Below, piece by piece: positions 1-64,000 of a DNA stretch of 64,000 nt. Origin of the DNA: Cryomorphaceae bacterium 1068 (lineage in GTDB: Bacteria > Bacteroidota > Bacteroidia > Flavobacteriales_D > Cryomorphaceae); NCBI GenBank assembly GCA_027214385.1, contig JAPVXR010000015.1, positions 7,501 to 71,500 of the forward strand, read 5' to 3'. The notes under the pieces were generated by a model. The model did not search any database. It saw only the letters and a program-made list of their open reading frames with translations, and was not told the DNA's origin. Every line of letters begins with the position of its first letter. Position 1 is the first letter of the stretch. The translations under genes and the position numbers were made by a program.

Positions 1-2
1 TA

Positions 3-2531
3 ATTTATCATTTCACTGGTGCAGTTGGTGGTTCTTCTCCAAAAGGAGGACTATTACTCGCCGATGATGACTTGTTATATGGTACTGCCCAATTTGGTGG
101 AAGCTTGAGCCAAGGAACTATTTTTAGCATTAACCCTATCGGAAATGTTTTTAATGTTGTTTATGAGTTGAACAACACATCATCAGACGGACGCTATCCG
201 GTTGGTCGTTTGATTCAAACCGACTCGGGTTTGCTTCTAGGGACATGTTCGGAAGGAGGAACTTCAGGAACCGGAACAATATTCTCTTGCTCAACTGCGG
301 GAGTATTTACCAGGCTTCATAGCCTTTCTGCTTCATCAAACGGAGGATTTCCCAAAACGGGTCTCACCGATGGTGAGGATGGATTTTATTATGGTGTAAC
401 AGAATTCGGCGCAGCCAATGGATTTGGATCATTATATAGAATTGAGGAAACAGGAAGTTTCGCCAAACTCAGAGATATGCAATACACCGAGGATGGAAGC
501 AATCCCGTTGGTGGTCTGACACTTCTTGAAAGTGGAGATCTTGTGGGGACAACTACTTCAGGCGGAGCGAACAACTTTGGAACTGTATTTAGCTACAATG
601 AATCAGGACTAGAAAAAATCCATGATTTCAGCTTACCTCTGGGAGGCTCAGGTCCAAATGGGTCAATTATTTCCGGTACTGACTTCTATGGTGTTACCTC
701 ATCTGGTGGTCTTTTCAATACAGGTGTATTCTACACTAACGGACTGAACGGGGAAAGAACTAAAATCTACGACTTTAATGGACCTCTGGATGGCCAAGAT
801 CCAAATGGCGAGATCATTGAAGTTGAAAGCGGGGTTTTTTATGGCACCTTGAGGTTTGGAGGTCCTAATTCTGCAGGAACCGTTTACAGCCTGACTGAAA
901 ACGGCGAGTTTGAACTGATTCATGCTTTTGATGGCAACAATGGCGGCCAATTTCCCTACTCAGGATTAGTAGCCCACACTGACGGAAACTTCTATGGAAC
1001 TACCATAAACGGAGGAAGTAATGGCGATGGGGTTATCTATCGTATTACATCTGAGGGTACTTTTGAGAAGCTATATGACCTATTCGGATTCTTTGACGGC
1101 GGAAGCCCTGAGGCAGGATTGGTTGAAGGTGCCGATGGACTTCTATATGGTCTGACTACAGAGGGCGGAAACTTCAACGGAGGTACACTCTTTCAATTCA
1201 ATCCTGAGAGCTTATCCTTTGGTGTAGTCCACCAATTCAATACTTCCCTGCACGGAAATGCGCCGATCGGCAACCTTTTACTTCACTCAGATGGCAGCTT
1301 CTATGGAACTACCACTGAAAACGGACCGGAGGAAGGAACACTTTTCCGCTACAACTTAGATACAGGGTTTGAAGTACTTCACTCTTTCAACCCTACTGCT
1401 GACGGCTTTATGCCTGAAGGAGCTTTGGCTGAAGATGAAGTAGGAACCGTTTACGGGTTTTGCACCCAAGGTGGCGGCCTAAACGGCGGTACTGCCTTCA
1501 AGTATTCAGAGAGCAACGGATTTGAGAAAATCTATGATTTCTCTTCAGGCGATAGCCGCAATCCAACGGGCACCCCCGTACTCTTCTTTCCTGAATGCCT
1601 GGACAACTCAGGGTGTGTGGCTTCCGAACCATGTTCCGTTGGAGTATGCAACTTTGGTATTTGCGACGAAGTGGCCATCAATCCTCAATTCAGCACCATT
1701 CAATTAGGAATATGCGAAACAGGCCTTGACTTATTTGACATGGAAATTGCGCTGAATATAGACATAAGTCCGGGAGGAGTACTAACTATTGCGGGCAATG
1801 ACTTCGATCTGGATGAAGGTATAACCTCCTACGTGCTTGAAATTATTGGGCTTCCTGCAGATGCAAACGCAATCGATTTGAGTTATGAATTCGAAGCCAC
1901 GGGCTGCACAGGCCAAACAGGAAATCTAGGTACGGCGCCGATTCCATGCCCACCCATTGAAACCACATTCCGCGTTGATGCGAGCAATATTGACGTTGAT
2001 CTTGACGGAATGCACGTTGGCGGAAACTTCCAAGGCTGGACTCCTTCTGAGAACCCAATGACTGAGGTTGAACCGAACATCTGGGAAATTACCATTGAGG
2101 TAGGTTCAGGAGAATATGAATTCAACTTTTTTAACGGGTCGAGCCTTTTTGATGGTGAATACGTGGTCGGCGATTGTGCCTCAAGTGGTAAAAGGGCATT
2201 AAGCGTTGGCAGTGAAAGTCAAGTCATAGAATTTTGCTGGGAAGAGTGTTTTTACGACTGTAACTTTTTGGGTACTCATGAAGACAAAGCGCTCAGCTTT
2301 AAATTGTACCCCAACCCTATCGAAAGAGGAAATGATTTGATTATCAATGCTCCTTCAGTAGATGGCAACTGGAATTACTTCATCGTCGATATTACCGGTA
2401 GAATGGTCAAATCAGGCAATTTAAATGGTAGCAACCGAGTAAATAGTAGTGAGTTCGCTTCGGGGATGTATCACATCTATTTAAGAAGCGGAGTATCCTA
2501 TACGAAAGCGGAAAAGTTCATCGTTCGCTAA
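3..2531 (+). CDS. GloVer-repeat secreted protein with C-terminal T9SS sorting domain (5'-truncated by window)
   Basis: The frame is open from base 3, so the true start and any signal peptide lie upstream of the window. About ten repeats of roughly 48 residues follow the pattern P-x-G-x-L...DG-x-hYGTT-x-x-GG...GT-h-F, which is the choice-of-anchor GloVer repeat; together they probably form a beta-propeller or beta-solenoid. After a Cys-rich linker (around 1600-1690) comes an E-set/starch-binding-like stretch (around 1960-2200, with MHVGGNFQGW) and then a type A T9SS C-terminal domain (LYPNP, DITGR, GMYHIY, EKFIVR). The protein is inferred to be exported by T9SS and anchored at or released from the cell surface. 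The ligand is unknown. A bidirectional terminator follows. Confidence 0.85.
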   Translation: MYHFTGAVGGSSPKGGLLLADDDLLYGTAQFGGSLSQGTIFSINPIGNVFNVVYELNNTSSDGRYPVGRLIQTDSGLLLGTCSEGGTSGTGTIFSCSTAGVFTRLHSLSASSNGGFPKTGLTDGEDGFYYGVTEFGAANGFGSLYRIEETGSFAKLRDMQYTEDGSNPVGGLTLLESGDLVGTTTSGGANNFGTVFSYNESGLEKIHDFSLPLGGSGPNGSIISGTDFYGVTSSGGLFNTGVFYTNGLNGERTKIYDFNGPLDGQDPNGEIIEVESGVFYGTLRFGGPNSAGTVYSLTENGEFELIHAFDGNNGGQFPYSGLVAHTDGNFYGTTINGGSNGDGVIYRITSEGTFEKLYDLFGFFDGGSPEAGLVEGADGLLYGLTTEGGNFNGGTLFQFNPESLSFGVVHQFNTSLHGNAPIGNLLLHSDGSFYGTTTENGPEEGTLFRYNLDTGFEVLHSFNPTADGFMPEGALAEDEVGTVYGFCTQGGGLNGGTAFKYSESNGFEKIYDFSSGDSRNPTGTPVLFFPECLDNSGCVASEPCSVGVCNFGICDEVAINPQFSTIQLGICETGLDLFDMEIALNIDISPGGVLTIAGNDFDLDEGITSYVLEIIGLPADANAIDLSYEFEATGCTGQTGNLGTAPIPCPPIETTFRVDASNIDVDLDGMHVGGNFQGWTPSENPMTEVEPNIWEITIEVGSGEYEFNFFNGSSLFDGEYVVGDCASSGKRALSVGSESQVIEFCWEECFYDCNFLGTHEDKALSFKLYPNPIERGNDLIINAPSVDGNWNYFIVDITGRMVKSGNLNGSNRVNSSEFASGMYHIYLRSGVSYTKAEKFIVR

Positions 2532-2549
2532 CGAAAATACTGAGACAAA

Positions 2550-2583
2550 AAAATAGGCGCACCCAAATGGATGCGCCTATTTT
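2550..2583. terminator. Bidirectional rho-independent terminator
   Basis: A 12-bp perfect stem (AAAATAGGCGCA / TGCGCCTATTTT) encloses a 10-nt loop and lies between the converging ends of the GloVer gene and tpx. It has an A-run on one side and a T-run on the other, so it can work in both directions. Confidence 0.85.
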
Positions 2584-2598
2584 TATGAATAAGAAGTT

Positions 2599-3108
2599 CT
2601 AGTTCTTTAGTTTCTCCACTGCTTTGAGCGCCTCCTCATAATTAGGCTCGACAGTAATATCATCAGTAATCTGAGTATAAGTGATTTTGTTGTCTTTATC
2701 TACTACAAAGACTACCCTTGAGCTCAACCCTTTGAGAGGTCCGTCAGTCATAAGGGTTTTATACTCATCTGTGAAGTTTCCTCTGAAATCTGAGGCAATT
2801 TTCACGTTTTCAATTCCTTCTGCTGCGCAAAATCTTTTCATGGCAAATGGCAAATCCTTTGACACAATCAAGCCCGTTACATCTGCATGGCCGCTCAGTT
2901 CTTTATTAAAACGCTTCGCTTCAAGCTGACAGATTCCTGTATCGAGACTAGGCACTGCCACAATCACTTTGATTTTGTCTCCGTGGTCGTATAGCGATTC
3001 TTCTGATAAATCTTCTTTCACGTAGGTAAAGTTCGGAGCTGTATGTCCGGCTTCAGGAACATCTCCCAGTAAATGCACTGGATTTCCTTTAAATTTTGTC
3101 TGGTTCAT
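2599..3108 (-). CDS. tpx: Thiol peroxidase Tpx (atypical 2-Cys peroxiredoxin)
   Basis: This 169-residue protein has the full length of the Tpx family, which reduces hydrogen peroxide and alkyl hydroperoxides using thioredoxin. The peroxidatic cysteine is C60 in VPSLDTGICQLEAKRFN and the resolving cysteine is C94 in DLPFAMKRFC, both in the classical spacing for an intramolecular disulfide. It is probably cytosolic because no signal peptide is visible. It starts 20 bp after the purL stop on the same strand, so cotranscription with purL is likely. The start is ATG, and the next gene on the opposite strand converges on it. Confidence 0.95.
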   Translation of the reverse strand: MNQTKFKGNPVHLLGDVPEAGHTAPNFTYVKEDLSEESLYDHGDKIKVIVAVPSLDTGICQLEAKRFNKELSGHADVTGLIVSKDLPFAMKRFCAAEGIENVKIASDFRGNFTDEYKTLMTDGPLKGLSSRVVFVVDKDNKITYTQITDDITVEPNYEEALKAVEKLKN

Positions 3109-3128
3109 GGATTAAAATTTTTTCTTGT

Positions 3129-5381
3129 TTAAGAAGTAACACTTGAATTGAGCTTTCGTTCGAGGCTATTCAAATAAACATCAGAGGCATCATCAATAAA
3201 TCCGAAATGAGAATCGTCAATCACCATTTTTCCTCGGGTCACATGACCCAACAGCGTAAATGGAACCTTGGTCTTTCTCATGGCCTCGATGAAGTCATCT
3301 TCAAAATCAGGATCCAAGGTCACAATGATTCTGCCTTGAGCCTCCCCGAAAAGGAAAGCGTCCAAACGAACATCGGCATCTGCAGTGACATCAAAGCCAA
3401 AACCTCGGTGTATACCCATTTCCACAAGAGTCGTAAATAAGCCTCCATCGGAAACGTCATGCGCCGCATTGATCAAAGCATCATCGATAAGACTAAGTGT
3501 GGCAGCTTGTACCTCGAGCTCCCGCTCCATATCGAAATGAGGAGCCGGTGATCTCTTCACGCCTCTCAAGGTGTGTAAGTACTCACTTGCTGCCAGGTCG
3601 TTTTGGCTTTCGCCAATTAAGAAAATCAAATCACCCTTTTCTTTAAAATCAAGGGTCATGACTCTATTCACGTTATCTATCAAGCCGATCATACCTATGG
3701 TAGGCGTTGGGAAAACAGGAACAGCTTCCGCACTTTCGCTTACCGTCTGGTTGTAGAAACTCACATTTCCTCCCGTTACGGGCGTATTAAAGCTCTCACA
3801 AGCTGCACTCATTCCTTTTATAGCCATTACAAATTGCCAGTAGGCTTCAGGATTGTACGGGTTCCCAAAGTTGAGACAGTTTGTAATTGCCGAAGGCTTT
3901 CCTCCCGAACAAACAATGTTTCGAGCAGCTTCAGCCACAGCAATCGATGTTCCCGTTTTGGGATCATTGTGAACGTAACGAGCATTGCAATCTACCGTCA
4001 TGGCAATTCCCTTACCCGTTCCTTTTATATTGGCAACACCTGCATCAGACGGTCCATTGGTAGTCATATTTCGTGTTCCGACCATCGTATCGTATTGCTC
4101 GTAAACCCATCTCTTAGATGCTATATTCGGCAATGAGATCAGCTTCATAGCTACTTCAGGGTAGTTATCCGGCTCTGAAATTTTGTCAATGTCAAACTTC
4201 TGATTTTCGGCAAAGTAGGCCGGCTCTTTGTACTCTCGATCATAAACAGGCGCTCCGCCACCAAGAACCAAATCGTGCGCAGGAACAGTTGCAACCATTT
4301 CTCCGTGCATGTAGTATTCAAGCTGACCTCCTTCGGTTACTTCACCAATCTCTACCGCATTCAGGTCCCACTTTTCGAAAATGTCTTCAACGATTTTTTC
4401 TTTGCCTTTGTGAACCACCACGAGCATTCGCTCTTGTGATTCTGATAGCAATATTTCAAATGGCAACATACCCTCTTGACGAGTTGGTACTTTGTCCAAA
4501 TCGATTTTCATTCCAAAACCGCCATCGGCGCTCATCTCGCTAGTGGAGCAAGTAATCCCTGCAGCACCCATGTCTTGCATTCCCACTACGGCATCAGTTT
4601 CAGCCAATTCAAGAGTCGCTTCGAGAAGCAATTTTTCCTGAAAAGGGTCACCCACTTGAACGGATGGCAAGTCATCTGCCGAATCGTCGCTTATATCTTT
4701 TGAAGCAAAAGAAGCTCCATTAATTCCGTCTTTTCCAGTAGCGGAACCCACGATGTAAACAGGGTTTCCAACTCCTGAAGAAGTTGCGCTAATTGTCTTG
4801 TCAACATCAACAATACCAACACTCATCGCATTCACCAATGGATTCGTATTGTAGCTTTCATCAAAGAAAACCTCACCGCCAAGTACGGGTATCCCGAAAG
4901 CATTTCCGTAATCGCCTATTCCTTTTACAACTCCACGCAGCAACCACTTGGTGTGTTCATTTTCAATCGGGCCAAAACGAAGGCTATTCAACTGGGCTAT
5001 CGGGCGGGCTCCCATAGTGAAAATATCGCGATTGATCCCTCCTACCCCTGTTGCTGCACCTTGATAAGGCTCGATGGCCGAAGGGTGATTGTGCGATTCT
5101 ATTTTGAAAGCACAAGCCAACCCGCCGCCTATATCTACCAAACCGGCGTTCTCCTCTCCTGCTTCTACAAGCAAGTGATCTCCCTTCTTGGGTAGCGTTT
5201 TCAGCCATTTAATACTGTTCTTGTATGAACAGTGCTCTGACCACATGATGCCGAATATGCTCAGCTCAGTAAAATTGGGCGTGCGACCCAAAACTTCTTT
5301 GATCTTATCAAACTCCGACTCGAGCAATCCCAAACTCTTGGCTTGCTCTAAGGTTACTTCATCGTGAAGGGCGGTTTCCAT
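3129..5381 (-). CDS. purL: Phosphoribosylformylglycinamidine synthase subunit PurL (small type)
   Basis: The 750-residue length fits the small PurL that works with separate PurS and PurQ, not the roughly 1300-residue fused enzyme. It converts FGAR, glutamine and ATP to FGAM in step 4 of purine synthesis. Visible signatures are the N-terminal SEHCSYKNS, the ATP/FGAR-binding ESHNHPSAIEPYQGAATGVGG (written here only as a motif around residues 95-115), GGVGGINRDIFTMGARP-type glycine-rich sequence, and the AIRS-like C-terminal half with HDVSDGGL. PurS and PurQ are not in the window. The start is ATG; a TACTTTTG -7 box lies 29 bp upstream. Confidence 0.95.
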   Translation of the reverse strand: METALHDEVTLEQAKSLGLLESEFDKIKEVLGRTPNFTELSIFGIMWSEHCSYKNSIKWLKTLPKKGDHLLVEAGEENAGLVDIGGGLACAFKIESHNHPSAIEPYQGAATGVGGINRDIFTMGARPIAQLNSLRFGPIENEHTKWLLRGVVKGIGDYGNAFGIPVLGGEVFFDESYNTNPLVNAMSVGIVDVDKTISATSSGVGNPVYIVGSATGKDGINGASFASKDISDDSADDLPSVQVGDPFQEKLLLEATLELAETDAVVGMQDMGAAGITCSTSEMSADGGFGMKIDLDKVPTRQEGMLPFEILLSESQERMLVVVHKGKEKIVEDIFEKWDLNAVEIGEVTEGGQLEYYMHGEMVATVPAHDLVLGGGAPVYDREYKEPAYFAENQKFDIDKISEPDNYPEVAMKLISLPNIASKRWVYEQYDTMVGTRNMTTNGPSDAGVANIKGTGKGIAMTVDCNARYVHNDPKTGTSIAVAEAARNIVCSGGKPSAITNCLNFGNPYNPEAYWQFVMAIKGMSAACESFNTPVTGGNVSFYNQTVSESAEAVPVFPTPTIGMIGLIDNVNRVMTLDFKEKGDLIFLIGESQNDLAASEYLHTLRGVKRSPAPHFDMERELEVQAATLSLIDDALINAAHDVSDGGLFTTLVEMGIHRGFGFDVTADADVRLDAFLFGEAQGRIIVTLDPDFEDDFIEAMRKTKVPFTLLGHVTRGKMVIDDSHFGFIDDASDVYLNSLERKLNSSVTS

Positions 5382-5409
5382 AGGTGTGATTTCAGTGAAA
5401 ATGAAGAGT

Positions 5410-5417
5410 CAAAAGTA
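5410..5417 (-). promoter_or_regulatory. Promoter -7 box for purL-tpx
   Basis: On the minus strand the sequence reads TACTTTTG, an exact match to the Bacteroidota -7 consensus TAnnTTTG, ending 29 bp before the purL ATG. I do not see a convincing TTG -33 element at the usual distance. Confidence 0.5.
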
Positions 5418-5536
5418 GTGAATTTGAAAGGAAAGAAACCGACGTAATGCAAGGCTTTTGATAAATAAATCATTCAGCAAGCTGACTTGACTCGAGTATC
5501 AATTAGAGAATAAACTCCCACTTAAATTAAACCCAT

Positions 5537-5544
5537 TATTTTTG
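5537..5544 (+). promoter_or_regulatory. Promoter -7 box for the membrane protein-SDR-amidohydrolase operon
   Basis: TATTTTTG matches TAnnTTTG and lies 13 nt before the TTG start at 5558. This would leave a leader of only a few nucleotides. No clear -33 element is seen. Confidence 0.45.
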
Positions 5545-5557
5545 GACTAAAAAGAAA

Positions 5558-6877
5558 TTGGCAGGTCTCCTCTTTATCATCTACGCAGCTATTTTCTCCT
5601 TTCTTATCCTGAAATGGAAATTCTTCAATGTACATGGAATTTCCAGGAGATACCTCTTGCTGGCTTTTGCCCTAAAGCTTTGTTTTGGGTTCCTGTTGGG
5701 CTGGATATACACAGATCATTATACCGATCGCAAGACGGGAGACACCTACCGATTTTTTGATGATGCTCAAATCATTTATGAATCAGTTGATGATGGCTTG
5801 GATGTTTACCTCAAACTACTAACCGGAATTGGGATGGAAGAAGACGAAGTGGCCATGAAATACTACCATAGGATGACTCATATGGAACGGTCCTATTCTG
5901 AGGCTTTCTTCAACGACAATCAAACCATCATTCGAGCCAACGCGCTGATCATGCCCTTTTCGAGGGGAAATTACCATGTCCATATTGCATTTTGGTGTTT
6001 TGTTTCTATGATTGGCCTTACGGCAATACTCAAAGTGTTGACACGCTATTTCCCAAGAAAGAGAATTGCTATGTTCACAGCAGTTTTCTTACTGCCTACT
6101 GTTCTCTTCTGGGGATCAGGAGTTCTTAAAGAACCCATTCTACTTCTTGGATTAGGACTATTCTTCAGAGGGATTATGCGCTTTGCCTATGGCGAATTCA
6201 AACCCCAAAATGCTCTGGGTTTTCTATTGGGAATTGTTTTTCTGGTTATCACCAAAGGCTACGTATTGTTTGCCTTGATTCCTGCATCTGCCGGATTGCT
6301 TTTGGCTCGAGCATTTCCCAATCGCAACTTCTGGCTCATGTTTGGGATTCCACATCTCGTGCTGCTACTTCTGGTTTTTTTGGGTCCCTTGATCAACCCG
6401 ACTTTGGACTTTGCGCAACAGATGAATTTAAAGCAAGCGGCATTCTTTAATGTAGCAGCAGAATCAGACTCGGGTTCATTGTTGGAGTTGCCATCTATTG
6501 ATCATTCGTCTGATCTACTCTTGAATGCGCCAAATGCTTTGCACGTAACTTATCTCAGGCCTTGGCCATGGGAATGGACCAACTTTCTTTACATTCCTGC
6601 AGCTCTGGAAAATCTCTTCCTTTTCATTGCTCTCGGATTGATGCTCTGGAATTTCAGAAGACCATACGGATTGGCTGTGCCCATTTTCGCCTTCGGGTTA
6701 AGTGCAGTCTTGGTTTTGGGTGTCCTTATTGGAGAAGTCGTACCCGTTCTGGGAGCAGTGGTACGCTATAAGATGCCCGTGCTAATTTTCCTTTTTGTAA
6801 TCATTTTTGCGCTCACAGATCATGTCATGCTCCAGCGCCGATTTCCTATTCTTAGAAAAAAATTGAAAAAATTATGA
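5558..6877 (+). CDS. Multi-pass membrane protein, GT-C-glycosyltransferase-like candidate
   Basis: This 439-residue protein has about nine to ten hydrophobic segments, beginning at residues 2-19 and 31-52. A long first loop carries GDTYRFFDDA (residues 61-70), and later come a FWGSGVLKEP segment and a RPWPWEW...ALEN segment. Acidic residues in a loop after the first membrane spans, with these later motifs, recall polyprenyl-sugar-dependent GT-C enzymes and related Bacteroidota membrane proteins. I infer that only weakly and cannot name a substrate. The start is TTG; the alternative internal starts would remove the first membrane span. The stop overlaps the next ATG by 4 nt, so translation is probably coupled. 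Confidence 0.7.
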   Translation: MAGLLFIIYAAIFSFLILKWKFFNVHGISRRYLLLAFALKLCFGFLLGWIYTDHYTDRKTGDTYRFFDDAQIIYESVDDGLDVYLKLLTGIGMEEDEVAMKYYHRMTHMERSYSEAFFNDNQTIIRANALIMPFSRGNYHVHIAFWCFVSMIGLTAILKVLTRYFPRKRIAMFTAVFLLPTVLFWGSGVLKEPILLLGLGLFFRGIMRFAYGEFKPQNALGFLLGIVFLVITKGYVLFALIPASAGLLLARAFPNRNFWLMFGIPHLVLLLLVFLGPLINPTLDFAQQMNLKQAAFFNVAAESDSGSLLELPSIDHSSDLLLNAPNALHVTYLRPWPWEWTNFLYIPAALENLFLFIALGLMLWNFRRPYGLAVPIFAFGLSAVLVLGVLIGEVVPVLGAVVRYKMPVLIFLFVIIFALTDHVMLQRRFPILRKKLKKL

Positions 6878-7626
6878 GAACAGCACTCGTAACAGGAGCC
6901 ACTGCCGGCTTTGGAAAAGCAATCGCAGAATCTTTGGCAAAAGCCGGATACCGACTAATCATTACGGGTCGCCGCGCTGAGAGACTTGATCAACTCTGCG
7001 AAGAATTAAGTCCTTTGACAAAAGTCCTGACCATGCCTTTTGATGTAAGGAACGAAACCGAAGTGAATGCCGCATTTGAAAAGCTTCCCGATGGTTGGAA
7101 AAACATTGACGTTTTAATAAACAATGCAGGATTGGCGCTGGGAAAAGCTCACTTAGAAGGTGGCCTCACTGCAGACTGGGATCAAATGATGGACACCAAT
7201 GTGAAAGGCCTACTTTATGTTACCAAAGCGGCGATGCCATTACTGAAGAATTCCAAGAACGGGCACATACTAAACATCGGATCGATCGCGGGAACAGAAG
7301 TTTACCCCGGCGGAAATGCTTATTGTGCTTCTAAGCATGCTGTGAACGCATTGTCAAAGGCGATGAGAATCGAATTGTTGCCTCTCGCAATCAGAGTAAG
7401 TCAGATAAGGCCGGGTTTAGCTGACACCGAATTCTCCGTAGTGCGCTACAAAGGTGACAAAGAAAAGGCCGACGAAGTTTACAAGGGGTTTGACGCTTTG
7501 AAGGCAGAAGACATCGCCCGAGCTGCGCTTTTTATTCTTGAGTCCCCTCGCCATGTCTGCATCAACGATTTAGAAATAACACCAACTGCGCAAGCCAATG
7601 CCTATCTCCTTGAAAAGAATCGTTAA
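6874..7626 (+). CDS. SDR family NAD(P)-dependent oxidoreductase (YdfG-like)
   Basis: This is a 250-residue classical short-chain dehydrogenase. The dinucleotide-binding TGATAGFG is at residues 7-14, NNAG at 83-86, and the catalytic triad is S137, Y150 and K154 (YCASK). TGRR at residues 31-34 suggests NADP(H) preference. The sequence resembles the YdfG/serine 3-dehydrogenase group, which oxidises 3-hydroxy acids or reduces malonic semialdehyde, but the true substrate cannot be read from sequence. It overlaps the membrane protein gene by 4 nt and the downstream amidohydrolase by 29 nt, so the three form one transcription unit. Confidence 0.9.
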   Translation: MRTALVTGATAGFGKAIAESLAKAGYRLIITGRRAERLDQLCEELSPLTKVLTMPFDVRNETEVNAAFEKLPDGWKNIDVLINNAGLALGKAHLEGGLTADWDQMMDTNVKGLLYVTKAAMPLLKNSKNGHILNIGSIAGTEVYPGGNAYCASKHAVNALSKAMRIELLPLAIRVSQIRPGLADTEFSVVRYKGDKEKADEVYKGFDALKAEDIARAALFILESPRHVCINDLEITPTAQANAYLLEKNR

Positions 7627-9235
7627 CCTCAGCCTCCTTGTCATTTTGCTCTCCGGTTGCTTCAAATCGGAAGAAGCAGACTTAGTGGTTCACAATGCGT
7701 TAATTTATAGTGTGGACGAACAATTTTCCACCTATCAAGCCATGGCTATTAAAGATGGCAAGATCATCGAACTTGGTCCCGAAAGAGAAATATTAAACCG
7801 CTATCGCGCAAAGGAAACGTATGATGCCCAAACGAGATTTGTCTATCCTGGGTTCTACGATGCTCATTCACATTTCTTGGGTTACTCTAGAAATCAGGGA
7901 GAAATCAACCTATTCGGAGCAAAATCTTTTGACGAAGTAGTGGAGCGAATTCAAAAATTCGTTGCCAAATCTGATCGCGAATGGATCGTAGGTCGAGGTT
8001 GGGACCACAACAAGTGGGAAGTGAAAGAATTTCCAAACAAGGCATTGCTCGATAGCCTGTTTCCAAATCGGCCCGTCCATTTGACACGAGTAGATGGACA
8101 CGCCGTGTTGGTAAACTCTGAGGCTTTAAGACGTTCACAAATAGACAACACCACACAAATAGAAGGTGGATTAATCGAAAAGGATGAAAATGGCGAATTG
8201 ACGGGTATTCTTCTCGACCGGGCTGAAGAATACGCAGGCGAAGCCATTACTCCAATGAGTGTTGACCTTCAAGCCAAACTGATCGCAGAAACTGAAAAAG
8301 AATGTTTCGCTGAGGGCTTGACTTCAGTAACAGATGCAGGGCTGTCTGTGAGTGACATCAATTTCTTGGACAGTTTGCAAAAAACAGGTGATGTGAGTAT
8401 TCGGGTTTACGCCATGTTAAGGCAAAACGAAGAAGCATTTGAATTCATGCGTAATGGCCCACTCAAAACGGAAAATCTTCATGTGAGTTCAGTGAAAATA
8501 TACGCGGACGGAGCGCTGGGTTCGAGAGGAGCTTTGTTAAAACAACCCTATTCCGACGATTCTGAAAATATCGGTCTCAGGCTCGTATCCGATTCTACCC
8601 TACAAAAGTATGCTTCGGCAGCTTTAGAAAATGGCTTTCAGGTTTGTACACACTGTATCGGCGATTCGGCAAATGCATTTGTTCTGGAAGTTTACGCTGA
8701 AACCCTAGAGGGAATAAATGACCTCCGATGGCGAATAGAGCACGCTCAAGTCGTTTCACCCGAAGACTTACACTATTACAAAGATTTTGGAATCATTGCT
8801 TCAGTTCAACCCACTCATGCCTCATCCGACAAGGGCTGGGCAGAAGACAGATTGGGCCCTGACAGGATTGCACATGCGTATGCGTTCAACACATTGAAAA
8901 ATCAGTTGGGTTGGATCCCTCTGGGCACTGATTTCCCGGCTGAGCCGATGTCGCCAATTTCTACCTTCTATGCGGCTGTTTTCCGAAAAAGCCCCGATGG
9001 AACAGACGAAGCTCCTTTTCAGCCCGAGGAGGCACTCTCCCGCGAAGACGCCCTGAGAGGAATAACCTTCTGGCCTGCATTGGCCTCTTTCGAAGAACAA
9101 GAAAAAGGGAGTTTGGAACCGAACAAAATCGCAGATTTCGTTGTGATGGACACTGATCTCATTCGCTCATCGGAAGAACGTGTTCTCACCTCGAAGGTAA
9201 TTGCCACCTTTCTTTCAGGAAAACGGGTGCATTAG
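7598..9235 (+). CDS. Lipoprotein amidohydrolase (YtcJ/NfdA-like metal-dependent hydrolase)
   Basis: The 545-residue protein begins with a lipoprotein signal (ISLKRIVNLSLLVILLSGC), so it should be anchored in a membrane after export. The amidohydrolase fold is shown by the metal-binding HSH in YDAHSHFLG, a DGALGSRGALL segment, the histidines in CTHCIGD and RIEHAQ, and the late aspartate in LGTDFP. This is the YtcJ-like group, which includes N-substituted formamide deformylase; the substrate is unknown. The start overlaps the SDR gene by 29 nt, and the lipobox supports this start. An exported hydrolase in an operon with a cytosolic SDR is unusual. Confidence 0.88.
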   Translation: MPISLKRIVNLSLLVILLSGCFKSEEADLVVHNALIYSVDEQFSTYQAMAIKDGKIIELGPEREILNRYRAKETYDAQTRFVYPGFYDAHSHFLGYSRNQGEINLFGAKSFDEVVERIQKFVAKSDREWIVGRGWDHNKWEVKEFPNKALLDSLFPNRPVHLTRVDGHAVLVNSEALRRSQIDNTTQIEGGLIEKDENGELTGILLDRAEEYAGEAITPMSVDLQAKLIAETEKECFAEGLTSVTDAGLSVSDINFLDSLQKTGDVSIRVYAMLRQNEEAFEFMRNGPLKTENLHVSSVKIYADGALGSRGALLKQPYSDDSENIGLRLVSDSTLQKYASAALENGFQVCTHCIGDSANAFVLEVYAETLEGINDLRWRIEHAQVVSPEDLHYYKDFGIIASVQPTHASSDKGWAEDRLGPDRIAHAYAFNTLKNQLGWIPLGTDFPAEPMSPISTFYAAVFRKSPDGTDEAPFQPEEALSREDALRGITFWPALASFEEQEKGSLEPNKIADFVVMDTDLIRSSEERVLTSKVIATFLSGKRVH

Positions 9236-9340
9236 ACTAATCCATCCGACAGACACTTAGACTGATCCATTAACGGAAACGTGTCATTCGTACACCCATT
9301 TGAAATAATCCTTATTTTGGAGCCTTAAATTTTGATGTAA

Positions 9341-11104
9341 ATGGAGCTTAAAGCAGATAAAACGAGGCTATTCGATTTCTACGATTTTCAACTAGAGCAC
9401 TTCCCTCAAGAAGTTGCTATCGCTGATAAAGTGAATGGAAAATGGGTAACACTTTCTACCCAAGGAGTAATTGACGCTGCAAATGCTTTAAGCACGGGCC
9501 TGTTAGAAAAAGGTATTAAGCCGGGAGATAAAATTGCTATCATTTCCAACAATCGCTCTGAGTGGGTGATCACCGATTTAGCCATCCTCCAAATCGGTGC
9601 TATCAATGTCCCGGTTTATCCCACCATTGGCGATGACGGCTATGCTTTCATTTTTAATGATTCGGAAGTAAAGATTGTTTTTGTCTCAGACGACGAGCTC
9701 TTGGCAAAAGCCAAATTGGCAAAAGAAAAGTCTCCTACGGTGGAGGAGATCTACACGTTTGATACTATTTCTGGAGCAAAACATTGGAAGAAACTTCAGA
9801 GTCAGAAAGCTGATTTGGACCAAATCAAGACACTTCGAGATGGGGTCAAAGCCGAAGACTTAGCAACATTGATCTACACCTCAGGTACTACAGGAACACC
9901 GAAAGGTGTGATGCTTTCACATAAGAATGTAGCGAGCAATGCCATAGCTAGTAAGAAGAGGCTTCCCGTAAATACGGATGCCAATGGTGTCAGCTTTCTT
10001 CCGCTCTGCCACATCTATGAGCGCATGATCATTTACCTCTATGCTTACACAGGAGTGTCGCTCTATTTTGCCGAATCTATGGAAACTATAGGGGACGATA
10101 TCCGCGATGTTCAACCACAAGTATTTACCGCTGTCCCTCGACTACTCGAAAAAGTATACGATAAGATCATTGACAAAGGGGCTGCGCTGACAGGGATCAA
10201 AAAAGCCTTATTCTTTTGGGCTGTGAGTGTTGGTGATCAGTATGAACCTTACGGCGCAAACGGTCCGATCTATGAGATCAAACTTAAAATAGCCCGAAAA
10301 CTGATTTTCAGTAAATGGCAGGAAGCCCTCGGCGGAAATGTGCGGGCCGTAGCGAGCGGAAGTGCTGCTTTGAACCCTAAATTGGCAAGAATCTTTAACG
10401 CAGCGAATATTCCCGTGCTGGAAGGTTATGGTCTTACTGAGACTTCGCCTGTGATCAGCGTCAATGAACTTGACAATAACGGACTGAAATTCGGGACTAC
10501 GGGTCGTCCGATTGATGACGTACATGTAAAAATAGCGGAGGATGGAGAAATTTTAGCCAAAGGCCCGAACGTGATGATGGGCTATTACAAACGACAGGAT
10601 TTAACGGACGAGGTTATTAAGGATGGTTGGTTTCATACAGGAGATATAGGTGAGTTAGTAGATGGCGAATTCCTTAAAATTACGGATCGTAAGAAAGAGA
10701 TTTTCAAGACTTCGGGAGGAAAGTACATCGCTCCTCAGTTGATGGAAAACAAGTTTAAGGAGAGCCGATTCATCGAGCAGATCATCGTCATAGGTGAATA
10801 CCAAAAGCACCCTTCAGCCCTAGTTGTCCCTACTTTTGAATTTCTTGAGGAATGGTGCAAGCGAAAGAACATAGACTGCTCGTCACGAGAAAAAATGCTC
10901 TCCGATCAACGAGTTATTGATCGCTTTCAAGAAGAGATAGATCATTACAATGCCCCTTTTGGTAAATGGGAGCAGATCAAGAAATTTGAACTCTTGCCCG
11001 AGGAATTCACCGTTGAGAACAGCATGGTGACCCCTACCCTAAAGCTCAAGCGCAAGATCATTCATGCCAAATACGAATCTCTTATCGAGAAAATATATAG
11101 CTAA
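9341..11104 (+). CDS. Long-chain fatty acid-CoA ligase (AMP-forming, FadD15-like)
   Basis: This 587-residue member of the ANL superfamily activates fatty acids to acyl-CoA through an acyl-AMP. The AMP-binding P-loop YTSGTTGTPKG is at residues 179-189. Later come GYGLTETSP, the adenine-contact TGDIG and the hinge-and-lysine region ITDRKKEIFKTSGGKY. The length and motifs match bacterial FadD15/ACSL-type long-chain ligases. It is monocistronic, with its own terminator at 11132. It would feed the beta-oxidation operon about 7 kb downstream, although the two are not contiguous. Confidence 0.93.
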   Translation: MELKADKTRLFDFYDFQLEHFPQEVAIADKVNGKWVTLSTQGVIDAANALSTGLLEKGIKPGDKIAIISNNRSEWVITDLAILQIGAINVPVYPTIGDDGYAFIFNDSEVKIVFVSDDELLAKAKLAKEKSPTVEEIYTFDTISGAKHWKKLQSQKADLDQIKTLRDGVKAEDLATLIYTSGTTGTPKGVMLSHKNVASNAIASKKRLPVNTDANGVSFLPLCHIYERMIIYLYAYTGVSLYFAESMETIGDDIRDVQPQVFTAVPRLLEKVYDKIIDKGAALTGIKKALFFWAVSVGDQYEPYGANGPIYEIKLKIARKLIFSKWQEALGGNVRAVASGSAALNPKLARIFNAANIPVLEGYGLTETSPVISVNELDNNGLKFGTTGRPIDDVHVKIAEDGEILAKGPNVMMGYYKRQDLTDEVIKDGWFHTGDIGELVDGEFLKITDRKKEIFKTSGGKYIAPQLMENKFKESRFIEQIIVIGEYQKHPSALVVPTFEFLEEWCKRKNIDCSSREKMLSDQRVIDRFQEEIDHYNAPFGKWEQIKKFELLPEEFTVENSMVTPTLKLKRKIIHAKYESLIEKIYS

Positions 11105-11131
11105 GATTCAGCCTTGAAATTTTCTTTACCT

Positions 11132-11153
11132 ACCCCTCTATTTCGGGGTTTTT
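11132..11153 (+). terminator. Rho-independent terminator of the acyl-CoA ligase gene
   Basis: A short ACCCC...GGGGT hairpin is followed by a run of five T. It sits 28 bp downstream of the ligase stop. Confidence 0.65.
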
Positions 11154-11217
11154 CTTTACGACCTTTGCCCAACATTTAAAGCCTTAGAGCTGTTTTTAGA
11201 TTGAAAAAGTTCAAACT

Positions 11218-11892
11218 ATGAAAACCAGAAGTTGGGTACTTACCCTCATTATTTTTGTTGCCATTCTAATAGGTGGCATGGTACTGGCCTACCCCTTGCT
11301 CAAAAGTGAGAAAAAACTGAAGGTTTACCAACCTGCGGATGTCAATCCCAAATTGGTAGATAAGTCCAAACAAAAGGTACAAAAAGACCATGCGGTGGCC
11401 GACTTCAAGCTAGTCAATCAACTTGGCGATACGATTACTCAAGCTGATTTTGAAAACAAGATCTATGTAGCAGATTTCTTCTTTGCGACTTGCCCTTCTA
11501 TTTGTCCGATTATGAGCCGAAATATTTCAGTGCTTCAAGAAGAATTTGCCGATCGTCCTGAAGTTATGTTCTTATCGCATTCGGTCACTCCGGATATAGA
11601 TAGCGTGGCAGCTCTGTACGAATATGGAGAACTCTATGATACTAACCCTGAAAGATGGATGTTAACTACAGGAGACAAAAAGCACATTTACGAGCTTGCG
11701 CGAAAAAGCTATTTCGCCGTGCTAGACGAAGGCGACGGAGGCAAACAAGACTTCATTCACACCGAAAATTTTATCCTAGTAGACACCGATCGGAGATTGC
11801 GCGGATTTTACGATGGTACCAGCGAAGCGGATATGCTTCGATTGGCAGACGAGATTGAGATTTTGTTGGAAGAAGAGTTTTCTGAAGAGTAG
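11218..11892 (+). CDS. SCO1/SenC family copper protein
   Basis: This 224-residue protein has an N-terminal membrane anchor (residues 7-27) and a thioredoxin-like domain facing the periplasm. The copper ligands of the SCO family are present: C92 and C96 in TCPSICPIM and H181 in DFIHTENF. Family members deliver copper to cytochrome c oxidase (CuA site) or act as thiol reductases. No oxidase gene is nearby, so the partner is inferred only. The gene stands alone between the ligase terminator and an inverted-repeat region. Confidence 0.92.
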   Translation: MKTRSWVLTLIIFVAILIGGMVLAYPLLKSEKKLKVYQPADVNPKLVDKSKQKVQKDHAVADFKLVNQLGDTITQADFENKIYVADFFFATCPSICPIMSRNISVLQEEFADRPEVMFLSHSVTPDIDSVAALYEYGELYDTNPERWMLTTGDKKHIYELARKSYFAVLDEGDGGKQDFIHTENFILVDTDRRLRGFYDGTSEADMLRLADEIEILLEEEFSEE

Positions 11893-11911
11893 GAAATTAT
11901 AAATGTCGTAT

Positions 11912-12035
11912 GAAGTACAAAGTATTATGTACAAAGATTACATGACGTAAACAGATCATTGGAAAGTCGCCATCTTTGCGCTCGAAAAACCATTAAGAAT
12001 ACCTTACCATCTTTATACTTTGTACTTAATACTTC
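11912..12035. repeat. Pair of 27-bp imperfect inverted repeats (AAGTACAAAGTA type)
   Basis: Arm 11912-11938 and the reverse complement of arm 12009-12035 agree at 21 of 27 positions. They include a perfect 13-bp core, AAGTACAAAGTAT at 11913-11925 against ATACTTTGTACTT at 12015-12027. The arms enclose 70 bp with a CATCTTTGCGC promoter-like sequence at 11971. The right arm ends just before the ABC-F start codon. It could be a small non-autonomous element or a regulatory structure. Confidence 0.6.
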
Positions 12036-12038
12036 TGC

Positions 12039-13907
12039 ATGAACCTCCTCTCCGTCGAAAACCTTTCCAAGCGCTATGGCCCTAAGCTACTGTTCGAGAA
12101 CTTCTCATTTGGCATGGCTAAAGGCGAGAAAGTGGCCATCGTAGCTCCGAATGGATCGGGAAAGACGACGCTACTCAGAGCCATCGCAGGGGTAGAACCG
12201 GCCGACTCAGGCGAGATTACGTTTAGAAGTGGAATACGAGTGGGGTATTTACCACAAGAGCCTGAATTTGCTGAAGGCCTTAGTTTGACAGATGCCATTA
12301 TGGTGTCTGACAACCCGATGACGGGCGCCATTAAAAAGTACGAGAAGGCCATCCAAAATCCCGACGATGGAGATGCTTTACAGCAGGCTATGGAGGAAAT
12401 GGATCATACCAACGCCTGGGATTTCGAGGCACGCGTGCGGGAAGTGCTAGGGCAATTGGGAATCGAGAATACCGACATGCGGATCGACACGGCATCTGGA
12501 GGTCAGCGCAAAAGAGCTGCCTTGGCTCGTGTTCTCTTGGAAGAGCCCGAGTTCATCATTATGGATGAGCCTACTAACCACTTAGATCTTGACACCATTG
12601 AGTGGCTGGAGAAATGGCTCGCATCGGGAAATTTCACATTATTGATGGTCACGCACGACCGTTATTTCTTGGACCGCGTTTGTTCCGACATTTTGGAAAT
12701 CGATCGCGGCGAATTGGTGAGATACACGGGTAACTACACCTACTTCCTGGAAAAGAAAGCAGAGCGTGAAGCAAGCCTTGCAAGTAGTGTGGGAAAGGCC
12801 AAAAACCTTATGCGCACTGAATTGGAGTGGATCAGACGTCAACCCAAAGCGCGTGGAACGAAATCCAAATCAAGGGTCGATGCTTTTGAAGGAATCAAAG
12901 CACAGGCTACGATCCGCACCGACAAGAGTAGCGTTGAACTAGGCGTAAAAACCGAACGGCTCGGCTCGAAGATCGTCGAGTTCCACAAGGTTTCTAAATC
13001 TTTCGGCGACCTGAAGATTACCGATCATCTTGACTACAACTTCCAGCGAAAAGAAAAGCTGGGCGTAGTCGGAAAAAACGGAACGGGGAAAACCACTTTC
13101 GTGAAAATGCTCTTGGGTGAGCTAGAGCCCGATCAAGGAAAAATCGTTCAGGGAGAAACGGTGAAGTTTGGTCATTACGATCAAATCGGACTGACAGGTG
13201 CCGATCAAAAAAGGGTAATCGAAGTAGTAACAGACATTGCCGATATCATCGAATTGCACAAAGGACAAAAGCTTTCTGCCACGCAAATGCTCGAGCGATT
13301 TCTCTTTGCAAGAGACAAGCATTGGCAGCTCGTTGCTACCTTGAGCGGAGGAGAAAAAAGAAGGCTCTATTTACTCACAGTCTTAATGTCCAACCCAAAT
13401 TTTTTGGTGCTCGATGAGCCTACAAATGACTTAGATATAGACACCCTTCAGGTTTTGGAGGATTACCTTCAGACTTATGACGGCTGTCTGGTTGTGGTTT
13501 CTCACGACCGATTCTTTATGGACAAGGTAGTCGATCATCTTTTCGTTTTTGAAGGTCAGGGAGAAATCAGAGATTTCCCGGGGAACTATACCCAATACCG
13601 AGAGAAGAAGAGAGTAGAAGACAAAACCTCTACAAAAGAAATAGCAGCCGAGAAAAAACAATTCGAGTCTTCAGAACCCGAGAAAAAAGCGAAAACCAAA
13701 CTCACTTACGGTGAGCGCCTCGAATTTGAAAAGCTGGAAAAGAGCATTGAGAAATTGGAGGAGAAAAAAGCAAAGCTTGCAGAGCTTCTCTCATCAACCA
13801 ACGACAACGAAGAGTTAATGAAAATCTCAGCTGAGCTCGAAGCAGTAGTCAAAGAATGTGATGCTCAGAATGATCGCTGGTTGGAGTTAGCGGAATGGGC
13901 GGAATAA
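12039..13907 (+). CDS. ABC-F family ATPase (Uup-like)
   Basis: The 622-residue protein contains two ABC ATPase domains and no membrane segments, as in ABC-F proteins that act on the ribosome. Domain 1 has Walker A APNGSGKT (36-43), signature SGGQRKRAALA and MDEPTNHLDLDT. Domain 2 has GKNGTGKTT, LSGGEKRRLYLL and LDEPTNDLDIDT. The linker holds a basic EWIRRQPKARGTKSKSRV stretch, and the C-terminal 70 residues are a charged coiled coil. Both features are typical of Uup, a factor linked to ribosome assembly and structured-DNA tolerance. The exact subfamily needs a phylogeny. Confidence 0.92.
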   Translation: MNLLSVENLSKRYGPKLLFENFSFGMAKGEKVAIVAPNGSGKTTLLRAIAGVEPADSGEITFRSGIRVGYLPQEPEFAEGLSLTDAIMVSDNPMTGAIKKYEKAIQNPDDGDALQQAMEEMDHTNAWDFEARVREVLGQLGIENTDMRIDTASGGQRKRAALARVLLEEPEFIIMDEPTNHLDLDTIEWLEKWLASGNFTLLMVTHDRYFLDRVCSDILEIDRGELVRYTGNYTYFLEKKAEREASLASSVGKAKNLMRTELEWIRRQPKARGTKSKSRVDAFEGIKAQATIRTDKSSVELGVKTERLGSKIVEFHKVSKSFGDLKITDHLDYNFQRKEKLGVVGKNGTGKTTFVKMLLGELEPDQGKIVQGETVKFGHYDQIGLTGADQKRVIEVVTDIADIIELHKGQKLSATQMLERFLFARDKHWQLVATLSGGEKRRLYLLTVLMSNPNFLVLDEPTNDLDIDTLQVLEDYLQTYDGCLVVVSHDRFFMDKVVDHLFVFEGQGEIRDFPGNYTQYREKKRVEDKTSTKEIAAEKKQFESSEPEKKAKTKLTYGERLEFEKLEKSIEKLEEKKAKLAELLSSTNDNEELMKISAELEAVVKECDAQNDRWLELAEWAE

Positions 13908-13965
13908 ATTTATTCATCTAAGCTCGATTGTCGCAACGTACCGAGTACCAAATAAAAGATAAGTT

Positions 13966-15012
13966 CTATTCAGCAGTTTTACTCAGTTTGATGGAGCCAT
14001 TATACGTATCCGTCTTCAGAGTAGCAATGTAAAGGCCTGATGAAAGATTTGTTCCATCGAGCAAAAAACTATGGCTGCCTGGATTCTGATTTCCTAAACG
14101 TAAATGCTCAACCTGCTTGCCCGTTAGGTCGAAGATGATGATCTCTACATCAGATTTATCCGGTAGTTGATAGTTCAACCTCGTTTGGTTCGAAAAGGGA
14201 TTGGGATAGTTGGCTTCAAGACCGTAACCTTCCTGGAAAGGATTAGTCGTACCCAAGGTCATCAGCGGACCGTTGAATCCGGCGCTGACTATTGCAACCT
14301 CGCCGGAGTTGCTTGGATTTTCATCCGCACACTCCAAAAGCACGCTTGCACCACTTAGAGTCAGATATTGATAATCCACATAATTTCCCTCTTGACTGGA
14401 GTTAGTGCTAATTCGAATTCTGAGAGCATCTTCACTCGTCCCGTCAGGCAGTATCAAAGTTCCAAAAGCATCAACAAAATAGGCTATTTCCAATTGCTCT
14501 ATGGACCCTACATCGCCTCCTTGAATTGGTGTTCGAGTAGAAGACGACTCCCACTCTGTTCCAAAATTTAATGGGTAAGAAATATCCCTCAAAACAGGTG
14601 AGTAATACTCAAATTCCGCATCAGAAAAGCCCGAGATCTCAGTTACAATCCCACTCAAATCAAATCCTTGATCGTTTACATAGTAGTGAAAACTGGTGAA
14701 GGTAAATTCTGTTGTTTCAAAAACAGTTCTGAAACAAATATTCGCCTCAGAGAAGTCAACCCCATAAAGAGTATTCTCAGGAGAAAGGCCAGTTTGAACG
14801 AAGGTTTCATCGAATGTTAGTCCTGAAAAATCAAACACATTTCCACCTCCGGGCTCACCAATATCAACTGTTTGTTCTGCATAATCATAGTATACATTCG
14901 TAGTGTTGCCATCAGAAAAAACAGCAGTTAAATCCTCGGCCTCGATGGTAATCTGAGAAAAAGAAATCGAGGCAATAAAAAGCGACGTAAAAAGAAGAGA
15001 TAGGTTTTTCAT
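13966..15012 (-). CDS. Secreted T9SS type A sorting domain protein of unknown function
   Basis: I place the start at the ATG at 15012, giving 348 residues with a signal peptide (MKNLSLLFTSLFIASISFSQ). An in-frame upstream start at 15126 would bury this signal behind 38 residues and lies beyond a good -7 box at 15038-15045. The mature part is beta-rich with no family I recognise. It ends in a T9SS sorting domain with YPNPFSNQT, FDLTGKQ and GLYIATL. It is probably exported and surface-attached. It is monocistronic and divergent from the aspartic protease-like gene. Confidence 0.85.
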   Translation of the reverse strand: MKNLSLLFTSLFIASISFSQITIEAEDLTAVFSDGNTTNVYYDYAEQTVDIGEPGGGNVFDFSGLTFDETFVQTGLSPENTLYGVDFSEANICFRTVFETTEFTFTSFHYYVNDQGFDLSGIVTEISGFSDAEFEYYSPVLRDISYPLNFGTEWESSSTRTPIQGGDVGSIEQLEIAYFVDAFGTLILPDGTSEDALRIRISTNSSQEGNYVDYQYLTLSGASVLLECADENPSNSGEVAIVSAGFNGPLMTLGTTNPFQEGYGLEANYPNPFSNQTRLNYQLPDKSDVEIIIFDLTGKQVEHLRLGNQNPGSHSFLLDGTNLSSGLYIATLKTDTYNGSIKLSKTAE

Positions 15013-15037
15013 TAAGAGCGATAGTTTGGTAAGTTTC

Positions 15038-15045
15038 CAAATGTA
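15038..15045 (-). promoter_or_regulatory. Promoter -7 box for the T9SS protein gene
   Basis: The minus strand reads TACATTTG (TAnnTTTG), 26 bp before the chosen ATG at 15012. Its position downstream of the alternative start at 15126 supports the shorter protein. Confidence 0.5.
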
Positions 15046-15115
15046 GATAATTATTTGGCAAAGAGCTTTTAGCATCGATCTACCAATTACTCTAGTTATA
15101 TTTAAAGGCCGGCGA

Positions 15116-16036
15116 ATGACACACACTCAAAAACTCCTGTTTCTTCTGTTTCTTATAGTTGAAAGTATGACGCATGCTCAAGAGGCTAGAGTCATCAAAG
15201 TCCCGATCATCATCGAGAATAACCTGATCAGTGTGATACTTGCTGTTCAAAAAACGGATACGCTCTTGCTATACACTGACACAGGAGGCAAAAACTACTT
15301 GTACAGAAGCGGACTAAAAAAACTCGGACTGAAAAAGAGCAAGTCTAATCTATGGAGTCCTGAGATTGCTAAGATTTTCCGCTCTTCGAACATTCCCCTT
15401 CCCTTTGAAAAGCAGTTGAATTTCATAAAAGATCCAAAGGCCTCCGAAGACGGAATGCTCGGGCGAGAATGGTTTGCCCGAAGGGCTTGGCTCTTTGATT
15501 ACGAAAGTGAAACATTGAGTCTTGCAAATTTTACACAACAAGAGACTGAAGCGGAAGAAAAAATTCCATTGGGTTTCAAAAAGGATAGCCTCGGAAACCA
15601 TACAGACCACTTGCCGCGAATAGAAGTTTTCATTGATAATGACACACTGTCTTTTCTCTTTGACACCGGGGCACAAGCCTTTCTTTCGGATGAAGCTCAA
15701 GCGTATTTTCAATGCACTGAAAAAGTGGCTACAAGCTTTATCAATGCTACCTATTTTGAGAAATGGAAAGCTGCACATCCCGATTGGATGATTCTAAAAG
15801 GCGGAGATCAATCCTTTGGAAAGAGTGCGGATATAATCGTAGCGCCTCACGTACAGATTGGCAGTCGATCTATCGGTCCTGTGGCTTTCACAAAAAGGGA
15901 AGACTTCAACTTCGAGATCATGTCTGAACGGTTTATGGATTCCGAAATAGTTGGGGCCATTGGCGGAAACGCACTGAGCCAACTCGAAAGATTCATTATC
16001 GACTATCCGAATGAAATGATGAGTCTTATCGATTAG
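15116..16036 (+). CDS. Exported two-domain retropepsin-like aspartic protease candidate
   Basis: This 306-residue protein starts with a signal peptide ending near ...MTHAQ. It holds two copies of the retropepsin signature: hydrophobic-D-T-G at residues 55-57 (LLLYTDTGG) with a later GMLG at 113-116, and again at 183-185 (FLFDTGA) with GAIGG at 280-284. Each half also ends in a similar DYExETLSL / DYPNEMMSL segment, which suggests an internal duplication. If both aspartates act together the chain would form one pepsin-like active site. No substrate is known. It stands alone, divergent from the T9SS gene and convergent with lysA. Confidence 0.72.
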   Translation: MTHTQKLLFLLFLIVESMTHAQEARVIKVPIIIENNLISVILAVQKTDTLLLYTDTGGKNYLYRSGLKKLGLKKSKSNLWSPEIAKIFRSSNIPLPFEKQLNFIKDPKASEDGMLGREWFARRAWLFDYESETLSLANFTQQETEAEEKIPLGFKKDSLGNHTDHLPRIEVFIDNDTLSFLFDTGAQAFLSDEAQAYFQCTEKVATSFINATYFEKWKAAHPDWMILKGGDQSFGKSADIIVAPHVQIGSRSIGPVAFTKREDFNFEIMSERFMDSEIVGAIGGNALSQLERFIIDYPNEMMSLID

Positions 16037-16067
16037 TGAAACCAGCTGATCAAAATCGATTCACGGT

Positions 16068-17297
16068 CTAGAGAACCTCAATCTGATTTTTCATCAAATC
16101 ATCAAAGGTTTCCCTTTTTCGAATCAGGTGAGCTTTCCCATCAAGAATCAAAACTTCCGCAGGCCGCAAACGGGAATTGTAATTCGACGCCATCGTAAAT
16201 CCGTAAGCTCCGGCATTGTAAATGGCCAATACATCTCCCGCTCTCACTTCAGTCAGCTTTCGGTCGTAGCCGAATGTATCCGTCTCGCAAATGTATCCGA
16301 CTACTGAGTAGACCCGCTGCGTTTCACCTCGATTACTGATATTGACGATATGATGATAGGCCTCGTACATCATCGGCCGAATGAGGTGATTTTGACCCGA
16401 GTCCACCCCCGCAAAAACAGTAGAAACGGTCTGCTTCACCACGTTGACCTTCACTAAAAAAATACCCGCTTCACTCACCAAGAACTTTCCGGGCTCAAAC
16501 CACAATTCGAGCTTCTTGCCATAGGTTTTGCAGAATTCCTCGAACCGCTTTCCGAGAACTTTTCCCAAGCGATCGATATCAGTGGTCACATCATCTTTGC
16601 GATATCCCACCTTAAAACCTGAGCCGAGATCAACGTACCTGAGGTTCTCGAAATTCATCGCGGCTTCAAAGAGCAGTTCTGCTGCGTGAGTGAACACTTC
16701 GGCGTCCACAATATCGGATCCTGTGTGCATGTGCAATCCGGCAATGTCCATATTGTTGGCTTTCACCACTCGGATTACATGCCTGATTTGATGTATCGAT
16801 ATTCCGAATTTCGAATCAATATGTCCCGTTTGGATATGCGCATTTCCCCCTGCCATCACATGTGGATTTATGCGAATACAAACGGGAACTGAGCTTTGGT
16901 ATTTGTGACCAAACTGCTCCAGAATGGAGATATTATCGATGTTGATATTGACGCCCATTTGAACAGCCTCCTCCATTTCTTCCATAGATACACCATTGGG
17001 TGTATAGAGGATCTCCTCAGGCTCGAATCCTGCTTTTAAACCCAGGCGAACTTCATTCATTGAAACCGCATCGATTCCACTACCCTCCTGCTTTAGCAGT
17101 TTCAAAATATTAATATTCGAATTGGCTTTACAGGCATACTTGATCTTTACGTCTATTCCTTTAAATGCACCTGCGAGCTTTTTGTATTGCTCTCTTATTT
17201 TGGCTCCGCTGTATACGTATAACGGTGTTCCAAATTCTTCGCTAAGGCTAAGTAAACTTACGCCCTCAACTGCATACTCCTCATTTTCAACTTGCAT
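16068..17297 (-). CDS. lysA: Diaminopimelate decarboxylase
   Basis: LysA decarboxylates meso-diaminopimelate to L-lysine with PLP. The PLP lysine is in KYACKANSN, the phosphate-binding and substrate segments are HMHTGSDI and EPGKFLVSEAG, and the catalytic cysteine of the second subunit is in CETDTFGYDR. The protein is 409 residues from the ATG at 17297. A TTG one codon upstream (17300) is less likely. It is monocistronic; a MarR gene diverges upstream. I see no lysine riboswitch-like structure in the 170-bp upstream gap. Confidence 0.95.
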   Translation of the reverse strand: MQVENEEYAVEGVSLLSLSEEFGTPLYVYSGAKIREQYKKLAGAFKGIDVKIKYACKANSNINILKLLKQEGSGIDAVSMNEVRLGLKAGFEPEEILYTPNGVSMEEMEEAVQMGVNINIDNISILEQFGHKYQSSVPVCIRINPHVMAGGNAHIQTGHIDSKFGISIHQIRHVIRVVKANNMDIAGLHMHTGSDIVDAEVFTHAAELLFEAAMNFENLRYVDLGSGFKVGYRKDDVTTDIDRLGKVLGKRFEEFCKTYGKKLELWFEPGKFLVSEAGIFLVKVNVVKQTVSTVFAGVDSGQNHLIRPMMYEAYHHIVNISNRGETQRVYSVVGYICETDTFGYDRKLTEVRAGDVLAIYNAGAYGFTMASNYNSRLRPAEVLILDGKAHLIRKRETFDDLMKNQIEVL

Positions 17298-17468
17298 CAA
17301 CTAAATAGATTGCGAAAGTGTATTTATAAATGCTTAAAGCGCTCAAAATTAGAAGAAGCTCGAAATAACCGAACATTTAGGAGGATAATTCAGTGAAGAG
17401 CACAACCAAAACTGATTAATTTGTTATGCGTGCATACCTTTTTTTATTACCTTAGCGGTCACTAGATT

Positions 17469-17936
17469 ATGAAACCACAACAGACTATCGATTTTCACCT
17501 GCGCTGGCTTTGGCAAAAGATCATCCGCATTTACAATCAGGAAGCCTCCAAATTCGGAGGAACCATGTCTGTGGGATATGTTCTATTGAACATAGATAAG
17601 GATGGGACTCCCAGTACCAAACTCGGCCCAAAAATGGGTATGGAATCCAGAAGTCTTACCCGGACTTTAAAGTCGATGGAAGAAAAAGGTCTTATCTACA
17701 AAACCCAAGATGAGACCGACGGTCGACTCGTACTTATACACCTCACCAACGACGGAAAAAAATACCGCGACACCTCGCGTGAAGTAGTGCTCAAACTAAA
17801 TGAATACGTTCACGAAAACATTGACAGCGATAAGCTAGAGACTTTTTTTGAAGTTTCGATGCAAATCAATGAGCTACTCGATAATCCGAGCATCTATAAA
17901 TTGAAAACCGAATTATCCCCAACCGATAAAAAGTAG
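17469..17936 (+). CDS. MarR family transcriptional regulator (probable fatty-acid degradation regulator)
   Basis: A 155-residue winged-helix protein with the MarR recognition region (ESRSLTRTLKSMEEKGLI) and wing (DETDGRLVLIHLTNDG), flanked by dimerisation helices. It is separated by 8 bp from the beta-oxidation genes on the same strand, so it very probably regulates that operon in response to an acyl-CoA or fatty acid. That role is inferred from position only. I see no clear palindromic operator in the 168 bp upstream. Confidence 0.9.
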   Translation: MKPQQTIDFHLRWLWQKIIRIYNQEASKFGGTMSVGYVLLNIDKDGTPSTKLGPKMGMESRSLTRTLKSMEEKGLIYKTQDETDGRLVLIHLTNDGKKYRDTSREVVLKLNEYVHENIDSDKLETFFEVSMQINELLDNPSIYKLKTELSPTDKK

Positions 17937-17944
17937 ATTAAACC

Positions 17945-20353
17945 ATGAGCAAAAGAACCATAGAAAAGGTAGCAGTTTTGGGATCAGGAGTAATGGGCTC
18001 CCGAATTGCCTGCCACTTCGCCAACATCGGCGTTGAAGTGCTTCTTCTCGATATCGTTCCTCGCGAACTGAACGAGAAAGAAGCCGCAAAGGGTCTCTCT
18101 TTGGAGCATCCGTTAGTGCGAAATCGCATCGTAAATGATGCCTTGCAATTCGCATTGAAAAGCAACCCCTCTCCCATCTATTCGAAGGCTTTCGCCAAAA
18201 GAATAACAACCGGAAACTTCGACGATGATATGTCGAAAATCGCGGATGTAGATTGGATCATAGAGGTAGTGGTAGAGCGACTCGACATCAAGCAACAAGT
18301 ATTCGAAAATGTCGAAAAGTACCGCAAACCGGGAACGTTGATCACTTCAAATACTTCGGGTATTCCAATCCAGAGTATGAATGAAGGTCGCAGCGATGAC
18401 TTCAAAAAGCACTTCTGCGGAACGCATTTTTTCAACCCCCCTCGATACTTGAGACTATTGGAAATCATTCCCGGTCCCGATACCGATGAAGCGGTGATTG
18501 ATTTCTTAATGGAATACGGATCTCGATTCCTCGGAAAAGAGACGGTTCTCTGTAAAGACACGCCGGCCTTCATCGCAAACCGTGTTGGAGTTTATTCCAT
18601 TATGGAGCTATTCCATATCGTAGAGGAAATGGGATTGACCGTAGAACAAGTCGACAAACTCACGGGCCCCGTGATCGGCCATGCCAAGTCGGCTACCTTC
18701 CGCACGGCAGATGTAGTGGGACTTGACACGCTTGTTCATGTGGCAAATGGAGTTAAGAACAACTGCCCTGACGACGAAAGAAACGATGTTTTTGCCATTC
18801 CAGGTTACGTTCAGAAAATGGTAGAGGGCAATCGACTCGGAAGCAAAACAGGTGAGGGCTTTTTCAAAAAAATCAAAGGCGAAGGCGGAAAATCAGAAAT
18901 TCTGGCGCTCGATCTTAAAACGTTGGAGTATCGACCAAGCGAACGAGCCAGTTTCCCGACTTTGGAAATGTCCAAGTCAATCGACAGCCTCAGCCAACGA
19001 CTTCCAATGCTTTACGGCGGCATGGACAAAGCGGGGGAATTCTACCGCAAGTCTTTTCACGGTCTGTTCAGTTACGTTTCTTACCGTATTCCGGAAATCA
19101 GCGACGAGCTTTACAAAATTGACGCTGCGCTTCGCGCAGGCTTTGGCTGGAAAATGGGCCCATTTGAAAAATGGGATGCCGTGGGAGTTGAGAAGGCGCT
19201 TAAAAACATGGAGAAAGAGGGCGTTAAAACTGCCCCTTGGATTCAGGAAATGCTCGACGCGGGAATCACTTCTTTCTACAAGATTGAAAACGGAGCGAAG
19301 TACTTCTACGATGTAGCAAGCAAGTCTTATAAAGAAGTGCCTGTTCTTGAAGGACAAATCTTCCTCGACAACATCGGCGGAGATGGCGTGATCTGGAAAA
19401 ACTCCGGAACGACCATAAAGGATCTCGGCGATGGCATCTTGAACATCGAGTTCCACACCAAGATGAACACCATTGGTGGTGAAGTCATCGAAGGTCTCAA
19501 CAAAGCAGTTGATTTGGCTGAAGCCAATTACAAAGGACTCATCGTTTCAAACACGGGCGACAACTTCAGTGCGGGAGCCAATGTGGGAATGATCTTCATG
19601 ATGGCGGTTGAACAAGAGTTTGACGAATTGGACTTTGCCATAAAGCGATTCCAAGACACCATGATGCGCATGCGCTATAGCAGCATTCCTGTTATTGCGG
19701 CCCCTCACAACCTCGCTTTGGGTGGTGGTTGTGAACTTTGTCTGCATGCAGATAAGGTGGTCGCCCACGCAGAGCTTTACATGGGTCTCGTAGAATTTGG
19801 CGTGGGAGTGATCCCTGGTGGTGGCGGAACCAAAGAGTTTGCGGCACGCACATCCGATGAGATCAAAGATGGCGACATCCGAATCAATACACTGAGAAAC
19901 AGATTCCTTACCATCGGTCAAGCCAAAGTGTCTACCTCAGCTTATGAAGCATTTGAGCTCGGATACTTGCGAAACGGAACTGACGAGGTAGTGGTGAATA
20001 GAGATGACCAATTGGCTTACGCCAAACAGTCCGCTCTTTTAATGGCTCAAAAAGGATACACCAAACCGGTAAAACGAACAGACATCAAAGTTCTTGGGAA
20101 AGAAGGTTTAGGGATCGTCTATGTCGGTGCCAACAGCATGATGAGTGGAAACTACATGTCTGATCACGATCGAGTTATTTCAGAAAAACTAGGTACCGTA
20201 CTCTGCGGAGGCGACCTATCTGAAATCACCGAAGTTTCAGAAGACTACTTGCTCAAGCTGGAGCGAAAAGCCTTTTTGGAATTGTGCCAAACCAGAAAGA
20301 CAATGGAAAGATTGGAGAGTATGGTGAAAAAAGGAAAAGTACTTCGAAACTAA
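17945..20353 (+). CDS. 3-hydroxyacyl-CoA dehydrogenase / enoyl-CoA hydratase fusion (FadN-type order)
   Basis: In this 802-residue protein the NAD-binding 3-hydroxyacyl-CoA dehydrogenase comes first (GSGVMGSRIACHFA at about residue 13) and its C-terminal helices follow. The enoyl-CoA hydratase/isomerase fold is last (SAGANVGMIF and ALGGGCELCLHAD, with oxyanion-hole glycines, at about residues 535-640). This order is the reverse of E. coli FadB and matches Bacillus FadN. It carries out hydration and NAD-dependent oxidation in beta-oxidation. It lies between the MarR gene and the thiolase, 12 bp from the latter. Confidence 0.93.
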   Translation: MSKRTIEKVAVLGSGVMGSRIACHFANIGVEVLLLDIVPRELNEKEAAKGLSLEHPLVRNRIVNDALQFALKSNPSPIYSKAFAKRITTGNFDDDMSKIADVDWIIEVVVERLDIKQQVFENVEKYRKPGTLITSNTSGIPIQSMNEGRSDDFKKHFCGTHFFNPPRYLRLLEIIPGPDTDEAVIDFLMEYGSRFLGKETVLCKDTPAFIANRVGVYSIMELFHIVEEMGLTVEQVDKLTGPVIGHAKSATFRTADVVGLDTLVHVANGVKNNCPDDERNDVFAIPGYVQKMVEGNRLGSKTGEGFFKKIKGEGGKSEILALDLKTLEYRPSERASFPTLEMSKSIDSLSQRLPMLYGGMDKAGEFYRKSFHGLFSYVSYRIPEISDELYKIDAALRAGFGWKMGPFEKWDAVGVEKALKNMEKEGVKTAPWIQEMLDAGITSFYKIENGAKYFYDVASKSYKEVPVLEGQIFLDNIGGDGVIWKNSGTTIKDLGDGILNIEFHTKMNTIGGEVIEGLNKAVDLAEANYKGLIVSNTGDNFSAGANVGMIFMMAVEQEFDELDFAIKRFQDTMMRMRYSSIPVIAAPHNLALGGGCELCLHADKVVAHAELYMGLVEFGVGVIPGGGGTKEFAARTSDEIKDGDIRINTLRNRFLTIGQAKVSTSAYEAFELGYLRNGTDEVVVNRDDQLAYAKQSALLMAQKGYTKPVKRTDIKVLGKEGLGIVYVGANSMMSGNYMSDHDRVISEKLGTVLCGGDLSEITEVSEDYLLKLERKAFLELCQTRKTMERLESMVKKGKVLRN

Positions 20354-20365
20354 ACCCCGAAAAAA

Positions 20366-21541
20366 ATGAACGCATATATAGTATCAGGATATAGAACAGC
20401 AGTTGGGAAAGCACCCAGAGGGGTTTTTCGCTTTACTCGACCAGATGATTTAGGTGCTGCCGTGATCAGAAAAATCATGGCTGAAAATCCTCAAATTGAC
20501 AAGGAACTCATCGAAGACATCATTGTGGGAAATGCCACACCTGAGGCTGAGCAAGGACTGAATGTGGGAAGAATGATTTCACTCATGGGCCTTGACACCG
20601 AGAAGGTACCGGGTATGACTGTGAACAGGTATTGTTCTTCCGGGTTGGAAACCATTGCGATTGCATCTGCTAAGATTCATTCAGGTATGGCGCATTGCAT
20701 TATTGCGGGTGGTGTTGAATGTATGAGCCCTATCCCTTTCGGGGGATGGAGAATCGTCCCCAATTCAGACGTAGCTAAGAAAAACCCCGATTGGTACTGG
20801 GGAATGGGGCTCACTGCTGAGGCCGTAGCTCGAGACTACGAGGTATCCAGAGAAGATCAAGACCAATTCGCTATGCAATCTAATCACCGCGCTGTAGCAG
20901 CAATTGACGCAGGTCGATTTAAGGATGACATCGTACCTATTGAAGTGGAGCAGATTTTCCTCAAAGACGGAAAGCGAACCACCTCAACGTATACGGTTGA
21001 TACTGATGAAGGGCCTAGACGTGGCACAAACATGGAAGCACTCTCAAGGTTGAGACCCGTTTTCGATGCAAAAGGAAGCGTGACGGCTGGAAATGCCTCA
21101 CAAACTTCTGACGGTGCCGCATTCGTGATGGTAGTTTCAGAGGAATTCTTGAAAGAACACAACCTCACTCCCATTGCACAACTAAAAAGCTACCACGTAT
21201 CGGGACTTGAACCAAGAATTATGGGTGTAGGTCCAATTTACGCCGTACCTAAGGCCGTAGAAAAAGCGGGGCTCAAAGTGAACGATATCGAGCTTTTTGA
21301 ATTGAACGAAGCTTTCGCTTCTCAATCGCTAGCAGTCGTTCGAAACTTAGGTCTCGATCCTGAAATCGTAAACGTAAACGGAGGAGCAATTGCACTCGGT
21401 CATCCACTTGGATGCACGGGCGCTAAGCTTAGCGTACAACTCTTTAATGAAATGCGTCGTAGAAATAACAAATACGGCGTAGTAACAATGTGTGTAGGTA
21501 CCGGTCAAGGCGCCGCGGGTGTATTTGAATTATTGAATTAG
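20366..21541 (+). CDS. fadA: Acetyl-CoA C-acyltransferase (3-ketoacyl-CoA thiolase)
   Basis: This 391-residue thiolase cleaves 3-ketoacyl-CoA to acetyl-CoA and a shortened acyl-CoA. The nucleophile is C90 in NRYCSSGLETI, the active-site histidine is in ALGHPLGCTGA, and the second catalytic cysteine is in VTMCVGTGQGAAGVF. It is the third gene of the beta-oxidation operon, 12 bp after the HAD/ECH fusion and 12 bp before the acyl-CoA dehydrogenase. The family is probably FadA/FadI-like degradative thiolase, given the neighbours. Confidence 0.94.
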   Translation: MNAYIVSGYRTAVGKAPRGVFRFTRPDDLGAAVIRKIMAENPQIDKELIEDIIVGNATPEAEQGLNVGRMISLMGLDTEKVPGMTVNRYCSSGLETIAIASAKIHSGMAHCIIAGGVECMSPIPFGGWRIVPNSDVAKKNPDWYWGMGLTAEAVARDYEVSREDQDQFAMQSNHRAVAAIDAGRFKDDIVPIEVEQIFLKDGKRTTSTYTVDTDEGPRRGTNMEALSRLRPVFDAKGSVTAGNASQTSDGAAFVMVVSEEFLKEHNLTPIAQLKSYHVSGLEPRIMGVGPIYAVPKAVEKAGLKVNDIELFELNEAFASQSLAVVRNLGLDPEIVNVNGGAIALGHPLGCTGAKLSVQLFNEMRRRNNKYGVVTMCVGTGQGAAGVFELLN

Positions 21542-21553
21542 AAAATTAAGAAA

Positions 21554-23353
21554 ATGGCAGAAGTAACAGAACAAAACAAAAAGGCAATTAAGGGCGGTGA
21601 ATGGCTAATCCGAACCACAGAACCCTCAGATATTTTCATTCCTGAAGAGTGGAGTGAAGAACACCAGATGATCGCTAAAAGTGCAAAAGACTTTTTGGAG
21701 GCGGAAGTATATCCGAATCTCGACCGAATAGACAGCATGGAAGAAGGGCTTATGCCATCTTTAATGGACAAAGCAGGTGAATTGGGTATGCTTGGATTAA
21801 GCGTTCCTGAAGAACTTGGTGGTCTCGGTATGGATTTCAAAACGTCCATGCTCGGTGCCGAAGTATTTGGCCCCGGACACTCTTTTTCGGTAGCCTACAG
21901 CGCGCATACAGGTATTGGAACTTTACCCATCCTTTACTACGGAAACGAAGAGCAGAAACAAAAGTATATTCCAGGATTAGCAACAGGTGAGCTCAAAGCA
22001 AGCTACTGCCTTACTGAGCCAAGTTCAGGTTCTGATGCCAATTCAGGGAAGACTTCCGCAAAATTGACCGATGATGGTAAACACTACCTTATCAACGGTC
22101 AGAAAATGTGGATCACCAATGCAGGATTTGCCGATGTTTTCATTGTATTTGCCAAAATTGATGACGACAAAAATCTAAGTGCATTTATCGTTGAGAAAGA
22201 ATTTGGAGGAATCACTCTGAATCCAGAGGAGAAGAAAATGGGAATCAAGGGGAGTTCGACTCGTCAAGTATTTTTCAATGACTGCAAGGTTCCCGTAGAG
22301 AATTTGCTTTCCGAAAGAGGAAACGGATTCAAAATAGCCTTGAATATTTTGAACATCGGGCGAATTAAGCTTGGTGGCGGTGTGATTGGTGGAAACAAGG
22401 ACATTATTGATCACAGTGTGAAATACGCTCTCGAAAGAAATCAGTTTGGAAGATCAATTTCAAAATACGGAGCGATTCGTCATAAATTAGGTGAACAAGC
22501 CACTCGTACTTTTGTAACCGAGTCTGCCATTTATCGAGCTACTCAAAATATACAAGACGCGATTGATGCACTGATAGCAGGAGGAAAGGATAAGCACCAA
22601 GCTACCCTGAAAGGCATCGAGCAGTATGCGGCCGAATGTGCCATGATGAAAGTACTCGCATCAGAAGTATTGGATTATGTAGTCGATGAGGCTGTTCAAA
22701 TTCATGGAGGAATGGGTTATAGCGCCGAGACTCGAGTAGAGCGCGCCTACCGAGATGCTCGAATCAACCGAATTTTCGAAGGAACCAACGAGATCAACCG
22801 CATGCTTACGGTAGACATGCTCATTCGCAAAGCAATGAAAGGCGAGCTCGATTTGATGGGCCCTGCTATGAGCGTTGCCAACGAACTGATGTCTATTCCT
22901 GAATCTCCCGAAGATGACGGCAAGCCGATGTTTGAAGAGCGAATGCTCGTTGAGAACTTTAAGAAATGTGTTCTTATGGTTGCAGGAGCTGCGGCTCAAA
23001 AGCTGACTCAGACTCTGGCAAAAGAACAAGAAGTAATGATGAACATAGCGGACATGGCAATCTGGACGTATGCTTCTGAATCTGCTATTTTGAGAACCAT
23101 GAAAATCATGGAAACCAAAGGTGAAGAAGCAGCCAAGGATCAGGTAGCTATGACAAAAACATGGCTATACGATACCTCTGATCGCATGAACAAAGCAGGA
23201 AAAGATGCCATCAATTCATTCGTCGAAGGCGATGAGCTAAGAATGATGATGATGGGATTGAAGCGATTTACAAAACACGCACCGTTTAATTCAAAAGATG
23301 CGCGTCAGCAAGTTGCATTGAGCTTGATCGATGCAGGGAAGTACTGCTTCTAA
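21554..23353 (+). CDS. Acyl-CoA dehydrogenase (long form, FadE/VLCAD-like)
   Basis: This 599-residue flavoprotein performs the first step of beta-oxidation. The N-terminal 400 residues form the standard acyl-CoA dehydrogenase fold (CLTEPSSGSDA, MWITNAGFAD, QIHGGMGYSAE) with the catalytic glutamate in the RIFEGTNEINR segment. A C-terminal extension of about 180 residues resembles that of VLCAD/ACAD9-type and Bacillus FadE enzymes. It ends the operon and is followed 26 bp later by a strong terminator. Electrons presumably pass to ETF, which is not in the window. Confidence 0.94.
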   Translation: MAEVTEQNKKAIKGGEWLIRTTEPSDIFIPEEWSEEHQMIAKSAKDFLEAEVYPNLDRIDSMEEGLMPSLMDKAGELGMLGLSVPEELGGLGMDFKTSMLGAEVFGPGHSFSVAYSAHTGIGTLPILYYGNEEQKQKYIPGLATGELKASYCLTEPSSGSDANSGKTSAKLTDDGKHYLINGQKMWITNAGFADVFIVFAKIDDDKNLSAFIVEKEFGGITLNPEEKKMGIKGSSTRQVFFNDCKVPVENLLSERGNGFKIALNILNIGRIKLGGGVIGGNKDIIDHSVKYALERNQFGRSISKYGAIRHKLGEQATRTFVTESAIYRATQNIQDAIDALIAGGKDKHQATLKGIEQYAAECAMMKVLASEVLDYVVDEAVQIHGGMGYSAETRVERAYRDARINRIFEGTNEINRMLTVDMLIRKAMKGELDLMGPAMSVANELMSIPESPEDDGKPMFEERMLVENFKKCVLMVAGAAAQKLTQTLAKEQEVMMNIADMAIWTYASESAILRTMKIMETKGEEAAKDQVAMTKTWLYDTSDRMNKAGKDAINSFVEGDELRMMMMGLKRFTKHAPFNSKDARQQVALSLIDAGKYCF

Positions 23354-23378
23354 TTACCAAATTAAGAGTCTCATCTCT

Positions 23379-23414
23379 AAATCCACTTGTCTTTTAGGCA
23401 AGTGGATTTTTTTT
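23379..23414 (+). terminator. Rho-independent terminator of the beta-oxidation operon
   Basis: An 11-bp perfect stem (AAATCCACTTG / CAAGTGGATTT) with a 9-nt loop is followed by a T-run ending at 23414. Confidence 0.88.
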
Positions 23415-23609
23415 GGACTACAGGAATTCCAACTTTTTGAAACTCTGCCCTACAGAAAAAAAGGCAGATGCAGTTCGAACCTCTGGTCAATCGTCATTTT
23501 TGAGAATCCAATTTGATAAATTTCTCTCTTAGCTTGTTGTGCGAAGTGTCCGCTGAACGACTAATCTGATGAGACTTGACTCCGTTATTAGCACTAAATA
23601 TCTATTCCG

Positions 23610-24101
23610 ATGAAAAAGACACTAATGTATTCCGTTTTAGCTCTATTCATTTTTGCGGCATGCAATGAATCAGAAGATGAGCCACAAGATCCATCAAACA
23701 ACTCTCAAGATGCAGCTATTCAAGAGGGCGAAGTAGATGCTACTGATGCGGCCTCATTTAAAATGATGATTGATGCCGGTGATGAAAAAACGTGGTTGGC
23801 AAGTGCGTTCACCTTAGCAGGTCAGACCACTTTTACCGATTGCAGATTAGATGATGAGATGGTTTTTAATGTCGACGGGACTTACATCTACAATGGTGGA
23901 AACGATCTTTGCGGAGCAGAAGACAATGCGCAAGTAAAGAGCGGCACTTGGGAAATTGACTTTGAAAATCGATCTATTATTTTCGACAAAGAAAGCAACA
24001 ACGAAGAGACCGCGGAAGTAATAGGGTTAAGCGAAAATGAAATACGCCTTCAAGGGTCCTACATGATGATGCAGGTGCGCGGGGTGTATACTGCAAACTA
24101 A
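23610..24101 (+). CDS. Lipoprotein, lipocalin-like
   Basis: A 163-residue protein with a lipoprotein signal peptide (lipobox FAAC, C18) followed by an acidic linker. The C-terminal half (DCRLDDEMVFNVDGTYIY... SGTWEID... IRLQGSYMMM) has the short beta-strand pattern and GTW motif of small lipocalin-like Bacteroidota lipoproteins. No binding partner can be named. Its stop codon is directly followed by the ATG of the DUF547 gene, which points to one operon. Confidence 0.75.
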   Translation: MKKTLMYSVLALFIFAACNESEDEPQDPSNNSQDAAIQEGEVDATDAASFKMMIDAGDEKTWLASAFTLAGQTTFTDCRLDDEMVFNVDGTYIYNGGNDLCGAEDNAQVKSGTWEIDFENRSIIFDKESNNEETAEVIGLSENEIRLQGSYMMMQVRGVYTAN

Positions 24102-25697
24102 ATGAGGAGCTTCTTCATTGCCATCTTCTGTTTCTTAGGATCAGCCGCTTTCGCGCAATCTTCTTCCGAAGAGATCACGCTATCTATTGACCACTTGTTG
24201 GATTCATTCGTCGAAAACGGCAAAGTGGACTACAAAACCCTTGTTTCGGTTAAATCAAACCTAGATAAACTAGTTGAGCAGATTGGGCGGTTCCCTTTAA
24301 GCTCGGTAGATGCTAACGAGGAAAAAGCGTTTCTGATTAATGCTTACAACATCTTCGTTATTAAACAAGTGGTGGATAATTATCCGATCGCGTCCCCTCA
24401 GGAGAAGGGCAATTTCTTTACAGAGAAGAGATTCGACTTGAGTAACTCAAAAAAATTGAGCCTCAATGATCTAGAAAAAAATATCCTTCTCAGAAAGTAT
24501 CCGGACGCTCGACTCCACTTTGCACTGGTATGTGCTGCCGAGGGCTGCCCCAAACTCAGATCAGAAGCTTATACGAGTGCTAGCCTCGAAGAACAGCTGG
24601 AAGAACAGTCCAGGCTTGCATTGCAAAATCCGTACTTTTTGGACTATGACGATACCTCGAATAGTCTGAATATCTCCAAATTATTCGACTGGTACGCCAC
24701 AGACTTTGGCGGAAACAAGCAAGAGCGAATCGAATTCATAAACCGGTATGCCTCGAAGAAAGTCCCGATGGATACGAAGTTTGAATACAACGAATACGAT
24801 TGGACGCTAAATGGAAAGGATGCTCAGGTCGGGAACGCCCCTGAAAAGGAGATGAGCAACCTCCAGCTTTTCACCCCTTCAGCGCTTTTTACCAGAGGCG
24901 AATTTGAAGTGAATGTATTCAATAGTATTTACTCACAACAAAGTTTTAGGGATGAAGAAGGAAATGAAGATGATCTTGGGGAAACCCAAAATTTCTTCAC
25001 CTCGATGATTATGCTCACTACCGGTGTTTCCGAGAAAACTCGCTTTAATGTTGGCTTGGATGTTTTCATCTCAAAAGCGAGGTATTCACCTGAAGATGTT
25101 TCGGCGCTAAACGTATTTAGCAATTCTGATGATGCCACTTTCAACGAAACGGTTGTCTCCTATATCGCCCCACGAATAAAATGGGTGCCTTTCAAGACAG
25201 TCCCCAGGCTATCCATACAAAGTGCTTTATGGATACCTGTAAGCGATCAACTCGAAGAAGAGAGATTTATCGCACATGATCGATATACTTGGTTTACTCA
25301 AGTCTTCTTCGACAAAAATTTGGGCGATGATTTCCAGATATTCTTAGAAGCAGATTTACTCTACCGATTTGAGAATTCCGAACTCCATAATTACGACTTC
25401 TTCAGAACCCCTGTCAGTGTGTTTTTGAGTTATTTCCCCACTTCAAATTCCACTATTTATGTGTTTTCGCAATACTCTCCACGTTTCGAAACTACAATGG
25501 AAATTGATGATTCGGTAGAAATGGAAATAGTTGAAGAATTCGGAATGACAAGTTGGTTTGCCCAATTTGGGATTGGGGGAAAATACCAAATTACGGATGC
25601 ACTGGGAATCGAACTTTCGTATTCAAACTTTGCCCTGTCGAGATCAGAAGGAGCAGGGCACACTTTAAATTTCGGTTTGCGCTATATTCACAGATAG
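24102..25697 (+). CDS. DUF547 domain fused to an outer-membrane barrel-like domain
   Basis: A signal peptide (to about residue 19, AFAQ) precedes a DUF547 domain at about residues 25-235. That domain carries KAFLINAYNIFVI, FALVCAAEGCPKL and the LFDWYATDFGG region. The remaining 290 residues read as amphipathic beta-strands (FEVNVFNSIYSQQ, TRFNVGLDVFISK, SIQSALWIPVSD, FQIFLEADLLYRF, IELSYSNFALS, LNFGLRYIHR), which suggests an outer-membrane barrel. DUF547 proteins are normally this first part alone, so this is a fusion. The function is unknown. The start follows the upstream stop with no gap. Confidence 0.72.
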   Translation: MRSFFIAIFCFLGSAAFAQSSSEEITLSIDHLLDSFVENGKVDYKTLVSVKSNLDKLVEQIGRFPLSSVDANEEKAFLINAYNIFVIKQVVDNYPIASPQEKGNFFTEKRFDLSNSKKLSLNDLEKNILLRKYPDARLHFALVCAAEGCPKLRSEAYTSASLEEQLEEQSRLALQNPYFLDYDDTSNSLNISKLFDWYATDFGGNKQERIEFINRYASKKVPMDTKFEYNEYDWTLNGKDAQVGNAPEKEMSNLQLFTPSALFTRGEFEVNVFNSIYSQQSFRDEEGNEDDLGETQNFFTSMIMLTTGVSEKTRFNVGLDVFISKARYSPEDVSALNVFSNSDDATFNETVVSYIAPRIKWVPFKTVPRLSIQSALWIPVSDQLEEERFIAHDRYTWFTQVFFDKNLGDDFQIFLEADLLYRFENSELHNYDFFRTPVSVFLSYFPTSNSTIYVFSQYSPRFETTMEIDDSVEMEIVEEFGMTSWFAQFGIGGKYQITDALGIELSYSNFALSRSEGAGHTLNFGLRYIHR

Positions 25698-25706
25698 ATC
25701 CGTCTA

Positions 25707-27551
25707 TCAATTGCCTTCTTGAAACAATTCCTGAGCATCGGGAAATAGAAATAACTCGACGTTGTTAACCCCGGTAACCGGCATCAATTCCTCATTGTAC
25801 TTTTCAAGTGCCCTCAATGAAGATCCCGAGTCGGTATCGCGAAAATAGCGTTCCGTGGCTCTATTGAATCTTTTCGAACTCAACTCATAGAGATTCAAAA
25901 GCTCTTTCGGTGAAATATCATCAATGGAAGCGATCGACCCTTCCATTTTTCTACGCTCCACTTCACAGAGATCAAAATGTAAGTTTAGAAAGAGGTCTGT
26001 GAGTGAATCTGACTCCAACGCATAATAAGAATCATACACGTCAAAGATGCACTGACTGAAATGAGATATCATGGAATCAACCTGAATAATATCAAAATAC
26101 AACTCGACATCTAGATTAAATCTTTGCCTTCTTGGTGTTGAAGTGCGCCCTGAAATGGCCGTAGGGTCATGATAAATAAGGTTCAATCTCAATCTCGCCG
26201 TATCTGACCAGAAGACGTTTGAGTGATCTACGACGGATTGTAGCCCACCAAATTTTCTATACTCATCCTGTTTTCTATAGTTCTTCAAAGTTCCGTTCTC
26301 AGCAATAAATTCCTGATTTCGCTTGAATCTTTCACTCTCAACAAAAGGGCGTCCTACTTCCCAAAGCGCCTCATGAAAGGGAGTGTTAAGCAGTTTTTGA
26401 TAATCGTTCAATACTGTTCCGTAAGAGAATTCAGGGGAGAAAAACGGAGTATTAAAATCATAGAAGTAGATCAATCCATCTGACTGAATTCTCCGCTCAA
26501 GCCAAGGCCCCGTATACCCTTCACCAATCGGAATTGCCGAAACATAAGAATAGTTGAAGTCAATAAGATAAGGAGCAACTCCTGTTTCTTGCTGTGAATA
26601 AAGCCACTTAATATCCAACGTTAGTGGCCTAAGGGAGTCAGTTTCAAAAAGTGGGATGAATGGAGTTCGATTTGGGTTTTGTATCGAGAATTCGATTTCT
26701 GTCACATTCATCTTCTCATCGATTGAAAAGAAACCAGAGAAAAATGATTCACTATTGGCTGGCTTCGCGTCGAAGTAGACCGTTTTCTCCCCTGATTTGA
26801 ATTCGATCAGTTTGAAATCATACAGCTTATTCATTTCGTTTCTTTTTAATGAAAACGGACTTTCGGGAAATCCGGCACTGTTCAAGGGGTTATGAGATTG
26901 GATAACCTGCGACATTGAAAGGCTCATAAAAAAGGAGTTGTTCACGGGAGCTACGGCCACCCTACCCGACTTGTATTCCAGACCTTCAATGCCAGCATCT
27001 CTCAAATCGGCGTTGTAATAGACTTCAAGCAACTCGGTTGGCAAGGAGTCTTTTTCGGTAAACAATTCCAAGAATGCCTTGCTGCGCGTATAGCCGCTTT
27101 TCAAAAGCTGCTTTTTCGCTTGATCGATATATTTCAAGGCGCGCTCATCTGCTTCGATAACGGTAAATTCGGCAAGTTGACTAATTGCGGGAAATAAGCG
27201 AATCTCAAAATATGAACTTTCAATATCTGCCAAAGCAAAGCACTTCGAAGAAAAACCCGTGCACCTCACTTCAAGTGTATCTCTTCCGCCAACTTCTATT
27301 CTGAACTGACCATCTTGATTGGAAATGCTACCTGCAGCAGTGCCGATAATAGCGATGGTGGAAAATGGAAGCGGATCGCCAGATTGACCATCGATAACAC
27401 GACCTTCAATAAGTGTCTCTTGACCAGAGCAGAGCGGTACTAACACAAAAAAGGAAAACCAAAGGCTTAGAGCCTTCGCAACTGATTTGTTCCTGCTATA
27501 AGATAGCCTATTCCTCAAACTTTTTATAAAGTACCGAAGTATTGTGTCCAC
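25707..27551 (-). CDS. Carboxypeptidase-like regulatory domain protein, outer membrane associated
   Basis: After a hydrophobic export segment (LSLWFSFFVLVPLCSGQ) there is a CarboxypepD_reg-like beta-sandwich (EGRVIDGQSGDPLPFSTI, GTAAGSISNQDGQF). Then come about 480 residues without a family I recognise, rich in beta-strand and aromatic residues. Such proteins in Bacteroidota lie at the cell surface or outer membrane. The frame's first start is GTG at 27551, overlapping fabF by 44 nt. A TTG at 27518 would give a shorter n-region and only an 11-nt overlap, and is a real alternative. It is translationally linked to fabF by position, though the functions look unrelated. Confidence 0.7.
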   Translation of the reverse strand: MDTILRYFIKSLRNRLSYSRNKSVAKALSLWFSFFVLVPLCSGQETLIEGRVIDGQSGDPLPFSTIAIIGTAAGSISNQDGQFRIEVGGRDTLEVRCTGFSSKCFALADIESSYFEIRLFPAISQLAEFTVIEADERALKYIDQAKKQLLKSGYTRSKAFLELFTEKDSLPTELLEVYYNADLRDAGIEGLEYKSGRVAVAPVNNSFFMSLSMSQVIQSHNPLNSAGFPESPFSLKRNEMNKLYDFKLIEFKSGEKTVYFDAKPANSESFFSGFFSIDEKMNVTEIEFSIQNPNRTPFIPLFETDSLRPLTLDIKWLYSQQETGVAPYLIDFNYSYVSAIPIGEGYTGPWLERRIQSDGLIYFYDFNTPFFSPEFSYGTVLNDYQKLLNTPFHEALWEVGRPFVESERFKRNQEFIAENGTLKNYRKQDEYRKFGGLQSVVDHSNVFWSDTARLRLNLIYHDPTAISGRTSTPRRQRFNLDVELYFDIIQVDSMISHFSQCIFDVYDSYYALESDSLTDLFLNLHFDLCEVERRKMEGSIASIDDISPKELLNLYELSSKRFNRATERYFRDTDSGSSLRALEKYNEELMPVTGVNNVELFLFPDAQELFQEGN

Positions 27552-28761
27552 CGAAACCGAAGGTATTGCTTATCGCCGCATTTACCTTGTGCTCTTGTGC
27601 TTGAGGACCTGCTATTTTCAATTCAGAGGGGATGGCAGGATCCAGTTCAACCGTATTTATGGTAGGTGCAACCACTCCATCTTGTATTGCCTTGATAGTG
27701 AAAACACTTTCTACAGCGCCCGCACCTCCGATAAGGTGACCTGTCATGGACTTTGTTGCTCCAACAATGAGATTCTCCATCTTACCACTAAACAGTTTGG
27801 AAATCGCTCTCACCTCGCTGATGTCTCCGACGGGGGTTGATGTAGCATGAGCGTTGATGTAACCGATTTCTTCCGGTGAGACTCCTGCTTCTTCCATGGC
27901 CAACTCCATCGCACGAATAGCTCCGATTCCATCAGGATGCGAAGAAGAAAGATGGTAGGCATCTGCGGTAGATCCGGTTCCTGCCAGCTCGGCGTAGATT
28001 TTTGCTCCTCGCGCTTTGGCATGCTCCAGCTCTTCCAATATAATGGCGGCTCCACCTTCACCCATCACAAATCCATTTCGAGTAACATCGAATGGTCGAG
28101 AGGCTCTTTCGTAATCGTCATTATCGGCAGAAAGCGCTCGCATAGTAGAGAATCCCGCCATGATAGGAGCGGTAACGCCTGCTTCGGCTCCACCGCAAAT
28201 CATCACCTTGGCTCGACCCAGCAAGAGGTTGTTAAAGGCATCGATGATAGCGTGATTGGAACTAGCGCAAGCCGATGTAACGGCAAAGTTGACTCCCATC
28301 AATCCGTACTTCATTGATATCATTCCAGGTGCTATGTTTGGAATCATCTTAGGAACGAAAAAAGGACCAAATCTCGGCGCTGCTTCGCTCTTCCAGTAAG
28401 CACTGGATTCTTCATCATAGCTATTTACACCGCCTTTTCCGGTTCCCCAAATTACGCCTACATCATAAGGAGACATTTGCTCGAAGTCTATCCCGCTGTC
28501 CTTTACAGCTTCTGCTGCACAATGAATGGAATACTGTGTGTAAATATCACTTCTTTTGATCTCGTTTCTATCCAAGTAGATAGTGGGATCAAAACCTTTT
28601 ATCTCGCATGCAAAGTGAGTTTTGTGCAGAGAGGCATCATATCTGGTAATCGGACCTACGCCATTTTTTCCTTTTAAAGCGTTTTCCCATAGCTCTTTAG
28701 AAGAATTACCTATTGGGGATACAGCCCCCAATCCTGTTACTACTACTCTTACTTTGCTCAT
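27508..28761 (-). CDS. fabF: Beta-ketoacyl-ACP synthase II
   Basis: This 417-residue condensing enzyme elongates acyl-ACP with malonyl-ACP in fatty acid synthesis. The nucleophile is C165 in VTSACASSNHAI, and the two histidines are in INAHATSTPVGD and SMTGHLIGGAGAVE. GFGGHN near the C terminus is also typical. The gene is separated from fabD by more than 12 kb. Upstream lies a 163-bp region divergent to the M16 peptidase gene. TAATATTG on the minus strand at 28810-28817 is a one-mismatch -7 box. Confidence 0.96.
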   Translation of the reverse strand: MSKVRVVVTGLGAVSPIGNSSKELWENALKGKNGVGPITRYDASLHKTHFACEIKGFDPTIYLDRNEIKRSDIYTQYSIHCAAEAVKDSGIDFEQMSPYDVGVIWGTGKGGVNSYDEESSAYWKSEAAPRFGPFFVPKMIPNIAPGMISMKYGLMGVNFAVTSACASSNHAIIDAFNNLLLGRAKVMICGGAEAGVTAPIMAGFSTMRALSADNDDYERASRPFDVTRNGFVMGEGGAAIILEELEHAKARGAKIYAELAGTGSTADAYHLSSSHPDGIGAIRAMELAMEEAGVSPEEIGYINAHATSTPVGDISEVRAISKLFSGKMENLIVGATKSMTGHLIGGAGAVESVFTIKAIQDGVVAPTINTVELDPAIPSELKIAGPQAQEHKVNAAISNTFGFGGHNTSVLYKKFEE

Positions 28762-28919
28762 CAGTCAGCGAATAAAATGATTGATAGTGTTTTACTCTTT
28801 ACTAGTCTGCAATATTAATTGACTTATTTAGAACAAAAAGCAGATTATCTGATTTGTTTCCACATGAAAAGTATTCAGACCTTCTCCTTTGAAAGTACTC
28901 TTTGAGTTTACAAACTAAG

Positions 28920-28927
28920 TATCTTTG
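28920..28927 (+). promoter_or_regulatory. Promoter -7 box for the M16 peptidase operon
   Basis: TATCTTTG is an exact TAnnTTTG match; the flank GCGC is also common in this phylum. A TTTG lies 15 nt upstream, somewhat closer than usual. The ATG at 28937 is 9 nt downstream, so the transcript would be leaderless or nearly so. The in-frame TTG at 28925 is part of this box and is not a start. Confidence 0.6.
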
Positions 28928-28936
28928 CGCTTCTCT

Positions 28937-30160
28937 ATGGAATTTCGATTTCGCAAGCTCTCAAATAACATACGCACTGTTCATCTCGCTCTACAAGACC
29001 ACCGAGTGTCACACTTGGGTCTAACCATTGAAGCAGGTTCGAGAAATGAATTGACGCAGGAACAAGGCATTGCTCATTTTATTGAGCACTTACTCTTTAA
29101 GGGTACTAAAAAGCGGAAGGCTTTTCATATCCTCAGCAGGTTGGATAGTGTAGGCGCTGAGCTAAACGCCTATACTTCAAAAGAAGAGACAGTGATCTAC
29201 GCTTCTTTCTTGAATGAACACTTTGAGAGAGCTGCAGAAATAATTGCAGATATCGCCTTCAACTCAACCTTTCCCGTAAAGGAAATCGAAAAGGAAAAAG
29301 AAGTTGTGTTGGATGAAATCCTAAGTTATCAGGACAATCCTGCCGAATTGATTTTCGATGATTTTGAAGAGCTACTCTATCCGAATCATCCCATGGGTAG
29401 AAATATTCTGGGTACGACAGATTCAGTATCCGGCTTTCGCCAAAAGGATCTTTCTCATTTCGTCGAAAGACAATACCATACCGATAGAATGGTGGTAAGT
29501 CTGGTTGGTGAAATCAAAGAGTCAAAGGTTCAACGAATCATGGACAAGTATTTTGGTTCAATTCCTTCGACTAAGTCTAGCTCTAAAATCATCTCACCAG
29601 GTAGAGCAAATATTGAGCGCAAAGAAGTGGACATGGATACCTTCCAAGCTCACCTCATCATTGGGAGTGAAACGTACGACATCCATCACAAGCAGCGCAT
29701 TCCTATGATTCTTCTTAATAATCTCCTTGGTGGGCCGGCCATGAATAGCAGGCTGAGTATGAATATCAGAGAGAGGTACGGTATTGCCTACAATCTTGAG
29801 TCATCTTATACCGCCTATTCCGATTGTGGCGTATTCACCACTTATCTGGGAACTGACAAAAAATGGCTGAGTAAAAGCGAAAAGTTAATACTTAGGGAAC
29901 TTAAGAATTTGAGGGACCAAAGGCTCACCACAACGGGGCTTCACAGAGCTAAGCAGCAATTGAAAGGTCAATATGCCCTCGCCAAAGAAAGTGGTGCCGG
30001 AATGATGCAATCCATTGGTAAAAGCCTACTTGTGCTTGACAAAGTAGTAGACTCTGAAAACATTTTAAAACAAATTGAAAACATTACGGCAGAAGAAGTA
30101 ATTGAGGCCGCTAACTTTACCTTCGACCCAAATAAACTGAGCACACTTATATACAAGTAG
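28937..30160 (+). CDS. M16 family zinc metallopeptidase (pitrilysin/processing-peptidase type)
   Basis: The 407-residue protein has the inverted zinc motif HxxEH as HFIEH at residues 47-51, followed about 75 residues later by the third ligand region (EKEKEVVLDEI). The C-terminal M16 half follows (PAMNSRLSMNIRERYGIAY). The size fits the short class, as in bacterial homologues of the mitochondrial processing peptidase beta subunit. It has no signal peptide. I chose ATG 28937 over TTG 28925 because the TTG belongs to the promoter -7 box. The O-methyltransferase and threonine aldolase follow within a few bases. Confidence 0.92.
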   Translation: MEFRFRKLSNNIRTVHLALQDHRVSHLGLTIEAGSRNELTQEQGIAHFIEHLLFKGTKKRKAFHILSRLDSVGAELNAYTSKEETVIYASFLNEHFERAAEIIADIAFNSTFPVKEIEKEKEVVLDEILSYQDNPAELIFDDFEELLYPNHPMGRNILGTTDSVSGFRQKDLSHFVERQYHTDRMVVSLVGEIKESKVQRIMDKYFGSIPSTKSSSKIISPGRANIERKEVDMDTFQAHLIIGSETYDIHHKQRIPMILLNNLLGGPAMNSRLSMNIRERYGIAYNLESSYTAYSDCGVFTTYLGTDKKWLSKSEKLILRELKNLRDQRLTTTGLHRAKQQLKGQYALAKESGAGMMQSIGKSLLVLDKVVDSENILKQIENITAEEVIEAANFTFDPNKLSTLIYK

Positions 30161-30162
30161 AC

Positions 30163-30807
30163 ATGGAATTTATCGACGCAGAACTGGACCAATATGTTCA
30201 CGATCATAGCGAAGCTGAAAGTGAACTTTTGAACGAATTAAACCGAGAGACCTACTTAAAAGTACTCCAACCAAGAATGCTTTCGGGACATGTTCAGGGC
30301 AGAATCTTGAGTATGTACTCCAAACTGATAAAGCCTGAATGCATTTTGGAAATCGGCACCTACACAGGTTATTCGGCCATATGCCTAGCCGAAGGTTTGG
30401 GTGAAAGAGGAATTCTTCATACCATCGAAAAGAATGAGGAGCTCAAACCTATCATCGACCAATATTTTAAACGTGCCGGCTTTCGGGATAAAATTGAACT
30501 TCATATTGGTGATGCCTTGCCTATAATTGAATCTATGGACGCCACATTCGATTTGGTTTTTATCGATGCCGATAAAACAAATTACCTCAACTATTACGAG
30601 GCGGTATTGCCGAAGATGAAGTCGGGAGGATGCATCATAGCCGATAACGTGCTATGGAGTGGAAAGGTACTTGACGAAGATGAGTTGAAAAATGATCCGG
30701 ATACTGCGGTACTCAATGAGTTTAACAAGGCGGTTACGGCAGACGACCGTGTCGAAAATGTGCTACTTCCCGTTCGTGATGGGTTAATGTTGATTCGTAA
30801 AAAGTAA
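30163..30807 (+). CDS. SAM-dependent O-methyltransferase (CCoAOMT-like)
   Basis: A 214-residue class I methyltransferase of the caffeoyl-CoA/catechol O-methyltransferase group. The SAM-binding motif is CILEIGTYTGYSAICLAEG, the metal-binding aspartates are in DLVFIDADKTNY, and a DN pair (IIADNVLWSG) completes the divalent metal site. The acceptor is unknown. It lies 2 bp after the M16 peptidase stop and 4 bp before the aldolase gene, so the three are cotranscribed. Confidence 0.9.
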   Translation: MEFIDAELDQYVHDHSEAESELLNELNRETYLKVLQPRMLSGHVQGRILSMYSKLIKPECILEIGTYTGYSAICLAEGLGERGILHTIEKNEELKPIIDQYFKRAGFRDKIELHIGDALPIIESMDATFDLVFIDADKTNYLNYYEAVLPKMKSGGCIIADNVLWSGKVLDEDELKNDPDTAVLNEFNKAVTADDRVENVLLPVRDGLMLIRKK

Positions 30808-30811
30808 ATTC

Positions 30812-31825
30812 ATGTTTGACCTGAGAAGTGATACCGTTACCAAGCCGAGTAAGGAAATGCTGAAAACTATGTTCCACGCTGAAGTTGGCGATGACGTTTT
30901 TGGTGAAGACCCTACCATCAATCGATTGGAATCAATGGGAGCGGAAATGATGGGACATGAGGCGGGTCTGTTTTGTCCGTCAGGAACGATGACCAATCAA
31001 ATTGCTATCTCTATTCATACGAAACCGGGTGATGAGGTTATATGCCATGAGAGCTCTCACATCTATAATTATGAAGTAGGAGGTATTGCCCGAAATTCCC
31101 TCAGTTCAGTAAAACTCGTTTTTAATGATGATGCTATTTTAACACCGGAAGAAGTGGAAGATTCCATACTCGCCGACCACGATTGGCTAGCAAGAACTTC
31201 ATTGGTTGTAGCCGAAGACACCTCGAATCGGGGGGGTGGGAAGTGCTATGAATTCGAGCAACTAAAAGCGCTCAGCGGTGCTTGCAAAAAGCACAAGCTC
31301 GCCTTTCACCTGGATGGAGCAAGAGCATTCAACGCGATTGTCGAAAAGGGCCATGACCTCGCTTCGTATGGTCAATTATTCGATTCACTTTCTATTTGCC
31401 TTTCAAAGGGACTGGGAGCTCCCGTAGGTTCATTACTACTGGGGAGCAAATCATTTATTAAAGAAGCCAGACGGCGCCGAAAAGGTATGGGTGGAGGAAT
31501 GCGTCAGGCAGGCTACTTGGCCATGGCAGGAATCTATGCTTTGGAAAATAATGTAGCCCGCTTGCAAGAAGATCATGATCTGGCCAAAGAAATCGCGGAA
31601 ACGTTGAAGGGCTGCTCCAAGGTGGTGAGGGTGATCGAACCAGAGACGAACATTTTGATTTTTGACGTGGATAACTTGTCAGAAGTTTACCTGGCGAAAT
31701 TGGAACTACATAACGTTCGCGGAGTATCTTTTGGAAAAAAGCGGATTCGTCTGGTGACCCATATGGACATAGACCGCTCGAAAACAGATGATTTAAAGGA
31801 GTCGCTAAAGAGGGCTCTGAATTAA
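30812..31825 (+). CDS. ltaE: Low-specificity L-threonine aldolase
   Basis: This 337-residue fold-type I PLP enzyme splits threonine or allo-threonine into glycine and acetaldehyde. The PLP lysine is K199 in SICLSKGLGAPVGS, the ring-contact aspartate is in HLDGARAFNA, and the N-terminal RSDTVTKPS is characteristic. A run of seven G at 31230-31236 encodes R-G-G. It converges on the OmpA-family gene with a 4-bp overlap of the stop codons, and no terminator is visible between them. Confidence 0.93.
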   Translation: MFDLRSDTVTKPSKEMLKTMFHAEVGDDVFGEDPTINRLESMGAEMMGHEAGLFCPSGTMTNQIAISIHTKPGDEVICHESSHIYNYEVGGIARNSLSSVKLVFNDDAILTPEEVEDSILADHDWLARTSLVVAEDTSNRGGGKCYEFEQLKALSGACKKHKLAFHLDGARAFNAIVEKGHDLASYGQLFDSLSICLSKGLGAPVGSLLLGSKSFIKEARRRRKGMGGGMRQAGYLAMAGIYALENNVARLQEDHDLAKEIAETLKGCSKVVRVIEPETNILIFDVDNLSEVYLAKLELHNVRGVSFGKKRIRLVTHMDIDRSKTDDLKESLKRALN

Positions 31826-33045
31826 TTAATCAAGTTTACTTCTACCCTTCTATCAGCAGGACCGGAAGTGGTGCTTTCGGTGTCACCTAAATAAGTTACG
31901 ACTACGCGGTTTCCTTCTATTCCCATCGACTCAAGGAATACCCTCACCGACTCGGCACGCTGTTGTGATATCCAAGCATTGTACTCTGAATCCCCTGACC
32001 TATCAGCGTATCCGGTCACCAATGCTTTTTGAGAAGGATTCTTCACTAAAAGTACTATTGTCTTATTGAGTCGTGCTTTTTGTACCTCGCTCAATTCATA
32101 CTCATTCTTTGCGAAGATCAGATATTCAGGCCCACTTTCAGTTGAACTACGAGATGGCTCGTCCTTCAGCTCAGTTATCATCTGTCGCATTTCGGCCATA
32201 TCCTCTCTCAAGTCGCTGTTGTCTCTTCTATTGATCTCATCAATTTGACTTTGGAGATTCTGAAACATTTCAGAATAGTTGGATAAAATTCTATTATTCT
32301 CCTCCAAAAGAGTTACCACTTCCTCAGAGAAATCGTTTTTCTTTCTTCGATTTTTCTTCGAAGGCCTTCTATTGGATGCAAAGAGGTCGGGGTTGAGACT
32401 TAAATCTCCAAGATTATCATGAATTGCAGGATCAGCCATCAATTGAAACTCTTCCGCCGGCATCACCCTGATTTTATTGTCATCTTCTTGACTTTCGTCA
32501 ATAGACATATACTCCTCTATAAACTCAGTTGCTTCAGCCATGGCAGATTCTTTCAGGCTAAAAACAAGACTTTGAAAACCATAAAGGCTTAAATCATCTT
32601 GATCCAAAGGATCACTAAGACGACGACCGTTGAGCTCTTTAAGATGAGATGCTTGACTTAATACATCATCAGAAAATCCTTGAAACAACTCCGAGAAGGG
32701 CAAGTCATTTATCCAAATTGCATTCTTGACCAAGGCACTGGCACTTTCATCAAAATCAAGTGCTGAGGAATACACGCGAATTTGGCCATTTTCGACAAAA
32801 TAATTGTCATCGACAAATGACTTCAGGCCGTAGCTGATCATCTGGTTTAAGAGAGACTGCTTCGTGTTCGATGCAAGCTCATATTCATTGATGATAATGG
32901 TCTGTTCTTTGAAACCACTCAGTACATAATTCTCAGGCACGTCACTAAGAGGCTCACTGTGAAAACGATTTATCACGGTAACATTTTGCGCAGATAATGT
33001 GAAAGCCGCACAACAAATTGTGGTAGTCAGTAATTTTGTAAGCAC
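31822..33045 (-). CDS. OmpA family outer-membrane/peptidoglycan-linked protein
   Basis: The protein has 407 residues: a signal peptide (MLTKLLTTTICCAAFTLSAQ), a long unassigned N-terminal region, a basic stretch near residue 230, a coiled-coil segment (about 245-290), and a C-terminal OmpA-like domain. That last domain (LVTGYADRSGDSEYNAWISQQRAE, DRRVEVNLIN) binds peptidoglycan through Asp and Arg. The start is GTG directly after an in-frame TAG, so no longer form exists. The ends of this gene and ltaE overlap tail to tail. Confidence 0.88.
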   Translation of the reverse strand: MLTKLLTTTICCAAFTLSAQNVTVINRFHSEPLSDVPENYVLSGFKEQTIIINEYELASNTKQSLLNQMISYGLKSFVDDNYFVENGQIRVYSSALDFDESASALVKNAIWINDLPFSELFQGFSDDVLSQASHLKELNGRRLSDPLDQDDLSLYGFQSLVFSLKESAMAEATEFIEEYMSIDESQEDDNKIRVMPAEEFQLMADPAIHDNLGDLSLNPDLFASNRRPSKKNRRKKNDFSEEVVTLLEENNRILSNYSEMFQNLQSQIDEINRRDNSDLREDMAEMRQMITELKDEPSRSSTESGPEYLIFAKNEYELSEVQKARLNKTIVLLVKNPSQKALVTGYADRSGDSEYNAWISQQRAESVRVFLESMGIEGNRVVVTYLGDTESTTSGPADRRVEVNLIN

Positions 33046-33382
33046 CTAGGTCGAAACACTCCACCAACTGATGGATTTCTTCGTCAAATTTCGACAAAAC
33101 CAAAACCAAAGTCCACTTAATGACCCCAAACGTTTTGAACAGAATACTCGTTAATTTGAGCTTTTTGTGGAAAAGTCACGGCTCCCACAAGCCCTTTGGA
33201 AAGTCATTATTGGAACTCCAACAAGTAACCACAAAAGTCAGAACACTGCTATTGAGCACCTTAACTCGAGTAAAAAAACAATTGTGTACTGGCAACCCTA
33301 ATAGAAGAAGGCCGTCTTTAAATCAGAACCGTATTCGTACGGGACAAAATAGAAAAGGTTACAAAACAAAAAATTACACATT
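33046..33382. other. Divergent 337-bp intergenic region without a supported gene
   Basis: It separates the OmpA-family gene from the DUF5684 gene and should carry both promoters. I find no exact TAnnTTTG at a good position on either strand. There is a small hairpin with a TTCG loop at 33329-33342. An open frame at 33120-33461 is rejected as coding (see rejected list). Confidence 0.5.
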
Positions 33383-33847
33383 ATGGACGGCATCATCAAT
33401 TTTATTCAAGACTTCTTCATGGGGCTCTACGGAACTTTCGGAGACGGATTACTTCTTTTAGCAGGAGTGTTGGCTTTCTTCGGAATCGTTGCTCAATGGA
33501 AACTTTACGAAAAAGCAAACCAGCCGGGTGTTGCTTGCATAGTTCCTATCTGGAACTTCATCGTATTCCTTAGAATTGTAGGGCGACCTGCTAGTCACAT
33601 GTTCCTCTTCTTTATACCGATCTACGGACAATTCTACCTTGTACCAAAGGTGTACATCGAGTTGTGCAATAGCTTTGGAAAGACGAGCATCGTAGATTAT
33701 GTGTTGATTATTCTTTTCAATGCATTCTACATCCTCAACTTAGGCCTCTCATACGAGACTGAGTACCTAGGGCCAGCGCATGGAAAAGACATGAGCGAGA
33801 TTAAGGCTATGATGAACCGAGGCGGTTCTAGATCAGCCTACGCTTAG
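33383..33847 (+). CDS. DUF5684 family small membrane protein
   Basis: A 154-residue protein with four hydrophobic segments (about residues 20-38, 50-66, 70-88 and 102-122) and the conserved KLYEKANQPGVACIVPIWNF motif. That motif is typical of the Bacteroidota DUF5684 family, often near signal peptidase genes. The function is unknown. Its end overlaps the alaS end by 15 bp in convergent orientation. Confidence 0.8.
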   Translation: MDGIINFIQDFFMGLYGTFGDGLLLLAGVLAFFGIVAQWKLYEKANQPGVACIVPIWNFIVFLRIVGRPASHMFLFFIPIYGQFYLVPKVYIELCNSFGKTSIVDYVLIILFNAFYILNLGLSYETEYLGPAHGKDMSEIKAMMNRGGSRSAYA

Positions 33848-36448
33848 AATTTCTTCCGCACGTTTCAGTGCTTCAGAAATTCCATTAGGATTCTTGCCAC
33901 CTGCGGTGGCAAAGAATGCTTGTCCCCCGCCACCACCTTGAATAAATCTTGCCAGTTCTTTCACAATAATCCCGGAATTAAAGCTTCCATCAGTAACCAA
34001 TTCATCAGACAGAGCCACGGACACCGTGGCTTTGTTGTTTTCGGCTGTAGCCAAAACCAAAAACAGAGGACTCAACTCTTTTCTTAGTTGAAACGATATA
34101 TCCTTAACCGATGCCGGATCAAGATCAACTTGCTCTGCAATAAATGACACTCCATTAATTTGTCGAACTTTATTAGCGAGCTCCTTCTTTATGCTTTGAG
34201 CTTTTTCTGACTTCAAGGCTGCAATCTCCTTTTCGAGATCAGTCTGCTTCGCAATAAGTGACTCTACGGCTTTCGCAGGAGATTTTGGAGCTTTGAGCTT
34301 TTCTTTGATTGTCTGTAACTCGTCAATTTCACTGAATACCTGGCCTTCAGCAGCTTCTCCTGTCAATGCTTCTATTCTTCTAATACCGGCAGCTACCGAC
34401 CCCTCGCTTGTAATTTTGAAAAATCCAATCTCCCCTGTTGCTTGCACATGTGTTCCTCCACAAAGCTCTACGGAATCTCCGAATTGAATCACTCTGACCT
34501 CATCACCATATTTCTCGCCAAACAGAGCCATAGCTCCCATCTCCTGAGCCTTACTCATTGGAACCTTCCTGAATTCTCCTAAGGCCAAGTTCTCCCGAAC
34601 CATCGCATTCACTTGCATTTCGACCTTGCGAATCTCCTCATCGCTCATCTTTGAAAAGTGTGAAAAATCGAATCGGAGGTAATTCTTCTCGACCAATGAC
34701 CCTTTTTGCTCCACATGAGTTCCGAGAACATCTCGAAGTGCATGATGGAGTAGATGCGTTGCTGAATGGTTTTTCTCAGTACTACTGCGATCCTTAGAAG
34801 CTACAACTGCAGTAAATTGAGGGCCAAGTTCCTTTGGCGAGTTTTTCGTTATGTGAACAATGAGATTGTTCTCGCGGTAGGTGTTGTCAATAGACAATTT
34901 TTTACCATCACTTTCAATGTATCCCTTGTCGCCTACCTGACCTCCACCTTCAGGATAGAAAGGTGTTTTATTGAATACTAAGTGAAATAGCTTTTTGCCT
35001 TTTTGCTCCACTTCCCGATAACGCACCAATTCTATAGTATCTTCCAAAACATCATAGCCGACAAACTCCGTTGAGGGTGAATCTGACAAGACTACCCAGT
35101 CTCCTGCTGCTACCGCTGAGTCTTTTCTCGAACGACTCTTTTGCTCTTGAAGAGCTTTTTCAAAAGCTTCTTCATTGTAGAACTTCCCTTGCTCGGAAAG
35201 AATCAATGCCGTCAAATCAGCAGGAAACCCATAGGTGTCATAAAGCTCAAAGACAGTTTCACCATCAATCTCTTTCCCTTCTGTCTTTTGAATGATTTCA
35301 GAAATCCGATCCATCCCTTTAGCTAAGGTGCGCAGAAATGCTTCCTCCTCTTCTTTGATGACTTGCGCTATCAATGTCTTGTTGTGGCTAAGCTCAGAAA
35401 AGAACTCCCCGAGTTGTTTCTCCAGCTCACCTGCCAAGAGAGTTAATATAGGTTCACGCCTATCTAAAAAGCTATAAGCATATCGGACCGCACGTCTGAG
35501 AATTCGACGTATTACGTAGCCCGCACCCGTATTGCTAGGCATCTGACCATCGGCAATGGCAAATGAAACTGCACGAACATGGTCTGCAATAACACGAAAA
35601 GCCACATCTTGTTTAGATTCAGTTCTTCCGTATTTAACTCCTGTTTCTTTTTCAAGAAATGAAATTAGCGGGGTAAAAACATCAGTGTCGTAATTTGACT
35701 GCTTACCCTGAAGCACCATGGCCAAACGCTCAAATCCCATTCCTGTGTCAATATGCCTTTCCTTCAAGGGGATAAGCTTTCCATCGGCCTTGCGATTGAG
35801 TTCCATGAAGACCAAATTCCAGATCTCCACCACTTGCGGATGGTCCATGTTGACCAATTCAGCGCCGGACTTGAGTTTTCTCTCCTCGTCTGATCGCAAG
35901 TCAACGTGAATCTCAGAACAAGGGCCGCAAGGGCCCACGTCGCCCATTTCCCAGAAATTGTCTTTTTTATCCCCTTTTAGAATTCTGTCCTCTTCAACTA
36001 GATTTTTCCAGTAGCCGTAAGCTTCCGTATCGAATTCCAGATCGTCTTGTTTATCTCCTTCAAAAACGGTCACATACATCCTATCCTTCTCAACACCGAA
36101 AACGTCTGTCAGCAGCTCCCACGCCCACTCGATTGCTTCTTTTTTGTAATAAGCCCCGAATGACCAATTCCCCAACATTTCGAACATGGTGTGGTGGTAA
36201 GTGTCTACACCAACTTCTTCCAGATCATTATGCTTCCCGCTCACTCTCAAACACTTCTGCGTGTCAGCGACACGCCTATTCGAAGTTTCTTCATTGCCCA
36301 GAAAAATATCTTTGAACTGATTCATCCCGGCGTTCGTAAACATAAGTGTGGGATCATTCTTAATGACGATTGGAGCTGAATCGACAATTTTGTGATTCTT
36401 ACTCTCGAAAAAGTCAAGAAAGACACTGCGAATTTGAGATGATTTCAT
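33833..36448 (-). CDS. alaS: Alanyl-tRNA synthetase
   Basis: A full-length 871-residue class II synthetase. The catalytic core (FTNAGMNQFKDIFLG, GMGFERL), the editing domain with HxxxH (HSATHLLHH) and the distal CGGTHVQATGEIGFF, and the C-terminal oligomerisation region with GGGGGQAFFATAGG are all visible. I use the ATG at 36448 (MKSSQIRSVFLDFFE), which matches the family N terminus. An ATG 18 nt upstream adds MLNFVS and falls in a TAAACTTTG promoter-like sequence. The gene diverges from the M23 peptidase. Confidence 0.95.
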   Translation of the reverse strand: MKSSQIRSVFLDFFESKNHKIVDSAPIVIKNDPTLMFTNAGMNQFKDIFLGNEETSNRRVADTQKCLRVSGKHNDLEEVGVDTYHHTMFEMLGNWSFGAYYKKEAIEWAWELLTDVFGVEKDRMYVTVFEGDKQDDLEFDTEAYGYWKNLVEEDRILKGDKKDNFWEMGDVGPCGPCSEIHVDLRSDEERKLKSGAELVNMDHPQVVEIWNLVFMELNRKADGKLIPLKERHIDTGMGFERLAMVLQGKQSNYDTDVFTPLISFLEKETGVKYGRTESKQDVAFRVIADHVRAVSFAIADGQMPSNTGAGYVIRRILRRAVRYAYSFLDRREPILTLLAGELEKQLGEFFSELSHNKTLIAQVIKEEEEAFLRTLAKGMDRISEIIQKTEGKEIDGETVFELYDTYGFPADLTALILSEQGKFYNEEAFEKALQEQKSRSRKDSAVAAGDWVVLSDSPSTEFVGYDVLEDTIELVRYREVEQKGKKLFHLVFNKTPFYPEGGGQVGDKGYIESDGKKLSIDNTYRENNLIVHITKNSPKELGPQFTAVVASKDRSSTEKNHSATHLLHHALRDVLGTHVEQKGSLVEKNYLRFDFSHFSKMSDEEIRKVEMQVNAMVRENLALGEFRKVPMSKAQEMGAMALFGEKYGDEVRVIQFGDSVELCGGTHVQATGEIGFFKITSEGSVAAGIRRIEALTGEAAEGQVFSEIDELQTIKEKLKAPKSPAKAVESLIAKQTDLEKEIAALKSEKAQSIKKELANKVRQINGVSFIAEQVDLDPASVKDISFQLRKELSPLFLVLATAENNKATVSVALSDELVTDGSFNSGIIVKELARFIQGGGGGQAFFATAGGKNPNGISEALKRAEEILSVG

Positions 36449-36547
36449 TGAAACAAAGTTTAACAATTGAAGGGAGTCGCCGAAGAAATGGTTGTTTGTG
36501 CCATTCAGTCGATTTCCTACTTTTATGGTTTAATTTTTCCTAACCGG

Positions 36548-37519
36548 ATGGCAAAAATAAAATACAAGTACAATCCAAGTACGCTCAACTACGAAAAAAT
36601 CCAGCTGACCTTCAAAGATCGGCTTAAGAAAGGGTTAACCTACTTCGTTGTTGGATTATTTTTTGCATTGATCATTGTATTTTTTGCTTACACCTTTATT
36701 GACTCTCCTAAAGAGCTGACGCTAAAACGAGAACTTGCCCAAATGCAGGCTCGCTACGAATTACTGAATAAAGATCTGGACAATGTGGAAGCAGTGCTTT
36801 CTGACATTGAAAGGAGAGACGACAACATCTATCGACAAATTTTGGAATCGGAACCGATTCCTCAATCGGTCAGGGAAGCAGGTGTAGGTGGTGTGAATCG
36901 CTACACTTATCTGGAGGGGTACAGCAATTCCGACTTGGTGATTGATACCAGAAAAAGGCTTGACAAACTAAAAAAACGCCTTTACGTGCAGTCGAAGTCC
37001 TTTGACGAAGTGGTAGAACTCGCTAAGAATAAGGAGAAGATGTTGGCCTCAATTCCCGCAGTACAACCCGTTCCCAATAAAAATTTAAAGAGAGTGGCTA
37101 GTGGCTATGGTTACCGCGTTCACCCTATCTACAAGGTTCGCAAGATGCATTGGGGGATGGACTTTTCCGCACCTACAGGCACTGAGATTTTCGCAACAGG
37201 CGACGGGGTGATTAAAAAAGTAGTAAACAGCCGTCGCGGATATGGAAAACATGTCATAATAGACCACGGTTATGGCTACGAAACGCTCTATGCCCACATG
37301 AGTAAGATAGATGTGCGACGCGGACAGAAAGTAAAAAGGGGAGATATTATTGGCTTAGTAGGGAATACAGGCACTAGTAATGGCCCTCACCTTCACTACG
37401 AAGTAGTGAAGGATGGTAAAAAAATTAACCCGGCTAACTTCTATTTTAATGACTTGACACCCGAGGAATATGATCTAATGATCGAACTCTCTTCCAGTGT
37501 AAACCAATCCTTCGACTGA
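36548..37519 (+). CDS. M23 family peptidoglycan endopeptidase (membrane-anchored)
   Basis: Starting at the ATG at 36548 the protein has 323 residues. It has a short cytosolic N terminus, one membrane span (about residues 30-52), a coiled coil (about 60-95) and a C-terminal LytM-type domain. The zinc ligands are in HWGMDFSAP (H and D) and GPHLHYEV (HxH). It should cut or remodel peptidoglycan cross-links in the periplasm, as in the MepM/EnvC group. A frame start at 36467 adds 27 residues without family support. The MerR gene overlaps its stop by 1 nt. Confidence 0.9.
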   Translation: MAKIKYKYNPSTLNYEKIQLTFKDRLKKGLTYFVVGLFFALIIVFFAYTFIDSPKELTLKRELAQMQARYELLNKDLDNVEAVLSDIERRDDNIYRQILESEPIPQSVREAGVGGVNRYTYLEGYSNSDLVIDTRKRLDKLKKRLYVQSKSFDEVVELAKNKEKMLASIPAVQPVPNKNLKRVASGYGYRVHPIYKVRKMHWGMDFSAPTGTEIFATGDGVIKKVVNSRRGYGKHVIIDHGYGYETLYAHMSKIDVRRGQKVKRGDIIGLVGNTGTSNGPHLHYEVVKDGKKINPANFYFNDLTPEEYDLMIELSSSVNQSFD

Positions 37520-37854
37520 TGCCATACCGCGAAAAAGAAATTGAAAAGCTCTACTACAGTATAGGCGAGGTATCGAAAATGTTTGATGTCAATACATCCT
37601 TGATCCGATTTTGGGAAAAGGAATTCGATATCATCAAACCAAAAAAGAACAAGAAGGGAAACCGACTCTTCACCAAAGATGATGTGGAGAATTTCCGAAT
37701 CATCTTCCACTTGGTAAAGGAGCGCGGCTACACACTACAAGGGGCTAAAGACAAGCTTAAAGACAATAAAAACGACGTGGCGGATACTGTTGAAATGGTC
37801 AAGCGACTCGAGAATGTAAAGGCTTTTTTGCTAGAGCTTAAAAAGAGCCTTTGA
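37519..37854 (+). CDS. MerR family transcriptional regulator (small)
   Basis: A 111-residue protein with a MerR-type winged helix (YYSIGEVSKMFDVNTSLIRFWEKEF; PKKNKKGNRLFTKDDVENF) and a short C-terminal helix with no effector domain. Members of this form are conserved next to M23 peptidase genes in Bacteroidota. The targets are unknown. It overlaps the peptidase stop by 1 nt and so is cotranslated with it. Confidence 0.9.
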   Translation: MPYREKEIEKLYYSIGEVSKMFDVNTSLIRFWEKEFDIIKPKKNKKGNRLFTKDDVENFRIIFHLVKERGYTLQGAKDKLKDNKNDVADTVEMVKRLENVKAFLLELKKSL

Positions 37855-37855
37855 T

Positions 37856-38821
37856 CTAGTAGTAAGACTCCTCACTCAAATAATTCTGCACATAATCTTT
37901 CACTCCATTTTCCAATGAGGTGAACTCTTTGTCATAACCAATGCCGATCAGCTTTGCCATATTGGCCTCAGTGAAATACTGGTACTTGTCTCTTATATCA
38001 GCGGGAGTATCGATGAATGAAATGTTTGGCTCAAGGTTCAAGGCGGAAAAAGTAGCTTTTGCTAAATCCAAGAAAGTTCTGGCAGTCCCCGTTCCCAAAT
38101 TGTAGAGTCCCGAGTTTTTCCTATGTTTCATTAAAAAAAGGCAAACATTAACTAAGTCTTTGACATAGATGAAGTCGCGCAACTGCTCACCATCCTTGTA
38201 CTCAGGATTATGAGATCGAAACAACTTTACCTCTCCGTTTTTCTTAATTTGATTAAAGGCGTGAAAAATGACCGAAGCCATTCTTCCTTTGTGGTATTCG
38301 TTGGGACCATAAACATTAAAGAATTTGAGACCCGCCCAGAAATAGGGCTTCTTGTCTTGTTTAAGCGCCCACTTGTCAAATTCGTTTTTTGATTCTCCGT
38401 AAGGATTGAGTGGCTCTAGCTTTTCTATTACATCATGATTGTCTTCGTAGCCATACTCTCCCAGGCCATACGTAGCTGCTGAGCTAGCATAAACCAAGGG
38501 GATTCCATAATCCACACAAGCTTTCCAAATCTTTTGAGAATAGTCCACATTCAAATCGTCGAATATCGATTTGTCAAATTCTGTGGTATCCGTGCGGGCA
38601 CCGATATGAAAAATGAAGTAGACTAACTTGTGATTCTCGCTTAGCCAATGGTGAAATGCTCTTCGCTCCACCAGCTGAGAAAACCTCTTTCCTTCATAAT
38701 TGAATGCTTTTTCAACTTTTGAAAAGTCATCCACCAAAATTAAATCGTAGTAGCCCTTTTCATTGAGCGCACTTATTAAACAGCTCCCGATAAAACCCGC
38801 AGCACCCGTTACAACAATCAT
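37856..38821 (-). CDS. hldD: ADP-L-glycero-D-manno-heptose 6-epimerase
   Basis: This 321-residue extended SDR has the NADP-binding GAAGFIG close to the start, the catalytic SSAATYG...YGESK, and KFFNVYGPNEYHKG. It makes the L-glycero form of ADP-heptose for the lipopolysaccharide core. I start at the ATG at 38821 (MIVVTGAAGFIG). The frame is open to 38914, but that adds 31 residues ahead of the Rossmann motif and would include the -7 box at 38840. It fits with waaA elsewhere in the window. It diverges from queD and converges on the MerR gene. Confidence 0.92.
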   Translation of the reverse strand: MIVVTGAAGFIGSCLISALNEKGYYDLILVDDFSKVEKAFNYEGKRFSQLVERRAFHHWLSENHKLVYFIFHIGARTDTTEFDKSIFDDLNVDYSQKIWKACVDYGIPLVYASSAATYGLGEYGYEDNHDVIEKLEPLNPYGESKNEFDKWALKQDKKPYFWAGLKFFNVYGPNEYHKGRMASVIFHAFNQIKKNGEVKLFRSHNPEYKDGEQLRDFIYVKDLVNVCLFLMKHRKNSGLYNLGTGTARTFLDLAKATFSALNLEPNISFIDTPADIRDKYQYFTEANMAKLIGIGYDKEFTSLENGVKDYVQNYLSEESYY

Positions 38822-38839
38822 AAGAATTGAGATTTTCGT

Positions 38840-38847
38840 CAAAGATA
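38840..38847 (-). promoter_or_regulatory. Promoter -7 box for hldD
   Basis: The minus strand reads TATCTTTG, 19 bp before the ATG at 38821. It supports the shorter start of hldD. No clear -33 element is seen. Confidence 0.5.
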
Positions 38848-38887
38848 GGCATTGACCTGTATAAGGATGTAAGGTTGAAATAGGTTG

Positions 38888-38895
38888 TATATTTG
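38888..38895 (+). promoter_or_regulatory. Promoter -7 box for queD-folE-BI-1
   Basis: TATATTTG followed by CACC matches TAnnTTTG and lies 17 bp before the queD ATG. It is back to back with the hldD -7 box. Confidence 0.5.
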
Positions 38896-38912
38896 CACCT
38901 GAAAATTTAAGC

Positions 38913-39332
38913 ATGCCATTGGTTTACATCACAAGACGAGAGCGATTTAACGCTGCACATAAACTCTGGAATGAGGAATGGACTGAGCAGAAGAACATGG
39001 AAGTCTTCGGCAAATGCGCCAACCAGAACTGGCACGGTCACAACTACGACCTTTTTGTGACCGTGAAAGGACAACCACACCCCGATACAGGATGTGTCAT
39101 CGATTTAAAAGATCTAAGCAAGATTTTGAAAAAAACGGTGATAGACAAACTCGACCACCGTAACTTGAATCTAGATGTGCCTTTTATGAAGGGCAAAATG
39201 TCATCTACTGAAAATTTGGCAGTCGCCATTTGGGGCGAAATAAAAACTAAAGTTGAAAGTCACGGCTGCCTACTTCACTCCGTTCGTTTGCACGAAACGG
39301 AGAACAATTTTGCCGAATACTTCGGAGAGTAA
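38913..39332 (+). CDS. queD: 6-carboxy-tetrahydropterin synthase / 6-pyruvoyl-tetrahydropterin synthase family (QueD)
   Basis: A 139-residue member of the PTPS/QueD fold. The zinc histidines are H16, H41 and H43 (FNAAHKL; NWHGHNY), and the catalytic cysteine is C35 in [11 protein letters not shown]. The downstream DHRNLN and the ETxxNFAEY end are typical. It acts on 7,8-dihydroneopterin triphosphate, the product of FolE, which is encoded 7 bp later. The product enters queuosine (or tetrahydrobiopterin) synthesis; the sequence alone does not decide. I see no queuosine genes in the window. Confidence 0.9.
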
Positions 39333-39339
39333 GAGCGAA

Positions 39340-39939
39340 ATGGAAATGGAAGGTTCACAACAAAGTCAGAAGGAAAAAGAGCTCAATAATTTAGAGTCAC
39401 TATTTGGGAAGGTGTTGGACAATCTCGGAGGAGAAAGAGATCGCCAAGGCTTGGAAAACACTCCTTTGAGAGTAGCCAAAGCCATGCAGTTCTTAACTAA
39501 AGGCTATGACCAAGACCCTGCGGCTATCATTCGATCAGCCATGTTTGATGAAGAGTACAGCCAGATGGTCTTGGTGAAAGACATCGAAGTTTACAGCCTT
39601 TGCGAGCACCATATGTTGCCTTTTTTTGGAAAGGCTCATGTGGCCTATATTCCAAATGGAAGAATTGTAGGATTGAGTAAAATACCTCGAATCGTGGACG
39701 TATTTGCACGAAGATTGCAAGTACAAGAGCGACTGACGAATCAAATAATGGAATGTCTTCAAGAAACGCTGGACCCTGTTGGAGTTGCCGTAGTAATAGA
39801 AGCTCAGCACATGTGCATGCAAATGCGCGGAGTTCAAAAGCAAAACTCCGTCACTACGACTTCTGCATTTCACGGAGAATTCTTGGAGGAGACAACTCGT
39901 CAGGAATTTGTTAATTTGATATCAGCAAAACTTCATTAA
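39340..39939 (+). CDS. folE: GTP cyclohydrolase I
   Basis: From the ATG at 39340 (MEMEGSQ) this is a 199-residue FolE, close to the usual size. It converts GTP to 7,8-dihydroneopterin triphosphate. Zinc and catalytic residues are in [21 protein letters not shown] (C and HH), followed by [23 protein letters not shown] and a second cysteine in [10 protein letters not shown]. An earlier in-frame ATG at 39253 lies inside queD and gives a non-homologous N terminus. It supplies the substrate of QueD just upstream. Confidence 0.95.
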
Positions 39940-39945
39940 ACAGAT

Positions 39946-40689
39946 ATGGAAGAGAATAATAATATGATGTTTGGCCGCGATGGCGGGCAACATTCAGCAC
40001 AAGTGGACTCCGGCGCATTGGCCAAAAATTTTGTGAGCAATGTCATGACTTACATGACTGCCGCATTAGCCATCACAGGAGTAATGGCCTATTGGTTTGG
40101 AACCAATGAAGACTTAATGAGATTGCTCTATAATGCTGAGGGAACGGGTCGTTCTCTCCTCGGTTGGATAGCGATGCTCGGACCACTTGGACTCGTTTTG
40201 CTCATGGGCTTTCGCTTTCAAAAAATGTCCAGCACAGGAATGCTGACTACCATGATTATCTTTAGCCTGCTGATGGGGATAAGCTTGAGCTCAATTTTTG
40301 CAGTTTATTCTGCATCGAGCATTACCATGACATTCCTTATTACTTCCGCCACTTTCGGAATCATGGCTGTGCTCGGCTACACTACAAGCACCGACCTCAC
40401 CAAGTTTGGCTCGATCATGATGATGGGATTGATCGGAATTATCATAGCCATGGTAGTCAATTGGTTTATGCAAAGTGCTGCACTTGATTACATCATCAGT
40501 GCCGTCGGTGTCTTAATTTTCACAGGACTCACAGCATATGATATGCAGAAGCTTAAACAAATCGGAATGCAAGTTGACTCAGGAACCGATGAAGGAAATA
40601 AATATGCTCTTATGGGTGCATTAACTCTTTACCTCGATTTCATCAATCTCTTTTTGTTTCTCCTTCGCTTCTTGGGAAATAGAGATTAA
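39946..40689 (+). CDS. Bax inhibitor-1/YccA family membrane protein
   Basis: A 247-residue protein with seven hydrophobic segments, beginning at about residue 25, and the BI-1 features TGLTAYDMQKLK and a run of alternating AL/GI-rich helices. BI-1 homologues form pH-sensitive channels or regulate stress and protease complexes in the membrane. The role here is unknown. It is the third gene after queD and folE, 6 bp from folE, and ends in a strong terminator. Confidence 0.9.
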   Translation: MEENNNMMFGRDGGQHSAQVDSGALAKNFVSNVMTYMTAALAITGVMAYWFGTNEDLMRLLYNAEGTGRSLLGWIAMLGPLGLVLLMGFRFQKMSSTGMLTTMIIFSLLMGISLSSIFAVYSASSITMTFLITSATFGIMAVLGYTTSTDLTKFGSIMMMGLIGIIIAMVVNWFMQSAALDYIISAVGVLIFTGLTAYDMQKLKQIGMQVDSGTDEGNKYALMGALTLYLDFINLFLFLLRFLGNRD

Positions 40690-40707
40690 TCATTCATTGA
40701 AATTAAG

Positions 40708-40732
40708 AATCCGACCTTCGTCGGATTTTTTT
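40708..40732 (+). terminator. Rho-independent terminator of the queD-folE-BI-1 unit
   Basis: AATCCGAC and GTCGGATT form an 8-bp stem with a CTTC tetraloop, followed by seven T. Confidence 0.85.
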
Positions 40733-40764
40733 ATTTGTAACCACCTCAAAACCAAATTATACTT

Positions 40765-41646
40765 ATGAAAGCATACGTTTTTCCAGGTCAAGGATCACAG
40801 TTTCCGGGAATGGCCAAAGAACTCTACGAGCAGTCTGAAGAAGCTAAAGCGCTTTTTGAACAAGCAAACGAAATTCTCGAGTTCCGAATCACAGACATTA
40901 TGTTTGGAGGTACCCAAGATGACTTGAAAGAGACTAAAGTAACCCAACCCGCTATCTTTTTACACAGCGTTATTTTGGCTAAGATGCTTGGAGATAAATT
41001 TCAACCGGACATGGTCGCGGGGCACAGTCTCGGTGAGTTTTCTGCATTGACCGCAGCAGGTGCTTTGAGTTTTGAGGCTGGCTTGAAGTTGGTGGCCCAA
41101 CGTGCCAATGCCATGCAAAAGGCTACCGAGCAAACAAAGGGAACAATGGCAGCCATATTAGCCTTGGACGACGAAGTAGTGGAGAAGCTTTGTGCAGAAA
41201 TTGATGGTATAGTCGTTCCGGCCAACTACAATTGCCCTGGCCAATTGGTGATCAGTGGAGAGCTGGACGCTGTCCAAAAAGCCTGTGATGCTCTTTCGGC
41301 AGCAGGTGCCCGACGAGCTATGATTTTACCCGTAGGTGGTGCATTCCATTCGCCACTTATGGAACCGGCCAGAGCCGATTTAGCCTCAGCCATAGAATCG
41401 ACTGAGATTAAATCACCGTCCTGCCCGGTTTACCAGAATGTATCTGCAGAACCTGTGACTGATCCCGCCACGATCAAAGCAAACTTGGTCGCACAGCTTA
41501 CCGCTCCTGTGCGTTGGACGCAAACCATGCAAAACATGATTGCAAACGGAGCTACCGCTACAATTGAAGTGGGCCCTGGAAAAGTTCTTCAGGGACTCTT
41601 TAAGAAAGTAGATCGAGGTTTTGAAACGTCTTCTGCTGAATTATAA
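40765..41646 (+). CDS. fabD: Malonyl-CoA:ACP transacylase
   Basis: A 293-residue transacylase that loads malonate onto acyl carrier protein in fatty acid synthesis. The N-terminal FPGQGSQFPGM, the nucleophile GHSLGEFSAL, the QRANAMQ arginine segment and the GGAFHSPLM histidine are all present. Its last codons overlap the end of the convergent sugar-nucleotide dehydrogenase by 6 bp. A transcription unit of one gene is likely. No terminator lies between the two converging genes. Confidence 0.95.
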   Translation: MKAYVFPGQGSQFPGMAKELYEQSEEAKALFEQANEILEFRITDIMFGGTQDDLKETKVTQPAIFLHSVILAKMLGDKFQPDMVAGHSLGEFSALTAAGALSFEAGLKLVAQRANAMQKATEQTKGTMAAILALDDEVVEKLCAEIDGIVVPANYNCPGQLVISGELDAVQKACDALSAAGARRAMILPVGGAFHSPLMEPARADLASAIESTEIKSPSCPVYQNVSAEPVTDPATIKANLVAQLTAPVRWTQTMQNMIANGATATIEVGPGKVLQGLFKKVDRGFETSSAEL

Positions 41647-42930
41647 ACTCCAGTAAAGAAACTTATTAATCTTCCCTCGGTAGATTCCTTTTAGGTCAAC
41701 GAATACACCATCCGCATCGATAATCTCCTCGAAGTAACTCTCGGGGAGATTATCGTATTCAGAGTGATTTACCGCTACGATTACTCCATCGTATTTAGGA
41801 TTGGGCTTTGGAGCCAAATCATACCCATACTCATCCTTCACCTCTTCAGGAGAGGCATGAGGGTCTATAACGTCCACCTTCACACCAAAAGACTCTAACT
41901 CTTTCACTGTATCTACCACCTTAGAGTTACGAATATCGCTCACATTCTCTTTGAAAGTAGCGCCCATAACCAGCACTTTGGCGTTTTGGATATGCTTTCC
42001 TTTTGAGATGATCTTCTTCACGGTTTGTTTCGCCACGTAAGCTCCCATCGAGTCATTCACAAATCGACCTGAGTTGATGATCTGCGCGTGGTATCCTAGT
42101 TTCTCCGCTTTATGTGTGAGGTAGTACGGGTCGACACCAATGCAGTGACCGCCTACCAATCCCGGACGGAAATTCAAGAAATTCCATTTAGTCCCTGCAG
42201 CTTCCAACACTTCGTAGGTGTTGATTCCCATCCTATTGAAAATAATCGAAAGCTCGTTGATCAAAGCAATATTTACATCTCGTTGCGTATTCTCAATAAT
42301 CTTGGCTGCTTCAGCAACTCGAATGGAGCTTGCACGGTGCACTCCTGCGTCAACTACCAATTCGTAAACCTTGGCAATGATTTCAGCCGATTCAGCGTCG
42401 CAGCCTGCAGAAACCTTAACAATACTGCGAAGAGTGTGCTCCTTGTCTCCCGGATTAATCCTTTCAGGGCTGTAGCCTACCTTAAAGTCTTCCACAGATT
42501 TTAAGCCACTGATCTCTTCGATCACAGGAACACAATCTTCCTCGGTACAACCAGGATAGACAGTACTCTCGTAAACAACATAATCGCCTTTTGATATGGC
42601 GTTAGCAACCGTTTTGGACGCAGCCAATACAGGAGTCAAATCAGGCTTATTTCCAATATCGATTGGAGTAGGCACTGCTACGATAAAAAAGGAAGCCTCC
42701 TTCAAATCTTCTGCATCGGCAGTGAAGGTTATGTCACAACCTTCAAAATCAGATGACTCCAATTCATTGCTTGGATCTATTCCATTATTCATCAATGCAA
42801 CCCGATCGGGGTTGATATCGAAACCAATTACGGAAACTTTTCTGGCGAATTCCAAGGCTATGGGAAGACCCACGTAACCGAGGCCAATGACCGCCATTTT
42901 CTTCTCTTTGTTTAAGAGGGAATTGTACAT
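41641..42930 (-). CDS. UDP-N-acetyl-hexosamine 6-dehydrogenase (WbpA/TviB-like)
   Basis: A 429-residue nucleotide-sugar dehydrogenase. The NAD site is GLGYVGLP, the catalytic cysteine is in GLVGGHCIGVDPYY, and the family signatures VYESTVYPG and VGYSPERINPG are those of the VipA/TviB/WbpO/WbpA group, which oxidises UDP-GlcNAc or UDP-GalNAc to the uronic acid. With the WbpB-, WbpD- and WbpE-like neighbours, UDP-GlcNAc is the likely substrate; that is inferred. It is the last gene of the six-gene minus-strand operon, 1 nt after the WbpB-like gene. Confidence 0.88.
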   Translation of the reverse strand: MYNSLLNKEKKMAVIGLGYVGLPIALEFARKVSVIGFDINPDRVALMNNGIDPSNELESSDFEGCDITFTADAEDLKEASFFIVAVPTPIDIGNKPDLTPVLAASKTVANAISKGDYVVYESTVYPGCTEEDCVPVIEEISGLKSVEDFKVGYSPERINPGDKEHTLRSIVKVSAGCDAESAEIIAKVYELVVDAGVHRASSIRVAEAAKIIENTQRDVNIALINELSIIFNRMGINTYEVLEAAGTKWNFLNFRPGLVGGHCIGVDPYYLTHKAEKLGYHAQIINSGRFVNDSMGAYVAKQTVKKIISKGKHIQNAKVLVMGATFKENVSDIRNSKVVDTVKELESFGVKVDVIDPHASPEEVKDEYGYDLAPKPNPKYDGVIVAVNHSEYDNLPESYFEEIIDADGVFVDLKGIYRGKINKFLYWSL

Positions 42931-42931
42931 A

Positions 42932-43960
42932 TCAGGAATTATTCTTGTCTCTTACTTTGTAAATTCTTTCGATGATGTCTACCACCTTTAAACCTTCGAG
43001 GGCATTGGTAGTGGCCACATTTCTATTCAAAATAGTGTCAACCACGTTTTCAATTACGAAGTGGTGATTGGCAGCACTTCCTTTATAAGCGCCATAATCA
43101 TTGGCGGGACTAGACTCGCTAAGCTCAGGCATCTCATAGCCTTCTACATTGCAAACCTCAACTTCATTCATGTATTGACCGCCAACCTTCACGCTTCCTT
43201 TGCTGCCTATCACGGTTATGCTGCTCCCTAAGTTTTTGCCCCAAACAGAGGTCGAGTAATTCAAGGAGCACTTACCTCCGTTAATGAAGTCAAAAGTCAC
43301 CAAACCACTGTCTTCAAAATCGGTTAAACCCTTATGATTGAAGTCGGCAAAACGACCTTCAATGTTCTCGATATCTCCAAACAACCAGTACATGATATCG
43401 ATGAAGTGAGAAAATTGGGTAAACAGTGTTCCCCCATCAAGATCGGCTCTTCCCTTCCAGCCTTCCTTCTTGTAGTACCGCTCATCGCGGTTCCAGTAGC
43501 AGTCGATGTCCACCAAGAAGATCTCACCCAAACGCTTATTCTCAATCATCTCTTTCAACCAAGCCGAAGGAGGAGAATAACGATTTTGCATGACGCAAAA
43601 AACGTGTCTACTCACCTGAAGTGCCTTGAAGATCACCTCTTCACAATTCGCTTTCGACAAGCCCATTGGCTTTTCACAAACTACGTGCTTCTTTTCATTC
43701 AAAGCCTTTAACGACTGAGAGGCGTGCAGTCCATTGGGAGTACAAATATTCACCACATCGATTTCAGGATGGGCTTTGAACATTGCCTCCATAGTGGAGA
43801 AAAAAGACTCTTCGATCCCCTCCGCTCCGCATTCAGCAGGAGAGGCGTTATCAACTACTGCGACCAATTCCGCTTCGTCATTTCGTCGGATCATTTCCGC
43901 ATGGCGCTTTCCGATGTGGCCGTAACCTACTATAGCAAACTTTACTTTTTGTTGATTCAT
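42932..43960 (-). CDS. wbpB: Gfo/Idh/MocA oxidoreductase, WbpB/WlbA-like UDP-GlcNAcA 3-dehydrogenase
   Basis: A 342-residue oxidoreductase with the N-terminal Rossmann segment ([13 protein letters not shown]), the family signature [16 protein letters not shown], and the C-terminal sheet with [13 protein letters not shown]. In WbpB/WlbA, this fold oxidises C3 of UDP-GlcNAcA for later amination. The WbpE- and WbpD-like genes in the same operon support the assignment. It overlaps the WbpD-like gene by 4 nt. A general sugar dehydrogenase role is the alternative. Confidence 0.85.
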
Positions 43961-44526
43961 TGCTTTCTGACCTTTCCGTCTTCAAGAATATACTTATCGC
44001 CACTTTCAGGGCAAATGGCCGAACCCTTTGAATCGAATTCGAGTCGATGACCAAACTCGCTTATCCAACCCAATTGCTTGGCAGGATTTCCAATTACCAA
44101 TGCAAAGGGAGCCACCGTTTTGGTAACTACTGCACCCGCCCCGATAAAAGCATATTCACCAATATCATTTCCGCAAACAATGGTAGCATTAGCGCCAATA
44201 CTAGCACCTTTTTTCACAACTGTTTTGGCGTATTGATCTCTTCTGATGACAGCACTTCGTGGATTCGTGACATTGGTAAAAACCATTGACGGCCCTAAAA
44301 AGACATCATCTTCGCAGATGACACCAGTATAGATGGAAACGTTGTTTTGGACTTTCACATTTCTACCCAAAATCACTTCAGGAGAGATGACTACATTCTG
44401 GCCTATATTGCACTTTTCTCCAATCTTGCAATTGGGCATGATGTGCGAGAAATGCCAAATCCTTGTGCCTTCACCTATTTCGCAGCCCTCATCAACAACT
44501 GCCGTTTCATGTGCTTGAAAACTCAT
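43957..44526 (-). CDS. wbpD: UDP-2-acetamido-3-amino-glucuronate N-acetyltransferase (WbpD-like)
   Basis: A 189-residue left-handed beta-helix protein made of hexapeptide repeats ([26 protein letters not shown], and others) and an [20 protein letters not shown] pattern, as in WbpD/WlbB acetyltransferases. It should acetylate the 3-amino group from acetyl-CoA, giving UDP-GlcNAc3NAcA. It sits between uxs (1-nt overlap) and the WbpB-like gene (4-nt overlap). Confidence 0.9.
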
Positions 44527-45515
44527 TATCGACGAATGTAATTATCGAAATGTTTGTGATCCTTCTTGTAAAGATCATCCTCGCTCAATGTTTTGAAATA
44601 GGCCAATGTTCTTTCCAAACCATCGTACCGCTCTACTTGCGGCTCCCAATCAAGGATTGCCTTTGCCACTGAAATATCAGGACGACGCTTCTTGGGATCA
44701 TCGTGAGGTAGATCTTTATAGATGATTTTAGTTTTGGCTCCCGTCAATTCTACAATCTCTTCAGCAAAAGACTTGATCGTAATTTCATCAGGATTCCCAA
44801 TGTTTACGGGTTCGGCATAATCTGAAAGAAGCAATCTATAAATCCCTTCGACCAAATCATCTACGTAACAGAATGAACGAGTCTGAGATCCATCGCCAAA
44901 AACGGTAAAATCTTCACCTCTCAATGCCTGCCCAATAAAGGCTGGCAATACACGGCCATCGTTCAATCGCATTCGAGGACCATACGTATTAAAGATTCTG
45001 ATGATACGCGTCTCCAATCCGTGAAAACGGTGATAAGCCATGGTTATCGCTTCTTGGAAGCGTTTCGCCTCGTCGTAGACCCCGCGAGGTCCTATGGGAT
45101 TAACATTCCCATAATAAGATTCTTTCTGAGGGTGCACCTCAGGATCACCATAAACTTCACTCGTGCTAGCTACTAGGATTCGTGCTCCTTTGGCTTTGGC
45201 CAAACCCAAAAGATTGTGTGTTCCTAAGGAACCCACTTTCAATGTTTGGATAGGGATTTTCAAGTAATCAATCGGGCTGGCAGGCGAAGCAAAATGCAGG
45301 ATGTAGTCCAACTCTCCGGGCACATGAACGAAATTACTTACGTCGTGGTGGTAGAAGGTGAAATCCTTTTCGGGAAAAAGATGCTCGATGTTTCTGAGAT
45401 CTCCCGTTATCAGGTTATCCATCGCCATAACTTCGTAGCCTTCGGCTATAAAGCGATCGCAAAGGTGAGAGCCTAAAAACCCCGCAGCTCCGGTGATTAA
45501 TACTCTCTTCTTCAT
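44526..45515 (-). CDS. uxs: UDP-glucuronate decarboxylase (UDP-xylose synthase)
   Basis: A 329-residue extended SDR with [14 protein letters not shown] near the start, the catalytic [14 protein letters not shown]...[11 protein letters not shown] region, and [10 protein letters not shown]. The [10 protein letters not shown] variant is typical of UDP-xylose synthase rather than a 4-epimerase. It decarboxylates UDP-glucuronate, the product of the ugd gene that overlaps its start by 4 nt. A conserved pair Ugd-Uxs thus yields UDP-xylose. The gene is inserted among the Wbp-type genes. Confidence 0.9.
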
Positions 45516-46825
45516 GCTATTATTTTTTCTCTACCAATGCTCTCATAATGGTAGCCCAATTCTTTCATTTGACCTGGCTCAAAGAGGTTTCTTCCATCAA
45601 AAATCACCTTCTCATTTAGTCTATCGCTTACTTTATTAAAGTCAGGACTTCTAAAAACTCCCCACTCTGTTGCGATCAATAAGGCATCCGCATTTTCAAG
45701 CGCTTGGTACATATTGTCAGCATACTCGATTGTGTCTCCGTGTAGCAACTTCACATTGTCCATTGCTTCGGGATCAAAGGCCACAACTTTGGCTTTTGCC
45801 AAAAGGAGTTCTCTGATCATATAGAGAGCCGGCGCTTCTCTGATATCATCCGTATCAGGCTTGAATGCCAAGCCCCAAAGAGCAAATGTTTTTCCCTCCA
45901 AATTATCGCCGTAGTACTCCTTCACCTTGTGAATCAAGGAAAGCTTTTGACGGTCGTTAACCTTTAGAACTGAATCCAGTATTTCAAAATGGTAACCCGA
46001 TTCGTTTCCACTTCGAACCAATGCTTGGACATCTTTTGGGAAACAGCTTCCGCCGTATCCGATTCCCGGGAAAAGGAAACGCTTTCCTATTCGAGCGTCT
46101 GTTCCGATACCCGCGCGAACTTTGTCCACATCTGCACCCACCAACTCGCAAAAGTTGGCAATCTCATTCATGAAAGTAATCTTGGTAGCCAAGAATGCAT
46201 TTGCAGCATATTTCGTCAATTCAGCCGATTTTTCGTCCATCACGATCAAGGGATTGCCCTGACGAACAAATGGCTTGTATAGGTCTGTCATCACCTTGGC
46301 CGCACGCTCCGAAGAGGTTCCGATTACCACGCGGTCAGGTTTCATAAAATCTTCAACAGCAAAGCCTTCGCGAAGGAATTCGGGGTTGGAAACCACATCG
46401 AAATCAACTTTAGCATTTTTGGCAACAGCCGCATGGACCAACTCCGCCGTACCAACGGGAACTGTACTTTTATCAATGATGACCTTGTAATCATCTATAA
46501 TTTTACCAAGCTCCTCGGCCACACCAAGAACGTAGGAAAGATCGGCAGATCCATCTTCACCGGGAGGAGTTGGCAAAGCCAAGAAGATAATGCTTGATTT
46601 CGACACTGCATCTTTAAGATCGGTCGTAAAACGCAAGCGATCTTGACGGATATTTCTTTCGAAAACGGTATCGAGATAAGGCTCGTAAATCGGCACCTCG
46701 CCGTTTTGCATTCTTTCGACTTTTTTCTCGTCAATGTCTACGCAGATCACGTCATTTCCCGTGTCAGCGAAGCAAGTTCCGGTAACGAGGCCTACATAGC
46801 CTGTTCCAACGACTGCAATATTCAT
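45512..46825 (-). CDS. ugd: UDP-glucose 6-dehydrogenase
   Basis: A 437-residue dehydrogenase that oxidises UDP-glucose to UDP-glucuronate with two NAD. It has [18 protein letters not shown] at the N terminus, the substrate segment [14 protein letters not shown], and the catalytic cysteine in [14 protein letters not shown]. It precedes uxs in the operon (4-nt overlap) and follows the WbpE-like gene (4-nt overlap). UDP-GlcA could also serve other pathways. Confidence 0.94.
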
Positions 46826-47961
46826 GATCGTTTTTCCTTTACAAAGGTTTTCACCGTATCGGTGATATAGGTTAGTTGTTCTTCGTCCAGTTCAGTCTGC
46901 ATAGGCAAAGAAAGAACCGTCTCACAGAGCTGCTCGGTTATCGGGAAAGTACCTTCACTGTATCGATCGTCTCGATACGCTTTTTGCAAGTGAAGTGGCA
47001 CAGGATAATAAATCATCGCAGGAACACCTTTTGACTCCAGGTATTCTTTCATCTCGCTACGATCCAACCCATTTAACACCATAGTGTATTGATGAAAGAC
47101 GTGATTAGATTTAGCATAGCGCGCAGGTGTGGTAATTTCATCCAACTCCTTAAAAGCTTCATCGTAGTGGCTGGCAGCCGCATTTCTACTGGCAGCATAT
47201 GAATCCAGATGGCGCAACTTAATTCTCAAGATAGCCGCTTGGATAGAGTCCAATCTCGAATTTACTCCCACTCGATCGTGATAATATCTTTCGGCTTGAC
47301 CGTGATTGGCAATCGAGCGAATTCGGTGAGCCAAATCATCATCATTGGTGAAAATAGCCCCTCCGTCACCATAGCAACCGAGATTCTTTGATGGGAAAAA
47401 AGAAGTGGCCCCAACGTTTCCGATGGTACCGGCTTTCTGTTTCCTACCATCTGCAAATGTGTAATCTGCACCAATTGCCTGAGCGGTATCCTCTATTACA
47501 AAAAGATCGTGCTCCTCAGCCAACTTCATGATCTCCTCCATGGGAGCAGATTGCCCAAACAAATGGACGGGAACAATGGCTTTTGTTTTTGGTGTGATGG
47601 CTTTCTTGATTGAATCAATATCAATATTAAACGTGGCAGGGTCAACGTCAACCAAAACAGGAGTCAATTGCAAAAGCGCAATGACTTCTGCTGTCGCAAC
47701 GTAGGTGAAGTTTGCCGTAATGACTTCATCACCCGGCTGCAAGCCAAGGCCCATCATCGCAATTTGAAGGGCGTCAGTACCGTTAGCACAGGGAATGACG
47801 TGTTTCACATCGAGGTACTGTTCCAACTCGCTCTGAAACGCTTTAACCTCAGGTCCGTTGATGTAGGCCGATGAACGAATAACGTCAAGTACTGCCTTGT
47901 CGATTTCCTCTTGCATCTTCTCATATTGGGAGATGAGATCGACCATTTGAATTTTCTTCAT
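46822..47961 (-). CDS. wbpE: DegT/DnrJ/EryC1/StrS aminotransferase (WbpE/WlbC-like)
   Basis: A 379-residue PLP-dependent sugar aminotransferase. The PLP lysine is in TSFFPSKNLGCYGDGGA; GTDALQIAM, EDTAQAIGA and HQYTMVL are also typical of the family. With the WbpB- and WbpD-like genes it would transfer an amino group to C3 of the oxidised UDP-GlcNAcA. It is the first gene of the operon. A -33/-7 pair with one mismatch (TTG, then TATATTCG) is upstream. Confidence 0.88.
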   Translation of the reverse strand: MKKIQMVDLISQYEKMQEEIDKAVLDVIRSSAYINGPEVKAFQSELEQYLDVKHVIPCANGTDALQIAMMGLGLQPGDEVITANFTYVATAEVIALLQLTPVLVDVDPATFNIDIDSIKKAITPKTKAIVPVHLFGQSAPMEEIMKLAEEHDLFVIEDTAQAIGADYTFADGRKQKAGTIGNVGATSFFPSKNLGCYGDGGAIFTNDDDLAHRIRSIANHGQAERYYHDRVGVNSRLDSIQAAILRIKLRHLDSYAASRNAAASHYDEAFKELDEITTPARYAKSNHVFHQYTMVLNGLDRSEMKEYLESKGVPAMIYYPVPLHLQKAYRDDRYSEGTFPITEQLCETVLSLPMQTELDEEQLTYITDTVKTFVKEKRS

Positions 47962-47978
47962 GGAAAGGCTTAAATTTG
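47946..47978 (+). promoter_or_regulatory. Promoter (-33/-7) for the barrel protein-waaA unit
   Basis: TTTG at 47946-47949 and TAAATTTG at 47971-47978 are separated by 21 nt, matching the Bacteroidota promoter. The -7 box is 20 bp before the ATG at 47999. The -33 element lies inside the divergent WbpE-like gene. Confidence 0.55.
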
Positions 47979-47982
47979 GACG

Positions 47983-48011
47983 GCGAATATACGTATAAAT
48001 GCACAGATCAA
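47983..48011 (-). promoter_or_regulatory. Candidate promoter of the sugar-nucleotide operon
   Basis: On the minus strand TTG (48009-48011) is followed after 18 nt by TATATTCG (47983-47990), which differs from TAnnTTTG at one base. It lies 22 bp before the WbpE-like ATG. It overlaps the divergent gene's start. Confidence 0.4.
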
Positions 48012-48808
48012 CCCCTTTGACACCTAGCCTTACCTCGGTTTATTTACAAAAATTCCGAAGCCTCATTATTGTGGCGCTCTGCCTTTGCTGCGCTATTGTT
48101 GGGAAAAGCCAATCCGACATTTCGAAGGATAGCATCGCTATGTCGCTCTTTCAAATTCAAGGTGGATTTCAGCAACCTTATGGTGATATGGCTGAACTGT
48201 ACGGGGCAAACTTCAATATTGGGTTCTCATATGCGTTCAAGACAAAAAATAATTTTCTCTTAGGAAGTGATTTTCTCTTTCTCTTCGGTGACAATGTGAA
48301 GAACTCAGAAACAATCGCTCATGGGTTGCGAACGAGTTCAGGGCAAATTATTGGAATAACGGGAGAGTTTATCCTACCAATCGTTCAGCAAAGAGGCTTC
48401 ACGGGAGGATTTTATGTTGGAAAGATTTTTCCGATCATCGGACCAAACCCCAGCTCCGGATTAGAAATTCGTTTTGGTGTTCAATACATAGAGCACCGAA
48501 CGTGGATCGAGCTTCGACAGGACGATTACCCGCCGCTGGAAGGAGAATACCGAAAAGGGTACGACAGAAAACGAGCAGGTTTTGCAACCAATCAGTTCAT
48601 AGGCTATCGCCATTTCAGCAACAATCGATACGCCAACTTCTTTATCGGTTTAGACTTCTACCAAGGCTTTACTACTGATTATCGCTCATACAACATAGAT
48701 CAGATGGAAGAAACCAATGGCGATTATTTTGATATGATGATCGGATTGAAGCTAGGGTGGGCACTTCCCGTATACAAGCGATACGCTGATAAATTTTACT
48801 TGGATTAA
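47999..48808 (+). CDS. Probable outer-membrane barrel protein upstream of waaA
   Basis: A 269-residue protein with an N-terminal export signal (SLIIVALCLCCAIVGKSQ) and about eight amphipathic strands separated by turns (ANFNIGFSYAFK, FLLGSDFLFLFG, TSSGQIIGITGEFIL, GLEIRFGVQYIE, YANFFIGLDFYQG, DMMIGLKLGWAL). This indicates a small outer-membrane barrel. I do not recognise a named family. Its stop overlaps the waaA start by 1 nt, which suggests a link with lipopolysaccharide assembly. Confidence 0.78.
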   Translation: MHRSTPLTPSLTSVYLQKFRSLIIVALCLCCAIVGKSQSDISKDSIAMSLFQIQGGFQQPYGDMAELYGANFNIGFSYAFKTKNNFLLGSDFLFLFGDNVKNSETIAHGLRTSSGQIIGITGEFILPIVQQRGFTGGFYVGKIFPIIGPNPSSGLEIRFGVQYIEHRTWIELRQDDYPPLEGEYRKGYDRKRAGFATNQFIGYRHFSNNRYANFFIGLDFYQGFTTDYRSYNIDQMEETNGDYFDMMIGLKLGWALPVYKRYADKFYLD

Positions 48809-50019
48809 TGCAGGGACTCTATTCCCTTGGCATCAGACTTTATGGGTTGGCGATATCCATAGCAGCTCTTTTTCAAGAAAAGGCATCAAAGTGGAAGTCA
48901 GGCAGAAAAAATTACTTTGAAAATCTTCCGACCGGATTGGAAGGCTGTATCTGGATTCACTGCGCCTCTTTGGGCGAATTTGAACAAGGCCGCCCGATTA
49001 TTGAAGCCTTGAAAGAAAAGTCTTCACAAAAAATCTTACTCACTTTCTTTAGTCCATCGGGTTACGAAATCCGAAAAGACTACAAAGAAGTAGATGCAGT
49101 AGTCTACCTGCCGCTCGACACGAAGAGCAATGCACGCAGGTTTGTAGATCATTTCAAGCCTTCGTCGGCTATTTTTGTGAAGTACGAGGTATGGCATCAT
49201 TTCTTTCGGGAGATGCAAAGGCGAAAAATTCCTCACTACATGGTTTCGGCTATTTTCCGAAAGGATCAGATTTATTTCAAACCATACGGAGATTGGTTTC
49301 GAGAGACGCTGAAAGGGGTAAATCACATTTTTTGCCAAGACGAAAATTCAGAAAAACTTCTCTACTCACAAAGCATCAGCCGTGTTTCGATTGCAGGTGA
49401 CACCCGTTTTGACAGGGTAAAAAAACTAGCAGACTCCTTCACTCCTGTGGAAAAAGTAGAAGACTGGCTCGACGGGAGGAGAGCCATCGTAGCGGGAAGC
49501 ACGTGGCCGGAAGATGAGGACTTAATTGCTGAGTTAATCGCGAAGGCTCCGGCAGATGTGGCGTTTATCATCGCTCCTCATGAAATCAAACCCCAAAAGA
49601 TTGACCGACTCAAAAAAAGGCTGAAAGAAACGGATCAATACTCCAATTGGAAAATGGGCAATAGTGCTACACGAGTTCTTATCGTCGACACCATCGGACT
49701 TCTGGGGAAGCTCTACCATTATGGTGAAGTGGCATATATCGGTGGTGGGTTTGGATCAGGAATTCACAACACACTGGAGGCAGCCGTTTATGGAATCCCC
49801 GTGGTTTTCGGGCCAAAACACGAAAAGTTCAGAGAAGCCAAAGGCCTAGTAACTGTCGGAGCTGCTTTTTCAGTTCACGACCAAAAGGATTTTAATCAGA
49901 TCATGATTCAACTTTTGGAAGATGGTTCCTTTCGCCGAAAGGCAGGTCAGCAAGCCAAGAGTTATGTGGATTCCCAAGCAGGGGCTACCGAAAAGATTCT
50001 GAAGGAAATATTGAACTAG
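48808..50019 (+). CDS. waaA: 3-deoxy-D-manno-octulosonic acid (Kdo) transferase
   Basis: A 403-residue GT30 enzyme that moves Kdo from CMP-Kdo to lipid A precursor. An N-terminal membrane anchor is followed by IHCASLGEFEQGRP, the TFFSPSGYEI segment, and a C-terminal GT-B half with YIGGGFGSGIHNTLEAAVYG and FGPKHEKFREA. With hldD in this window it supports a heptose- and Kdo-containing lipopolysaccharide. It converges on the TspO-like gene with a 4-bp overlap. Confidence 0.95.
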   Translation: MQGLYSLGIRLYGLAISIAALFQEKASKWKSGRKNYFENLPTGLEGCIWIHCASLGEFEQGRPIIEALKEKSSQKILLTFFSPSGYEIRKDYKEVDAVVYLPLDTKSNARRFVDHFKPSSAIFVKYEVWHHFFREMQRRKIPHYMVSAIFRKDQIYFKPYGDWFRETLKGVNHIFCQDENSEKLLYSQSISRVSIAGDTRFDRVKKLADSFTPVEKVEDWLDGRRAIVAGSTWPEDEDLIAELIAKAPADVAFIIAPHEIKPQKIDRLKKRLKETDQYSNWKMGNSATRVLIVDTIGLLGKLYHYGEVAYIGGGFGSGIHNTLEAAVYGIPVVFGPKHEKFREAKGLVTVGAAFSVHDQKDFNQIMIQLLEDGSFRRKAGQQAKSYVDSQAGATEKILKEILN

Positions 50020-50804
50020 GCCGAGCGCCCGTATTTCGCCACCTTAATCCTGTCGCCGATAAAGGTTACCAGCATTCCCGCGATCAAAGCAATAGCACCA
50101 AACTTGGCCGCATTCATCGCCATGGGCTCGTCCATCTGCTTCACGTAAATGGCTACCAATCCCCATAACACGGCAAAACCGTAGATGTAATCATTTTGAG
50201 TGATGACCATAATGAGCGCCAGAGCAGCTGCTACAGCGATGGCAATCAGCGCAAAGAGGCCTTCGTTATTTACAAAAAACGGAAGATTGAATGAAGTCAG
50301 CACGACAGCAGCATTGACGACCGCCGCCAAACTCACCCAGCCGAAGTAAAGCCCGAAAGGCACGTGAAAAAAGTAGCGTTGAGTCGTACCGATGGATCTC
50401 TTGACGCGATAGAATATTTTGAAAATCGAAACCAGACTGATCAAAATTACAGCCATCAAAGCGAGCGAAAGCACGAGCCAATCGTTTTGGAATGCCACTA
50501 ACCAGAGACAGTTAGCCACGACATTGATCATAAAATAAGGCCAAATCAATTTGTAGAACCGCACCTCTTTGCCTTTGAAGAATTGCCAAACGGCAAAAAT
50601 CGCAAGGGTAAGATAAATGACTCCCCAGATGCTGAAGGCGTAACCTTCGGGGGTAATGAGCGTTGGGTATTTGGTGCTAATGTCGGCATTAGTCTGTCCG
50701 CCAAACGGGATAATGTTAGACAGAGCGTTGACTAAAATTAGGACGAAGACCCCAAAAATAAAGGTCACTCGCTTGATGATGTCGTAGGTGTAGGCGGTTC
50801 TCAT
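50016..50804 (-). CDS. TspO/MBR-like tryptophan-rich sensory protein (long form)
   Basis: A 262-residue protein with about seven or eight hydrophobic segments. It carries the conserved TPEGYAFSIWGVIYL, several membrane tryptophans (WPYFMINVVANCLWL, WLVLSLAL) and a short charged tail. The WGVIY-type motif is typical of TspO-related proteins, though classical TspO is about 160 residues with five spans. The function may involve tetrapyrrole or stress sensing; that comes from the family only. The gene is alone and divergent from the serine hydrolase. Confidence 0.78.
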   Translation of the reverse strand: MRTAYTYDIIKRVTFIFGVFVLILVNALSNIIPFGGQTNADISTKYPTLITPEGYAFSIWGVIYLTLAIFAVWQFFKGKEVRFYKLIWPYFMINVVANCLWLVAFQNDWLVLSLALMAVILISLVSIFKIFYRVKRSIGTTQRYFFHVPFGLYFGWVSLAAVVNAAVVLTSFNLPFFVNNEGLFALIAIAVAAALALIMVITQNDYIYGFAVLWGLVAIYVKQMDEPMAMNAAKFGAIALIAGMLVTFIGDRIKVAKYGRSA

Positions 50805-50867
50805 ATGTTAGGTCTCCCCTAAAAAGACTTCGATTTAAGTGTCAAATTGTTTTCTTTGAGGAGAATG

Positions 50868-50901
50868 CAAAGTTAGTCAACTCTACTCCCCTAGAAACAA
50901 A
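50868..50901 (-). promoter_or_regulatory. Promoter (-33/-7) of the TspO-like gene
   Basis: On the minus strand TTTG (50898-50901) and TAACTTTG (50868-50875) are separated by 22 nt. The -7 box is 63 bp before the start at 50804. Confidence 0.5.
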
Positions 50902-50908
50902 AGTAGTT

Positions 50909-52219
50909 ATGAAAAAAACAAGAACTATTGGTCTTTCCCTACTTGTGGTTGCATTCATTGCTTTTTATTTTTTGCTCTACCCCAAGTTGGAAATAATGTC
51001 GGGCTACAATGCCAAGATCTTGTGCTCCTGCCTTTTCGTTTCTGAAATTGACGAAGAGCGAGCCACAGACATCGACCTTGGGTTCGGACCGCTTTGGCTG
51101 GCCTCGAGAGACATTGACTATGAGAATAAAGTGATCAGGACTTCGGTTTTTGGCCTTCACCCGAAGGTGGCTATTTACCGTGAAGGCTTGGGGTGTAGCC
51201 TGCTTCACGATCAGACAAAACCTACGGGCAGCTTGCCCGAAATGGGAATAAAAGACAAATCCGATTGGCCGATTCAGGCTTTTGCAGGAGAAGCCGATTT
51301 ACAAGCCGTCTTGCAAAAAGCGTTTGATGCGCCCGGCGAAAACAAATTAAATACGCGAGCCGTGCTGGTGTTGAAAAACGGGATGATTGCAGGTGAGGCT
51401 TACGCGGATGGAATCACACCAACAACACCTCTTTTGGGATGGAGCATGGCGAAAAGCCTAACAGCTACTATGGCGGGAGTACTTGCCAAAGATGGTTATT
51501 GGTATCTGGATTCACCACTGCCTATCGAAGAATGGAAAGGGAGCCCGAGAGAAGATATAACGCTGGCAAATGCCTTGAATATGACAACCGGTATCGAATG
51601 GGAAGAAGAATACGGCTCCGTAAGCCCAGCCACAAAAATGCTCTACGGTTCGAACAATATGGGAGCTTCTGCAGCTGATTATCCCTTAGAGTTTGAACCA
51701 GGGGAATTTTGGGAATACTCTTCGGGAACGACCAATATCCTCTCCTACGCCATGGCTCAGGCTTTTGAGTCCCAACAAGAATACTTGGAATTCCCTTACG
51801 AACGAATTTTTAAACCACTCGGAGCCGAGACATTCGTGCTCGAAACAGATGCTTCAGGGCATTTCGTAGGTTCTTCATATGGATACGCCTCAGCCCGCGA
51901 CTGGGCCAAGCTCGGGCAGCTATTCCTCAACGAAGGGAATATTTACGGCGAGCAAATAATCGATACGGCTTGGGTAGAATTTTGCAGTACGCCTGTGTCC
52001 GAAAGCGACGGAATCTACGGGGGTCAGTTTTGGTTCCCCCATGCGCGTGGTCAAGAAGGCTACCGCCCGACCGATTATGCCATGGATGGCTTTCAAGGTC
52101 AGATCGTCTCGATTCATCCAGAAGATGAGATGGTGATCGTCCGATTGGGAGTAGCATACGAGGAAAGTGATTTTGACTTTGGTAGCTGGGTGAAGGAAGT
52201 GAGAGAAGTGGTGAAGTAA
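50909..52219 (+). CDS. Serine hydrolase of the beta-lactamase/class C penicillin-binding family
   Basis: A 436-residue protein with one N-terminal membrane span (residues 7-24) and the SxxK motif S179-M-A-K182 (GWSMAKSLTATMAGV). The second motif, Y-S-S in EYSSGTTN, is of the YxN type, and a GxxG/HG-like region follows near GFQGQIV. Many such proteins are esterases or peptidases, so beta-lactamase activity should not be assumed. It is probably periplasmic, anchored by its N terminus. It is monocistronic. Confidence 0.88.
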   Translation: MKKTRTIGLSLLVVAFIAFYFLLYPKLEIMSGYNAKILCSCLFVSEIDEERATDIDLGFGPLWLASRDIDYENKVIRTSVFGLHPKVAIYREGLGCSLLHDQTKPTGSLPEMGIKDKSDWPIQAFAGEADLQAVLQKAFDAPGENKLNTRAVLVLKNGMIAGEAYADGITPTTPLLGWSMAKSLTATMAGVLAKDGYWYLDSPLPIEEWKGSPREDITLANALNMTTGIEWEEEYGSVSPATKMLYGSNNMGASAADYPLEFEPGEFWEYSSGTTNILSYAMAQAFESQQEYLEFPYERIFKPLGAETFVLETDASGHFVGSSYGYASARDWAKLGQLFLNEGNIYGEQIIDTAWVEFCSTPVSESDGIYGGQFWFPHARGQEGYRPTDYAMDGFQGQIVSIHPEDEMVIVRLGVAYEESDFDFGSWVKEVREVVK

Positions 52220-52258
52220 AGCTTTGAACTTCTTACAGAGATAGCTAGAGTTAAGACC

Positions 52259-52291
52259 AAAAAAAACAGAGCTCGAAATGAACTCTGTTTT
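52259..52291 (-). terminator. Terminator of tRNA-Leu
   Basis: On the minus strand AAAACAGAG and CTCTGTTTT form a stem directly after the CCA end of the tRNA, followed by a T-run to 52259. The 3'-most base of the encoded CCA is the first base of the stem. Confidence 0.75.
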
Positions 52292-52378
52292 GGTACCCGG
52301 AGCGGGACTTGAACCCGCACGGCCGCAAGGGCCACAGGATTTTAAGTCCGGCGTGTCTACCAATTCCACCATCCGGGC
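52291..52378 (-). tRNA. tRNA-Leu (anticodon TAA)
   Basis: An 88-nt type II tRNA with a long variable arm, an encoded CCA (52291-52293), T-loop GGTTCAAGTCC and D-loop AATTGGTAGACA. The anticodon loop CTTAAAA gives TAA (52342-52344). The acceptor stem GCCCGGA/TCCGGGT closes with a terminal G-U. The anticodon stem has one apparent C-T mismatch (CCGGA against TCCTG). It has its own promoter and terminator. Confidence 0.95.
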
Positions 52379-52390
52379 GAATTGGGACGG

Positions 52391-52419
52391 CAAAGTTAAA
52401 ATTTTTGGTGGCTTGGCAA
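52391..52419 (-). promoter_or_regulatory. Promoter (-33/-7) of tRNA-Leu
   Basis: On the minus strand TTG (52417-52419), 18 nt, then TAACTTTG (52391-52398), a full consensus promoter. It ends 12 nt before the first tRNA base at 52378. Confidence 0.75.
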
Positions 52420-52448
52420 GTGGATTGGAAAAAAGATTAAATGTGATT

Positions 52449-52487
52449 CATTTGTAGCGTCAAGGCATGCCTTGAAGCGTACAAATG
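52449..52487. repeat. 39-bp near-palindrome with CAAGGCATGCCTTG core
   Basis: Arm 52449-52467 and arm 52468-52487 are inverted copies, with outer blocks CATTTGTA/TACAAATG and inner block CAAGGCA/TGCCTTG. The middle differs by one base and a small shift. No gene overlaps it. Confidence 0.7.
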
Positions 52488-52500
52488 AAAGTCATTTTTA

Positions 52501-52611
52501 AGGGGATTGGCCTTCGCTGCGGTGATCCCAAGGGGTGGGACTTTCAACCAAAGCTAATCCGACTTCGTCAGATTCATGCTTTTTTCATTTTCTGAAGCCT
52601 GTGAGCGAGCT
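52501..52611. repeat. Intergenic repeat element, copy 1 (about 111 bp)
   Basis: Imperfect direct repeat of 52648-52763. Shared blocks include GGGATTGGCC, ATCCCAA, CTTTCAAC, a hairpin AATCYGAC-N3-GTCAGATT (here 52556-52574), and an identical 32-nt end (52580-52611 and 52732-52763) beginning with six T. It lies between tRNA-Leu and tRNA-Gly. Confidence 0.75.
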
Positions 52612-52647
52612 TTAGCAGCGATTGACTGCTCAGGTCAGTACTATTAA

Positions 52648-52763
52648 AAGGGATTGGCCTGCGCTTTGCTACGGCCATCCCAAAGGGGGAGGCTTTCAAC
52701 AAAAGCCAATCTGACTGAGTCAGATTTAGCCTTTTTTCATTTTCTGAAGCCTGTGAGCGAGCT
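52648..52763. repeat. Intergenic repeat element, copy 2 (about 116 bp)
   Basis: Second imperfect copy of the element at 52501-52611. Its hairpin AATCTGAC-TGA-GTCAGATT (52709-52727) is perfect, and it contains a second small hairpin GGCTTT...AAAGCC at 52691-52707. Its last 32 nt form the left half of the long palindrome described next. Confidence 0.75.
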
Positions 52764-52785
52764 CACGCTTCAGAAAATGAAAAAA
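52732..52785. repeat. 54-bp near-perfect palindrome ending copy 2
   Basis: A perfect 19-bp inverted repeat (52732-52750 and 52767-52785; T6 at one end, A6 at the other) encloses GTGAGC-GA-GCTCAC with a 2-nt bulge. It could act as a bidirectional terminator or a folded element. It directly abuts the tRNA-Gly terminator, whose U-tract is the A-run at 52780-52785. Confidence 0.85.
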
Positions 52786-52811
52786 GCCATCACAACTTCG
52801 TCGTGATGGCT
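52780..52811 (-). terminator. Terminator of tRNA-Gly
   Basis: On the minus strand GCCATCACGAC, a GAA loop and GTTGTGATGGC form an 11-bp stem (one G-T wobble), followed by six T. It sits 8 bp after the tRNA 3' end. Confidence 0.85.
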
Positions 52812-52818
52812 TTTGTTG

Positions 52819-52891
<73 letters not shown>

Positions 52892-53192
52892 GTAATTCTC
52901 AAATGCTTCGTTTCAATCGATTTTGAAAAGAAAAGCTCCCTGGAAGCAGAAGGCCTGAACGAATCAGGACTTGCATTTGGGTTGGCAAAATTAACCAATA
53001 ATTCCTTTTGGCAAAATAAATCTACCTCGCATTATTTGATGACAAGACATAATGAAGGTCGAAGGCTTTAAAATGGCGGTATTTTCACGACAGAAGCATA
53101 GCCGTAGCTATAGTGATGGAGGGAAGATGGCAAAGCGCCCGCCATTGAAGAGAGTTTGGCCTGGAATAGTTTTGCCATTGAAAAATGCGAGG
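52892..53192. other. 301-bp gap between tRNA-Gly and the mutS end, no gene
   Basis: The only supported signal is the tRNA-Gly promoter (52986-53015). Open frames reaching into mutS on the plus strand lack family signal or a start context and are not annotated. Confidence 0.6.
52986..53015 (-). promoter_or_regulatory. Promoter (-33/-7) of tRNA-Gly
   Basis: On the minus strand TTTG (53012-53015), 18 nt, then TAATTTTG (52986-52993). This leaves a leader of about 90 nt before the tRNA, so processing at the 5' end is expected. Confidence 0.5.
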
Positions 53193-55835
53193 TCAGCTCC
53201 CCGTAATTTTTTTGATCTCATTGAGCTTCATCAAAGCTTCTACAGGAGTGAGGGAATTGATGTCAATAGCCACTATCTCATCTCGAATCTGCTGGAGAAC
53301 AGGGTCATCCAATTGAAAAATACTCAACTGCATTTCATCCTTGTTGGCAATCTTCCCTTTGGCATCCAGCGCCTCTCCCGAGTGTGTTTTTTCCAATCGA
53401 GATAAAATGGACTTGGCTCGATCGAGCAAACTGGTTGGCATTCCCGCCATTTGTGCCACGTGAATCCCGAAACTGTGCTCGCTTCCTCCAGGCTTTAGTT
53501 TTCGCAGAAAGATAATTTTGTCTTTGTACTCCTTTACGCTCACGTTGAAGTTCTTAATCCGAGAGAAGATCGACTCCATTTCATTCAATTCGTGGTAATG
53601 AGTGGCGAAAAGTGTTTTCGCTCGTAAAGTTTTCTGTTCGTGCAGATACTCGGCAATGGCCCAAGCGATGGAAACGCCATCGTAAGTGCTCGTTCCGCGA
53701 CCGATCTCGTCGAGAAGCACCAAGCTACGATCGGACAAGTTGTTGAGAATACTGGCCGTCTCATTCATTTCGACCATGAAGGTCGACTCGCCCGAAGAGA
53801 TATTGTCGCTGGCCCCTACCCTCGTGAACACCTTATCGACCACACCGATTTCGGCATCCGAAGCGGGAACGTAAGAGCCAATTTGAGCCATCAAAACGAT
53901 CAAGGCTGTTTGGCGTAGCAGCGCCGATTTACCCGACATGTTTGGTCCGGTAATCATCATGATCTGGGTATTCTCATTGTCGAGCTCCACGTCATTTTCA
54001 ACGTAAGCCTCTCCCGTGGGCAGTTGGTGCTCAATAACTGGGTGGCGCCCACCGTGGATCTTCAACTCGTGTCCTTCGTTCATTTGCGGACGAATGTAAT
54101 TCAGCTCTACTGCCGTTTCGGCAAATGAGAGGTAGCAGTCGACTTCGGCAATCCGACGAGCGTTCAGCTGTATTGGCTCTACGAAGGCTGCCAAGTCGGC
54201 AATCAAATCGTTGTAAAGTCGAGACTCCAATTCATTGATCCGCTCTTCGGCTCCGAGAATTTTTTGTTCGTAGGTTTTCAGCTCTTCCGTAATGTAGCGC
54301 TCGGCATTTACGAGAGTTTGCTTCCGCACCCATTCTTCGGGCACCTTATCCTTGTGGGAATTTCTCACCTCGAGGTAATAGCCAAAAACATTGTTGAAGG
54401 AGATCTTCAGACTTTGAATTCCCGTGCGCTCCGTTTCTCGCTGTTGAATTTTGAGGAGATGGTCTTTTCCGTTCTTTTTAATAGCGCGGAGCTCATCCAG
54501 CTCTTCGTTGACACCTTCAGCTACGACGCCTCCTTTGTTTAATTGAACAGGAGCTTCAGGATTGAGTTCATTCGCAATTCGTTCTACCACACTAGCGCAA
54601 GGATTAAGCTGTTCGGCGAGTTGAGTCAGAGAAGAGTTTTTGGATTCATCCAACTGGTCTTTAATGGGTAGAGTTGCTTTCAAAGCCCTCCCCAATTGAA
54701 GCACCTCTCTCGGATTAATCCGTCCAACACTCACTTTGGATATCATCCGCTCGATATCGCCGATCTGTTCGACCTGATGTCGAATAAAATCTGCCACTTT
54801 TTTCTCTGTGATAAAGTATTCTACAGCTTCGTGCCGCTGTGTAATGGCCTTAACCGATTTTAGCGGAAGCATAAGCCAGCGCTTCATCAATCGACTTCCC
54901 ATCGGAGAAATGGTTCGATCAATCACCATTTGAAGAGAAGTTCCCCCTTCATTCATGGGGTAAACCAATTCCAAGTTTCGGATGGTAAATCGGTCGAGCC
55001 AAACGTATTTGTCCTCGTCGATTCGTTTAAGCTGACTGAGGTGGCCTAGCTTGTGGTGGTGCGTTTCACTCAGGTAGTGGAGAGCAGCACCGGCAGCAAT
55101 GATGGCCATTTCCATTCCTTCAATGCCGAATCCCTTAAGGGATTTCGTTTTGAAGTGAGAGACGAGTTTATCTCGGGCAAAATCTTCTGTAAACACCCAA
55201 TCGTCAAGTCGAAAGGTGTGGAATTTTCCGCCAAATGCATTAAGGAACACTTGTTCGTTGTGTCGCTGAAAGAGCACTTCGCTTGGCTTAAAGCTTTGGA
55301 GCAGTTTTTCTACGTAAGCAGAAGAGCCTTCGGTGGTGAGAAACTCACCCGTTGAAATATCGAGGAAGCTCACTCCCGCCTTTTCTTTTCCAAAGTGAAC
55401 TGCCGCCAAGAAGTTATTCGACTTGTGATCGAGCACTTGGTCATTGTAGGCCACTCCCGGAGTTACCAGTTCGGTAACTCCGCGTTTCACGATGCTCTTG
55501 GTCATTTTCGGATCTTCCAGCTGATCGCAAATAGCAACGCGGTAACCCGCTCGAACCAACTTTGGTAAATAGGTATCAAGCGAATGATGTGGAAATCCTG
55601 CCAACTCGATATGAGCAGCTGCGCCGTTTTTCCGCTTGGTGAGGACAATTCCTAAAACATTGGAAACCGTAATGGCATCTTTTCCAAAAGTCTCGTAGAA
55701 ATCTCCTACCCGAAAAAGCAGCAATGCATCGGGATACTTGGCCTTAACACCAAGGTATTGCTTCATCAAAGGGGTTTCCTTTGGTTCGTTTGCCTTTGTG
55801 CTCTTTGGCTTTGCCTTTGTTTTGGTAGTATCCAC
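53193..55835 (-). CDS. mutS: DNA mismatch repair protein MutS
   Basis: An 880-residue MutS1. The mismatch-recognition motif F-Y-E is at residues 46-48 (GDFYETF). The ATPase domain carries Walker [12 protein letters not shown], the signature [12 protein letters not shown] and [14 protein letters not shown], then [12 protein letters not shown]. The protein binds mispaired DNA and recruits MutL, which is not in the window. The N terminus has about 20 low-complexity Lys/Thr residues before the conserved domain, so the start is not certain by a few codons. It diverges from the TrmH-family gene. Confidence 0.95.
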
Positions 55836-55915
55836 GCGCTGTTTATTCCTTGTTCACGAAAATACCAATACCTTTCCGGAAGGAAAAAATGCAGGATTTC
55901 TAGTTTTCAATTCTT

Positions 55916-56458
55916 ATGAACAAGAAGGTACCAAACGAAGCGCTGAATCGCTTAACGGAAAAAGAATTCAAGAATGCAGCTAAGACCCCTGTTGTGGTGG
56001 TGTTGGACAACGTGAGAAGCGCTCAAAATGTTGGTTCTGTTTTTCGCACTAGCGATGCATTCAGGTTGGAAAAGATTTGCCTTTGTGGAATTACTCCTAC
56101 TCCCCCTTCCCGAGAAATGAACAAGACTGCCCTTGGAGCGACAGAATCTGTTGACTGGGAATACTTCGCCGATACGATTTCTTGTCTCGACATATTATTC
56201 GAACAAGGTTTTGAATGTATTGCCGTGGAGCAAACTGAGAATTCAGAAAAACTTGGCGACTTTAAAATTGAAAGCGAAAAAAAATATGCCTTGATTCTAG
56301 GCAATGAGGTGGACGGTGTAGATCAAGAAGTAATTGATCGATGCCCCAAAAGCCTCGAAATACCACAGATTGGGACAAAACATTCGATCAATATTTCCGT
56401 ATGTACCGGCATTACCATTTGGGAATTTTATCGTCAGATAAAAACTGAGGGTTCGTAG
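55916..56458 (+). CDS. TrmH/SpoU family RNA 2'-O-methyltransferase
   Basis: A 180-residue SPOUT methyltransferase. Motif 1 is DNVRSAQNVGSVFRT (residues 31-45), motif 2 is LILGNEVDGV and motif 3 is IPQIGTKHSINIS. It lacks the N-terminal rRNA-recognition domain of RlmB, so a tRNA target such as position 34 or 18 is plausible but unproven. Upstream is mutS in the opposite direction, 80 bp away. Confidence 0.92.
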   Translation: MNKKVPNEALNRLTEKEFKNAAKTPVVVVLDNVRSAQNVGSVFRTSDAFRLEKICLCGITPTPPSREMNKTALGATESVDWEYFADTISCLDILFEQGFECIAVEQTENSEKLGDFKIESEKKYALILGNEVDGVDQEVIDRCPKSLEIPQIGTKHSINISVCTGITIWEFYRQIKTEGS

Positions 56459-56461
56459 AAC

Positions 56462-56494
56462 TTGTATTTCTTATATTCGTCCCTTTATCTTTGA
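56462..56494 (+). promoter_or_regulatory. Promoter (-33/-7) of the DUF6089 gene
   Basis: TTG (56462-56464), 22 nt, then TATCTTTG (56487-56494). The in-frame TTG at 56491 belongs to this box. Confidence 0.6.
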
Positions 56495-56499
56495 TAGCT

Positions 56500-57477
56500 G
56501 TGAATAAGTTTTGTCGGTACGTTTTTCTAATTCTGTTCATCTCCTCCTTTTCGGGAGTGAATGCTCAGTATTTCAGCGGGCAAACTTCGTACTGGAAGAG
56601 CCAGCGCCACAGTTTCGGAATGGGCCTCGGTGCTTCTTTCTTTTTGGGCGAACTCGGTGGAAGAGACCAAATAGGGACGGACTTCATCTATGACTTAGAA
56701 ATATCGAAGACTCGTCCTGCCCTACAACTCATGTATCGATACCAATTGGGAAGCCGATTTTATGCGAAAGCTCAATTTGCTTTTGCCTATATAGGTGGGA
56801 ATGATGCACTGACAGAAGAGATATTCAGGAGAAATCGGAATCTAAGTTTTCGATCAAACATATTTGAATTTTCTATTCAAGGAGAGTTTGATGTGATCGA
56901 CTTTACTCCAAAAAATCGCTACGGAAAAGTCAAACAAGGAAAACTCGAAGGTTCTGCACTATACATCTCAGCAGGAGTGGGTGTAACCAGATTCAATCCA
57001 CAAGCGAATTTTGAAGGGTCGTGGTACAACCTTCGCGATTTCGGCACAGAAGGACAGCTTCAGGATGGTGGACCATCACAGTATTCACTATATACTGTGG
57101 TTATACCGCTAGGTATTGGATATCGCCTTCAGATCAATAAAGAATGGACGGTAGGATTTGAAATCGCTCATCGCATCACGTTTACGGACTACATGGATGA
57201 TGTAAGCACCGTGTACTTCGACAATCAAGTCATAGAAGACAACCAAGGAGAACTAGCTGCTTACTTTGCGGACCCCAGCTTGGGCTATTACGTCGATGAA
57301 AACGGCTCTCGAGTTCCTCTAAATAGCACGGAAACGGGCTTTCAACGAGGAGATCCTGATGACAATGATGCCTATTTCTTTGCTATGTTCAATGCCTATT
57401 ACAAAATACCCCAAAAGCGTTTCAAGCGTGGTCGTGGCCGTGTGACGAAGAGACGACGGCGAAGAGTGGTATTCTAA
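56500..57477 (+). CDS. DUF6089 family outer-membrane protein
   Basis: A 325-residue protein from a GTG at 56500, with a signal peptide (VFLILFISSFSGVNAQ). It has the conserved FGMGLGASFFLGELGGRD region, and its strand pattern (FYAKAQFAFAYIGG, ALYISAGVGVTRFNP, YTVVIPLGIGYRLQI, WTVGFEIAHRITFTDY) indicates an outer-membrane barrel. This matches the Bacteroidota DUF6089 family. A basic tail (RGRGRVTKRRRRR) ends the protein. The TTG at 56491 is inside the -7 box, so GTG 56500 is preferred and the transcript is near leaderless. Confidence 0.8.
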   Translation: MNKFCRYVFLILFISSFSGVNAQYFSGQTSYWKSQRHSFGMGLGASFFLGELGGRDQIGTDFIYDLEISKTRPALQLMYRYQLGSRFYAKAQFAFAYIGGNDALTEEIFRRNRNLSFRSNIFEFSIQGEFDVIDFTPKNRYGKVKQGKLEGSALYISAGVGVTRFNPQANFEGSWYNLRDFGTEGQLQDGGPSQYSLYTVVIPLGIGYRLQINKEWTVGFEIAHRITFTDYMDDVSTVYFDNQVIEDNQGELAAYFADPSLGYYVDENGSRVPLNSTETGFQRGDPDDNDAYFFAMFNAYYKIPQKRFKRGRGRVTKRRRRRVVF

Positions 57478-57881
57478 GGCGGTACATAGTATTGAGACAG
57501 TTCAAACTTTCTAATTTCTTTTATAGTTCACTTGACCTTTATAGCGTTCTATTCTGAAATTCATATCTCCCATGGACAACTGTAAGGAATAGAAATCATC
57601 GTCTTGTCAAAGAATCAGATTGTAACAGATCTTGATCTAGATTGATCATTCTGAATAGGAACGTGCTCTGGCAATTGAATCCAGACTTCAAGAATTCTAT
57701 TTTTCTCAACTGAGGGTTTTACTCATATCCATTGTTCGCAGTTCCGATAGTTAAGCGAGAGATAGTAGTCTCCCTCACATAATGTATAAAGCTACGTGAC
57801 AAATCAACTGTATGTTGCGATACCCAAGTAATATCACATCATTACGAAATAGCTAGGCTGATGGCTAACGGCCAATAAACA
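57478..57881. other. 404-bp AT-rich intergenic stretch, no gene seen
   Basis: It precedes the terminator at 57882-57916. No open frame of useful length, no promoter box and no RNA structure that I can support. It may hold a small RNA or decayed sequence. Confidence 0.4.
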
Positions 57882-57916
57882 AAAAAGCCGTCTACCCTCA
57901 GGGTAGACGGCTTTTT
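57882..57916. terminator. Bidirectional rho-independent terminator
   Basis: A 16-bp perfect stem (57882-57897 and 57901-57916) with a TCA loop, A-run at the left and T-run at the right. It lies between the converging DUF6089 gene and the OmpA-like/TPR gene. Confidence 0.9.
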
Positions 57917-57933
57917 AAATCAATTCGTATTGC

Positions 57934-59643
57934 TTATTCAGCAGCTTCGTCTTGGAAGTTTCTAAACTCCAAATCGCTGGCAGCTTTCTCTTCTAGAGAG
58001 GCATCCATGCTGTAAGCTTTATTCAAGTTTGTGGTTACCGCTTCACCATCGTTCATACGTGCACCGATGATTGCTTTAAGGTAGTAACCCTTAGCAGTAT
58101 CAGCAGCGTCAGAATCATTAACGGTTTTCAAAGCAGTTTCTGTGTTTCCAGCCAATACTTGAGCCAACGCTTTATTGAAAGTGTTGTACCCTTTCATGTT
58201 CTGGATAGCAGAAGCGTAGTCACCATTTTGGATATCAATAATACCCATATTGTAATTTACTTCGTCTCCGGCTCCTGCAGCAGCTTCTAGCATCTCCATA
58301 GCGCCTGTGCGATCTCCATTCAATCTAGTGATTATGGCCATGTTGTTCTTCACAACAGGACTCTCTTCTTTAGTCATGGCATTTTCAAACATTGTTTGTG
58401 CTTGAGAAATCTCATTCTTTCTAAGGTGAATCACTCCCATATTGTTGTGTGCTCTATAGTCATCCGGGTATGTCGAAGCAGTCGTTTCGTAGATAGCATA
58501 TTGCTCATTCATATCTTCAGTGAGAGTAGCAGCATAGAGCATCTCCTCAAGAGAAAGTGTGTCAGCATTTGCAGAACGTGCCAAAGCAATGATTTCTTCA
58601 TCACTTCTACCTACGATATCGTAGTTCACAGTGATTTGAGATCTACGTAGTTCAGGAAGAATCTTTTCTGCAACTTCCGTGTAAGTCGCAGCTAGGTTTC
58701 TGATTTCCTCCTCGCGCTTGGTAACATCAGAGTACATCTCGAGAATTCTCAAGATCAACTCCTTGTCTGCAATGTCGGAAGCTTCCATTTTGCTTTTAAA
58801 TCCTGCCCAGTCTTCGCCTTTTGGCATCAATTGGAAGAATGCCTCTTTGTCGTACTCCATTTTCGCACGATCCATCAAGCGAGAAACAGCTTTCATTGCG
58901 CTTTCAGCTCTTTCTGTTGCCAAATTCTCATTAAGACTAATTTCACCTTCCGGAGAAGCGTAAGCCATAATCTCAGCTCCTTTGAACTGGTAATCTTCGT
59001 TGCTCCCAAATTCCTTTAAGAAACTTTCGATGGCTTTGATATCCTCATCGCGAAGCTCAGAACTTCTTACGTTTGAAGAGTTTACCAAGTAGTTGATTAT
59101 TGCATTCGCTTGATGAGATGTAATTCTTTCAAATTTGTCAGCACCAATGATCGGCATATCATCACTCATCACCATAAGAGGAGTAGTAATCACGCCATCC
59201 GCCAACTTATATGGCTCGAATGCTTTCTCTTTATTTCCTTGTTTTCCAAGAATGTTCAACATCAACTCAGATGTTTCCATTTCAGGAGAGTAAGCGATAC
59301 GGTCAGAGTAAGTAAAGTTCTTTCCTCCTTCGTAAGGAATGACAGTGGCATTACCTGCAGCATCTTCTCCTTGATAAGAGACTGAGTCGTAAGGGGTAGA
59401 TCCGCCTTCATAAGTAAGTGTTGGAGTCAATGTCACCATAGCTTTCTTACTGAAGTACTTACCGGGAAATTTACCATTGATGTTTAGCTCAACGCTATCT
59501 CCACGAACAATTAATGGCTCCGGATCAACGTTATACTCTACAGTCTCAGCATATTTTGCCATCTTGCCCAACCCACCACAGGCGGCCATAGCAAATCCGA
59601 CTACGATTAAAAGTGCCGGAAATTTAAAATTCGAATGCTTCAT
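57934..59643 (-). CDS. Lipoprotein with OmpA-like region and tetratricopeptide repeats
   Basis: A 569-residue lipoprotein (lipobox AAC, C22). The N-terminal half is beta-rich. A central segment (GAEIMAYASPEGEISLNENLATERAESAMKAV is the region, about residues 225-255) resembles the OmpA C-terminal domain. The last third has at least three TPR-like helix pairs (ASTYPDDYRAHNNMGVIHLRKNEISQAQ and following). Such proteins connect outer membrane and peptidoglycan or scaffold export machines; no specific partner is known. It is monocistronic, with a full promoter upstream. Confidence 0.78.
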   Translation of the reverse strand: MKHSNFKFPALLIVVGFAMAACGGLGKMAKYAETVEYNVDPEPLIVRGDSVELNINGKFPGKYFSKKAMVTLTPTLTYEGGSTPYDSVSYQGEDAAGNATVIPYEGGKNFTYSDRIAYSPEMETSELMLNILGKQGNKEKAFEPYKLADGVITTPLMVMSDDMPIIGADKFERITSHQANAIINYLVNSSNVRSSELRDEDIKAIESFLKEFGSNEDYQFKGAEIMAYASPEGEISLNENLATERAESAMKAVSRLMDRAKMEYDKEAFFQLMPKGEDWAGFKSKMEASDIADKELILRILEMYSDVTKREEEIRNLAATYTEVAEKILPELRRSQITVNYDIVGRSDEEIIALARSANADTLSLEEMLYAATLTEDMNEQYAIYETTASTYPDDYRAHNNMGVIHLRKNEISQAQTMFENAMTKEESPVVKNNMAIITRLNGDRTGAMEMLEAAAGAGDEVNYNMGIIDIQNGDYASAIQNMKGYNTFNKALAQVLAGNTETALKTVNDSDAADTAKGYYLKAIIGARMNDGEAVTTNLNKAYSMDASLEEKAASDLEFRNFQDEAAE

Positions 59644-59689
59644 TCGTTTGGTTTTTAAAAGGTCTTTGATTTTCCTTGTTTATTCGGTG

Positions 59690-59716
59690 CAAACATACAT
59701 ATAGTTTTTTACACAA
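59690..59716 (-). promoter_or_regulatory. Promoter (-33/-7) of the OmpA-like/TPR lipoprotein
   Basis: On the minus strand TTG (59714-59716), 16 nt, then TATGTTTG (59690-59697). The -7 box lies 46 bp before the start codon. Confidence 0.55.
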
Positions 59717-59735
59717 TGAAGTGATAGCAGCGGTT

Positions 59736-60392
59736 TTAAACCGACTTTTGCTCCGACTCAATCACCTGCTGGTGAAGACCTTTGGAACGCGGTTTTTTAA
59801 TGACGGACAGCAATTTTTCATAGACGAACCGATCTTTTACGAAGTCGACCTCCGAAACATCGAGAATTAGTACCCGCATATTGTCAGATTGCTTTCTCAA
59901 AAAATCAAGGTATTTGGCTTGAACACGGCTCAAATACTCTTCTTCAATACTCTGCTCGTACCTTCTTCCCCTTTTCCTGATATTTTGAAGTAGCCTCTCG
60001 GTATCGGAATAGAGATAGACCAAAAGATCCGGCGTGGGAACGGTTTTGAACATAATATCAAAAACCTTCCTGAACAGCCGCAATTCATCTTCGTTCAAAT
60101 TGGATGCTGCAAAAATCAGTGACTTACTCAATAGATAATCTGAAATTCGAACCGAGCTAAAGAGATTCCGGTCAGATCCCAGACCTGATAATTGACTGTA
60201 TCGCTCAGCCAGAAAGGACATCTCCAAGGTAAAGGCATACCTTCTGGGATCAGCGTAGAATTTTGGCAAAAATTCATTGTCGGCAAATTCTTCTAAAACC
60301 AACTCCGCATTGAACTCAGATGCAAGCTTATGAGCCAAGGTCGTTTTACCCGATCCGATATTACCTTCTACCGCTATGTAGCTATAATCCAT
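59736..60392 (-). CDS. Deoxynucleoside kinase
   Basis: A 218-residue P-loop kinase of the dCK/dGK family that phosphorylates deoxynucleosides for dNTP salvage. The P-loop is GNIGSGKTT (10-18), the substrate-contact LAERYSQL follows, and the lid RKRGRRYEQSIE is present. The specific base preference cannot be read. Its ATG follows the folK TAG with no gap, which indicates cotranslation. Confidence 0.9.
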   Translation of the reverse strand: MDYSYIAVEGNIGSGKTTLAHKLASEFNAELVLEEFADNEFLPKFYADPRRYAFTLEMSFLAERYSQLSGLGSDRNLFSSVRISDYLLSKSLIFAASNLNEDELRLFRKVFDIMFKTVPTPDLLVYLYSDTERLLQNIRKRGRRYEQSIEEEYLSRVQAKYLDFLRKQSDNMRVLILDVSEVDFVKDRFVYEKLLSVIKKPRSKGLHQQVIESEQKSV

Positions 60393-60905
60393 CTAACTCA
60401 ATTGTACGGGTTCCGAATTGTCTTTTGATTCAAAACATAACTCCAGCATCGATTGACCAAGTAAAGGGTGTTTGTATTCAGGAGCTATATCAACCATTGG
60501 TAAAAGAACAAAATTACGAAGGTGAAGTTGAGAATGAGGAATAGTGAGCGAATCTGTTTCAATCACCTCATCGCCAAAAAATAAGATGTCGATATCAATC
60601 ATTCTGGGCCTGAATGGCTCGCCTTGTTTCCTCTTCGATGTTTCTCGTCCAAGAGCCACTTCAATTTCCAGCGTTCTTTGATGAAGCTCCTCCAGACCAA
60701 CCTTGGTTTGAAGGGCGCAGCACATATTTAAATACGCCCTTTCATCTACATAGCCCCAAGCCGGTGACTCGTAAATCTTGGATTTAGAAACGACCTCTCC
60801 TATCTCTCCTAACATGAGTATGGCTTTCTCTAAGGACTCCAGTCTATTTCCCAAGTTACAGCCCAAGCCCAAATAGACGGTTTGTACAGATTTTTCTTCA
60901 ATCAC
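60393..60905 (-). CDS. folK: 2-amino-4-hydroxy-6-hydroxymethyldihydropteridine diphosphokinase
   Basis: A 170-residue HPPK that pyrophosphorylates 6-hydroxymethyl-dihydropterin in folate synthesis. The signatures are GLGCNLGNR, PRMIDIDILFFGDEV and PHSQLHLRNFVLLPM. It heads a pair with the deoxynucleoside kinase. The sppA gene diverges upstream. No exact promoter box is found on this strand in the 108-bp gap. Confidence 0.94.
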   Translation of the reverse strand: MIEEKSVQTVYLGLGCNLGNRLESLEKAILMLGEIGEVVSKSKIYESPAWGYVDERAYLNMCCALQTKVGLEELHQRTLEIEVALGRETSKRKQGEPFRPRMIDIDILFFGDEVIETDSLTIPHSQLHLRNFVLLPMVDIAPEYKHPLLGQSMLELCFESKDNSEPVQLS

Positions 60906-60987
60906 GACTTCATCATTTCCCAGCTTCCGCTAAAATATCAGATTGACCAGTCGTGTATTTAACGAACCAAAACACGGTAAGGCAACC

Positions 60988-60995
60988 TACTTTTG
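60988..60995 (+). promoter_or_regulatory. Promoter -7 box for sppA
   Basis: TACTTTTG matches TAnnTTTG and ends 18 nt before the ATG at 61014. The TTG inside it (60993) is in frame with sppA but is not the start. Confidence 0.55.
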
Positions 60996-61013
60996 TACAA
61001 AGGAAAAAAAAGA

Positions 61014-62828
61014 ATGAAGCAATTTTTCAAATTCATGTTTGCAAGCCTTTTGGGAACACTGATTTCCCTGTTTGTCTTGCTATTTGTAGGAATATTAATT
61101 ATCGGAGGAATTTTCTCTGCTGCTTTCAGCGATTTGGATAAATCCAATCAGGTGACAAGAGTAAAGGATAATTCCATTTTGCACATAAAGTTTGATCAGC
61201 CCATCGTAGACCGAGGACCTGATGAACACTTTAATATCAATTTCGGAGGTTTTCAATCGTCGACACCAATAGGTCTTGATGAGATCTTGGAGAATATTGA
61301 TAAAGCAAAAAATGACGACAAGATCAAAGGTATCTACTTCGATGTAGCCTTTGTGCCTGCGGGGATGTCAACGACTCAAGAAATACGAAACGCCCTTCTG
61401 GATTTTAAAGAAAGCGGAAAGTGGATAGTGAGTTACAATGAAATCTTTACACAAAAAGCGCTTTACTTGAGCTCTGTAGCAGATGAGACCTATATCTATC
61501 CGGAAGGATTTATGGACTTTCGAGGATTGAATGCCGAGGTGACTTTCTTCAAAAAGCTTCTTGATGAATTGCAAATTGAACCTCAAATCATTCGTGGATC
61601 TAACAACAAGTTCAAAAGTGCTGTGGAGCCTTTCATTTTGGAAGAAATGAGCCAGGCAAGCCGCATGCAAACTACAAAATGGCTGGAATCAATGTGGGGC
61701 ACAATGCTCGACGGAATGGGTGAGAGCTACTCAATGTCGGCAGACCAATTGAATGAAATAGCTGAGAACTACTCCATTCAGATACCTTCTGACGCTGTTG
61801 ACGCAGGTATGGCAACTGCCGTGATGTATGAGGATGAAGTAATGGACGTTCTTCGTGCAAAAACCGAAACTGACGAGGATGATGACCTCAATTTCGTTAA
61901 ACTGACCAAATACCTGAAAGCTCCCAAGCCTACTAAAGAAACGGGTGACTTCACTCTCTCGTACAAGAAAGACAAGATTGCGGTTATTTATGCTCAAGGA
62001 AATATTGGTTTGGGTGAATCAGGTGACGGCGCCATCGGAAGCGACACATACACCGAAGCTATTAAAGCAGCTAGAAAAGACACCTCAGTTAAGGCGATTG
62101 TCCTCAGAGTGAACTCTCCGGGGGGGGTTGCGATGGCTGGCGACATGATTTGGCACGAAGTGGTGATGGCTCAAAAGGCCAAGCCACTTGTCGTATCAAT
62201 GGGAGATGTAGCCGCATCTGCGGGATACTACATCAGCGCGCCGGCCGATAAGATTTTTGCTATGCCCACTACCATCACAGGCTCAATCGGGGTATTCGGC
62301 ATTATACCGAACATGAAGGGATTCTTCAACAATAAAATCGGGTTGACATTTGACAATGTAGAAACAAACGACTTTGCGGATTTTGGCGGAGTAAGCAGAC
62401 CACTAAACGATGCCGAAATGGCCATTTTGCAGAAATCGGTAGACCGCACCTATGGCAATTTTGTGAACGTAGTAGCTGAAGGCCGAGATCTCAGACCCGA
62501 ATTCATTGACTCGATTGGTCAAGGAAGAGTCTGGACAGGAGTGGACGCACTCGAACTGGGATTAGTAGATGAGCTGGGCGGATTGGAAGATGCAATTGCT
62601 GCTGCTGCGGAAATGGCAGAGCTCGAAGACTACACGATCAAGGAGCTTCCGAAAAGGAAGGACCCTGTGCAGCAACTTTTGGAAGACCTGAATATGGCGA
62701 TGGTTAAAACCGCTTTGGGATTTGATGTAGAAAACTCAGAATTGCTCGAGCAGTACAAAACCATTCAAGACATTAAAGAGATGAAAGGCATACAGGCAAG
62801 AATGCCGTTTGTGGTGAAAGTAGACTGA
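61014..62828 (+). CDS. sppA: Signal peptide peptidase SppA (67 kDa type)
   Basis: A 604-residue protein with one N-terminal membrane span (about residues 10-40) and two tandem S49 peptidase-like domains. The catalytic lysine is in the N-terminal half (RGSNNKFKSAVEPF) and the serine is in the C-terminal half (GDVAASAGYYISAP). NSPGGVAMAG precedes it. It degrades cleaved signal peptides in the membrane. The start at ATG 61014 has a purine-rich AAAGGAAAA upstream. An eight-G tract at 62120-62127 encodes part of the NSPGG motif. Confidence 0.95.
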   Translation: MKQFFKFMFASLLGTLISLFVLLFVGILIIGGIFSAAFSDLDKSNQVTRVKDNSILHIKFDQPIVDRGPDEHFNINFGGFQSSTPIGLDEILENIDKAKNDDKIKGIYFDVAFVPAGMSTTQEIRNALLDFKESGKWIVSYNEIFTQKALYLSSVADETYIYPEGFMDFRGLNAEVTFFKKLLDELQIEPQIIRGSNNKFKSAVEPFILEEMSQASRMQTTKWLESMWGTMLDGMGESYSMSADQLNEIAENYSIQIPSDAVDAGMATAVMYEDEVMDVLRAKTETDEDDDLNFVKLTKYLKAPKPTKETGDFTLSYKKDKIAVIYAQGNIGLGESGDGAIGSDTYTEAIKAARKDTSVKAIVLRVNSPGGVAMAGDMIWHEVVMAQKAKPLVVSMGDVAASAGYYISAPADKIFAMPTTITGSIGVFGIIPNMKGFFNNKIGLTFDNVETNDFADFGGVSRPLNDAEMAILQKSVDRTYGNFVNVVAEGRDLRPEFIDSIGQGRVWTGVDALELGLVDELGGLEDAIAAAAEMAELEDYTIKELPKRKDPVQQLLEDLNMAMVKTALGFDVENSELLEQYKTIQDIKEMKGIQARMPFVVKVD

Positions 62829-62852
62829 TCCACAGCCCTTCACAATTTCATT

Positions 62853-62885
62853 AAAACCCGATGTCGCTTGATATCGGGTTTTTTT
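62853..62885 (+). terminator. Rho-independent terminator of sppA
   Basis: AAAACCCGAT and ATCGGGTTTT form a 10-bp stem with a 10-nt loop and a T-run to 62885. Confidence 0.88.
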
Positions 62886-62946
62886 ATGCGCATCTTGAAG
62901 CCTGTTATTATTAACCGTATATCATCTAAACCAATCTAATCCTATT

Positions 62947-63861
62947 ATGAAAAATTTCAACAATCTTACCATTGCCGTATGCACGTGTATGGTTTTCTTT
63001 CTGACCAGCATATCCATTGCCCAGACCACTCATATCGTCGAAGTCAGTAATTTTCAATTTACGCCTGCCAGCATTACTATCGAGTCCGGAGACATAGTGA
63101 CGTTTAACAACGTTTCCGGATTCCATAATGCAAACGGTTCTACTGATGTATTCCCGGGAAACCCTGCTTCGTTCACAACCGGTAGCCCGGCCGCTGCTCC
63201 TTGGAGTGAATCAGTCGTCCTAACGGTTCCAGGTACCTACACCTACCTTTGCGATATCCACACAAATATGGTGGGTACAATCATCGTAAACAGCAGCGAA
63301 CCACCTTGTGAAAACCCTTACCCGGCGGTCACAGGCTTGTCATCCGTCGTCCAGACAAATGGTGTCGCCCTGTCTTGGGACCCGATTTCCGGATCAATAG
63401 GATGCCAAGTGCGGGTAGGACCCAAAAATGGCGGTATTTTAGGGACGAGAACGATAGGAGGCAACAATGTGTCACAGTTTTTTATTCCCGGCCAATTCTT
63501 AAGCCCTGGCACTACTTACGACTGGGAAGTACGTTGCGGATGCTCTCAAAGCCCCGTAATAGCTGGACCTTGGATGGGTGCAGACTTTGCTATTCCTGCA
63601 GGCGCTGCCATCACTTCATTTCCAAATCCCACAAGCGATGTGTCCAACGTGACCTTCAGCGTTGCAGGTGAGGGATATGCAACTCTCGAAGTTTACGACA
63701 TGACCGGACGCAGTCTCGAATCTCTTTTTAGCGGAATGGCTAGTGCTGACATGGATTACCGCTTCTCATTCAATGGCACAGGCTTACCTGAAGGAGTTTA
63801 CATTTACAGACTCACCACAGAAACTGAAACAGTGATTGAAAAGTTCATGATTTCAAGATAA
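62947..63861 (+). CDS. Secreted plastocyanin-like cupredoxin with T9SS sorting domain
   Basis: The 304-residue protein has a signal peptide (to about residue 26), then a cupredoxin domain (about residues 28-115). Its type I copper ligands are H60, C102, H105 and M108 (GFHNANG; YLCDIHTNM). A fibronectin III-like domain follows (about 125-220; LSWDPISG, TTYDWEVRC). A T9SS type A sorting domain ends it (FPNPTSD, VYDMTGR, GVYIYRL, EKFMISR). It is probably an exported, surface-bound copper or electron-transfer protein. It starts after the sppA terminator and is monocistronic. Confidence 0.88.
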   Translation: MKNFNNLTIAVCTCMVFFLTSISIAQTTHIVEVSNFQFTPASITIESGDIVTFNNVSGFHNANGSTDVFPGNPASFTTGSPAAAPWSESVVLTVPGTYTYLCDIHTNMVGTIIVNSSEPPCENPYPAVTGLSSVVQTNGVALSWDPISGSIGCQVRVGPKNGGILGTRTIGGNNVSQFFIPGQFLSPGTTYDWEVRCGCSQSPVIAGPWMGADFAIPAGAAITSFPNPTSDVSNVTFSVAGEGYATLEVYDMTGRSLESLFSGMASADMDYRFSFNGTGLPEGVYIYRLTTETETVIEKFMISR

Positions 63862-63974
63862 ACCTTTTCGTTTTTTTCGAAGCCACAAAGAAAAAAATGA
63901 GATGTCAACTATCTTATTTTGAGGCAAGAAACTCTCTCGTTCTTGGATTTTTTGACTCAGATTGAATTTCAAGA

Positions 63975-64000
63975 GTGCGGCCATAGGTCGCACTTTTTTT
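63975..64000 (+). terminator. Rho-independent terminator at window end
   Basis: GTGCGGCC-ATA-GGTCGCAC forms an 8-bp stem with one G-U pair, followed by at least seven T. It is 114 bp after the cupredoxin stop, with no gene in between. Confidence 0.75.

Follow-up and report, generated by a model that had tools for sequence, protein, structure and literature searches.

Palindromic units behind tRNA genes of Flavobacteriales: conserved structure, locus-specific sequence and a probable target in the T-loop

The window analyzed here, a stretch of 64,000 nucleotides from Cryomorphaceae bacterium 1068, contains a tRNA-Leu gene (52291-52378, minus strand) and a tRNA-Gly gene, both located by ARAGORN, and the spacer between them bears a repeat, which raises the question of what kind of element lies next to these genes. 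A sequence-only reading had described tandem imperfect copies in the spacer, and this description holds: two direct copies (52512-52611 and 52664-52763), placed 152 bp apart, are 84% identical over 100 nt, and the 29 nt lying further upstream form a second family, with a match of 79%. The hairpin AATCYGAC-N3-GTCAGATT, reported as conserved, is indeed present in both copies (52556-52574 and 52708-52726), and the identical end that the copies were said to share is also real, its length being 33 nt (52579-52611 and 52731-52763) rather than 32. The near-perfect palindrome of the second copy was likewise recovered, with arms of 23 nt (52731-52753 and 52764-52786) which are 96% complementary and join the U-tract of the tRNA-Gly terminator.

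What that reading missed is that the palindrome reaches tRNA-Gly itself, by way of 13 nt of perfect pairing between the arms designated a and a' (Table 1). The unit is thus anchored on the tRNA and inverted relative to it. Read on the tRNA strand, the element is a compound palindrome that starts within tRNA-Gly, and the repeat noted earlier is its outer half. The order of parts on this strand is the end of the T-stem, trailer arm a, the terminator hairpin hp1, arm b, a bulged tip, arm b', hairpin hp2, arm a' and finally GGGAT-hp3-AATCCC, such that hp1, the terminator hairpin of tRNA-Gly, faces hp2 across the palindrome. The outer copy has the second half as in the inner copy and lacks the first; of the two units in the window, only the inner is complete, the partial one being older. 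Beyond the outer unit, a further palindrome (52439-52497; arms of 18 nt, 83%) may represent the remains of an older unit. Elsewhere in the window, a direct repeat of 31 nt with 84% identity occurs at 975-1005 and 1284-1314.

Table 1. Parts of the complete (inner) and partial (outer) units behind tRNA-Gly, in window coordinates
Feature	Position	Strand	Basis
tRNA-Gly(GCC), anchor	52818..52891	-	ARAGORN, Rfam RF00005
Putative insertion point, T-loop of tRNA-Gly, between TTCGA and ATCCC	52818..52891	-	displaced 3' ends at other loci
Trailer arm a, partner of a'	52807..52819	-	100% complementary to 52696-52708; closing stem of DNA fold
hp1, tRNA-Gly terminator hairpin	52786..52810	-	inverted-repeat search, DNA fold
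Arm b, begins in U-tract	52767..52786	-	inverted-repeat search, foldback detection, DNA fold
Tip, with stem of 6 bp and loop of 2 nt (TC, tRNA strand)	52753..52766	-	hairpin analysis, DNA fold
2-nt bulge AG, 3' side only	52751..52752	-	hairpin analysis
Arm b', near-perfect complement of b	52731..52750	-	inverted-repeat search, foldback detection
Second hairpin, hp2, lacking complementarity to hp1	52705..52731	-	DNA fold; seen in the sequence-only reading
Arm a', complement of tRNA trailer	52696..52708	-	inverted-repeat search
C-rich segment X' (AAGCCTCCCCCTTT, tRNA strand)	52682..52695	-	similar at tRNA-Gly loci of relatives, two families
hp3 and T-stem echoes, GGGAT (inverted) and AATCCC (direct)	52650..52681	-	echo test, DNA fold
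Outer unit, left half missing	52503..52611	-	sequence comparison with inner copy
Outer unit: echo and hp3	52503..52529	-	
Outer unit: X'	52530..52543	-	
Outer unit: a'	52544..52555	-	
Outer unit: hp2	52556..52574	-	
Outer unit: b'	52579..52598	-	
Outer unit: tip half		-	

The suspicion that this spacer is not random is well founded. Folded as DNA, the tRNA strand of 52640-52842 reaches -57.4 kcal/mol against a mean of -24.1 for shuffled sequences (z -9.9), and none of 200 shuffles equals it; in the predicted fold the trailer stem closes a cross of three arms, behind which hp3 forms a separate hairpin. The opposite strand (-53.9, z -8.5) has a best fold that differs from the cross, and the far copy alone (52497-52630), folded as RNA on the plus strand, does no better than its shuffles (z 0.45). 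A search of the window with Rfam 15 returned only the two tRNAs at gathering score, and membership in an Rfam family was rejected for the unit; the sub-threshold matches in the window were to miRNA, leader and sRNA hairpins.

The expectation that many copies would be dispersed by sequence was not borne out, as a search of the genome itself (E < 0.01) gave nothing outside the window locus, and a sequence-dispersed repeat was rejected on this ground. Among seven other genomes of the family, five have a sequence match of 22-114 nt, each at a tRNA-Gly gene. A scan of 100 genomes for a 20-nt pattern produced 29 matches, seven of them at tRNA-Gly loci (genomes G000, which is the present one, G002, G006, G007 and G008); the other 22 all have three mismatches, the reversed control itself giving 12 matches, and 21 of these 22 lie in stretches without a tRNA, the last (L042) having a tRNA about 860 nt away. 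The same kind of scan over contigs detected four MAG contigs, assigned to G002, G005, G006 and G007. An assembly artefact was rejected, in that the window copy lies inside a contig of 105,910 bases and the G002 copies inside one of 1.1 Mb.

What recurs is the structure, and it does so behind many tRNA genes, in other families of the order as well. A strict detector of long, gap-free foldbacks, which scores G-T as a mismatch and is blind to units with indels in the arms, identified 26 of 205 tRNA 3' flanks, with the center of the foldback 51-66 nt after the tRNA, compared to 0 of 123 upstream (5') flanks and 0 of 4100 mononucleotide shuffles. The survey covered nine genomes and flanks of at least 120 nt, with a part of the tRNAs of G001 and G003-G007, and the strict set was limited to arms of at least 20 nt, whereby the 12-nt arms of G001 Ala and G004 Ala were excluded and 28 loci became 26. 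The host tRNAs are Gly, Arg, His, Val, Glu, Pro, Ser and Asp. Additional units were recognized by eye at Val, Pro-ggg, Glu and, in reduced form, Ser-gct of G000 and at Gly of G008, and tandem copies are present at some loci.

A covariance model, R1, was built from the strict hairpins and run on 150 Flavobacteriales genomes. Its 56 rows merged to 43 places in 20 of the 150 genomes and in nine families (f1-f4 and f6-f10), a count to be read with the stricter filters that apply over more than 40 genomes, under which absence of a match is weak evidence; several of the relatives are also fragmented assemblies with contigs ending inside arrays. Of these places, 24 are new; the other 19 were part of the training set, so that their match is a given. 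According to the coordinates and ARAGORN, 40 of the 43 lie 24-43 nt behind a tRNA gene, and the other three, all of them new, are preceded by a displaced tRNA 3' end (G003 C39, G042 C18 and G096 C29); G096 C29 was judged by eye, the stretch examined containing no tRNA gene. A control of 158 segments (best scores 14 and 22) may still have contained tRNA loci and was set aside.

The arms of each unit are matched to one another and not to those of other loci. At positions 4-17 from the tip of the 26 strict loci, the 364 pairs comprise 351 Watson-Crick pairs, 3 G-T pairs and 10 mismatches; since the detector counts G-T as a mismatch, the scarcity of G-T and the Watson-Crick excess are partly selected, an effect which bears less on the contrast with swapped arms. 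In that contrast, own arms have 11.5 of 12 Watson-Crick pairs (lowest 9), swapped arms have a mean of 5.9 and a maximum of 11 (n=650, best of seven offsets), and swaps within the same isoacceptor have a mean of 6.2 (50 swaps). A covariation count on a mafft alignment gave two-sided change in 13 of 17 pairs, yet the arms align poorly, so that this count understates covariation and the swap test provides the main evidence. Both copies in relatives and covariation, whose joint absence had been named in advance as grounds for abandoning the idea, were found. The proposal of a mobile or amplified palindrome or of a structured RNA stands in outline and falls as to dispersed sequence copies.

The longest match between hp1 and the complement of hp2 averages 5.1 nt, against 4.4 in swaps, and the sole 12-nt match (G003 Arg-tct) falls within trailer sequence of the compared segment; hp1 and hp2 being non-complementary, the unit is not a simple inverted duplication. 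Pairing of the trailer (a with a') over at least 8 nt occurs in 17 of 26 loci, against 4.8% of swaps. The segment X' is similar among tRNA-Gly units of two families, in which the arms are dissimilar. The tip consists of an inner stem of 4-6 bp and a loop of 2-4 nt; its 3' side carries additional bases in 25 of 26 loci, the one exception being symmetric. Among 21 of the 24 new hairpins, the right-side excess is present in 17, three lack it and one is symmetric, with a poor outer stem in five of the fits; as the hairpins are related by descent, these counts are not independent trials. The echo of the T-stem (bases 59-63, inverted and direct) matches the unit's own tRNA in 16 of 26 loci or, when the inverted echo alone is considered, in 21 of 26; among 373 swaps in which the 5-mer differs, the corresponding counts are 2 and 51. 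For tRNA-Val, the T-stem differs between the two species of the genus (G000 and G001), and the echo differs accordingly.

At some loci the unit is followed, behind hp3, by a displaced tRNA 3' end. In a set of 42 loci, composed of the 26 strict loci and 16 of the 24 new R1 places, a displaced end of at least 9 nt occurs in 7, compared to 4 of 1598 swaps; the remaining 35 have less than 9 nt, and at least 7 nt is found in 19 of 42, compared to 9.6% of swaps. Examples are those of G010 Arg-acg (17 nt), G000 Pro (15), G132 Ser (12) and G006 Gly (11); in the window only AATCCC remains. G010 has two successive whole ends of 17 nt, identical to the 3' end of its own tRNA-Arg, and G042 has two which resemble tRNA-Arg 3' ends and differ from the resident tRNA in several bases, thus not being exact copies. 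These double ends are read as probable serial insertion, with the newest copy adjoining the tRNA. In a broader sample, exact copies of the own 3' end of at least 12 nt were found in 13 of 170 usable tRNA flanks and in 0 of 1954 swaps; 12 of the 13 lie outside the strict foldback set, which suggests that the T-loop is a general target for several kinds of insertion.

At Lys, Asn and Leu-cag of G008, at Met and Cys of G003, at Leu, Met, Arg-tcg and Cys of G002 and at Lys of G000, a short insertion separates an intact tRNA from a full copy of its 3' end. The strict foldback is absent next to the tRNA in these cases; at G002 Cys a weaker one is found at a greater distance.

Insertion of the units into the T-loop is strongly indicated, and the displaced 3' ends behind some of them would, as far as the sequences go, indicate that it was serial. 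In the sequences, a unit stands behind an intact tRNA 3' end and terminator and terminates with a short copy of the host's T-stem, which at some loci is succeeded by the displaced end. The mechanism proposed here would place the insertion point directly after TTCGA in the T-loop; the tRNA would remain functional, since the incoming unit would provide it with a fresh 3' end and terminator. The old 3' end would be pushed outward, and repeated insertion would generate tandem arrays. As for the enzyme, small GIY-YIG nucleases, which also target these T-loops, may be regarded as no more than candidates. Against the reading of T-loop insertion is the adaptation of the arms to each locus, unlike in ordinary transposons, and repeated template switching could also give inverted copies.

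The units resemble several known systems in part. Integrative elements of tRNA genes (ICEs and islands) generally carry an integrase; no integrase gene was found inside the window element, there being no ORF of at least 60 aa within 52394-52864. The cases treated in PMC9897764, of about 9-23 kb, are described there as leaving one complete and one partial copy of the tRNA after insertion. The repeat of the tRNA 3' end expected at the far side of such an element is clear at some unit loci, and in the window it is reduced to AATCCC. The units are about 150-180 nt long, lack an ORF and contain an inverted copy of the tRNA flank. The attC sites of integrons conserve structure without sequence, and their extrahelical bases direct the choice of strand (PMC2727003). 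The likeness lies in the conservation of shape rather than sequence and in the formation of arrays, yet attC belongs to gene cassettes and IntI, whereas the units are gene-free and located in tRNA T-loops. REP hairpins are characterized in PMC8266576 as imperfect, with a bulge that matters for recognition, and as folded single-stranded DNA substrates handled by Y1 transposases. The one-sided excess at the tip of the units resembles the conserved bulge of REP/BIME and TnpA-REP (RAYT) systems, but REPs keep a GTAG sequence motif and a Y1 transposase, whereas the units have locus-specific arms, and the Y1 (HUH) transposase PF01797 has no match in G000 or its congener G001, being present in all seven other genomes searched.

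The earlier suggestion of a REP-like or MITE-like element consequently finds little favor. A transposase-dispersed REP or MITE of the ordinary kind would explain a palindromic, non-coding and repeated unit, and is nevertheless highly improbable in view of the lack of both dispersed sequence copies in the genome itself and a Y1 match in G000 and G001, and of the structural model R1, which matches tRNA loci only. RAYT/REP membership was rejected on the first two grounds and on the dissimilarity of arms between loci, and a MITE on the locus-specific arms, together with the own-genome search, terminal inverted repeats common to many sites being absent.

Taken together, a family of non-coding units that enter the T-loops of tRNA genes and may be recognized as a folded strand is judged to have slightly better than even prospects of being the right explanation. 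Recognition as a folded single strand is suggested by analogy, from the locus-matched arms, the few G-T pairs, the one-sided bulge and the likeness to attC and REP hairpins. A bolder form of this idea considers the units as mobile DNA recognized by shape only, in which a cloverleaf-like, cross-shaped folded strand, whose arms copy the tRNA flank, homes into T-loops and rebuilds the tRNA each time, one structure-specific enzyme serving any tRNA gene whatever its sequence; it is tentative and, on the whole, doubtful. A by-product of replication is an unlikely alternative, according to which template switching at the tip and the T-arm produces direct-inverted-direct copies of the 3' end and quasi-palindrome correction maintains the arms, with nothing mobile involved. 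The direct-inverted-direct order, the almost purely Watson-Crick arms, the tandem copies and the presence or absence of units between sister species all agree with it, yet blind copying does not predict an hp2 that is not the reverse complement of hp1, an X' alike in the tRNA-Gly units of two families whose arms are not, or a tip and one-sided bulge that recur across the order. The units might instead serve the host as an RNA or DNA structure at tRNA 3' ends (a bidirectional terminator, a block to read-through or a control of processing) selected for pairing, for which the compensatory arms, the terminator position and a fold much more stable than that of shuffles would speak. This is less probable again, since the strict test finds the foldback in only 26 of the tRNA flanks surveyed, the scarcity of G-T pairs is unusual for an RNA stem and most of the unit lies beyond the terminator. 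Between the two species of the genus, moreover, orthologous loci have lost their unit or retain it in decayed form, as judged by eye: the His unit occurs in G001 only, and the Gly and Asp units of G000 are decayed in G001.

A more specific form of T-loop insertion, whose odds overlap with those of the favored explanation, is that the units are non-autonomous derivatives of GIY-YIG tRNA cassettes mobilized by these nucleases. Small GIY-YIG genes share the niche of the units, composed of a tRNA, a terminator, the ORF and then a tRNA copy with a loop filled by a palindrome or hairpin, and they share with the units both the T-loop target and the hairpin-interrupted tRNA copy. A tRNA gene is present in 20 of the 30 GIY-YIG loci fetched and absent from the stretch in the other 10. 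Both element types occur at tRNA-Pro, in either order: in G003 the GIY-YIG cassette lies between the tRNA and the palindromic unit, and in G000 the tRNA is followed first by two units and then by a truncated GIY-YIG ORF. The GIY-YIG query matched 16 of 20 R1-positive genomes and 49 of 130 others, a co-occurrence that takes the two samples of 150 genomes as identical (their handles agree) and is confounded by descent. The units differ in having no ORF, and they occur in two near-complete genomes, G015 (100% complete) and G102 (99%), where no small GIY-YIG match was found, matches being confined to frames of 446-738 aa; G035 (71% complete) has units and no GIY-YIG match. In G000 the query matches only the truncated ORF, of 52 aa; another GIY-YIG ORF, of 125 aa, is distant from tRNA genes. 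No shared sequence was demonstrated between the two element types. Such derivatives are about as unlikely as the replication by-product. The query also has misses, as G010 escaped it and has a GIY-YIG ORF of 107 aa.

Inspection of individual GIY-YIG loci revealed small ORFs behind tRNAs, with a partial tRNA copy before or after, at L083, L087, L064, L065, L073, L077 and L079, some of the GIY-YIG ORFs being in tandem. A GC palindrome, of which CCGCCGCGGCGG and CCTGCCGGCAGG are examples, takes the place of the T-, D- or anticodon loop in these partial copies. At L059 (G000:C3:103271), in a stretch that contains no tRNA, a GIY-YIG gene has repeated TTCGGCTCCGCTCA palindromes on both sides.

Searches of an open-access library gave no description of such units, and as their shape is conserved and their sequence is not, sequence-based repeat finders miss them. 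Insertion units that conserve shape rather than sequence in at least nine families of one order would form a class and, if the explanation is true, one whose members co-vary with the tRNA gene that hosts them and substitute its 3' end. The units thereby offer testable material for the questions of how tRNA genes acquire new 3' ends and terminators, how palindromes remain perfect under sequence drift, and what role the tRNA-linked GIY-YIG genes play in Flavobacteriales.
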